Positions 1-36,036 of a DNA stretch of 36,036 nucleotides are shown here, in pieces (the first letter of the stretch is position 1; each line of letters begins with the position of its first letter). The position numbers were made by a program, and so were the translations under genes. This stretch comes from Planctomycetota bacterium (GTDB taxonomy: Bacteria; Planctomycetota; Phycisphaerae; UBA1845), in NCBI GenBank assembly GCA_024276605.1, contig JAJRWX010000077.1, positions 1-36,036 of the forward strand, given 5' to 3'. The notes under the pieces are model-generated. The model had not been told where the DNA came from and did no database searches. It saw nothing but the letters and a program-made list of their open reading frames with translations.

Positions 1-2
1 CC

Positions 3-110
3 CAAGCTCTCTTGACGGCGCTGAACCTGCAACTCCCCGAGGCTCTTCCCCACACAGACGTTCCTGTAGTCACAAGAAAGAAGCTCCCAGAGCGACGTAA
101 GAAGCAGTGA
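3..110 (+). CDS. C-terminal fragment of a probable transposase (left copy)
   Basis: This is an open frame running in from the window edge and ending at TGA 108-110. It encodes about 35 residues with a basic tail (LPERRKKQ). The same coding end occurs in inverted orientation at the other end of the window, so it belongs to a repeated element. A transposase is the simplest reading, but the fragment is too short to name a family. The shared DNA continues about 45 bp past the stop and could end in ...TGAACA, which would fit elements with TG...CA termini. Identity as a transposase is inferred from repetition and not from a recognised domain. Confidence 0.45.
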   Translation, partial: QALLTALNLQLPEALPHTDVPVVTRKKLPERRKKQ

Positions 111-160
111 CGCAAGAGCTTACATGCATCACGGGACCATGGCGAAAGGGTGAACATCCG
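20..160 (+). repeat. Terminal inverted copy of a repeated element (left)
   Basis: Positions 20-160 match the reverse complement of 35896-36036 with only two mismatches that I can see (at 142 and 151). Similarity stops abruptly after 160. The copy includes the end of a coding frame plus about 45 bp of non-coding end. It is probably the 3' end of an insertion sequence present in at least two copies. Confidence 0.85.
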
Positions 161-252
161 CTCAAGGCTGGGGGCTACGTGAAAGATCGTTCATCAAAGT
201 TTCGCATTGTTCGATGTCCATATTTTGAGGATGTGTCAATTCAAATCGCAAC

Positions 253-1224
253 TCAATCACATGGAGGTCCTGCGATTGTACAAATGGCCGATGAAAAATT
301 AATGGCATCGCAAGCGAACGACGTGTTGGGATAACTCAAGCAGTTGAAAGTATCGATTTCATCCCACTCCTCTGGCCCCAGAATTAGGTTCACGCCGCTA
401 GCGGCAGCAACCTCAATCACACTCTGCACAGTGCCATCACGTTGTTGCAAGATTCGTGATCGTTCGGCTTGACAATCTGCGGAGCAGAAAATATTGAAAC
501 CCCGCGACCTCAAATCTTGGATGGCGGCAGAACGCTCAATATTAACCTGACGATCAATTTCACTATTCAATAAATCGATCTTGGCAAAGAACAATTCAGT
601 TTCAAGTGGTGTTAGGAAAGAAAAGGTGTCACCAGAATTAAATGATGGTAAATCACACGCATCGCCAAACCCATTGAAGTTTGTGTCAAGTTGGTCCGGG
701 TTGAATACTGTAGGGCAATTATCGAAGCAAAGGTCTGGAAAGCCATCCTGGTCCGCATCCAAATCAAGTATGCCACAGCCACAAAATCCCGGTGCCATTT
801 TCAACGGGTCAAATGGGCACAGGTCTGTAAATGGTTGTTCTACTATAGGTTCAGGTTGAAAAAAGTATACGAGGTTGACAATCTGAACACGACATGTCTC
901 GCAAGCATTGGTAACGCATGATGCTACGAATGTATCCAATGCTTGTTGCCGTGTAGTTCCACTGTCCAGGTTTTCCCGAGCTGATCCAAACAATGGTGCC
1001 GTGTCGCAAATGCCTATATTACAGCATAAACGAGTCACCTGTTGCTCGGGTGTCTCAAGGAATAGGGGTGGGGAAGATTCATCCGCTGGGATGGATGGTG
1101 GCGGCGTGGCGTCTATTACGTCGGGTAGTGCTAACGTTGCTTGTGGCTCTTCGGTTGGTGTATTAGTCACGCCGCAGCCCGCAAGTAGAAGCAAACAAAA
1201 CGTCAGTCGTATGAAGTGTTTCAT
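253..1224 (-). CDS. Cysteine-rich lipoprotein with a thrombospondin type-3 repeat
   Basis: This 323-residue protein starts with a short basic N-terminus and a hydrophobic stretch ending in the lipobox LLAGC (Cys17), so it should be a lipid-anchored exported protein. Residues 60-150 are rich in cysteines. Residues about 153-192 form a calcium-binding thrombospondin type-3-like repeat (DxDxDGFPD...DNCP...DTNFNGFGDAC). Such tails are frequent in planctomycete secreted proteins. Its ATG overlaps the stop of the upstream gene by four bases (ATGA, 1221-1224), so the two are probably translationally coupled. The gene ends about 90 bp from the repeated element at the window edge. Its specific function is unknown. 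Confidence 0.75.
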   Translation of the reverse strand: MKHFIRLTFCLLLLAGCGVTNTPTEEPQATLALPDVIDATPPPSIPADESSPPLFLETPEQQVTRLCCNIGICDTAPLFGSARENLDSGTTRQQALDTFVASCVTNACETCRVQIVNLVYFFQPEPIVEQPFTDLCPFDPLKMAPGFCGCGILDLDADQDGFPDLCFDNCPTVFNPDQLDTNFNGFGDACDLPSFNSGDTFSFLTPLETELFFAKIDLLNSEIDRQVNIERSAAIQDLRSRGFNIFCSADCQAERSRILQQRDGTVQSVIEVAAASGVNLILGPEEWDEIDTFNCLSYPNTSFACDAINFSSAICTIAGPPCD

Positions 1225-1784
1225 GGCCCTGTCAACTCAATCTGCATTATTGAGTAGTCTCGTAGGTCAACATCGCAGTCGCCGTCTAAGTCTGAAATCA
1301 ACGTACCATTTACATCTACATCCGCCACCAACGGAGTTAATACGCAAACATCGTATACATCTGGAACACCATCACTATCGGCATCATCGTCACACACATT
1401 ACCGAATCCGTCTCCGTCGTGGTCGTCATTACCAAATAGGTCTCCGCTTAGGATCGTTTCGTAAATGAACCTGTCATGTGCATCGGGATTGGGTTCGCCA
1501 AAACCTGCAAAACCACCCCATAGCTCTGAGCCTTGATTAAGCTCAAAAGTTGCAAACCTATCTCCAGAGCCACCATCCGGCGTATAGCGACCTTTTGCTA
1601 CCTGTATTACACCTCCGAACCGACCATCAGCGATTCCATCCTGTAGGTCAGCGTACGCGGTAGACCATGATGTACCGTCGTGGATTGGGCCGGGAGCGTC
1701 GGCGTCAACGTAAATGATGCGACCATCAGCAACTGATATAGCGGACAACACCACGATGCATAATAGATCACACTTCGCAACCAT
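1221..1784 (-). CDS. Short secreted protein: beta-helix N-terminus joined to TSP3/dockerin-like tail
   Basis: The start at 1784 is chosen because AAGGAG lies seven bases upstream and a signal peptide (MVAKCDLLCIVVLSAISVADG) follows. A longer GTG-started frame to 1970 has neither. The 187-residue product has the planctomycete motif YVDADAPGP...DGTSWSTAYADLQDG, which usually opens a long right-handed beta-helix domain. Here, after ETILSGDLFGND (about residue 109), it passes straight into a calcium-binding tail (DHDGDGFGNVCDDDADSDGVPD) and a dockerin-like end (DLDGDCDVDLRDYSIM). The beta-helix body that I expect in full-length relatives is absent. It is coupled to the downstream lipoprotein gene by an ATGA overlap. 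Role unknown; probably cell-surface. Confidence 0.65.
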   Translation of the reverse strand: MVAKCDLLCIVVLSAISVADGRIIYVDADAPGPIHDGTSWSTAYADLQDGIADGRFGGVIQVAKGRYTPDGGSGDRFATFELNQGSELWGGFAGFGEPNPDAHDRFIYETILSGDLFGNDDHDGDGFGNVCDDDADSDGVPDVYDVCVLTPLVADVDVNGTLISDLDGDCDVDLRDYSIMQIELTGP

Positions 1785-1973
1785 ATTATTGCTCCTTGAT
1801 CTCATTGAACTTGGCCAACCGTGGCGTGATTTGAAAAGTCGTTTCCCTGACGGATTCCAGTTTACCAGATGCGTATGATTCTCACAACTTAAACGTTTTA
1901 GTGTTAGACGATTTTTGCAATGAGCGTCATAATACCAGCAATGGGTCTGTCTTAGGATTACTTCTGACACAGA

Positions 1974-3095
1974 CTATTCGACGTTCTTATCCCTCGACTC
2001 AACCGCGCAGGTGGCCTTGCTAACAAACGCGATTATCTCGTCCACTGTTCCTGAAGGCTTAGATACAACGTCATATTGCTCTATGCCTTCGACTCCGTTT
2101 AATAACACTCTTAGATAGTCTGCGTTAACAGCCCAATTCACATTCTGTGGAAGCGAGCCGGTGATTTCTACAAAAGTACTTACTGCGGCAGTGGACGTGA
2201 TAAGGCCAACTACACAACCTTCGGAAGCAACTAACGCTCCGCCTGAGTTACCTGGCTGTACCGGCACTGTTACTTGAAGTCGTGACGCTTCATCGGATAC
2301 ACCTGTTGTAGCACTTATTACCCCCTCGGTGTATTTGCTTTCAGTTCCGAGAATGCTTGGCGCTGGTAACCCAATTGTAAACACTTTTTGTCCTTGTTTA
2401 ATCGAATTGGAATCGCAGAGTGACAGGTGCGATGTTTGCTTTGTATCCACTTTGAGAAGCGCGGCGTCGAACGCACGAGAGTGTTTAACTAGCGTTGCAT
2501 CTTGCCATTCGTCATTGCCAAACCGAACACGTATGTGATCGCTATCTTTGACAACGTGGTATGCTGTAAGAATATGCCCACCACTGGATATTGTAAATCC
2601 GGTACCACTTGCTAGCTTTGGTGCGTTTTGAATTGGTTCTGTCAACTGAGTTTCAATGGGTTCAAAGAATAATTTCACCAGACTACAGCGTTGTATCTGT
2701 TTCTTAGCTAAAACTTCATTCGTATGTGTATAGCGTCCAGTAATTACACTCCAGCGCAGAAAGTAAAGATTTTCTGGTTGTACGTTGATTTTAACTGGGG
2801 CTGTTGAAATATACGATCCGAATGTGGAAAATTCGTGTACACCTGCGGGCAAATCAAAATATGCAAAAGTATCGGGGGCTAAGTCAGCCACGTGCTGACC
2901 ATCGACCTCTAAAGGCAACGTAAGCGCGCATCCCACATAATTATAAGGGCGGTAGCAATATACCCGACCTCTTTGATGTGGGGGTACGAAGGTTTTTGCA
3001 ACATCGTTGAGTGAAGACGTAGCCAACGGCACAGTTGCACATCCTGTGAGCAATGTGACTAAGATTACGAATACGGTGAGAATTGGTCTCCGCAT
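1974..3095 (-). CDS. Lipoprotein with trypsin-like serine protease domain
   Basis: The start at 3095 is supported by AAGGGAG nine bases upstream and an immediate signal sequence with lipobox LLTGC (Cys19). The 373-residue product has two parts. Residues about 40-145 resemble the DUF2846-type domain of small lipoproteins (RVYCYRPYNYVGCALTLPL...). Residues about 160-345 are an HtrA/trypsin-like protease with the full triad: His180 (TAYHVV), Asp210 (DAALLKV) and Ser284 (PGNSGGAL). There is no PDZ domain at the C-terminus, unlike DegP/DegS. It should sit on the periplasmic face of a membrane. The stop is TAG. It is divergent from the unknown gene at 3276 and about 190 bp upstream of the secreted-protein pair, so it may share transcription with them. 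Confidence 0.85.
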   Translation of the reverse strand: MRRPILTVFVILVTLLTGCATVPLATSSLNDVAKTFVPPHQRGRVYCYRPYNYVGCALTLPLEVDGQHVADLAPDTFAYFDLPAGVHEFSTFGSYISTAPVKINVQPENLYFLRWSVITGRYTHTNEVLAKKQIQRCSLVKLFFEPIETQLTEPIQNAPKLASGTGFTISSGGHILTAYHVVKDSDHIRVRFGNDEWQDATLVKHSRAFDAALLKVDTKQTSHLSLCDSNSIKQGQKVFTIGLPAPSILGTESKYTEGVISATTGVSDEASRLQVTVPVQPGNSGGALVASEGCVVGLITSTAAVSTFVEITGSLPQNVNWAVNADYLRVLLNGVEGIEQYDVVSKPSGTVDEIIAFVSKATCAVESRDKNVE

Positions 3096-3181
3096 AATCG
3101 AAAGCTCCCTTCTTATCTTTAGCCGCATGCTATTCGTATTCTTCTGATTATGATATAGTACCCCCCGATGGGTTCGTCGAG

Positions 3182-3193
3182 CGATGCGCATCG
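3182..3193. repeat. 12-bp perfect palindrome in a divergent intergenic region
   Basis: CGATGCGCATCG reads the same on both strands. It lies between the divergent protease and the unknown gene at 3276, within a GC-rich stretch. It could be an operator, but no repressor can be assigned. Confidence 0.35.
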
Positions 3194-3275
3194 TAAGGCG
3201 GCAACGCGGTCGCGGTTTGGCTCGGCTTTTATCCTCGCCGACGCCTGCCTTGACCGGCCCAGCCAGAGGATAAAT

Positions 3276-4172
3276 ATGCCAAACAAATCAGTTAATCACG
3301 CTGTCATAGAAGTTCTTGAAATCAAGGACATCCTGGTCCGTCTAAGCATTAACTGGAAGGAAATAGATGTGACGCAGGATGCCTCAAACCTGCACACCAG
3401 AAAACCCTTCGTTGTGCCTGGGGACGGGAAAACTTTGTCCGTCCAAATATCGATTCCTGTTCCTAAGCGTGGCGGTGAAGTTTCCGAGGATGAGGACAAC
3501 GAAGAATCCAACCATCCGCTTGTAACGGCAATTGAGATTATAAAAGGGTGGACCGGAGAAAAATGGGACGACTTGTGGGAAGCCGCATTACGAGTCAATT
3601 CCGATTTTGGGCTGGATGCACGTATCAAGCGAGACGGAACAAAGTTGCCAAACCTCAGCTATTTGCTGCCGATATTACAAAGGCTGGACAGCGATGGTTA
3701 CAACGTGAGGCTGCTAGTTAGATTATTTAGGGAGCATCCTGACGAGATGCAAAAGTTGGGCTTCGATAAACCAGTTATTGACCCGCCAGTATTAGCCGAT
3801 GCGGCATGGGACAAGGTGGGACAAGCTGATAGAGAGCCAAATAGCGATGCTGCAAAACGTACAAAGAATTTGCCACCTCGCATAGAGCGAGCGGGGGAAC
3901 AGTACAATTGGTGCGTAGATGTATTGAGCGAAAAAGATAATTCCATGAAGGCTCCCACCGATGATGAGATATATACATATCTTGAAAACGCCGTATCGGA
4001 GGTGGAAAAGCTAGGCAGACAGGTTCCAGAAGTGCTAGAGTCGCTTGGCCGGCGAGATAACTGGAAACGGTACTTAAGCGAATACAGAAAAATAACACGT
4101 ACGCATAAAAATACTCCCCCCCTTGGCCGAGACGAAAACTCCGGTTCTGTCGTAAGACTAGAACAAGTTTAG
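3276..4172 (+). CDS. Protein of unknown function, 298 aa
   Basis: I do not recognise this protein. The start at 3276 follows AGAGGA with five bases of spacing; a longer frame from 3168 covers GC-rich DNA unlike the rest of the gene. The product is soluble-looking and highly charged, with no signal peptide or membrane span. It has an acidic patch near residue 75 (EVSEDEDNEESN) and helical, charge-rich segments in the C-terminal half. It lies just upstream of the integrative-element genes in the same orientation and ends 17 bp before the first of the GGATG repeats, so it may be cargo or an early gene of that element. TAG at 4170-4172 ends it; the frame then happens to stay open for 59 codons. 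Confidence 0.6.
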   Translation: MPNKSVNHAVIEVLEIKDILVRLSINWKEIDVTQDASNLHTRKPFVVPGDGKTLSVQISIPVPKRGGEVSEDEDNEESNHPLVTAIEIIKGWTGEKWDDLWEAALRVNSDFGLDARIKRDGTKLPNLSYLLPILQRLDSDGYNVRLLVRLFREHPDEMQKLGFDKPVIDPPVLADAAWDKVGQADREPNSDAAKRTKNLPPRIERAGEQYNWCVDVLSEKDNSMKAPTDDEIYTYLENAVSEVEKLGRQVPEVLESLGRRDNWKRYLSEYRKITRTHKNTPPLGRDENSGSVVRLEQV

Positions 4173-4188
4173 GTTATCGCATCACTTC

Positions 4189-4299
4189 AAACAGGATGTC
4201 CTTCCAAACAGGATGAAAAACCGGATGTTTCATATTATTTTTTGAAACCGAATCCCCATTTCCGAGTATCTATCACAGATTCGTCCCTAAAAGCGGATG
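4189..4299 (+). repeat. Four direct copies of an AAAnnGGATG motif (iteron/operator-like)
   Basis: AAACAGGATG occurs at 4189-4198 and 4206-4215, AAACCGGATG at 4218-4227 and AAAGCGGATG at 4290-4299; the last two continue into T-runs. An inverted core (CATCCGG) lies at 4319-4325. The set sits in the 229-bp non-coding gap just upstream of the excisionase-type HTH gene. It is probably a binding array for that protein, or part of an origin or attachment complex. Confidence 0.55.
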
Positions 4300-4401
4300 T
4301 TTTTACGTCCCTCTACGCATCCGGTCCGTGGACTGTGCACGGCGTTCTTTGACCGTAGCAGGTTGCTACTGGCACGCCGCTTAGAAACGGAGAATAAATT
4401 A

Positions 4402-4620
4402 ATGATTGCAGAACCCGAAACGATTGTACGTGAACTCTTGGACGCGAAATCGGTCGCGATTTTATTGGATTGCTCGCCGCGCCATGTTGTGCGGCTTGCG
4501 GATTCCGGCCGGCTTCCAAGGCCTTTGAAGGTCGGTCGCCTAACTCGATGGCGACGAGAGGATATTTCCGACTGGGTGTTGGGCGGTTGCCCTTCTATCG
4601 GGAGGGGAACATCGCGATGA
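4402..4620 (+). CDS. Excisionase/AlpA-type helix-turn-helix protein
   Basis: This 72-residue protein starts at 4402 after GGAG with nine bases of spacing. It is a single MerR-like helix-turn-helix of the excisionase family: a helical hairpin (LLDAKSVAILLDCSPRHVV, residues 12-30) followed by the typical wing RLADSGRLPRPLKVGRLTRW and a DISDWV helix. Such proteins act as recombination directionality factors or as small regulators in integrative elements. It is the first gene of a tightly packed set. Its TGA overlaps the next ATG (ATGA 4617-4620). The GGATG repeats directly upstream are the natural candidate binding site. Whether it drives excision or regulates transcription cannot be told from sequence. 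Confidence 0.8.
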   Translation: MIAEPETIVRELLDAKSVAILLDCSPRHVVRLADSGRLPRPLKVGRLTRWRREDISDWVLGGCPSIGRGTSR

Positions 4621-4907
4621 AATTAAAACATGAAGCGAAGGCATTCTGCGACTTGCTCTGGGAGGCTGCAACCCGTCAGCGATTGGGGGGTGATATAAGG
4701 AAGTCGGAGTTTTTTAGGTCGCAAGCGGAAAAATTGCGACATCGATATGAAAAAAGGCCCCCCGAAATCGGTCGCACGACTCGGGGAGCAAGTTATTCCT
4801 CCACATCCGGAAATTCTAACTACGAATTCGAAATCTACAATGGACGGATACCATTTACTGCTCGTGAGCGTGCCCTCATGCGATTATGCGCGGAGGGTTA
4901 TTTATGA
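4617..4907 (+). CDS. Small protein of unknown function in the integrative element
   Basis: This 96-residue protein is not recognised. Its ATG overlaps the stop of the HTH gene and its own TGA overlaps the next ATG (4904-4907), so all three genes are coupled. The N-terminal 45 residues are helical and basic (EAKAFCDLLWEAATRQRL...KSEFFRSQAEKLRHRYEKR). The C-terminus ends in another amphipathic segment (FTARERALMRLCAEGYL). There is no signal peptide and no cysteine motif. Location between the excisionase-like and initiator-like genes suggests a role in replication or its control, but nothing more specific is supported. Confidence 0.65.
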   Translation: MKLKHEAKAFCDLLWEAATRQRLGGDIRKSEFFRSQAEKLRHRYEKRPPEIGRTTRGASYSSTSGNSNYEFEIYNGRIPFTARERALMRLCAEGYL

Positions 4908-5485
4908 ATATGAGCAATCCTGCGATACAGGCATGTCGAGAACTCGCGGCTGCCTCCAAGCACGCAGGAAATATACTTGTAATTTTATGGGCGCTCTCGA
5001 ACGGCAAGCGCCAAGTCAACGTGACACGTATTACGCTCTGTGACATTTCAGGACTTCACAAGAGCACAATCACCACGGCTATGCACGCTTTGCATGACTG
5101 TGGATTCATCCGGCGAGCGTATGGTTGTGTGCCCGGTCGAAAGTGGTATCGGGTCACTCTTTTGGCCTCCCCTTGGGCCGTCAAAACCGTCTCTAGGGAA
5201 GCACGAAAACGCACCCCTAAAGCCGTTAAAAGTGACTCAAGGGGAGAAAGCAGAGTCACTCAAAACCGTCTCAAGGGGGGTGCGCCCCTAAAGCCGGAAA
5301 AAGTGACCTTACTCTCTAGAGAGAGTAGGGGGCCGGTAAACCGTCCGCCTCACTCGCCTACCGGCTCAGGCGGACCACCGGCCCAGACACCAGTGCCCAC
5401 AAATACCAACGGAAAAATCAATACTGCGGAGCCGGGTGAGATTTCCATCGCGGACCTCGTGCGTGGGGAGGCCGTCGATGCGTAA
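4904..5485 (+). CDS. Winged-helix replication-initiator-like protein
   Basis: This 193-residue protein starts at 4904, preceded by GGAGGG at six bases. Residues about 22-88 form a winged helix: helix-turn-helix (ITLCDISGLHKSTITTAMHA), then DCGFIRR and a wing ending GRKWYRVTL. The remaining half is low-complexity, rich in Pro, Arg, Lys and Gly. Its DNA carries direct repeats that lie in different reading frames in the two copies, so the repeats are conserved as DNA and not as protein. A DNA-binding N-terminus, a linker overlying repeats, and a helicase gene immediately downstream match the plan of the phage lambda O/P module, though no sequence relationship to O is claimed. The gene overlaps the primase-helicase by eight bases. 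Confidence 0.65.
   Translation: MNMSNPAIQACRELAAASKHAGNILVILWALSNGKRQVNVTRITLCDISGLHKSTITTAMHALHDCGFIRRAYGCVPGRKWYRVTLLASPWAVKTVSREARKRTPKAVKSDSRGESRVTQNRLKGGAPLKPEKVTLLSRESRGPVNRPPHSPTGSGGPPAQTPVPTNTNGKINTAEPGEISIADLVRGEAVDA
5181..5326. other. Candidate replication origin: direct and inverted repeats inside the initiator gene
   Basis: Unit A (TCAAAACCGTCTCTAGGG) is at 5181-5198 and recurs at 5260-5277 with one mismatch. Unit B (23 bp, starting CCCCTAAAGCCG and ending AAAAGTGAC) is at 5214-5236 and 5285-5307 with two mismatches. Between the B1 and A2 units, AGTGACTC (5231-5238) is mirrored by GAGTCACT (5253-5260), and another GTCACTC lies at 5153. A 12-bp perfect palindrome, CTCTCTAGAGAG, follows at 5312-5323. 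The A and B copies are offset by 79 and 71 bp, so they are read in different frames. This is the pattern of an iteron-type origin overlapping a coding region. Confidence 0.5.
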
Positions 5486-7367
5486 TTTGGATTTTATTCG
5501 TAGTGACAGGAATTTGCTGGTCGGGTCGTTGGTTGATGCCGGTACGGAATTCTCCGGGAACAGTTGTCGATGCCCGTTCCACGACGACAGACACCCATCC
5601 GCCGGAATATTTAAGCGAGATAACTCAACCGCGTGGCTGTATCGCTGTCATGGGTGTGAGTGGACGACGGAAGGGAAATCGACGGGAGATGTTTTCGATG
5701 TTGTGAGGAAAACCAGTGGGTGTTCGTTTGATGAGGCATGTTCCCGGCTTGGGGTTGCGGATGCTAAGCGGCACGGACAGGCTCATGCAAGTGGGAATGG
5801 AAAAAACTCAAAATCAGCTTCGGCTACTGATTTGGGCAAGTTCGCTGCCGATGCTCACCAACGACTCATGAGCGATAAGGCAGCGCTGGAGCATCTATTT
5901 CAGTCGCGCGGTGTCGACGCTGAAACGGCGAAACAATTCCGGCTGGGCATCACCGGAGAACCTGGGCGGCGATACTGGACATTCCCCATCGAACGCGATG
6001 GGCAGGTGATTGCACTCAAGTCCCACGCGGTTGACGGGCAGAAGCCTAAATGTCAGTGGAATCTCCCTGATGGTGTAGGTAGTAATCAGATTTACCCTAT
6101 CGCCCTGGATGCTCCCGGCTCGATTTGGTTGTGCCCCGGTGAATTGAAAGCCTTGGCAGTCGCTAGCATTGGACGGAAAGCCATCGGCATCACCTCCGGG
6201 GAAGGTAACGAAAAAACGCCGACTAGTCTTTCTCAAGAAGTCATCGAAGTAATAAAACAATCCGGCGAAGATGTAGCGATTCCCTGTGATGATGATGACA
6301 CCGGCAAGGCTTGGGGGCTGCATATCCGGCAACAGCTTAGCGATGTTGGTATCGAAGCGCGCGTCGTTGACTATGGGGCGAACAAAAGAGCCGGGGTAAA
6401 AGATATTGGCGACTTCATCACGCAACGGCTCGTGGAAGATGTCAAAGAGCCAACCGCAATAGCTGCGACACTGGACAACCTATACCGGCGGTCAGACCCG
6501 TGGCACGGAACACGCATCGCCGACCTTTGGAGTAATCCGTCAACGTGGCAACCCGTTGAGACATTCAGCACCGGCTGGGATGTGTTGGATCAAGCGATTG
6601 GCGGCGGACTTCGAGTTCGGGCGGTTACCATGTTGGTCGGTAAACCCGGACACGCTAAATCTCAATGTGCCGTTACTATGGCACTCAAAGCCGCACGTGC
6701 TGGAACTGCATCGGTGATATTCTCCCTTGAGTTAGGTGCAGACGAAATCGCCCAACTTGCAATGGCACAGTTGAGTGACATACCTCGCAGCGTGCTATCG
6801 CGTGGCACGGTACATGGTGAATACGCAAACAGTCTCGGTAATGTGCGAGAACAACACGCCAACCTTCCGTTGGATATTTTGGATGACAATCGCTGGCGTA
6901 ATGGTTTGACGCGCGATTCATTCGCTCGACTTGTTGCCGATGGGGTGAAGCGTTTTGGATGGCGTGTGGTCGTTCTGGATTACTTGGGTTTGATGGCGAT
7001 GATGGAAAGCGACTCGACTGATTACCGCGCCGATGTTTTGAACTCAACGGCGTTACGTGCAATCGCACGAGAAAATAATGTTGCCCTCGTTGTTGTAGCT
7101 GCGCTGCGGAAGTCGCAAGCCGTTAGGAAAATGAAACCGGAAGAATTGATGCTCGATGATGTCATGGGCGCCGGTCGGTTGGTCTACGACGCATCATCCG
7201 TCCTTCATATCTGGCGTAAATTTGGTGATATTGATACCGGCTTAATATATATCAAAATACTGAAAGTGAGATACGCGCCCATGCCGAACGAGCCAGTGCA
7301 ATTACGCTGGAGACCACAAAGCGGGGCGATTGAGGATTTACTGACGGAAACGGGACCGAGAAGGTGA
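5478..7367 (+). CDS. Primase-helicase: CHC2 zinc finger, TOPRIM and DnaB-type ATPase
   Basis: This 629-residue fusion should make primers and unwind DNA for replication of the element. The start at 5478 overlaps the upstream gene by eight bases. Residues 30-60 form a CHC2-type primase zinc finger (C32-P-F-H35 and C57-H-G-C60). Residues about 215-300 are a TOPRIM domain with Glu222 (PGELKALAVAS) and the acidic run DDDD at 271-274. Residues about 365-610 are a RecA-fold helicase of the DnaB/gp4 type: Walker A at 388-395 (GKPGHAKS), Walker B ending in Asp501 (VVVLDYLGL) and a late GAGRLVYDASSVLHIW motif. In Walker A the Gly before Lys394 is Ala, which is unusual. The combined layout recalls phage T7 gp4 and phage satellite replication proteins. 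Confidence 0.88.
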   Translation: MRNLDFIRSDRNLLVGSLVDAGTEFSGNSCRCPFHDDRHPSAGIFKRDNSTAWLYRCHGCEWTTEGKSTGDVFDVVRKTSGCSFDEACSRLGVADAKRHGQAHASGNGKNSKSASATDLGKFAADAHQRLMSDKAALEHLFQSRGVDAETAKQFRLGITGEPGRRYWTFPIERDGQVIALKSHAVDGQKPKCQWNLPDGVGSNQIYPIALDAPGSIWLCPGELKALAVASIGRKAIGITSGEGNEKTPTSLSQEVIEVIKQSGEDVAIPCDDDDTGKAWGLHIRQQLSDVGIEARVVDYGANKRAGVKDIGDFITQRLVEDVKEPTAIAATLDNLYRRSDPWHGTRIADLWSNPSTWQPVETFSTGWDVLDQAIGGGLRVRAVTMLVGKPGHAKSQCAVTMALKAARAGTASVIFSLELGADEIAQLAMAQLSDIPRSVLSRGTVHGEYANSLGNVREQHANLPLDILDDNRWRNGLTRDSFARLVADGVKRFGWRVVVLDYLGLMAMMESDSTDYRADVLNSTALRAIARENNVALVVVAALRKSQAVRKMKPEELMLDDVMGAGRLVYDASSVLHIWRKFGDIDTGLIYIKILKVRYAPMPNEPVQLRWRPQSGAIEDLLTETGPRR

Positions 7368-7457
7368 TTGAGTACGGAGCGAGTTAGTGAATAATTTCAC
7401 AAAGATACTGAGCACATTGGCTAATGCTTTAATGAAGCGATAAGTTAAGGTGAAATA

Positions 7458-9095
7458 ATGGCAAGCGTTCGTAAGAAAACATTCACAAAGTCTATTCCAC
7501 CTGATGCGGAATTCTTCACACGCAGAGGGAAGGAATACGCCCGATGGAAAGGTCGCAACGGTAGAACGAAAACGGCAATAGTAACCACAATCAAAGACGG
7601 TTCAAAACGACTATCGATTGAATCGGCGACTTACGTGGCTCGATTTCGTGATGGCGCTGGTATCATCCGTGAGGTTTCTACCGGGTGTCGGGATCGGGAT
7701 GCGGCGATAACTGTGATGAATAAATTGGTGTCTCGGTCGGAAAAAGTGAAATCCGGGATTCTAACTCCGACTGAGGATGCTATTGCTGACCACCAGCGGA
7801 CGCCAATCGGAGTGCATGTGGCTGCCTATCTGACGCACCTGTTAGCTAAGGGTGTATCTGAGCATCACCACCGAAACGTCAAACAGCAGCTTGAACGTAT
7901 CGTGGAAGAATGCGGGTTCCGCCGACTATTGGACTTAGACGGCTCAACGATTGAACAATGGCTTACTGGCTTACAAGTTTCAGCGAGAACGAGAAATACA
8001 TATCTCTCGAACGCAATTTCCTTTGCCAACTGGTGCATTAGGACCAAGCGAATCGCTAGTAATCCATTCAAGGGTGTTGCCAAAGCCGACCAGCACGCTG
8101 GAAAGACCCGAACTCGACGGGCACTAACGGTAGATGAGTTTAAGCGATTGCTTCGCGCTGCAAGGATTAGACCGTTGCTCGAAGCGAAAACTATCCGAAA
8201 GGGGTCGAATAAAGGCAAGCAAACAGCATCCGTGAAGCCGGAAGTTTGCCAGCGACTTGAGATGCTAGGTATGGAGCGGGCGTTGATATATAAAACGCTC
8301 GCACTCACCGGACTACGAAAATCGGAGCTTTCATCCATTACGATTGGTCAGCTCGACCTCGAAAGTCCAACATCGTACATATCACTGCACGCAGCCGACG
8401 AGAAAAACAGAAAAGGCTCAGAAGTGCCCCTTAACGAAGACTTGTCATGCGACTTACGTGAATGGGTTAGCCGTAAATTGAAAGTCGCACAGGACGCCGC
8501 AAAACGCGAGCTACGAGCAATTCCAATGCGTCTCTCACATGGCACTCAACTCTTTCGCATTCCGAAAGCACTCACGCGCGTTCTCGATGCCGATTTGAAA
8601 TGGGCAGGCATTGACAAGACGGACCTGCGTGGTCGTACTGTAGACATCCATGCACTACGAATGACTTTTGGTACCTGGCTTAGTCTAAATGGCGTAGCGC
8701 CACGTACCGCACAAGCAGCGATGAGACACTCGGACATCGATCTTACGATGAATGTTTACACTGACCCAAAGCTTTTGGACGTAACCGGAGCCGTCAATGC
8801 TTTACCGTCTCTACCCCTAGACGGTGAACGCGAAGTGACAGAACAACAGGCAACTGGGACAGTAGACGAGCGGCGAACGCTTGCCCCACTGCTTGCCCCA
8901 GCTACTGGCCAACGAAGCATATCGCTGACATCTACTGACAAAACCAACCCGTGTAGGGTAGGTACCAAAGACACTAGCGTAATGCACGTAAGTGTCGCTG
9001 CTGACAGGACTAAGGCACCACTGGCACCATCTGTCAACAACCACCCCCAAGGGGACTCGAACCCCTGTCTCCAGGATGAGAACCTGATATCCTAG
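7458..9095 (+). CDS. Tyrosine-type site-specific integrase
   Basis: This 545-residue tyrosine recombinase should integrate and excise the element at the tRNA-Glu gene. The start at 7458 follows AAGGTG by six bases. The SAM-like core-binding region is at about residues 118-210, followed by the catalytic domain with Arg287 (TGLRKSEL), His398 and Arg401 (HALRMTF), His424 (MRHSD) and the nucleophile Tyr434 (MNVYTD). The last residues (PQGDSNPCLQDENLIS) are the antisense translation of the tRNA-Glu gene, and the TAG stop lies inside the tRNA. The gene therefore runs into its own attachment site, a common arrangement for tRNA-targeting integrases. About 100 residues between Tyr434 and the tRNA tail are low-complexity. 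Confidence 0.93.
   Translation: MASVRKKTFTKSIPPDAEFFTRRGKEYARWKGRNGRTKTAIVTTIKDGSKRLSIESATYVARFRDGAGIIREVSTGCRDRDAAITVMNKLVSRSEKVKSGILTPTEDAIADHQRTPIGVHVAAYLTHLLAKGVSEHHHRNVKQQLERIVEECGFRRLLDLDGSTIEQWLTGLQVSARTRNTYLSNAISFANWCIRTKRIASNPFKGVAKADQHAGKTRTRRALTVDEFKRLLRAARIRPLLEAKTIRKGSNKGKQTASVKPEVCQRLEMLGMERALIYKTLALTGLRKSELSSITIGQLDLESPTSYISLHAADEKNRKGSEVPLNEDLSCDLREWVSRKLKVAQDAAKRELRAIPMRLSHGTQLFRIPKALTRVLDADLKWAGIDKTDLRGRTVDIHALRMTFGTWLSLNGVAPRTAQAAMRHSDIDLTMNVYTDPKLLDVTGAVNALPSLPLDGEREVTEQQATGTVDERRTLAPLLAPATGQRSISLTSTDKTNPCRVGTKDTSVMHVSVAADRTKAPLAPSVNNHPQGDSNPCLQDENLIS
9042..9095. other. Probable attachment site (att junction) in the tRNA-Glu 3' part
   Basis: The integrase coding frame overlaps the 3' part of tRNA-Glu, so one element boundary must lie here. 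I looked for a second copy of the tRNA 3' end (acceptor and T-arm) to the left of 9042 and did not find one. The other boundary is therefore lost, diverged or outside the window, and the exact crossover core cannot be fixed. Confidence 0.55.
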
Positions 9096-9114
9096 GCCAC
9101 TAGACGATGGGGGC
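9042..9114 (-). tRNA. tRNA-Glu(CUC)
   Basis: The minus strand folds into a full cloverleaf of 73 nt without an encoded CCA. The acceptor is GCCCCCA paired with TGGGGGT, leaving a terminal G-U wobble. There is a GTCT...AGGA D-arm, an anticodon arm TCAGG/CCTGG with loop TTCTCAT (anticodon CTC), and a T-arm AGGGG/CCCCT with loop TTCGAGT. The discriminator base is G, as in many tRNA-Glu. Its 3' half is overlapped by the end of the integrase gene on the other strand, which marks it as the integration target. The element may have supplied the present 3' end, which could explain the G-U terminal pair. Confidence 0.93.
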
Positions 9115-9484
9115 ATCTATGGTGGAAATAGCATACGGGCCGAGAAGCGGGGTCGTCAAGTCAACTGGCTAGTAACGAATTTCGTTGGGTGTAAGACCGA
9201 ATCAGCGGCGAGCCATGTCAGAGCACCTGGCGCAAGCCTGGTGACATACTGGTCTGTGGGCGCAGGTGGCCAAGTTGACTCATCTGGTCCGCAGGCTCGC
9301 GCCATGCGGCTCTTACTCCGGCTCGCACAGTGGTTTTGATCGCATGTCCGCAGGCCTGCGCCGGTGGCTCTGATGGGGCGTACTCATTTTTCCGGAATTG
9401 TCTGGTAGCGCCTTTAAGATGGCGTCGCCGAAGTGTGGTGATCCTGCTACGATACGATATGAATTAATCGCGTGGGAGTGTGAA
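9115..9484. repeat. Gap upstream of uvrB with degenerate palindromic (REP-like) repeats
   Basis: This 370-bp stretch has no convincing gene. It holds related GC-rich blocks: one at 9221-9245 (core CTGGCGCAAGCCTGGTG) and two in the opposite orientation at 9286-9312 and 9345-9370 (cores GTCCGCAGGCTCGCGCC and GTCCGCAGGCCTGCGCC). A weaker one is at 9251-9272. Written on one strand they share a core close to GGCGCnnGCCTGCGGAC. The first can pair with either of the inverted ones. They look like a small cluster of dispersed palindromic repeats. Confidence 0.5.
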
Positions 9485-11539
9485 GTGGATCGGTTTGAAT
9501 TAGTCTCGAAGTTTACGCCTAAAGGCGATCAACCTGCTGCGATTGAGAAGATCACGAATGGCTTTGCCAATGGGGCTAAGCGGCAATGTCTACTGGGCGT
9601 GACGGGGTCTGGTAAGACCTTCACGATGGCTCACGTGATTGAGAAACTGAATCGACCTACGCTGGTCATCTCCCACAATAAGACGCTAGCCGCCCAATTG
9701 TACGAGGAATTTCGAGATTTATTCCCTCAAAATGCCGTCGAGTATTTCGTTAGTTATTACGACTACTATCAGCCGGAAGCCTATATTCCACAGCGGGATA
9801 TTTACATTGAGAAGGATGCTTCACGCAATGATGATCTTGATCGGTTGCGATTAAGCGCTACGAGCACGCTGGTGGCTCGATCGGATGCTATCATAGTTTC
9901 TAGTGTGTCGTGCATTTTCAGTTTGGGTTCGCCGGAAGATTATCGTGATAGTGTCATTGTGCTGGACATCGGTCAACAGATCGATCGTGATGAATTACTC
10001 AAACGTTTTGTGGACCTACAATACACGCGCAATGACGTCGAATTAAAACGAGGTACATTTCGCGTGCGTGGGGACATCGTGGAATTGCATCCCGCCCAGG
10101 AACAATTCGCCTATCGCATTGAAATGTTCGGCGATGAGATTGATAAGTTTGAAATGATCAACCCGCTAACCGGCCAAGCTATGGGCGCGATAGAAAAGAT
10201 ATATGTGTTCCCGGCTGTGCACTATGTGATGCCGGAAGAGCGCATGGCCGCTGCGACCGAGAGTATTCTCGAAGAGCTTGATCTGCGTGTCCAACAGTTC
10301 CGCCGTTTGGGTAAATTGTTGGAAGCACAACGGTTAACCGCGCGGACGAAATATGATGTGGAAATGCTGCGTGAGGTGGGGTATTGCTCTGGTATTGAGA
10401 ATTATTCGCGGCATTTAACCGGGGCGGCGCCCGGCGACAAGCCGTTCACTTTGGTTGATTATTTTCCCAAAGATTTTCTGCTTTTGGTAGATGAATCTCA
10501 TGCCACCATTCCACAGATCGGCGCAATGTTCAATGGCGATCGTGCACGAAAGACGACGTTGGTTGAGCATGGGTTTCGCTTACCAAGTTGTCTTGATAAC
10601 AGGCCGATGCGTTTTGAAGAGTTTGTGGGTATGTGGGATGATGTGTTATACGTCTCCGCGACACCAGGCCCGTATGAACTGAAAGATACCGGCGGCGAGT
10701 TTGTCGAGCAGGTCATTCGGCCTACGGGTTTAATTGATCCACCTATTGAAGTGAGTTCCGCACGCGGCCAGGTGCCTGATTTATTGAAGCGGATTCACTT
10801 ACGCGTTGCGGTGGGTGAGCGCGTGCTGGTGACGACCTTGACCAAGCGGTTGGCTGAGGATTTGTCGGGCTATATTGAGCAAGAGGGCGTGCGTTGTCGC
10901 TATATGCACGCGGATATCGTTACGTTGGAGCGCGTGGCTATATTAAAAGAGTTACGTGAGGGTAAATTTCATGTGCTTGTTGGTGTAAACCTGTTGCGCG
11001 AAGGGCTTGATCTTCCGGAAGTGTCGTTGGTGGCGATTTTGGATGCTGACAAGGAGGGCTTTTTGCGGAGCGAAACATCGCTTATTCAAATGATCGGGCG
11101 CACGGCTAGGAATGTGAATGCGCAGGTTGTGCTCTATGCGGATAAGATCACGGGAAGTATGCAGCGTGCGATGGACGAGACGAATCGCCGCCGCGTGTTG
11201 CAGTTAGCCTATAACGAAAAGCACGGTATTACGCCGCAGACCATACAAAAGGAAATTCGAGCAAGTTTGGAATCGGCGACGCGGGCGCACAAAGTCGCCG
11301 CTGAGGCGATCGAGGCTTCCGTGGGTGAGTTGGACCGTACCGAGTTGATCGCAGCGATGGAAAAGGAAATGCTCGAAGCCGCCCAGACGCTCGAATTCGA
11401 GAAGGCCGCTCAGTTGCGAGATCAGATAGCTGAGCTTCGTGAAATGCCTGAGATGGGGGCTTCGTCCGAAAATGGCCATAAGGATGGCGATGGAGCCTTG
11501 AAAAGCGGACATAAAGCCACTGGGCGACGTCGTAGATAG
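9485..11539 (+). CDS. uvrB: Excinuclease ABC subunit B
   Basis: UvrB is the damage-verification helicase of nucleotide excision repair; it loads with UvrA and recruits UvrC. The GTG at 9485 is chosen because GGGAG lies six bases upstream and the protein then begins VDRFELVSKFTPKGDQP, as in the family. A frame open from 9398 would add 29 unrelated residues. The 684-residue product has the family length. Visible features are Walker A (GVTGSGKT), the beta-hairpin YYDYYQPEAYIP, the DEAD-like box LLVDESHATIPQ, motif VI (QMIGRTARN) and a C-terminal UVR motif (LEFEKAAQLRDQI) that binds UvrC. The tail is rich in Gly, Lys and Arg. It is the first host gene next to the element's tRNA boundary. Confidence 0.97.
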   Translation: MDRFELVSKFTPKGDQPAAIEKITNGFANGAKRQCLLGVTGSGKTFTMAHVIEKLNRPTLVISHNKTLAAQLYEEFRDLFPQNAVEYFVSYYDYYQPEAYIPQRDIYIEKDASRNDDLDRLRLSATSTLVARSDAIIVSSVSCIFSLGSPEDYRDSVIVLDIGQQIDRDELLKRFVDLQYTRNDVELKRGTFRVRGDIVELHPAQEQFAYRIEMFGDEIDKFEMINPLTGQAMGAIEKIYVFPAVHYVMPEERMAAATESILEELDLRVQQFRRLGKLLEAQRLTARTKYDVEMLREVGYCSGIENYSRHLTGAAPGDKPFTLVDYFPKDFLLLVDESHATIPQIGAMFNGDRARKTTLVEHGFRLPSCLDNRPMRFEEFVGMWDDVLYVSATPGPYELKDTGGEFVEQVIRPTGLIDPPIEVSSARGQVPDLLKRIHLRVAVGERVLVTTLTKRLAEDLSGYIEQEGVRCRYMHADIVTLERVAILKELREGKFHVLVGVNLLREGLDLPEVSLVAILDADKEGFLRSETSLIQMIGRTARNVNAQVVLYADKITGSMQRAMDETNRRRVLQLAYNEKHGITPQTIQKEIRASLESATRAHKVAAEAIEASVGELDRTELIAAMEKEMLEAAQTLEFEKAAQLRDQIAELREMPEMGASSENGHKDGDGALKSGHKATGRRRR

Positions 11540-11558
11540 CTGATTCTTCTTCATCATG

Positions 11559-11587
11559 CAGACAGTGGAACCTCCGGTTGATATAAT
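11559..11587 (+). promoter_or_regulatory. Putative sigma70-type promoter for the TlpA-like gene
   Basis: CAGACA (11559-11564), a 17-bp spacer and TATAAT (11582-11587) lie between uvrB and the thioredoxin-like gene. This predicts a leader of about 105 nt. The match is by eye only. Confidence 0.45.
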
Positions 11588-11700
11588 GGGGAAGGGTCGG
11601 TGTTGTGCATGAATACAGGCAGGCCGGAGGGGATTTCATAGAGTGGAATCACGAAATTAGTCTGCTGTGAATACTGGGTTAGTTTGGAGCATATCTCACG

Positions 11701-12258
11701 ATGATTCGATCAACATTATTAGTGGTAATCTTTTCCGGGTTCTTGTTGGGGCAAGCCAGCCCCAATCAGGCGTGGGGGCGTCTAAAAACCGGAGATGTGG
11801 CGCCTATGCTTCAATTGGCGCAGGTCGTAGAAGGGCCTGAGTTGGATAAAATTAATTGGGAAGCGCTTAAGGGCAAAGTTGTTGTACTGGAATTTTGGGC
11901 GACATGGTGCGCGCCGTGTATCGACGCCATTCCTCATCTCAATGAATTGGCGGACCATTTTAAGGACAAGCCGGTTCAGTTTATTTCGATCGCCAAGCGC
12001 GATAGTTTTTCCAGGGTAAAAGGCTTGTTACGACGTAAACCCATGAAGGGATGGGTGGTGCTTGATGAGACAGCTAAGACCGCTGACTCATACGGGGCAA
12101 GGGCAATCCCGCATAGTGCCATTATCGATAAAGAGGGCAAATTCGTCGGTTCTTTCTATCCCGGGCGCATAACCGAGCAGGTGTTACAAAATATTCTCGA
12201 CGGCAAACCGCCGTATGTGAGCAAACCCAAACCTTCGGTTAACACCAACGGGCATTAA
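11701..12258 (+). CDS. TlpA/ResA-like periplasmic thioredoxin
   Basis: This 185-residue protein begins with a signal sequence (MIRSTLLVVIFSGFLLGQAS). It contains a thioredoxin fold of the TlpA/ResA/AhpC-TSA type: the redox motif WATWCAPC with Cys70 and Cys73, and the cis-proline region ARAIPHSAIID. Such proteins reduce disulfides outside the cytoplasm, often during cytochrome c maturation. No cytochrome genes are nearby, so its partner is unknown. The C-terminal 15 residues are Pro/Lys-rich. It stands alone between uvrB and the convergent SEC-C gene, with its own candidate promoter. Confidence 0.87.
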   Translation: MIRSTLLVVIFSGFLLGQASPNQAWGRLKTGDVAPMLQLAQVVEGPELDKINWEALKGKVVVLEFWATWCAPCIDAIPHLNELADHFKDKPVQFISIAKRDSFSRVKGLLRRKPMKGWVVLDETAKTADSYGARAIPHSAIIDKEGKFVGSFYPGRITEQVLQNILDGKPPYVSKPKPSVNTNGH

Positions 12259-12361
12259 TCGCGCATACTCATTTTCAGGCTGCCACATGACTGGTATCGG
12301 TGGATTGCGCAGACTGCGCGCCTGTCAGCTTATAAATATAGTCTAGCGACCGCCAACTTGG

Positions 12362-12574
12362 TCAGGCATTAGGCTTGCCGCAACACTTTTTATACTTCTT
12401 GCCGCTTCCGCACGGGCACGGGTCGTTGCGTTCCGGTGTTTCGTCTACGTGGATGGGTTCTACCGGCGGCGGCAATGGTTCATCATCATCGCCTGGTAGT
12501 TGCTTCTTGTATTCTTTCTCGCGATCTTCCTTCGCATGAAAACGAGCATTTTGTGGATCGTCGCCTCTAGGCAT
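12362..12574 (-). CDS. Small SEC-C motif protein
   Basis: This 70-residue protein ends in a SEC-C zinc-binding motif ([18 protein letters not shown]), as found at the C-terminus of SecA and in many small proteins. The N-terminal 50 residues are charged and Pro-rich with no visible fold. The function of stand-alone SEC-C proteins is not established; a metal-binding adaptor is the usual guess. It converges on the thioredoxin-like gene. A possible -10 (TATACT, minus strand) is at 12643-12648, about 70 bp upstream. Confidence 0.85.
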
Positions 12575-12903
12575 TTTATTTGAGTCCCATCAAAAAAGAG
12601 TAGTTCTTATCGATTACGCTTCGATTCCTTCACATTGGATTTAGTATAGCATGTCGTCGTATGGAGGAAACTGTGTTTCTTCACGTGCTTTGCTCTTTGT
12701 CGCGACGCGGGGGGATGTTGAGAAGGGCATTGTGATCTGTGGATGGCTAGGTTAGACGCCTGTTTGGCCTCTCACGGCATTGTTTTTCAGCCTAGGGTCC
12801 GATCATGCCGACGATGATAATGTGAAACAGGACTTCCATCTTATGGCTGGCAGATGGTTGGCATTCGATCCGCTGTGGTGAATACGAAAAGGTTGAGATA
12901 TAT
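12575..12903. other. Intergenic region, no gene seen
   Basis: This 329-bp spacer separates the divergent SEC-C and potassium-channel genes. Besides the possible TATACT -10 at 12643-12648 on the minus strand, I see no coding frame, tRNA, clear terminator or strong repeat in it. Confidence 0.5.
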
Positions 12904-13932
12904 ATGGGCGTATCATCCAGCTCATCAGGATTTTTTAATATAACACCCGGGCTGCGTTTAACGCTGGCGATTCTGTCCGTGCTGGCGGTTTTCTTTATTG
13001 GTTCAGCCGGGTATATGATAATCGAGGTCGAGCACCACCCAAGTTTTCTTGATGCGGCCTACATGACGGTGATCACGCTTTCTACCGTGGGCTATGGCGA
13101 GGTGTGGCCTCAGAGTCCTACAGGGAAAATCTGGACGATCGGTGTGATTACATTCGGCATCGCCACGGTGTCTGTGGCGGTGACGTCACTCATCGCATTG
13201 TTCATTGGTGGAGACTTGCGCGTTGCGCGGGAGAAAAAGAAAATGCACGAGTCTATCGGCAAACTTCGCCAGCATACGATTCTTTGCGGATTTGGCCGGA
13301 TGGGGGAGATGGTAGCAGACGAACTCAGAGCTGCCGGTAAACAGGTTGTCATTATTGAAATGAGACCTGAGATCGCAGGTGAACTCAGAGCCGAGGGTTT
13401 CCATTTTGTGATCGGCGATGCAACGGAAGATACTTGTTTATTAGAAGCAGGTTTAGCCCATGCATCCGTGCTTGTCGCCATGTTACCACATGATGCAGAC
13501 AATGTGTTCATCACGTTAACCGCCCGTGCGCTGCAGCCGGATCTTTCAATTATCACGCGGGCTGAACAGCCTTCAACGGAAGGAAAATTACTCAAAGCCG
13601 GAGCGACACGGGTGGTGTGCCCTCAACAGATAGGGGCTAATCGCATTGCCAGCGTATTGCTGCGACCCAACGTGGCGGATTTTATCGACATGGCCCATCG
13701 TGGCGTAGACCTGGAAATGAGCGAGTATCAGGTGAGTGCCGCATCGATGCTGGTCGGTAAGTCGTTACGTGATGTACCGCTGCGTAAGGAAGTTGGTGCT
13801 ACCATAGTAGCCATTATACGCAGCCATGGAAAAACGACGTACAATCCCGATGCGGACGCTAAACTCGAATCGGGAGATTGTTTAATTTTTGTCGGCCCCG
13901 CAGGTGCTTCTGAGCGCTTAGATTCACTATAG
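12904..13932 (+). CDS. Potassium channel with RCK (TrkA-N/TrkA-C) domains
   Basis: This 342-residue protein has the MthK/Kch-like plan. Two membrane helices (about residues 17-40 and 76-101) flank the pore loop, with the K+ selectivity filter TVGYG at residues 61-65. Next is a cytoplasmic RCK domain with a Rossmann fold (ILCGFGRMGEMVADEL, about 124-230) that binds NAD or other ligands. A TrkA-C-like domain closes it (about 255-340, ending LESGDCLIFVGP). It should form a gated K+ channel in the inner membrane. It is separated from its neighbours by more than 100 bp on each side and is probably a single-gene unit. Confidence 0.93.
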   Translation: MGVSSSSSGFFNITPGLRLTLAILSVLAVFFIGSAGYMIIEVEHHPSFLDAAYMTVITLSTVGYGEVWPQSPTGKIWTIGVITFGIATVSVAVTSLIALFIGGDLRVAREKKKMHESIGKLRQHTILCGFGRMGEMVADELRAAGKQVVIIEMRPEIAGELRAEGFHFVIGDATEDTCLLEAGLAHASVLVAMLPHDADNVFITLTARALQPDLSIITRAEQPSTEGKLLKAGATRVVCPQQIGANRIASVLLRPNVADFIDMAHRGVDLEMSEYQVSAASMLVGKSLRDVPLRKEVGATIVAIIRSHGKTTYNPDADAKLESGDCLIFVGPAGASERLDSL

Positions 13933-14034
13933 CTTGCGCGGCGATCCGAAGTTAATGTTTCAGTATCGAACGGCATTGTACCTATCTGTTATCCGTTGAG
14001 ACTTGGACGATCGATTCTGTATAGTTAGGCACTT

Positions 14035-14511
14035 ATGGACCTTCGTCATCTAGAACGCATGGCTGGGGTGAAGGGCAAAGCGCAGCCCGAGCCTGTTTGT
14101 ATGACGTGTGGTTATGACCTTCGAGGTAGCGTAACGCAAGTTTGCCCTGAATGCGGACAAGCATTCGATCGACTGGCATGGGAACGTGAAGTTTCGCAGA
14201 CGCAAGAGAAGCTTGCCGAAATAGAGAACTCTTTGGAGATGGTTGGTCTGGGTTGGCGTATCGGTCTGATAGGTTTATGTGTGAGTATCCTGCTCATGTT
14301 GACCAGTCAAACCGGTATGTGCGTTGGTCGGTGCGTTTCGGTTGGGACCGGGTTTACCTCTTTTTTTCTTGGTTGTGGATACTTTCGATCATTCCTATTA
14401 CCCACATGGGCGCGCGAACGCATAGCTACGCGTTCTTTTACAGCCAGCGCCTGGGCTGCGATGTTGCTGGGTGTATTGTTATTTCTCGCTGGTGCGTTTG
14501 GTTTACCGTGA
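14035..14511 (+). CDS. Planctomycete-type zinc-ribbon membrane protein
   Basis: This 158-residue protein carries a four-cysteine zinc ribbon (C22-M-T-C25-GYDLRG ... C37-P-E-C40-G) followed by a short coiled segment (residues 50-66) and three hydrophobic spans (about 73-95, 98-115 and 136-157). The CxxCGYDLRG ribbon joined to membrane helices is typical of planctomycete proteins of unknown function, and it is one of the clues to the source organism. The gene converges on the transporter gene at 14558. Confidence 0.75.
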   Translation: MDLRHLERMAGVKGKAQPEPVCMTCGYDLRGSVTQVCPECGQAFDRLAWEREVSQTQEKLAEIENSLEMVGLGWRIGLIGLCVSILLMLTSQTGMCVGRCVSVGTGFTSFFLGCGYFRSFLLPTWARERIATRSFTASAWAAMLLGVLLFLAGAFGLP

Positions 14512-14557
14512 TTATGTACCATTACGATTTGATGCGATTGGCTGTCTACTACCCGAA

Positions 14558-15766
14558 TCAACCGGCCTGATGATTGTTGTCGGAAGAACGTCCGCGGGTT
14601 TGTGTCCAAACTTTCATCAGAAGCACCGAAAACAATAAGCCTACGGCGAAACCGACGGATGTGCTGAGTAGGATACAAACGGCGGCAGTTGTGAGCATCA
14701 CGGTTATGTCAGTGCGTAAGCGCTGGTCGCGACAGACCTTAGCTAGTTCAAACCCTGAGAACATTAACATCACACCGAGCACGGATTGTGGGAAATGCGT
14801 CAGCCAGGCCAGTAATGATCCGCCAAGCCATAGCACTAACCCGATTTTACACAAACCGAGCATGACGACACTCCCTCCGGTGCGAGCGCCGAATCGATAC
14901 TGCGCAGCCAAACCGCCTGCACCGTGGCAAACGGGCATGCCGCCTAAGGGGCAAATGGCTAAATTAAACAAGCCAACGGACATGGCCACACGCTTTGGCT
15001 GGGCATATTTACGAGGGAATAGATCGGCAGATAGGGCGCATACGGAGACGACGGAGTTCAGTGTGGTCAGTGGAATTTGTGGCAGAGCGCCGGCCCAAAA
15101 TCCTTTTAGCCAGTCGCTTCGTTGGCCCAAGTCCGGCCAATGCCAGGATAAACCCAAACGCGGTGCCGTCAGTAGATCCGGGTTAGATAGTAGTAATGCG
15201 ATCACGCCGATGGTGAAGACGATCAGGGCACGAGGTAATTGTGAAGTGAGTTTCTCTGATAAAATAACCACGCCACAAACCAGAGCCAATACGGCACTGT
15301 CCCATCCGACCCATGCATGAGTGGATATGATCATATTGGTACCGGCGATAAAAAGCTTTATGCCCAGCGCTAATTGCAAACCGCGAATGACACTCTTGGG
15401 GATAGCCTTGTTGATCCAATCGATCAAGCCACTGATGCCAAAAATAAAAACCACCCCCCCGGTGAGTATGCCGGCAGTGAGTATCTGTGATTCAGTCAAT
15501 CCTTCCGCTATGGCCACTGCGGCAATGGCTTTCATGGGTTGAATGGGCATGGGGATACGAAAAAGCCACCCCGTGATGATATTGGCTATGCCGGATAGTA
15601 ACAGTGTGGGACATAGTTGCAGACCACACGTTTTCACCATACCTACAAGCAACGGAATAAAAGTGCCAAGATCACCTAGCGATCCGGCGAACTCTCTTCG
15701 ATCAAAACGAAAATCACGCTCGGGCAGTTGTTGATTGTTCACGGGTTGATTGTGAGTTATCGTCAA
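14558..15766 (-). CDS. MOT1-family molybdate/sulfate-type transporter
   Basis: This protein of up to 402 residues has 10-11 hydrophobic spans. It shows the two signatures of the MOT1 branch of the SulP superfamily: GDLGTFIPLL (residues 31-40) and PMPIQPMKAIAAVAIAEG. MOT1 proteins import molybdate at high affinity in eukaryotes; bacterial homologues are annotated as putative sulfate/molybdate permeases, so the substrate is inferred. There is no STAS domain. The start is uncertain: TTG at 15766 and GTG at 15742 both lack a good Shine-Dalgarno, and family members begin shortly before the FDRxEFAG motif. The final residues (TRGRSSDNNHQAG) are cytoplasmic. Confidence 0.85.
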   Translation of the reverse strand: MTITHNQPVNNQQLPERDFRFDRREFAGSLGDLGTFIPLLVGMVKTCGLQLCPTLLLSGIANIITGWLFRIPMPIQPMKAIAAVAIAEGLTESQILTAGILTGGVVFIFGISGLIDWINKAIPKSVIRGLQLALGIKLFIAGTNMIISTHAWVGWDSAVLALVCGVVILSEKLTSQLPRALIVFTIGVIALLLSNPDLLTAPRLGLSWHWPDLGQRSDWLKGFWAGALPQIPLTTLNSVVSVCALSADLFPRKYAQPKRVAMSVGLFNLAICPLGGMPVCHGAGGLAAQYRFGARTGGSVVMLGLCKIGLVLWLGGSLLAWLTHFPQSVLGVMLMFSGFELAKVCRDQRLRTDITVMLTTAAVCILLSTSVGFAVGLLFSVLLMKVWTQTRGRSSDNNHQAG

Positions 15767-15979
15767 AGCGTATTTATACTACTGAAAGCGTTGATGTTTG
15801 GCGACACTCCGCCATGTAGAAAACATACATGGACATGTCATACAGATACTCATTTTTTTGCGTGGTCTTTTCACGTCAAGGCAAACCGAACGGGCATCCG
15901 ATATCCATATCGGGTACGACGTCGTTGCGGGTGTCGCGGCGTGGATGATTCAAGGGCTTAACTTGAGAGATAGTCACAG

Positions 15980-17020
15980 GTGAAAGTTTTAGTCACAGGG
16001 CATCGTGGGTACATTGGTTCCGTCCTATGTCAAGTATTGATGAATCGTGGTATTGAAGTTGTTGGTCTGGATGTGGATTATTACCGAGGATGTGCATTTG
16101 GCCGGGTACCTGAGTTTGGTTCTTCCCTCTGTATAGATATTCGTGCCATCGAGTTGCATCACTTCGATGGTGTGGATGCTGTGATCCATCTTGCAGGTAT
16201 AGCTGATGATGCATCGGGTGATCTTGATCCCCAGCTCACTGAAGATATTAATTTCGCGGGTACCATGCGCATGGCTGAGGTTGCTAAAGTAGCTGGTGTC
16301 GAGCGGTTTTTCTTAGCTTCCAGTTGTAGCGTTTATGGAAAAGGCGCTCTGGAACCGTTGACCGAAAAGAGCCTGGTTCATCCACTGACAACCTACGCGC
16401 GATCTAAGCTTTCATGTGAACAAACATTGAGTGCGTTGGCGGATGAATATTTTTCTCCGGTCTATTTACGGCTAGGCACGGTTTACGGGGTGTCGCCGAA
16501 GCTGCGGCTCGATACCGTGGTCAACGATTTTGTTGGGGCAGCTACGACTACCCAACGCATTACTATGAGGACGGCTGGTCTGGCCTGGCGACCGCTGATC
16601 CACGTTGAGGATGTAGCTAGAACAATCACGGGGTTGTTGTCTCTATCATCACATCGCATCCACAATCGTGCGATCAACATCGTGCAACGTCGTGAGAATT
16701 ATCGAATCACTCAGATAGCGGATGCCGTGACGGATGCGATGCCTGAATGCCGTTGGACCGGTGCCTTCGATGTGGTTGACACGGCGTCTTATAGCGTGTG
16801 CGGTGAATTACTCGCTCACCTACTGCCGGGGTTTCGTTTTCATTGGAAATTAGAGGACGGCATCAGGCAGTTAGCTGCCGCCTTGCAAGGGGCAGGTGTC
16901 ACCAGTGCTGAGTGGCGTTCCGATCGTTACCGCCGGGTCATGCGTCTTCGCAGCTTACTCGAACGGGGCGAATTGGACTTGCATGTACACCATTGTGCGC
17001 ATGACATGTGTGTTTCATAG
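15980..17020 (+). CDS. NAD-dependent sugar epimerase/dehydratase (extended SDR)
   Basis: This 346-residue extended short-chain dehydrogenase has a dinucleotide-binding motif at its N-terminus (VTGHRGYIGS, residues 5-14), Ser at 114-115 (LASSCSVYG) and the catalytic YxxxK pair Tyr139/Lys143 (TYARSK). Such enzymes epimerise, dehydrate or reduce nucleotide sugars. The start is a GTG at 15980 with only a weak upstream GAGAG. It is the first gene of a co-directional run to 22990 that includes glycosyltransferases, a sugar aminotransferase and a formyltransferase, so it probably shapes the sugar that they use. The exact reaction cannot be assigned. Confidence 0.85.
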   Translation: MKVLVTGHRGYIGSVLCQVLMNRGIEVVGLDVDYYRGCAFGRVPEFGSSLCIDIRAIELHHFDGVDAVIHLAGIADDASGDLDPQLTEDINFAGTMRMAEVAKVAGVERFFLASSCSVYGKGALEPLTEKSLVHPLTTYARSKLSCEQTLSALADEYFSPVYLRLGTVYGVSPKLRLDTVVNDFVGAATTTQRITMRTAGLAWRPLIHVEDVARTITGLLSLSSHRIHNRAINIVQRRENYRITQIADAVTDAMPECRWTGAFDVVDTASYSVCGELLAHLLPGFRFHWKLEDGIRQLAAALQGAGVTSAEWRSDRYRRVMRLRSLLERGELDLHVHHCAHDMCVS

Positions 17021-17034
17021 GGCAACTTCACACG

Positions 17035-18180
17035 ATGCAGCCTCACGTTCTGCTCATTAACACGTACTACCCACAGTTCCTCGAAACGCTATATGCCAAG
17101 TGTCCCGGCTTGGCCGAGGAGTCGTATGATAAGCAGCGGCAGTTTATTTCCCAGCAAGCCTTCGGTGCCGGTGATGCTTATGCCAGGGGATTAATATCTG
17201 CAGGCTGTCGCGTTATGGAAATTATATGTAACGCCGATGCCATGCAACGACAGTGGGCACGAGAACATGACCTGAATCTTGCCGACAACATCCACGACAT
17301 GAGACGACAGATTGTCGCCGCTCAGATTCGCTACGATCGACCGGATGTATTGTATGTATTTGAATGGTGTCCCCTGGGTGACGCATTCCTGGCTGATATG
17401 AAGCGGGAAGTGCGTCTTATTGCGGGGCAAATTGCCTCGCCCATCCCCACCGATCGTACGTTCCAATCTCATGACGTGATGTTTTCCTCCTGGCCGCCAA
17501 TCGTCGATTTTTTCCAACAGCAAGGAAAACAGTCAGCGTATCTGATGCTGGCCTTCGATGAACGTATCCTACAGGGCATTACCAAGTTAGCGCCGGCATA
17601 CGATGTGACCTTCGTGGGCGGCTTCGCGCCGTCTCACCCGGATCGGATGACCTGGCTTGAAACTATGTTGCAAGACATTGACGTTGACATTTTTGGTTAT
17701 GGTGTCGACGCTACCGCTGAGAGTTCGGCTATCCGATCGCATCATCATGGTGAAGTTTGGGGCTGGGATATGTATAAGGTGTTGCAACGATCGCGCATTA
17801 CGTTGAATCGGCATGCCCACAACGACGTCGGTGGTTGCGTTTCGCACGACTTTGCCAACAACATGCGACTCTTCGAAGCCACCGGGGTGGGAACCTGCCT
17901 GCTCACTGAAATGCGCAGCAATCTGTCGACCATGTTCGAGCCTGATGTTGAAGTAGTTACCTATGTTACGCCGCAGGAGTGTTTGGAAAAAGTCCGCTAT
18001 TACCTCGAACACCCCACCGAGCGATCGAGCATAGCCAAAGCCGGCCAAACCCGGACGCTGGGCGACCATAGTTACACCCAACGTATGCTGGAGCTTACTG
18101 AGCGACTTACCCACTACCTAGGTCAAACACCTAGAAGAACACCGACGACACCATCTATGCTATCATCCCACTCTAGTTGA
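17035..18180 (+). CDS. CgeB-like glycosyltransferase
   Basis: This 381-residue protein (ATG 17035) resembles the CgeB/YkvP type of GT-B glycosyltransferases. The N-terminal half is a Rossmann-like domain (HVLLINTYYPQFLETLY...). The middle contains the motif TFVGGFAPSHPDRMTWLE, and the C-terminal half has the nucleotide-sugar-binding pattern ITLNRHAHNDVGG...NNMRLFEATGVGTCLLTE. An upstream in-frame start at 17008 would overlap the epimerase gene. It ends with a short Thr/Pro/Ser-rich tail. It probably transfers a sugar in surface-glycan assembly together with the neighbouring genes. Confidence 0.75.
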   Translation: MQPHVLLINTYYPQFLETLYAKCPGLAEESYDKQRQFISQQAFGAGDAYARGLISAGCRVMEIICNADAMQRQWAREHDLNLADNIHDMRRQIVAAQIRYDRPDVLYVFEWCPLGDAFLADMKREVRLIAGQIASPIPTDRTFQSHDVMFSSWPPIVDFFQQQGKQSAYLMLAFDERILQGITKLAPAYDVTFVGGFAPSHPDRMTWLETMLQDIDVDIFGYGVDATAESSAIRSHHHGEVWGWDMYKVLQRSRITLNRHAHNDVGGCVSHDFANNMRLFEATGVGTCLLTEMRSNLSTMFEPDVEVVTYVTPQECLEKVRYYLEHPTERSSIAKAGQTRTLGDHSYTQRMLELTERLTHYLGQTPRRTPTTPSMLSSHSS

Positions 18181-18245
18181 ATGGTCGTCAGATTTGATCC
18201 AATCCGATTCCGATAACGAACGCACTAAGTAGCTTCTATTATCGG

Positions 18246-18405
18246 TCACAAAGCCTGTGATATGGACCTGGGGCTTCGTCAGTCGAGGTGCTCGATGAAC
18301 AATTCACAGCCCTGCGAGGGCTGAAGAGAATGCACGGGCCGTGCAGATGGATTAACGGACGTGCCGATAATGGGAGAAGGGTAGTGGTTCGCGCGTTCTT
18401 GAACC
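18246..18405 (+). ncRNA. Candidate structured leader RNA: five consecutive hairpins
   Basis: In the 235-bp gap before the aminotransferase gene I see tight stem-loops in a row: TCACA/TGTGA (18246-18260), TCGAG/CTCGA with a 3-nt loop (18283-18295), CAGCCCT/AGGGCTG with loop GCG (18307-18323), TGCAC/GTGCA (18331-18345) and GGTTC/GAACC (18386-18405). The last ends just before the AGGG ribosome site at 18407. It does not match any riboswitch consensus I know. It could be a regulatory leader or a decayed repeat cluster. Confidence 0.35.
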
Positions 18406-18415
18406 CAGGGTGCTT

Positions 18416-19582
18416 ATGTTCGTGATTGAACGAAAGGTATGGCCGTTGGCTGTTGACTCATATATACCGGTTTCCCAGCCGGACCTGTCCGCATTAGAGC
18501 GTCGGTATCTGCTTGATGCGTTCGATTCCACATGGATTTCCGGTGCCGGCGATTATGTCGATCGGTTCGAGCATCAATTTGCACAATTTGCTGGTGTTTC
18601 ACACGCGGTGAGTTGTGTGAATGGAACGGCGGCGTTGCATCTGGCCTTGTTAGCGTTGGACATTGGGACGGGAGATGAAGTCATCGTCCCGGACCTCACG
18701 TATGTGGCTACCGCTAATGCCGTACGCTATGTCGGTGCGACTCCCATCTTCGCTGATTGTGATTCCCACACCTGGAATATAGATGCGGCTAGTGCTGCTA
18801 GCATGATGACGGATAAGACGCGGGCGATCATAGGCGTTCACTTGCTTGGTGTGCCGGCTGACGTCACCGCGCTGCGCGACCTGGTAGATGCTCATCACTG
18901 CGCGTTCATCGAGGACGCCTCCGAAGCGCATGGCGCGAAGTGGTGTGATAAGCCGATCGGATAGTTCGGTGATATGTCCACCTTCAGCTTTTTTGGGAAT
19001 AAGATTTTAGCTACAGGCGAGGGAGGCATGGTTTGTACACAAGATGCGTCGTTAGCCGCGCGTATGCGCAAACTCAAGGGTCAGGGTGTTGATCCGAAGT
19101 GTCACTATTTCTTTGACGAGGTTGGCTACAATTATCGTATGACAAATCTCGCTGCGGCGATTGGCGTGGCGCAACTTGAGCGTTTCGATGAGCTATATCA
19201 AAAACGTGAGCAAGTTCGCCGGTGGTACGATGCGTTGTTTGACGAGGTTGGTTTGAACATCAAATGTCAGGTGATTCCGCAAGAGGCACATCCTGTGACC
19301 TGGATGTACGGGATTGTTCTCGATCATGAACAAGGCGTCACGCGCGACGAGATGCGCACGCACCTGGCGGATCGAGGGATTGAAACGAGACCTTTTTTCC
19401 ATTCGCTTAGTCGGCTTCCTATCTATCAAAATGCCCGAACGGATCTGCATTGTCTGAAAAGTTGGTCAATCAGCCAGTACGGTATTATGTTGCCCACGCA
19501 TACCCAGTTGTCTCGATCGGATGTAGAACGGATCGTATCGGAGGTGCGCTGTTGTTTTGATACAGCTATACCCATCTCATGA
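18416..19582 (+). pseudogene. Perosamine-synthase-like DegT aminotransferase, interrupted by in-frame TAG
   Basis: The frame from ATG 18416 (AGGG five bases upstream) encodes a 388-residue DegT/DnrJ/EryC1 aminotransferase except for TAG at 18962-18964 (codon 183). The N-terminal part resembles GDP-perosamine synthases (DSTWISGAGDYV, NGTAALHLALLAL, PDLTYVATANAVRYVGATP, EDASEAHGAK). The part after the stop carries the PLP lysine (FSFFGNK) and GEGGMV. Homologues have Ser or Thr at the stop position (G-S/T-FGD), so one base change from TCG would explain it. No frameshift is present and both halves are well preserved. It is either a very recent mutation, a sequence error or a readthrough site. If intact, it would make a 4-amino-4,6-dideoxy sugar. 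Confidence 0.85.
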
Positions 19583-20358
19583 AAATACTTCTATGCGGCT
19601 ATCATGAAGCGGGATATCGAGCGTTACGCCATCTGGTGGCAAACGGATATGAGGTAGCTGTTGCCACGCATGAAGCCCCCAAGGATTTACCTTCGCTTGT
19701 GCATTTCGCTGCGGTGCATAGTCTGCCATGCGTGTGTGGTTCGTTGTCTGAGGTGCATGCGCTGGCTGTTGATTTTCAACCGGATATTATATTTTCCGTC
19801 TACTACCGATCGATACTGCCCGAGGAAACGCTAGCACTTGCGCCGCGCGGTGCCTTCAATTTTCATCCGTCATTACTACCCAAGCATCGCGGTTGTTTCT
19901 CTGCGCCGTGGGCGATTATTGAGGGTGACTTAATCACCGGCGTCACCTGCCATCGGATGATCGAGCAAGTTGATCAGGGTGACATCGTTGCGGTAATGGC
20001 GGTAAACATCGACAAGGATGATACAGGCATTCGACTGTTTTATAAGCTCATTGACGCGACGGTTTACCTGTTTGCGCTAGTTGTGGCGCAAGCATCTCAA
20101 GGTGATTTCTGCGGTAACCCACAAACGGGTGAGGGTAGTTATCACAAGCGCGAGCTGCCGTATGGTGGTGTCATCAACCCGGATTGGCCCAGAAAACGCG
20201 TGGATCGTTTTATTCGCGCGATGGTTTTTCCACCTTTTCCGCCGGCTCAATTCATGTTAGATGGTGTTGCGTATCCCATACGTTCCATGAAAGAATACAA
20301 TATCGTACGACGACGCCAATCTCGCCGTCGTCGGGGATCTTCGACATGCGTGTTGTGA
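19579..20358 (+). CDS. Sugar N-formyltransferase (WbkC/VioF-like)
   Basis: This 259-residue protein belongs to the formyltransferase family of methionyl-tRNA formyltransferase and sugar N-formyltransferases, which use N10-formyltetrahydrofolate. The catalytic Asn94, His96 and Asp132 are in place (FNFHPSLLPKHRG and EQVDQGDIV). It lacks the tRNA-binding C-terminal domain of Fmt and instead ends in a short sugar-enzyme-like tail (FPPFPPAQFMLDG). Its ATG overlaps the aminotransferase stop (ATGA 19579-19582), which supports a shared pathway: the aminotransferase makes an amino sugar and this enzyme formylates it. It overlaps the next gene by 13 bp. Confidence 0.87.
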   Translation: MKILLCGYHEAGYRALRHLVANGYEVAVATHEAPKDLPSLVHFAAVHSLPCVCGSLSEVHALAVDFQPDIIFSVYYRSILPEETLALAPRGAFNFHPSLLPKHRGCFSAPWAIIEGDLITGVTCHRMIEQVDQGDIVAVMAVNIDKDDTGIRLFYKLIDATVYLFALVVAQASQGDFCGNPQTGEGSYHKRELPYGGVINPDWPRKRVDRFIRAMVFPPFPPAQFMLDGVAYPIRSMKEYNIVRRRQSRRRRGSSTCVL

Positions 20359-21539
20359 TTAATGCTCAACTGGATCCGCAAACGAGCGGCGGTATTGCCC
20401 AAGTGCTTGTCGGGTTAGCTCATGCCTTGGGGCAATTAGACGGGCCTGAGCAATACGTTTTCGTATGTTCGCCGGAATCAGGCGCGTGGCTTGAGCCATT
20501 TATAGCCAAGAATTCGGCGATTGAGATCAACCGAAATAAAACCAACGCACCTGCAACTGGGGCACGTGAAACCGACGGCTTTTGGGAATCCTATCAGCCT
20601 GATGTACTTCATTTTCCCTATCAAAGTTATACGCGGACGAGGTTCCCGACAGTATTTAATCCGCATGATTTGCAGCATGTACACTTACCCGAATTTTTTT
20701 CAACCGATGAATGTCGTCGACGTGACATGTTGTATCGACAGGCCTGCACTCATGCTGCCGCTATCACCGTGGCTAGTCGTTATGTGCGTGATGACGTGGT
20801 GAGAGCATACAACATTGATCGGCGAACTGTTCATGTGATTTCTTGGGCGCCGCCCACCGAGGCCTATCCATCTGCGAAGAAAATTGATATTGAAACCGTG
20901 CAACGGAAATATGATCTACCATCCATCTTTGCCATTTACCCCGCGCAAACCTGGCCCCACAAAAATCACCTGATGTTACTTGATGCGTTGGCTGAAGTTC
21001 GTAGTCAGTACCACAAGGATATTTCGCTGGTATGCACAGGTGCGAAAACGGATGATTACGCGGTTATTAGAAATCATATTGAAAAACTCGGTTTGACGTC
21101 GCGCGTGCATTTCCTTGGACGCATACCTGAAGAAGATTTGGTATCACTCTATCGTCTCGCGGAATTCATGATTGTACCTACACTGTTTGAGGCGATCAGT
21201 TTCCCTGTATTTGAAGCGTTTGCCGAACAATTACCGGTGGCATGTTCTCATGTGACGGCTTTACCTGAACAAGTGGGAGACGCGGCGCTCTTGTTTGATC
21301 CTCGTGATGTGAAAGACATGGCTAAGGCGATGTATCGACTCGCGCATGATGGTTTACTGCGGGAGGAGCTTGTTATGCGGGGTCGCACACGGTTGGCGAA
21401 GTATAGTTGGCTAAATACCGCACGACAATATCGCGATGTATACCGGCTCGTCGCGCAGCCGCAGCGATTAACCAACAGTAGACATTCAGCCATTGCTTGT
21501 GATACTACCACATCGATCATGGATGGATTCAACGTATGA
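20346..21539 (+). CDS. GT4-family glycosyltransferase
   Basis: This 397-residue protein starts at ATG 20346, inside the end of the formyltransferase gene. It begins MRVVINAQLDPQTSGGIAQV, with the glycine-rich acceptor loop of GT-B enzymes. The C-terminal domain has the GT4 features IYPAQTWPHKNH, VHFLGRIPEEDLVSLYRLAEF and the E-x7-E motif (FEAISFPVFEAFAE) that binds the nucleotide sugar. It is likely a retaining transferase acting at the cytoplasmic face in glycan assembly. Its TGA overlaps the ATG of the methyltransferase (21536-21539). Confidence 0.9.
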   Translation: MRVVINAQLDPQTSGGIAQVLVGLAHALGQLDGPEQYVFVCSPESGAWLEPFIAKNSAIEINRNKTNAPATGARETDGFWESYQPDVLHFPYQSYTRTRFPTVFNPHDLQHVHLPEFFSTDECRRRDMLYRQACTHAAAITVASRYVRDDVVRAYNIDRRTVHVISWAPPTEAYPSAKKIDIETVQRKYDLPSIFAIYPAQTWPHKNHLMLLDALAEVRSQYHKDISLVCTGAKTDDYAVIRNHIEKLGLTSRVHFLGRIPEEDLVSLYRLAEFMIVPTLFEAISFPVFEAFAEQLPVACSHVTALPEQVGDAALLFDPRDVKDMAKAMYRLAHDGLLREELVMRGRTRLAKYSWLNTARQYRDVYRLVAQPQRLTNSRHSAIACDTTTSIMDGFNV

Positions 21540-22267
21540 CAACGGATACAAAAAATGGCGAGGTCATCAACGATGAACAGCAAGCGGAAACAATAGCTGA
21601 TGCTGTCGTGGCGTTGGCAGGCTCATCACAAACGCATCGACGATTGTTGGAGGTGTATCGCCAAATCGAAGGTGATACGTATCTCGAACAGGATATTCAA
21701 ACCTTGCAGACGTGTGTCAGCGATAACAAACCGTATTGGGATATTTGTTGCGTACTCGCTGCTTTTGCCACACTACGCAACCCGAAGGCGTACTTGGAGA
21801 TCGGCGTGCGTCGCGGACGGTCCACCTCGGTCGTTGCCGCTTTGAACCCCCGTATCGATCTATATCTATTTGACCTGTGGCACCCCGATTATGCGGGCGT
21901 AGCTAATCCCGGCCCGGACTTTGTCCATAAACAGCTCGATCGTGTCGGACATTGTGGCAAACGGGAGTTTTATTCCGGGTATTCCCAAGAGACTGTGCCC
22001 GCATTTTTTAAGCAGACGGATCGTCCGGACCTGTTTTCGATGGTAACCGTTGATGGCGACCATCGCGACGAAGGTGCACGCCGTGACCTTGACAATGTCT
22101 ACACTGTGCTAGCCCCCGGTGGTCTGTTAGTGTTTGACGATATTGTTCATCCTACTTATCCAACACTCCATGACACGTGGCGAGGGTTTGCGGTCTGTCA
22201 TTCCGATCTTTACACGCGGGAAAATATGAGCGATGCGACGGGGACGGCCCTGGGTATCAGATCATAG
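21536..22267 (+). CDS. Class I SAM-dependent methyltransferase (Methyltransf_24/CmcI-like)
   Basis: This 243-residue protein has an S-adenosylmethionine-binding fold with motif I YLEIGVRRGRST and an acidic post-I residue (LYLFDLW). It then has VTVDGDHRDEGARRDLD and LAPGGLLVFDDIVHP, typical of methyltransferases found in glycan and cephalosporin-hydroxylase-like families. An N-terminal extension of about 65 residues precedes the fold. Coupling by ATGA to the glycosyltransferase suggests that it methylates a sugar or glycan end. It ends at TAG 22265-22267, 42 bp before rsmG and in the same frame, but its C-terminus (ALGIRS) looks natural. Confidence 0.78.
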   Translation: MTTDTKNGEVINDEQQAETIADAVVALAGSSQTHRRLLEVYRQIEGDTYLEQDIQTLQTCVSDNKPYWDICCVLAAFATLRNPKAYLEIGVRRGRSTSVVAALNPRIDLYLFDLWHPDYAGVANPGPDFVHKQLDRVGHCGKREFYSGYSQETVPAFFKQTDRPDLFSMVTVDGDHRDEGARRDLDNVYTVLAPGGLLVFDDIVHPTYPTLHDTWRGFAVCHSDLYTRENMSDATGTALGIRS

Positions 22268-22309
22268 AGCATCTATGATGATGAGGCGCTTGACGCTATC
22301 GTTATCACC

Positions 22310-22990
22310 ATGACGACATCCGATGCAGACATATTCAAACAGACGCTGGCTCAAGCTGCGGCTACGTGGTCGGTGCCACTTACCGATGAGCAGCTTGAAC
22401 TCATGCACCGCCACTACGAGGCTGTCCTTGAGACTAACCGTGCGTTCAATTTAACCCGCATCACCGGGCCGGTCGAGGCGGCCATCAAACATTATGTTGA
22501 TTCACTTGCGCTATGGCGGTGGGCAGATGATCGAGTTTCAAGAAAATTAAGGTGTCTCGATGTTGGCACCGGCGCTGGTTTTCCAGCTATTCCCTTAGCT
22601 ATCGCTGTACCAAATTGGCATGTGACCGCGATTGACTCTACAAGAAAAAAGATCGACTTTGTCGCCAAGGCAACGAATGCGCTGCAACTCAACAACTTGT
22701 GTACTGAACACGCACGTAGTGAGCACTGGACGTGCGACACGCTGTATGACATCGTCACCATGCGTGCCGTCAGCTCAGCTGCGAATGGTATTGTTAAAGC
22801 TGCCAGGCATGTTGATCGTGGCGGGTCATTGGTCTTGTTCAAAAGCTCGACGATCGAACCGGCGGAAATTCAAGAAGCAGCAAGCATGGCTAAACAACAC
22901 CAACTTAGGGCTGTAGAATCATTTAACTATACGCTGGCTTACAAGAACGACATCTTGGAGCGGGTGTTGTTGATTTATACGAAGAAGTAG
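22310..22990 (+). CDS. rsmG: 16S rRNA (guanine-N7)-methyltransferase RsmG
   Basis: RsmG (GidB) methylates G527 of 16S rRNA. The 226-residue product has the family signatures FNLTRI, KHYVDSLALW, the SAM motif LDVGTGAGFPAIPLAIAVP, DSTRKKIDFV and VTMRAV. It lies at the end of the glycan cluster, probably by read-through transcription, and not beside gidA (mnmG) as in many bacteria. Its stop is only four bases from the stop of the convergent phosphofructokinase gene. No good Shine-Dalgarno precedes the ATG at 22310, so the start is the likeliest but not certain. Confidence 0.93.
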   Translation: MTTSDADIFKQTLAQAAATWSVPLTDEQLELMHRHYEAVLETNRAFNLTRITGPVEAAIKHYVDSLALWRWADDRVSRKLRCLDVGTGAGFPAIPLAIAVPNWHVTAIDSTRKKIDFVAKATNALQLNNLCTEHARSEHWTCDTLYDIVTMRAVSSAANGIVKAARHVDRGGSLVLFKSSTIEPAEIQEAASMAKQHQLRAVESFNYTLAYKNDILERVLLIYTKK

Positions 22991-22994
22991 TTGG

Positions 22995-24107
22995 CTATCC
23001 TTCATCACCGAAACAAACGCCCGTCGCGCGGCAGGCGGCGACCAGCGCATCGTCTGGTGGAATGAGTTTTTGTTTATCAGCGACCTGATCGATCGGAACG
23101 GAGCCGAGTGCACCATTTTGCCACACGACCATATGATTTATTTGATCATGTATCATCAATCCTACGGCATGGTAACCGAATAGCGTAGCCAGGGTGCGAT
23201 CGTAGGTCGTTGGGGTTCCGCCGCGTTGCACATGGCCCAAGATCGTCGCACGACATTCAAGCCGGGTCCGCTTGGCGATCTCATAACTTAACACTTCACT
23301 TACCCCGCCCAGCCGTATGGGATCGGGTGATTCCTGCACCACGCGATCGACAACGACTTGGCCGCCTTTTGGTTTTGCGCCTTCGGATACCGCCACAAGC
23401 GTATACGCCTTGCCATGTTGGCTGCGTTCGATACACCGCCTACAGACCATATCGATATCAAATTCAATCTCTGGTATTAAGATGAGGTCAGCGCCGCTAG
23501 CTGCGCCGGCATGTAATGTGATCCAACCCGCATTTCTTCCCATCATCTCAACCAACATCACGCGAGAATGGCTTGAAGCCGTGGTGCGGATCCGATCCAT
23601 GGCCTCTGTGGCGATGGTAACTGCGGTATTAAAACCAAACGTTACATCGGTGTGCATGAGATCGTTATCAATGGTTTTCGGTACGCCGATGATTGGCACG
23701 CCATGTTCAGCCACGCGCGACGCTGCGGACATCGTTCCATCGCCGCCAATACATACAAGCACATCGAGTTGGGCACGCGCAATATTATCCACCACCCTAT
23801 CAGTTACATCTTCGAAGATCGGATTTCCATCCGGGGCATAATCAACGCAAAAGCGGGCTGGGTCTGCCTTGTTGGACGTCCCTAAAATCGTTCCGCCTTG
23901 ATCGAGAATGTTGGAGACATCCGAAAATTTCAGCGGTCTCATGCGGTTTTCGATAAGCCCGAGAAACCCGTCCGCGATGCCGAATACTTCCAGGTTATAT
24001 CGCGTAATAGCTGTTTTAGTGACTGCACGGATGACGGCATTAAGGCCGGGACAATCCCCGCCGCCGGTGAGTATGCCGATGCGTTTGATGGTTTTCTTTG
24101 TTGACAT
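22995..24107 (-). CDS. 6-phosphofructokinase (PfkA family)
   Basis: This 370-residue enzyme phosphorylates fructose 6-phosphate in glycolysis. N-terminal GILTGGGDCPGLNAVIR and CIGGDGTMSAAS match PfkA. Gly124 (GGDG) sits where PPi-dependent enzymes have Asp, which favours ATP. Lys144 in PKTIDND is the residue typical of PPi-dependent and long-chain enzymes, in place of the Gly of E. coli PfkA. This Gly/Lys combination occurs in the ATP-using group III type, so ATP is likelier but not certain. It ends four bases from rsmG. A terminator for the upstream gene lies at 24153-24202. Confidence 0.92.
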   Translation of the reverse strand: MSTKKTIKRIGILTGGGDCPGLNAVIRAVTKTAITRYNLEVFGIADGFLGLIENRMRPLKFSDVSNILDQGGTILGTSNKADPARFCVDYAPDGNPIFEDVTDRVVDNIARAQLDVLVCIGGDGTMSAASRVAEHGVPIIGVPKTIDNDLMHTDVTFGFNTAVTIATEAMDRIRTTASSHSRVMLVEMMGRNAGWITLHAGAASGADLILIPEIEFDIDMVCRRCIERSQHGKAYTLVAVSEGAKPKGGQVVVDRVVQESPDPIRLGGVSEVLSYEIAKRTRLECRATILGHVQRGGTPTTYDRTLATLFGYHAVGLMIHDQINHMVVWQNGALGSVPIDQVADKQKLIPPDDALVAACRATGVCFGDEG

Positions 24108-24152
24108 GAAAAGACTCGATAACCGGAGCAGGCCAATCTGACAAACGAAGCT

Positions 24153-24202
24153 TCAAAAAAAGAAAACGGCGACCAAGCTGGAGGTGTGCTTGATCGCCGT
24201 TT
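24153..24202 (-). terminator. Rho-independent terminator after the TPR protein gene
   Basis: On the minus strand a 15-bp stem (AAACGGCGATCAAGC with its complement, one mismatch) closes a 9-nt loop and is followed by a T-rich run (TTTTCTTTTTTT in total). It lies between the TPR gene stop (24252) and the phosphofructokinase start (24107). Confidence 0.85.
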
Positions 24203-24251
24203 AGATCCATGTTAACCGACCACTGGAGGGGGTGTCGGCAACAGGTAAGGG

Positions 24252-26510
24252 TTAATTGGCTGAAGCTCGATGTTCTTTTTCGCGGTAATTCGTCACCTCT
24301 TTTGTCATCCATACTAAACCATTAAATGTCGTTGATGATGATGAGGATTCGTAAAAATCTATTTTCTTTACTACGGGGGCCATTTTGGCAATCATGCCGA
24401 GCACCTTCACAAGTATCTTCTGCTGCTGTGGATCCGGTATCATCATCATAGCCATGCTCCCTCCCATGGAGATACCACTCATCAGACCGGCTAGCTCATT
24501 ACCAAGACCGCGTTTATCCGTAAACGAGATACTCGTAAAACTTCCCTGAGGGATGGAAGCAGTATTCATGATCCGTTGGTTCTTGGTGATATTAGGATGC
24601 TTACCCATAGCGGTGTCCCGACATAGCGCGATGGCATCGGCGGAGGTGCCTAGCATGAGGTATCCATCAACAACGCCTAATTGCATGGTTGTGCTACCTA
24701 TGGATATAGCTAGGAAGTCGGGCAGGCGTTCGTCGGTAGACTCAGCCGTACGCAAGGCAAACATGGCCATCATCGGTTGTTGGGCGGCCATTTGTTGCAT
24801 AGCTTCACTCAGGTGTTTCAATCCCATGGTTAGCTTTTCACGGGCCACTTCCTCGTCGGTCACTTTGACCATTGTCACTGACGCCAAACCGAGATCGCTT
24901 GCCATAGTCACGCTGATGAACTCACCCTCGAAGAGTGCTAGCAGATCTCGTTCTACATTGAATCCATGTTGCTGTTGAACCTGATCCCATTGTTGGAGGA
25001 TGCCGATACCCTCAGGACCGACCATCTTGATGGTATCCAACACAAAATGATATAACGCCACAAAGCTCATGCTACTACTTACGGAGAAGGATTCTGTTTC
25101 TTTCGGTAGATAGCGACTGTATTGCTTTAACGGTTTGTGACTAGCGATGACCGGATAAAATGGATTACTAGCTGCATCTTTAACCAAGGCGAGCTTGCAG
25201 GATGAATGTGTGGTACGACCTTCCGTGTACTCCACAGTTGCGGAGTAATCCATAATACCAATAGTCTCAAAAATGCGATTGACAATGGCGATTTGTGCTG
25301 ATTTATCCGATGTGCCATGGCCCTCTGCTGCTTTCTTTGCTTTGGCTAACGCCGTTTTGAACCTTGCATCGCCGCGTAACGCTTTAAGATCATCATCACG
25401 AGCAATCTGTTGGGGATCATGGAAACCACCGTCCACTGCTTTCGTTAACCATGTTAGCGCATCTTCATTGTTGCCAGTGATGGCAGAGAAACAAGCCAAG
25501 TTATACATGACCAGACCGCTGTCGGGATCCGCCTCATTGGCTTTTTTAATCAGTGATAGTGCCTTTTTGTAATCCTTCTCGCCATACGCTTTTAAGGCTT
25601 GGCGATTTAACGCTGCCGCTGCTTGGTTGGTTGATCCTTGGCTAGCGCTGGAACCGCCCATTGACGCCATGCCTGCCGTAACGAGTTGTTGAATGGGTTT
25701 GAGCATCGTTTGCATATCAAAAAAAGTGACACTATCTTCCGCTTCAGGCAGACCCTGTAATGCCATCTTGTATCGTGGGCAGTTCGCCAGAGACTTAGCC
25801 GCATTCCGTCCTTGCATAAAATCCAGTGTCTCTTTGAGGATGTCAGTACCCAGGGTCATAATGATCATGTCGTTACGAAGCGCCAGAGACAGGCTTGCCG
25901 GTGCCTGATCAAGCGGCATCGATGCCGGTGCCAGTGTTACGATGTGATCACCAAATCCTTCGGGTTCGATGACGGCTACGACTGTATTACCAACGGCGCT
26001 ATTGATTTCATCGGCGGCAGTCCGGAATATGGCAGACAGGCCTTGAAAATTTTTCTTAGCACTACTGGCATCTCCTCTAAACATCCAGACCAAATCGGGA
26101 GGCCCCATATTGATTGAGCTACCACTGATATTTGGTTTCGGCAGTCGCTCGGCAAAAAGTACTTCCTTGCCTGCCATCGCGTGCCAATCAACGTCATCGA
26201 TTAGCTGTGTAATTTTTTCCTTTAATCGCTCAACCTCGGCACTTTGACCGTCGCTCAGAAATCCGCTAACCAGCGCCATCAAATCGTTGGTAATGCCGGT
26301 GGCTTCGAAAGCATCACACACTTCCTGCCAGTAGTCTTCAATAAATTGCCGCTCGGGGTTCGTTTTTCCGTATATGCATAAGAAGACATCGGAAGGCACA
26401 TACTTGGTAAGCCCTGGGGGTGTTGACCCTAAAGTGATATTCGGCATCAGGTAACCGAATACACAAAGAGAAAAAACCACCCTACGCACATTGCTCGCTT
26501 TGTTGTTCAT
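24252..26510 (-). CDS. Secreted protein with two DUF3352-like lobes separated by TPR repeats
   Basis: This 752-residue protein starts at 26510 (AAGGA eight bases upstream) with a signal peptide (MNNKASNVRRVVFSLCVFGYLMPNITLG). It contains TPR repeats at about residues 305-385 (ALKAYGEKDYKKALSLIKKA; GLVMYNLACFSAITGNNEDALTWLTKAV; DDDLKALRGDARFKTAL). The flanking parts look related to each other. Each ends in a similar block: MIIMTLGTDILKETLDFMQG with a PEAEDSVTFFD end in the first, and GYLMLGTSADAIALC with PQGSFTSISFTD in the second. This suggests an ancient duplication with TPRs between. It is rich in Met in places. Likely periplasmic; function unknown. Confidence 0.7.
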   Translation of the reverse strand: MNNKASNVRRVVFSLCVFGYLMPNITLGSTPPGLTKYVPSDVFLCIYGKTNPERQFIEDYWQEVCDAFEATGITNDLMALVSGFLSDGQSAEVERLKEKITQLIDDVDWHAMAGKEVLFAERLPKPNISGSSINMGPPDLVWMFRGDASSAKKNFQGLSAIFRTAADEINSAVGNTVVAVIEPEGFGDHIVTLAPASMPLDQAPASLSLALRNDMIIMTLGTDILKETLDFMQGRNAAKSLANCPRYKMALQGLPEAEDSVTFFDMQTMLKPIQQLVTAGMASMGGSSASQGSTNQAAAALNRQALKAYGEKDYKKALSLIKKANEADPDSGLVMYNLACFSAITGNNEDALTWLTKAVDGGFHDPQQIARDDDLKALRGDARFKTALAKAKKAAEGHGTSDKSAQIAIVNRIFETIGIMDYSATVEYTEGRTTHSSCKLALVKDAASNPFYPVIASHKPLKQYSRYLPKETESFSVSSSMSFVALYHFVLDTIKMVGPEGIGILQQWDQVQQQHGFNVERDLLALFEGEFISVTMASDLGLASVTMVKVTDEEVAREKLTMGLKHLSEAMQQMAAQQPMMAMFALRTAESTDERLPDFLAISIGSTTMQLGVVDGYLMLGTSADAIALCRDTAMGKHPNITKNQRIMNTASIPQGSFTSISFTDKRGLGNELAGLMSGISMGGSMAMMMIPDPQQQKILVKVLGMIAKMAPVVKKIDFYESSSSSTTFNGLVWMTKEVTNYREKEHRASAN

Positions 26511-26590
26511 CTGATATATCCTTTTTGCATAAAACGCATCATTCACCTCAGGAGAGGACACCCAAACGGGAGACGCTCAAACAGGTTGCG

Positions 26591-26618
26591 ATCATACTCA
26601 ATCGCTAAATACAGTCTA
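26591..26618 (-). promoter_or_regulatory. Possible promoter for the TPR protein gene
   Basis: On the minus strand TAGACT (26613-26618), a 16-bp spacer and TATGAT (26591-26596) lie about 80 bp upstream of the start at 26510. The fit is moderate. Confidence 0.3.
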
Positions 26619-26652
26619 CCCGTTGTTTCGGATGAGAGTATGTATAATTCAC

Positions 26653-26677
26653 GGGCTGTAACAAGTTCTTACAGCCC
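26653..26677. other. Perfect 9-bp stem-loop in an intergenic region
   Basis: GGGCTGTAA (26653-26661) pairs with TTACAGCCC (26669-26677) around a 7-nt loop. It lies downstream of the AAA+ ATPase gene on the minus strand but is not followed by a T-run, so it may be a transcript-stabilising hairpin or a weak terminator. Confidence 0.4.
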
Positions 26678-26777
26678 ATGACGGATTTGTACGAGGATGT
26701 CAGCCGATGCAGACACTTGCGTGATAAGTATACATGATTGGCGTGAGTTTACTGAGCAGATGATCTACTGACAATGA

Positions 26778-28214
26778 TTATAGCAGTGCAAAATAGCTTT
26801 CACATGCGAAATCAAAATGTTCATTTGTTGGTGTTGCTTCAGTGCCATCATATTTCGCTCGATTGATAATCTGCGTGATGAGGTCACGCGGATGACAGCA
26901 GCGAAAGGGGCGCCCGGCTTCCTGGTAATGCTTGTTAATCAGATGATCCAATACTGCTTCATCGAATGGAACTTCGAATTGCTCACTCATCATTTTGAAC
27001 AGGGTACGATATTCACTTTCCGTCGGATCGGGTACGTTAATTTTATAGGGAATCCGGCGAAGAAAAGCATCGTCAACCAGATCCCTCGGTTCCAAGTTCG
27101 TCGAAAAAACAATGAGCTGATCGAATGGTACTTGAAGTTTCTTGCCGTTAAACAGCGTCAAGTAGTCATACCTTTTTTCCAGTGGGACAATCCAACGATT
27201 AAGCAACTCAACGGGATTCATCCGTTGTCGGCCAAAGTCATCGATGACCAACGTACCGCAGTTACTTTTGAGTTGAAAAGGTGCTTCAGTGGTTTTTGTT
27301 TCGGGATCATACTGAAGTTCCAGGCTTTGCATGGTCAATTCACCTCCGACGATAATCGTGGGTCGTTTGATTCTGATCCACCTTGTATCAAGCCCATTCC
27401 CCTTAACGATTGACGGCGGAATGGTATTGGTCATTTCGTGGCATTGTGGATCATAAAGTTGAATCGTTTCTCCGTCGGCGTGAATGGCATAAGGAATCCA
27501 AATTTCAGTACCAAAACATCGCGTAATGCGCTCGGCAATGCTTGTTTTTCCATTACCGGGTTCGCCGTAAAGAAACAACCCACGCCCGGAGTTAATCGCC
27601 GGGCCAAGGCGATCCAACATAAAATCACTTATCAAAATATCTGAAAAAGCTTTTTGTAGTTGCTCGCGATGGGGATTTTCCTCCTGGATTGTCTGCGCCA
27701 ATACTGAGCTTACATACTGATCGAATGGCACCGGAGCCGGACCGCAGTAGGCGCATTCTTCTAAATACCGATTAGCAAGCTCACGACCCGATTCGGTCAA
27801 CATATACTCGAAGTCGCCCATCGAGGCTTGCCCTTTGTACACCACATACTGACGATTCTTCAACCCCGTGATTAGATCAATGGTCGGTTTTCCTGGTAAA
27901 CACAAATCCATGGCAATGCTGCGTCCTGAACAGACACCCACGGACAATAAATGTTTGAAGACCAATGCCTCGATATATGTTTCAGGTAAGCCTGCTTCCG
28001 CATAGGTTTCACATTCCTTCGGTAAGAATACGGTGCGATTGGCAGCCACTTGTGGCGTTTCTTCTACTGGTGAGTTAGGCGTTTCACTCATCAGCATTTC
28101 CGCGGGTGGCGCCTCTGCGACAGCTTGGGATCGTGGTTGCGTCACAGCGTGGAGACCGAGTGATCGAGGCTTGGGCACGGGCGTCACAGGTGTTTGTCCA
28201 TCCAATATCGTCAT
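26778..28214 (-). CDS. AAA+ ATPase (MoxR/RavA-like architecture)
   Basis: This 478-residue protein has a Pro-rich, probably disordered N-terminus (1-60) and a middle region with a winged-helix look (about 75-150, SGRSIAMDLCLPGKPTIDLITGLKNRQYVVY). The AAA+ module has Walker A GEPGNGKT (217-224), Walker B TLVIDDF (321-327) and sensor 1 STN (371-373), and ends in a helical lid. The ATPase has the general look of a chaperone-like MoxR/RavA enzyme. Planctomycete genomes carry similar proteins of unknown role. It lacks membrane spans. It is upstream of the TPR gene on the same strand with a 267-bp gap, so a functional link is possible but not shown. Confidence 0.8.
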   Translation of the reverse strand: MTILDGQTPVTPVPKPRSLGLHAVTQPRSQAVAEAPPAEMLMSETPNSPVEETPQVAANRTVFLPKECETYAEAGLPETYIEALVFKHLLSVGVCSGRSIAMDLCLPGKPTIDLITGLKNRQYVVYKGQASMGDFEYMLTESGRELANRYLEECAYCGPAPVPFDQYVSSVLAQTIQEENPHREQLQKAFSDILISDFMLDRLGPAINSGRGLFLYGEPGNGKTSIAERITRCFGTEIWIPYAIHADGETIQLYDPQCHEMTNTIPPSIVKGNGLDTRWIRIKRPTIIVGGELTMQSLELQYDPETKTTEAPFQLKSNCGTLVIDDFGRQRMNPVELLNRWIVPLEKRYDYLTLFNGKKLQVPFDQLIVFSTNLEPRDLVDDAFLRRIPYKINVPDPTESEYRTLFKMMSEQFEVPFDEAVLDHLINKHYQEAGRPFRCCHPRDLITQIINRAKYDGTEATPTNEHFDFACESYFALL

Positions 28215-28603
28215 GGCTACATATTCCTCTTGAAGTTTATAGCATGGCTACAGTTGAATCATGATCGGGGCGTGGATGAACCACATGCTGCCCGATGAGA
28301 AAGCGACTAATGCAACTATTCAATACACTGATCTTACGGGCAATGTGGGTTGCAAGTCCGTATGTGCAATCCATTCATGCCATCGATGCCGGCGTGACTA
28401 TTACCGGGCCTCTTAACAGGGGCTTGCTCAATTCCAGCGCAGTGTTGATCCGTCCACGCGTGCCGAAGGTATGCTTTGCTGGGTGTTATAACTGAGAAGA
28501 GAGTGCGTAAGCCCTGTTGTCAGACAGGCGACCAAGTGCTCTAATGTTGCGCTTCGTGCCCAATGCCGTACGTGCCATAACTATGTAAGGAAAGTGAACA
28601 CGC
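28215..28603. other. Intergenic region, no gene seen apart from a promoter
   Basis: This 389-bp region separates the divergent AAA+ and mqnD genes. A 66-codon open frame at 28295-28495 has no ribosome site and no family features. I see only the mqnD promoter near its right end. Confidence 0.5.
28517..28545 (+). promoter_or_regulatory. Putative sigma70-type promoter of mqnD
   Basis: TTGTCA (28517-28522), a 17-bp spacer and TCTAAT (28540-28545) each match the consensus at five of six bases. The predicted leader is about 50 nt. Confidence 0.6.
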
Positions 28604-29446
28604 ATGACGCCTCGACAGCTTACGCTCGGACATAGTCCCGATCCCGATGATGCTTTCATGTTCTATGGGCTAGCCACGCATCAGCTCGACACCAAGGGTT
28701 GGTCTTTTGAGCATGTTTTACAGGATATTCAGACGCTCAATGATCGTGCTACACGGGGAGAGCTGGACATTACAGCCATCAGTATCCATGCTTATCCCTA
28801 CGTGGCCGATAAATATGCGATCACCAACTGCGGCGCCAGCATCGGTGAAGGTTACGGTCCGATGGTGGTGACGCGACAGGCCATGTCCATAGATGACCTG
28901 CGCGGTAAGAAAATAGCTATACCCGGTGAAATGACTACGGCCTTTCTAGCTCTGAACCTGTTGCTGGGGAAGGGTTCGTTCACACACGAAGTCGTCATGT
29001 TCGATAAAATATTGCAGCATGTCGAAGCCGGGGGGGCGGATGCTGGTCTTATCATCCACGAAGGACAGCTCACTTACGACCGACACGATTTGAAGCTTGT
29101 GGTTGATCTGGGCGTTTGGTGGAAAGAAATGACCAATTTACCACTCCCACTCGGTGGTAATTGCATTCGTCGCGATTTTGGTTCTCAGGCTATGGCCGAG
29201 GTCGCTGGCATTCTTAAAGAAAGCATCCGATTCAGCCTGGCTAACCGTGATCTAGCCGTCAAACATGCCTTGCAATTCGCGCGTGACCTCGATACCAATC
29301 TGGCAGATACTTTCGTCGGCATGTACGTCAACGATCGTACGATCGACTATGGAGATGAAGGTAGGCAGGCCGTGCGCGAGATATTGAGAAGGGGAAGCGA
29401 AGCCGGGATAGTGCCGTCTGTTGACACCATTGATTTCATTGGTTGA
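28604..29446 (+). CDS. mqnD: 1,4-dihydroxy-6-naphthoate synthase (futalosine pathway)
   Basis: MqnD converts cyclic dehypoxanthine futalosine to 1,4-dihydroxy-6-naphthoate in the alternative menaquinone pathway. The 280-residue protein has the periplasmic-binding-protein-like fold of the family, beginning LTLGHSPDPDDAFMFYGL. It contains EGYGPMVV, IAIPGEMTTAFLALNLLLG and the conserved active-site His152 (AGLIIHEGQLTY). NLPLPLGGNCIRRDFG follows. AAGGA lies 12 bases before the ATG, slightly far. No other mqn gene is in the window, so the pathway genes are scattered. Its presence indicates menaquinone-based respiration. Confidence 0.95.
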   Translation: MTPRQLTLGHSPDPDDAFMFYGLATHQLDTKGWSFEHVLQDIQTLNDRATRGELDITAISIHAYPYVADKYAITNCGASIGEGYGPMVVTRQAMSIDDLRGKKIAIPGEMTTAFLALNLLLGKGSFTHEVVMFDKILQHVEAGGADAGLIIHEGQLTYDRHDLKLVVDLGVWWKEMTNLPLPLGGNCIRRDFGSQAMAEVAGILKESIRFSLANRDLAVKHALQFARDLDTNLADTFVGMYVNDRTIDYGDEGRQAVREILRRGSEAGIVPSVDTIDFIG

Positions 29447-29503
29447 CGTCTATCCTCATGCCAAATGGTTGAGGGGCTGTGTACTCGGGGCGAGGTCGCG
29501 TAT

Positions 29504-30496
29504 ATGCCCATTTATCGATGCAAGTGTGGTGCGAAGTATAACATTCCGGACTCCGCAGCCGGTCGACGCGTGCGATGTAAGAAATGTGACCATCTGTTCA
29601 CCGTGCCGAAGACCTAGCAGGAGATCATTCCCTTCGCGGTCGTTCCGGAAGAGGAAACAGGTACTTACGCGCCGCAGTTTGAATCATCACCGGACCACCC
29701 CAATGAAGGCCCTACACCTACCCTCATTGAGGAGCGCGCCGAAAAAGGTTACGCGCAAAGCGTGCTATGGACTTTTCTTTTTCTCTCGCAACCTAGTAAC
29801 CTCATCACTTTTCTTGCGTTGTGGTTTCTGTTTTCCATCGCAACGCTTTCTCCTTTTTTTCTCATTACCATATTCTTAGGTTGGTGGTACGCTGCATTCC
29901 GTTTTGAAGTTATTCTATCTGGTGCAGCCGGAGATGATGATATTCCGGATATAAGCTTTTCGGGCGATTTTTGGAATGAACTTGTTCTTCCCGCCCTCAA
30001 GTGGTTCATCAGTTGGCTATTTGTGATGATGCCGTTATTGGTGTATCTGATCACAAACATTGCCAATGGTTCAATCAGCGTACAAATAATTGTTCCGCTT
30101 GCATTGGGGGGTGTAAGCACTCTCTTGCAATTCGGAAGTGACCCGTGGATTCCGATTCTCGTTGTCGTAGGCATGGTCATGTGGCCTATATCTATCTTGT
30201 GCGTGACGATCGGTGGATTGGGAACCTTGCTACGTTTTGACCTCATGCTCGTCACGATGGTCAAGTCCTTTGGTGGGTATATTGTGACACTCATCTTGCT
30301 GGGTATCGCCGCTGGAATCGCCATAGCGTTTGAACTATATCTCACTCCCGCGGGCGGATCCCTATTCTCCGCGGATGCTATCATCAATAATGCCATCAAA
30401 GTAGGCATCAATCTGTATTTAGATATTGTGTTGATGCGGATCATCGGCCTTTATTACCGACATTTCAAAAACAAGTTCGCCTGGGATTGGGGTTAG
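29504..30496 (+). pseudogene. Zinc-finger membrane protein, interrupted by in-frame TAG
   Basis: From ATG 29504 the frame encodes a CxC...CxxC zinc finger of the MJ0042 type (Cys6, Cys8, Cys25, Cys28). TAG at 29615-29617 (codon 38) interrupts it, and the same frame then continues for 292 codons to TAG 30494-30496. The second part has an acidic, Pro-rich linker and about five or six hydrophobic spans (VLWTFLFLSQPSNLITFLAL..., FISWLFVMMPLLVYLITNIA...), like Yip1/DUF4013-type planctomycete proteins. Zinc finger plus membrane spans is a usual combination in this phylum, so I take it as one gene. CAG or GAG to TAG would suffice. A GTG at 29762 could restart a membrane-only product. Confidence 0.7.
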
Positions 30497-30569
30497 CACA
30501 GTTTCACTTATTGTGTCGCGCGGCCATGTGCAAGGCTTCTTTTGCCCGTGGTGGCCACCGGAGCTACAC

Positions 30570-30622
30570 GGGTAAGTCCCGATGTATCCCGATGTATAGT
30601 CGGGATACATCGGGACTTACCC
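30570..30622. repeat. Perfect 23-bp inverted repeat between convergent genes
   Basis: The arms at 30570-30592 and 30600-30622 are perfect reverse complements around a 7-nt loop (TGTATAG). The left arm and loop also contain a direct duplication of CCCGATGTAT. It lies between the ends of the zinc-finger membrane gene and mcsB. It is too GC-rich and lacks a T-run for a classical terminator; a REP-like or miniature mobile palindrome is possible. Confidence 0.85.
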
Positions 30623-30654
30623 ATGCCACCCGAATTCTTAGCTGTGACGAAGCA

Positions 30655-31707
30655 CTAGCCCGCCATTTTTTTGCGGATGTAGTTTGCTCTGGCTGTGGCC
30701 CGCTCGCTACCGTTCATGGTTGTCCCGGCTCGTTTTTGTAGGTGGGCTGATTGCGTGTGTAAGAAGATTTCATTCAGCGTTTGGATATCGATGACATTAA
30801 ATTGTTTCATGTGGATGGCCATACGTATGGGGGATAGCAGCGTCTGTGTTTCCTGGGTGCTGATACAACGAGCGTTGGCCAGTAGGCCGTAGGCACGCCA
30901 AACCTTATCCTCGAACTGTGCTTGATTGTGTTTGATGAGCGTCTCGCGGGCTGCGTATTCGTAATCGACGATGCGTGGAATAATTTTATGACTGAAGACC
31001 TCGACAATTTCCTCTTCTGAGACGCCAAGGGTGGATTGATTGGAAATCTGATACAGATCGCCTACGACGTCCGTCCCTTCGCCATATTGGCCTCGAACAG
31101 CCAGCCGCATGTCGCGGGCGGCGCGCTCAACGCGCTCGATCTCTTTGGTCCATTTGAGAGCGGGTAGGTGCATCATGACCGACACGCGGATGCCCGTGCC
31201 GACGTTTGTGGGGCAGGCGGTGAGGTAGCCTAGTTGTTTGTCGAATGCGAAGGGGATGCGATCGCTGAGTTTGTCATCGATGGTGTTGACTTTCGTCCAG
31301 AGTTGCTCGAGTTGTAAGCCGTCGCTTAACACTTGCATACGCAGATGGTCTTCCTCGTTAATCATGAGTGCAGCAGATTCGTCGCGGGATATGCTGACCC
31401 CTCGGCTACCTTCACAGACCGCGTGGTGGTGACTAATCAAGTGACGTTCGACGAGCAGTTGGCGATCGAGCGGTGTGGCTTTATCGACGTCGATAAAAAG
31501 TGTGGTGTTGAGGGGATATAATCGAGCGACTTCGGCGCTGAGCGTTTCGTAAATATCTCGACGTTGACTAGGGCTAGCGGTAGAAAGAAAGGGACGCTGT
31601 GCCACATTTCGAGCGAGTCGAATGCGCGAGGAAATGACCACGTCGGCATGAGGGCCGTTGCCACCCAGCCAGGCGCCCATGTTTGATGTTAAGTCGTCGA
31701 GTATCAT
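30655..31707 (-). CDS. mcsB: Protein arginine kinase McsB
   Basis: McsB phosphorylates arginine residues in proteins and in Firmicutes marks them for ClpCP degradation. The 350-residue product has the guanido-kinase fold: VVISSRIRLARNV near the N-terminus, the ISRDESAALMINEEDHLR active-site region, GYLTACPTNVGTGIRVSVMMHLPAL and the C-terminal ERATARANYIRKKM that corresponds to the phosphoarginine-sensing RDxxRA-type motif. Its ATG overlaps the stop of mcsA (31704-31707), so the pair is coupled. No ctsR or clpC is in the window. Confidence 0.95.
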   Translation of the reverse strand: MILDDLTSNMGAWLGGNGPHADVVISSRIRLARNVAQRPFLSTASPSQRRDIYETLSAEVARLYPLNTTLFIDVDKATPLDRQLLVERHLISHHHAVCEGSRGVSISRDESAALMINEEDHLRMQVLSDGLQLEQLWTKVNTIDDKLSDRIPFAFDKQLGYLTACPTNVGTGIRVSVMMHLPALKWTKEIERVERAARDMRLAVRGQYGEGTDVVGDLYQISNQSTLGVSEEEIVEVFSHKIIPRIVDYEYAARETLIKHNQAQFEDKVWRAYGLLANARCISTQETQTLLSPIRMAIHMKQFNVIDIQTLNEIFLHTQSAHLQKRAGTTMNGSERATARANYIRKKMAG

Positions 31708-32201
31708 GCTGATGCAGGGCCGTCCAACGCTTTAAGTTGATCTCGTACGCGCGCTGCCAGTTCATAGTTTTCGTCTTGGATGGCTTGATCCAGTTCACGG
31801 CGCAGCTTGAAGGCGCCGGTCTGACGTCGTACCGTTTCATCTGCGGTAGACGGTACTTTGCCAATATGGTGCGTTGCGCTGCCATGGGCACGCTGGATCA
31901 TGGGGATGAGCGCTTCACGGAACACTTCGTAGTCACGTGGGCATCCAAGCTGGCCTTTGGCTCGAAACTCGCGGAAGGTGACACCGCAATGGGGGCACGC
32001 TTGTTCATCCACGGCGCCGAGTCCGGTTTTTTGCTTGATAAATTCCTGGAGAATTTCCGTAGTCGTCTGATGAGTTTGTTTGATAATGACGCCCTCGGAT
32101 TGTGCACACGCTTCGCAAAGATGGCGCTCTCGTTTTTCGGGCACATCCGTGATGTGTACGGTGGCTTTAGCCTTCTTGCAATGTTCGCATGCTACGTCCA
32201 T
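31704..32201 (-). CDS. mcsA: McsA: zinc-binding UVR-motif activator of McsB
   Basis: This 165-residue protein has two pairs of CxxC zinc motifs in the N-terminal part (ACEHC, LCEAC) and a third cysteine cluster (ACPHCGVTF...LGCPRDY). A C-terminal UVR domain (LDQAIQDENYELAARVRDQL) completes it. McsA activates the arginine kinase McsB and links it to Clp chaperones in Bacillus. Gene order mcsA-mcsB with a four-base overlap is kept here as in Firmicutes. A weak AAGG lies 11 bases before the ATG. Confidence 0.93.
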   Translation of the reverse strand: MDVACEHCKKAKATVHITDVPEKRERHLCEACAQSEGVIIKQTHQTTTEILQEFIKQKTGLGAVDEQACPHCGVTFREFRAKGQLGCPRDYEVFREALIPMIQRAHGSATHHIGKVPSTADETVRRQTGAFKLRRELDQAIQDENYELAARVRDQLKALDGPASA

Positions 32202-32289
32202 GGAATCGTTACCTTTATGGTGTTCGATCTCCCCGAAAGAATTTTAGGAACCTGCTTATCCATCGTCAAATGGAGGCGGCACGCTACAG

Positions 32290-32661
32290 TTATGCTTGTT
32301 GAGGTGGTTCGTATATGGCGATGCAACCGAGCGCCTCAGTGACTTCTACGCGCCGTATGGGGGCGATATCCTTAGCGCTCATGGCGTCAGCGATAAATCT
32401 AGCCACGATTTCAGCGGTTGGATAGGGGCATTGTAAGGCTTTGTGCCCATTGAGATCAGTGTTGTGTAGTTGGCTCAGTATGTCGGATAGTGCGGTTTGG
32501 GCCACATGGAAATCCGCCACCATACCCAGGTCGTCTAGTGTTTGTCGGTATAAGTGAACGCACACCGACCAATCATGGACATGAGACTTTTCCAGCGTGC
32601 CGTCAGGTAGCTTGACGTGGTGCGATGCAAGAAAGCTGCCATGTACCCAGATTTGAAACAT
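32290..32661 (-). CDS. Divergent 6-pyruvoyl-tetrahydropterin synthase/QueD homologue
   Basis: This 123-residue protein has the T-fold pattern of PTPS/QueD: a zinc triad of His14 or His15 (FLASHH) with His27 and His29 (HVHDW), a GxHKALQCPYPTAEIVARFI segment and Glu109 (VTEA). QueD makes 6-carboxytetrahydropterin for queuosine. However, the catalytic Cys found a few residues before the HxH motif in QueD is missing; Glu24 lies three residues before His27. The Asp of the LDH motif is Leu65. Glutamate in place of Cys is known in PTPS-III enzymes, so a different pterin reaction is possible. It lies 88 bp upstream of mcsA on the same strand. Confidence 0.75.
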   Translation of the reverse strand: MFQIWVHGSFLASHHVKLPDGTLEKSHVHDWSVCVHLYRQTLDDLGMVADFHVAQTALSDILSQLHNTDLNGHKALQCPYPTAEIVARFIADAMSAKDIAPIRRVEVTEALGCIAIYEPPQQA

Positions 32662-32812
32662 GTTCGTAGACCGCCGTGTTGACTATGGATGACCCCCGCT
32701 ATGGGCACCCTTGTTTTATATGTGACATCGTATCCACGGTAAGCGTTGGGGTTCTCTGAGTTTCGACCGACACAAAACCATAGAGCTTGCCTGAGCGTGT
32801 TTCGTTGTACAT

Positions 32813-32841
32813 TTGCATTTCGATAACATCGATACTATTGT
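32813..32841 (+). promoter_or_regulatory. Possible trpE promoter
   Basis: TTGCAT (32813-32818), a 17-bp spacer and TATTGT (32836-32841) lie about 60 bp before trpE. No Trp-rich leader peptide or attenuator is evident between this and the start. Confidence 0.3.
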
Positions 32842-32900
32842 ACCTTGTCAAGCGGAGCGATCCCACCCCCTACAAGTTGTTTTCGCAAAGGTTGTTTCAT

Positions 32901-34424
32901 ATGTTGGAATTTTTACCACAACGCCATATATTCGATCGGCTCGCCGAACGGGCGAATACCGTGCCGGTGTATTGCCAATTGCTCAGCGATCAACTTACGC
33001 CGGTTTCTGCGTATGAGCGACTCTCCGGCGACGCGGAATATGCCTTTTTGTTGGAAAGTGTGGTGGGTGGTGAGAACATTGCACGATATTCTTTTCTTGG
33101 TCTCGATCCTATCGCCGTGATCGAATCGACCGACGGTACAACCACCATCAGCCGAGATGGGAAAGAGAATACCATTGAGAGCACAGACCCGCTGGCAACA
33201 TTACAGCGCGTATTAGCCGACTATCGCGTAGCTCAGCCGACGGCGCTACCTCGTTTTCTCGGGGGTGGCGTTGGTTTTGCTACCTATGATTTGGCACGTG
33301 CATATGCATCCAACAAATTGGACAACACGCCGCAGGACGATCGACATTTGCCGGATATGCTTTTTGGTATTTATGACCGGATGGTGATTTTCGACCATGT
33401 GCGCAAGCTGATGATTATCGTTGCACACGCGCATTGTGATGAGGCGAAGAGCCTTGATGCAGCGTTCGAGAAGGCGTGCAGCCAACTTCAAGCTATCGTG
33501 AACAAGCTCACAACCGTTGCCCCGGAGCCGGTACGTCCATTGGTGCAACAAGTGGACGATACCATCTCTTACGAGAGCAACATGTCCCGCGAGACCTTCG
33601 AACGGGCGGTTGATACGTGCAAAAGTTATATCCGCGCCGGTGATGTATTCCAGGTCGTGATTTCTCAGCGATTGTCGGCTACGACCAAGGCACGCCCGTT
33701 TGATATATATCGGGCGCTTCGTGTCATAAATCCGTCACCATTTATGTTTTATCTCAAATCGCCCAAAGTTTCGCTGGTGGGAGCGTCTCCGGAAATTTTA
33801 TGTCGCATTGAGGGTGATACCGTCTCGACGAGACCCCTGGCCGGAACGCGCCCGCGCGGTAGGTCAGAGGCGGAAGATTTAGGATTGGAAAAGGAATTAT
33901 TAGCCGACCCTAAAGAACGGGCGGAACATGTCATGCTCGTAGACCTGGGGCGTAATGATCTTGGCCGCGTGTGCAAACAAGGCAGCGTCAGTATCGATGA
34001 TTTGATGTCCATAGAGCGATACAGTCATGTGATGCATATCTGTAGCCATGTATCCGGCATTTTATCAGAGGATAAGTCCGGTATCGATGCCTTGCGCGCG
34101 GTGCTTCCGGTGGGTACGGTTAGTGGTGCACCGAAAATTCGTGCGATGCAAATTATTGATGAGTTGGAAACAGTGAAACGTGGGCCTTACGCCGGTGCGG
34201 TGGGGTATATAGATTTCGCGGGCAACATGGATACGTGTATCACGTTGCGCACGCTGGTGATTACGCCGGGTGACGATGGCATGCATCGCGTGGACGCCCA
34301 GGTCGGTGCGGGTATTGTGGCCGATTCCGAACCGTCACAGGAATATCAAGAGACGCTCAACAAAGCCCAGAGTATGCTCAGTGCACTGAGCCTGGCCAAT
34401 GCGTGGCTTAATGAACCATGTTGA
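32901..34424 (+). CDS. trpE: Anthranilate synthase component I
   Basis: TrpE converts chorismate and ammonia to anthranilate, the first step of tryptophan synthesis. The ATG at 32901 is preceded by AAAGG and gives a 507-residue protein of family length. The feedback tryptophan-binding motif LLES is at residues 50-53. The chorismate-binding domain is intact: SPEILCRIEGDTVSTRPLAGTRPRG (read across 33790-33860), KERAEHVMLVDLGRNDLGRV, SHVMHICSHVSG, PVGTVSGAPKIRAMQIIDELE and GYIDFAGNMDTCITLRT. It lacks the glutaminase component, which must be encoded elsewhere. It is followed closely by a nitrilase-family gene. Confidence 0.96.
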   Translation: MLEFLPQRHIFDRLAERANTVPVYCQLLSDQLTPVSAYERLSGDAEYAFLLESVVGGENIARYSFLGLDPIAVIESTDGTTTISRDGKENTIESTDPLATLQRVLADYRVAQPTALPRFLGGGVGFATYDLARAYASNKLDNTPQDDRHLPDMLFGIYDRMVIFDHVRKLMIIVAHAHCDEAKSLDAAFEKACSQLQAIVNKLTTVAPEPVRPLVQQVDDTISYESNMSRETFERAVDTCKSYIRAGDVFQVVISQRLSATTKARPFDIYRALRVINPSPFMFYLKSPKVSLVGASPEILCRIEGDTVSTRPLAGTRPRGRSEAEDLGLEKELLADPKERAEHVMLVDLGRNDLGRVCKQGSVSIDDLMSIERYSHVMHICSHVSGILSEDKSGIDALRAVLPVGTVSGAPKIRAMQIIDELETVKRGPYAGAVGYIDFAGNMDTCITLRTLVITPGDDGMHRVDAQVGAGIVADSEPSQEYQETLNKAQSMLSALSLANAWLNEPC

Positions 34425-34454
34425 ACGTAGGCCCATGATTGTGGGGAGCCGGTT

Positions 34455-35279
34455 ATGCGTATCGCACTCGCACAAATGCAACCAAGTTCGTGTGTAGAAG
34501 ATAATCGCGACACAGCTATTACACTGATGGCGCAAGCTAAGGATGGTGGGGCGGATTTGATGGCCTTTCCGGAATTGGCTATGTCACTATTTTTTCCTCA
34601 AAAAAAAGGCGATACGTGTGCCAAAAACCTGGCAGAGACAATCCCCGGCCCGACGACGCAATTGCTGGTGGATCAAGCGAAAGCGCTTGGTTTGGTGGTT
34701 GTGTGCAATCTCTATGAAGTGGATAGTCAGGGACGATACTTCGACAGTTCCCCGGTGATCGATGCGGATGGTACGCTGTTGGGGGTGACGCGCATGGTTC
34801 ACATCACAGATTTTCCCTGCTTCCATGAGGTGGATTATTATCATCCCGGTGATCGGGGTGCCCCAGTTTATGAAACAAGTGTTGGCCGAATCGGGGTGGC
34901 TATTTGCTATGATCGCCATTATCCGGAATACATGCGAGCGCTCGGTGTGGCCGGAGCGGAATTGGTATTGATTCCGCAAGCCGGCGTGGTGGGGGAGTGG
35001 CCGGAAGGATTATATGAGGCGGAAGTGCGTACCGCGGCATTCCAAAATGGCTATTTCGCAGCCTTATGCAATCGTGTGGGCGCCTAATCCAGCGTCACGT
35101 TTGCGGGTGAGTCATTTGTGGTCGATCCGGAAGGGAACGTCATCGCCCATGCGCCGCAGGGAGAGCCTCATCTGTTGTTTGCGGATTGCGATCTCAATGC
35201 CTGTGCCACGTCGACGGCCCGGCGTTTGTTCTGGCGGGATCGACGACCGGAGCTATACCGTGATTGGCTAGGCGCATAA
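34455..35279 (+). pseudogene. Nitrilase-family carbon-nitrogen hydrolase, interrupted by in-frame TAA
   Basis: The frame encodes a 274-residue carbon-nitrogen hydrolase of the N-carbamoylputrescine amidase/beta-ureidopropionase type, with TAA at 35085-35087 (codon 211). Glu40 (AFPEL) and the nucleophile Cys151 (AICYDRHYPE) are present. After the stop the conserved TFAGESFVVDPEGNVIA and the C-terminus ELYRDWLGA continue in frame. GAA or CAA to TAA explains the break. The catalytic Lys expected in a YRKxHIP-like motif appears as Met114 (TRMVHI) in my by-eye alignment, so the reaction is uncertain. It starts 30 bp after trpE and may be in its operon. Confidence 0.82.
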
Positions 35280-35377
35280 ACAACACCTGCCCCCATCGAC
35301 TACACCGCGGGTGACCGTTACGTATGCAGCTTGTTGAAAAGTGGGATCGAGACCGCCACGTATAAACAATGCCTTGT

Positions 35378-35821
35378 TTATGGAATCACGAGCTGTTGGC
35401 CTACGCGGATCATGTTCGGATCGGAGATGTTATCCCGATTAGCCCCATAGATTTCCTTCCATCGAGCTTGGTCGTTGTAATACCGGCGGGCTAATGAATA
35501 CAACGTCTCACCTTTGACAATGGTATGAAAACGCGATCCATAGGCAGCGGTGATATCAGCCGGCGGAGTTTCGGCTGTAAGGTAATCCGAATGGCCGTAA
35601 TCGATTTGGTTTGTACTGTCTTGTATATTGACCGGGCTGGTAAGTGCCGTATTCATCGGGCGCTCATCGTAAGACATATTCATCGCCGAAGCGGCATAGG
35701 GGTCTTGGTATGCGGAGACCGACTGAGTTTTGGCCTCTTTTTTTCCGAACATACTACAACCACTATTACCAATTAAGAAAATTGTTGTTAGGCAACACGC
35801 CGTTGCGATCCTTCGCATCAT
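35378..35821 (-). CDS. LysM-domain lipoprotein
   Basis: This 147-residue protein begins with a signal sequence ending SGC (Cys22), a probable but non-canonical lipobox. An unstructured linker follows, and then a C-terminal LysM domain (FHTIVKGETLYSLARRYYND...NMIRVGQQLVIP, about 97-147) that binds peptidoglycan. AGGAGG lies just before two consecutive ATG codons (35821 and 35818); the first has 5-base and the second 8-base spacing from GGAGG. Good promoter elements precede it. Confidence 0.88.
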   Translation of the reverse strand: MMRRIATACCLTTIFLIGNSGCSMFGKKEAKTQSVSAYQDPYAASAMNMSYDERPMNTALTSPVNIQDSTNQIDYGHSDYLTAETPPADITAAYGSRFHTIVKGETLYSLARRYYNDQARWKEIYGANRDNISDPNMIRVGQQLVIP

Positions 35822-35867
35822 CTTGACCTCCTGTCTTTTGGGGAATGAGTTAATCTTCTTGGACGGT

Positions 35868-35895
35868 AGTATAGCTAAAATAGTTTACGTTGCAA
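35868..35895 (-). promoter_or_regulatory. Putative sigma70-type promoter of the LysM gene
   Basis: On the minus strand TTGCAA (35890-35895), a 16-bp spacer and TATACT (35868-35873) lie about 45 bp upstream of the start. The -35 box abuts the inner limit of the repeated element at 35896, so the insertion may have altered upstream control. Confidence 0.6.
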
Positions 35896-36036
35896 CGGAT
35901 GTTCCCCCTTTCGTCATGGTCCCGTGATGCATGTAAGCTCTTGCGTCACTGCTTCTTACGTCGCTCTGGGAGCTTCTTTCTTGTGACTACAGGAACGTCT
36001 GTGTGGGGAAGAGCCTCGGGGAGTTGCAGGTTCAGC
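35896..36036 (-). repeat. Terminal inverted copy of a repeated element (right)
   Basis: This is the reverse complement of 20-160 with two mismatches. Together the two copies bracket the whole window with the coding ends pointing inward. Confidence 0.85.
35946..36036 (-). CDS. C-terminal fragment of a probable transposase (right copy)
   Basis: This is the same C-terminal frame as at 3-110, here on the minus strand and running in from the right edge to TGA (35946-35948 on the plus strand reads TCA). About 29 residues are visible and match the left copy. The family cannot be assigned from so little. Confidence 0.45.
   Translation of the reverse strand, partial: LNLQLPEALPHTDVPVVTRKKLPERRKKQ

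Follow-up and report, generated by a model that had tools for sequence, protein, structure and literature searches.

Four iteron-like units were identified inside the replication initiator gene of an integrative element from a Planctomycetota bacterium (Phycisphaerae, UBA1845), and the array that they form is predicted from its sequence to be, probably, an in-gene origin of a known kind. The window is the whole stretch of DNA that was analysed, namely 36,036 bp of contig JAJRWX010000077.1 in assembly GCA_024276605.1. It is likely that the units at 5169-5316 serve as iterons for the winged-helix protein of their own gene and constitute all or part of the element's origin.

Repeat array and initiator protein

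The gene and the repeats within it are as follows.

4904..5485, + strand: O-like/DnaD-like winged-helix initiator gene, 193 aa (PHROG profiles, AlphaFold2 model)
5169..5200, + strand: iteron-like unit 1, including copy A1 (5181-5198), AAAA core at 5183
5214..5245, + strand: iteron-like unit 2, including copy B1 (5214-5236), AAAA core at 5228
5231-5238 and 5253-5260: inverted pair, AGTGACTC and GAGTCACT
5248..5279, + strand: iteron-like unit 3, including copy A2 (5260-5277; 18 bp, one mismatch to A1, offset 79), AAAA core at 5262
5285..5316, + strand: iteron-like unit 4, including copy B2 (5285-5307; 23 bp, two mismatches to B1, offset 71), AAAA core at 5299
5310..5327, no strand: short palindrome immediately 3' of unit 4, 8-bp arms and 2-nt loop (TACTCTCT-AG-AGAGAGTA), within which CTCTCTAGAGAG (5312-5323) is nested

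The repeats, described in the first-pass annotation as two A and two B copies conserved at the DNA level, were found at these positions with a signal exceeding all shuffles. The repeat score, defined as the sum of the two best direct-repeat diagonals per 171 bp, was 32 at 5160-5330, ranking first among 897 windows over 36 kb, and was reached by 0/400 dinucleotide shuffles (maximum 20) and 0/400 synonymous-codon shuffles (maximum 21). However, A and B belong to a single repeat family and not to two independent ones: the core MSKHAAAASYGWCYY is common to all four copies, occurring as CGTCAAAACCGTCTC at 5179, CGTTAAAAGTGACTC at 5224, ACTCAAAACCGTCTC at 5258, and CGGAAAAAGTGACCT at 5295, and the core consensus, built from these four copies, had no further match anywhere in the window. 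Unit 2 is identical to unit 1 at 23 of 32 positions, and only these two carry CCCCT to the left and AGGG to the right of the AAAA core. The spacing from AAAA to AAAA is 45, 34, and 37 bp. No perfect dyad with arms of at least 6 and loops of at most 7 was present within the units, and by the same definition the palindrome at 5310-5327 is the only perfect hairpin of the initiator gene. The GC-skew profile, proposed earlier as a check on the origin, was positive throughout about 3-8.5 kb and did not single out the array, as no switch occurred there.

Regarding the reading frames, the earlier statement of a frame difference between copies is correct within the A pair and within the B pair but fails for units 1 and 2. 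Relative to the initiator gene, the cores of units 1 to 4 are in frames 0, 0, 1, and 2, respectively, with units 1 and 2 encoding AVKTVS and AVKSDS. This shared frame would fit an alternative in which the repeats are protein-coding, that is, a basic repetitive linker under amino-acid selection, or a recent functionless duplication. Such an explanation is very unlikely, considering that units 3 and 4 occupy the other two frames, that none of the synonymous shuffles reached the score, and that the copies in a related initiator gene (locus L016) lie at offsets of 71 (26-bp copies) and 35 (19-bp copies).

The initiator matched the PHROG profiles 186 (DnaD-like helicase loader, 3.7e-5), 270 (replication initiation, 2.3e-4), and 391 (O-like initiation, E 0.0013), as well as Pfam HTH_36 at 2.4e-4, short of the curated cut-off. 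In the AlphaFold2 model (six sequences, mean pLDDT 65.6), a winged helix spans approximately residues 6-86 with pLDDT blocks of 68-94, whereas the tail from residue 94 is mostly below 50 and predicted to be disordered. The profiles and the model together uphold the earlier assignment of a winged helix to the gene product. As the core of unit 1 falls at codon 94, the array coincides with the DNA for the predicted disordered tail, behind the modelled winged helix. A PDB fold search with the model returned no match at E 0.001 (the best being CodY at 6.8e-3), and a tblastn search with the initiator against phage records returned none at E 0.01. Foldseek against viral models yielded six matches below 0.001 (E 2.7e-4 to 9.9e-4), one of them named lambda GpO N-terminal (E 3.9e-4), with a TM of only 0.35 for a partly disordered query.

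The integrative element

The neighbouring features of the window are listed below.

4402..4620, + strand: excisionase-like HTH_17 gene (HTH_17 2.3e-8; PHROG 66 1.5e-6)
4617..4907, + strand: small ORF between the excisionase-like gene and the initiator, nothing above cut-off in Pfam or PHROG
5478..7367, + strand: primase-helicase fusion (Pfam Zn_ribbon_DnaG 1.3e-6 and DnaB_C 4.4e-20; PHROG 239 2.4e-35)
7458..9095, + strand: tyrosine integrase (Phage_integrase 8.8e-16), its 3' end running into tRNA-Glu
9032..9087, no strand: right attachment core, 56 bp, identical to positions 26311-26366 of contig C2 of the same genome (G000), the element's left end
9041..9115, - strand: tRNA-Glu (CTC), integration target

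The first-pass annotation had proposed that the next gene is a primase-helicase and that the module belongs to an integrative element, and both proposals were supported: the start of the primase-helicase gene, with its DnaG zinc ribbon and DnaB C-terminal domain, overlaps the end of the initiator gene, and the integrase lies at a tRNA-Glu. The 56-bp core is duplicated, and a sister genome (G023) has an empty site in which the tRNA is uninterrupted, thus setting the limits of the element at C2:26311 and window 9087. At the empty site, the sequence to the left of the core resembles the C2 side and that to the right the window side; one flank contains uvrB and the opposite flank a gene that, judged by eye, is related to the ACT-domain gene of C2. 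The two genomes differ in a 482-aa ORF, which in the window's genome separates the ACT-domain gene from the left core and is missing at that place in the sister genome. No second attachment core was found within the window, the other copy being on C2. The element therefore comprises C2 from 26311 to the contig end (5,727 bp) and positions 1-9087 of the window, with an unassembled gap between them: the contig ends share no overlap of at least 12 bp, and so the middle was not assembled. The element at tRNA-Glu is integrative and at least 14.8 kb long.

The C2 part (L014, 9915-12129) carries genes for a serine recombinase, for an AAA protein that weakly matches a clamp loader, and for an ArdC-like protein containing a zincin-like domain. 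A Pfam scan of 16 element proteins, all from the assembled parts, recognised no capsid, terminase, or relaxase. A sigma-70 scan of 4100-7500 gave 2 sites against 3.4 expected and was uninformative. Outside the element, a dispersed intergenic repeat occupies 9180-9325 between tRNA-Glu and uvrB; among the matches listed, dozens of partial copies occurred in the window's genome and in the sister genome, and few in G024.

With a tyrosine integrase and an excisionase-like protein encoded by the element, and with a helper-dependent lifestyle possible, the units might instead serve another DNA transaction, as arm sites for the integrase or excisionase or as a packaging or transfer site. This is very unlikely, as about 3.7 kb separate the units from the attachment core (9032-9087), and such repeats accompany the initiator gene both in viral contigs and in the G045 element (L016/L033), where the helicase precedes the initiator. 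On the preferred reading, in which the units are iterons of an in-gene origin, the integrase would excise the element from tRNA-Glu, the initiator would bind the four units side by side on its own gene, bend the DNA, and form a nucleoprotein complex, and the bound initiator would recruit the primase-helicase from the overlapping next gene. Loading of the helicase close to the array would then initiate theta replication, allowing the element to replicate autonomously.

In-gene repeats in related initiators

The module recurs in Phycisphaerae in varied gene orders (L017/L030 in G041, L016/L033 in G045, and L031, L032, and L034). Of the family's 51 genomes, G041 and G045 contained relatives of the initiator, and profile searches added weaker matches from G042, G076, and G172 (sets of 114 and 397 genomes); no close homologue was found among viral contigs or in the other sets searched. 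The initiator genes of L016, L031, and L034 had repeat scores of 36, 43, and 41, respectively, each reached by 0/100 codon and 0/100 synonymous shuffles; the array of L031 is very clear, with GGTGGGTACAGGCGTACCC occurring three times inside the gene (559-640), 35 and 24 bp apart. By contrast, the scores of L017 and L032 (15 each) were not above chance, so that repeats were present in 3/5 Phycisphaerae homologues and not detectable in 2/5. The two genes without repeats come close to the contrary case that the first-pass annotation had named, homologues conserving the protein and lacking the repeats. The L017 gene may be damaged, as its profile match runs through a TGA. In the negative controls, namely the helicase (16), integrase (13), and uvrB (18) of the window, no score was above chance, and that of the L031 helicase (21) was reached by 6 and 7 of 100 shuffles.

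The unit sequences differ from element to element. A shared iteron motif was sought, and position weight matrices from the window and from L016 each missed the other's repeats among the 12 best sites; no common motif is therefore claimed. A conserved hairpin behind the array was likewise considered and rejected: the window, L016, and L031 have one, whereas L034, L106, and L109 do not. Scanning of 36-bp windows showed hairpins of such size in 18/96 for the L016 gene and 18/76 for the L031 gene, and the hairpin behind the array is thus only suggestive.

Other repeats were observed around these genes. In L016, a second repeat pair (CARGTTGGCATATACCCTG, 24 bp apart) lies at 7139-7181, 3' of the initiator gene of the G045 element. 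Upstream of the G041 initiator (L017, about 8210-8300), several GTAC-containing repeats were noted by eye, including CTGTACACAA twice, and these are possibly the origin or operator of an element without in-gene repeats. Furthermore, the initiator profile weakly matched a 516-aa protein of L029 (G042), encoded close to a ParA-like ORF, and the strongest direct repeats there are upstream of the gene, not inside.

A first survey covered 86 loci with related primases, 70 of them with a callable helicase ORF. Scores of at least 24 were obtained for 6/38 same-strand ORFs directly upstream versus 18/511 other ORFs (p 0.004), the latter including the L031 and L033 initiator regions, which were called on the opposite strand; among helicase ORFs there were 3/70. 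A cleaner set (n = 55) combined 53 upstream ORFs with the initiator of the window and the downstream initiator of L033, omitting 7 of 60 upstream ORFs because of a length of at least 700 aa. Twelve of these 55 ORFs exceeded all 40 synonymous shuffles. Initiator-type ORFs, defined by PHROG class at E 1e-3 (replication initiation, O-like, DnaD-like loader), did so in 10/12 cases versus 2/43 of the others (p 1.4e-7). The initiator-type misses were L030 and L032, and the two positives among the others were L078 and L031 (winged-helix by alignment, without a PHROG match). Since the L107 signal includes a GACAGA microsatellite, the count without L107 is 9/11.

In an independent set of 392 Planctomycetota genomes, PHROG 391 had matches in 48 and PHROG 270 in 73 (E 1e-5), revealing that related initiator genes are common in a phylum where the first-pass annotation had supposed such elements to be little described. 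The best 30 matches per profile gave 42 loci (60 minus 15 duplicates and 3 with internal stops), and 28 of these 42 initiator genes exceeded all 40 synonymous shuffles, or 27/41 after L131 was dropped because its signal is a 51-nt run of G. Scores of at least 24 were found in 26/41 initiator genes versus 2/80 neighbouring ORFs (p 9e-14), with a median array start at nt 309. The best offset was a multiple of three in 15/28 genes (14/27 without L131), so that part of the set may consist of protein repeats; an offset scoring at least 10 that was not a multiple of three was found in 19/28 genes, L131 counted. Overall, the surveys suggest that in-gene repeats are frequent among the winged-helix initiators of phage-like elements in Planctomycetota. 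Arrays at such a frequency (27/41) would make it possible to find candidate origins in Planctomycetota by sequence alone. In the open-access literature searched, no survey of in-gene origins in this phylum was found, which says little, as most subscription journals lie outside it.

The same test was applied to phage genes. Lambda O (24), ES18 gp59 (27), and epsilon34 gp50 (31) each had a score reached by 0/100 shuffles, as did a Marin hypothetical protein (26) and Saroj gp69 (29), and the score of Saroj gp70 (16) was reached by 29 and 32 of 100 shuffles.

DNA unwinding and comparison with known systems

No AT-rich stretch adjoins the array: the AT content of the 60 bp downstream is 0.35-0.38 versus 0.45-0.46 for the gene, and the DNA that would melt was thus not located. 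When the gene and 200 bp more are considered, the 40-mer of lowest stability is 169 nt downstream of the window's array, whereas in lambda, ES18, L034, L106, and L109 it starts at most 16 nt from the 3' edge of the array (array limits of L034, L106, and L109 set by eye). Among the measurable genes of the Planctomycetota set, it lies -20 to +60 nt from this edge in 16/27, placing the window in the minority, and a 40-mer at or above the 95th percentile occurs near the edge in 22/27. The corresponding near-edge percentiles are 0.888 for the window and 0.946 for L016, both short of the 95th, and 0.990 for L031 (least stable 40-mer at edge -20). The window's element, lacking beside its repeats the unwinding element that would be expected there, is an informative exception.

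Upstream of the excisionase-like gene, the region 4189-4325 contains five AAACMGGAT-like 9-mers (4189, 4206, 4218, 4245, and 4290) and an inverted CATCCGGT at 4318, and surrounds one of the element's least stable stretches (40-mer at 4209, among 3200-9087). It is a candidate operator, Xis/Int site, or second origin.

The main rival explanation is that the units bind the initiator as control sites, for autoregulation, handcuffing, or incompatibility, with the origin elsewhere, for example in this AT-rich region. It draws on the lack of a melting element beside the units, on the low-stability 40-mer at 4209, and on the repeat scan, in which the best non-overlapping window starts at 4161 (score 22). 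However, in lambda, ES18, epsilon34, and SPP1 (oriL), the in-gene array falls at an origin or binding site that is known or annotated, and a position before an excisionase-like gene would be usual for operators or Xis/Int sites. The control-site explanation is accordingly considered unlikely.

Within the preferred reading of an in-gene origin, the array might represent a distinct subtype with a pitch of about 35 bp (45/34/37 in the window, 35/36 in L016), no adjacent AT-rich element, a short hairpin immediately behind the units (window, L016, and L031), and an element-encoded primase-helicase. This proposal is doubtful; if true, opening would proceed by hairpin extrusion or by the primase-helicase, and not at an AT-rich melting site.

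An in-gene origin is textbook for lambda, in which the O iterons lie behind the DNA-binding domain and the loader P uses the host DnaB, unlike the window's element with its own primase-helicase. The array starts at nt 277 of the gene in the window, 348 in lambda O, and 341 in ES18, and the position is thus like that of the lambda iterons. AAAA occurs in 3/4 lambda iterons and in 4/4 window units; the lambda iterons are 18 bp long and 20-24 bp apart, whereas the window units are about 32 bp long, at most weakly dyadic, and 34-45 bp apart. The earlier designation of a lambda-O-type origin is sustained in part, by the in-gene repeats, their lambda-like position, and their recurrence in other initiators, but not as regards the AT-rich unwinding stretch, the absence of which beside the array is the main difference from lambda. 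According to PMC3349717, the lambda origin lies inside gene O and combines four iterons of 18 bp with an adjacent AT-rich stretch of 38 bp. The gene following O serves helicase loading, and the window resembles this arrangement in having four iteron-like units inside its initiator gene and a helicase gene next to it.

ES18 and epsilon34 resemble the window in combining an O-like gene with a T7 gp4-like primase-helicase (22.8 and 23.0% identity to that of the window, respectively), and their records annotate an origin or initiator-binding site inside the O-like gene. In contrast to the window, both are phages whose genomes include a lambda-like immunity region, initiator and helicase are separated by a 108-bp gene where the window's genes overlap, and the ES18 array has an AT-rich stretch next to it. 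The oriL of SPP1 comprises direct repeats located inside gene 38 and bound by gp38, and, unlike the window, the phage has a separate loader and helicase, a second origin (oriR), and an AT-rich element, according to PMC6316719. In phage-inducible chromosomal islands (PICIs), the origin follows rep on its 3' side and consists of an AT-rich region between two sets of iterons, whereas the window's array lies inside the gene with no flanking AT-rich region; according to PMC6092414, PICIs are small integrated elements with an integrase, an excision function, a primase/initiator, and an iteron origin, features also seen or, for the origin, predicted in the window's element.
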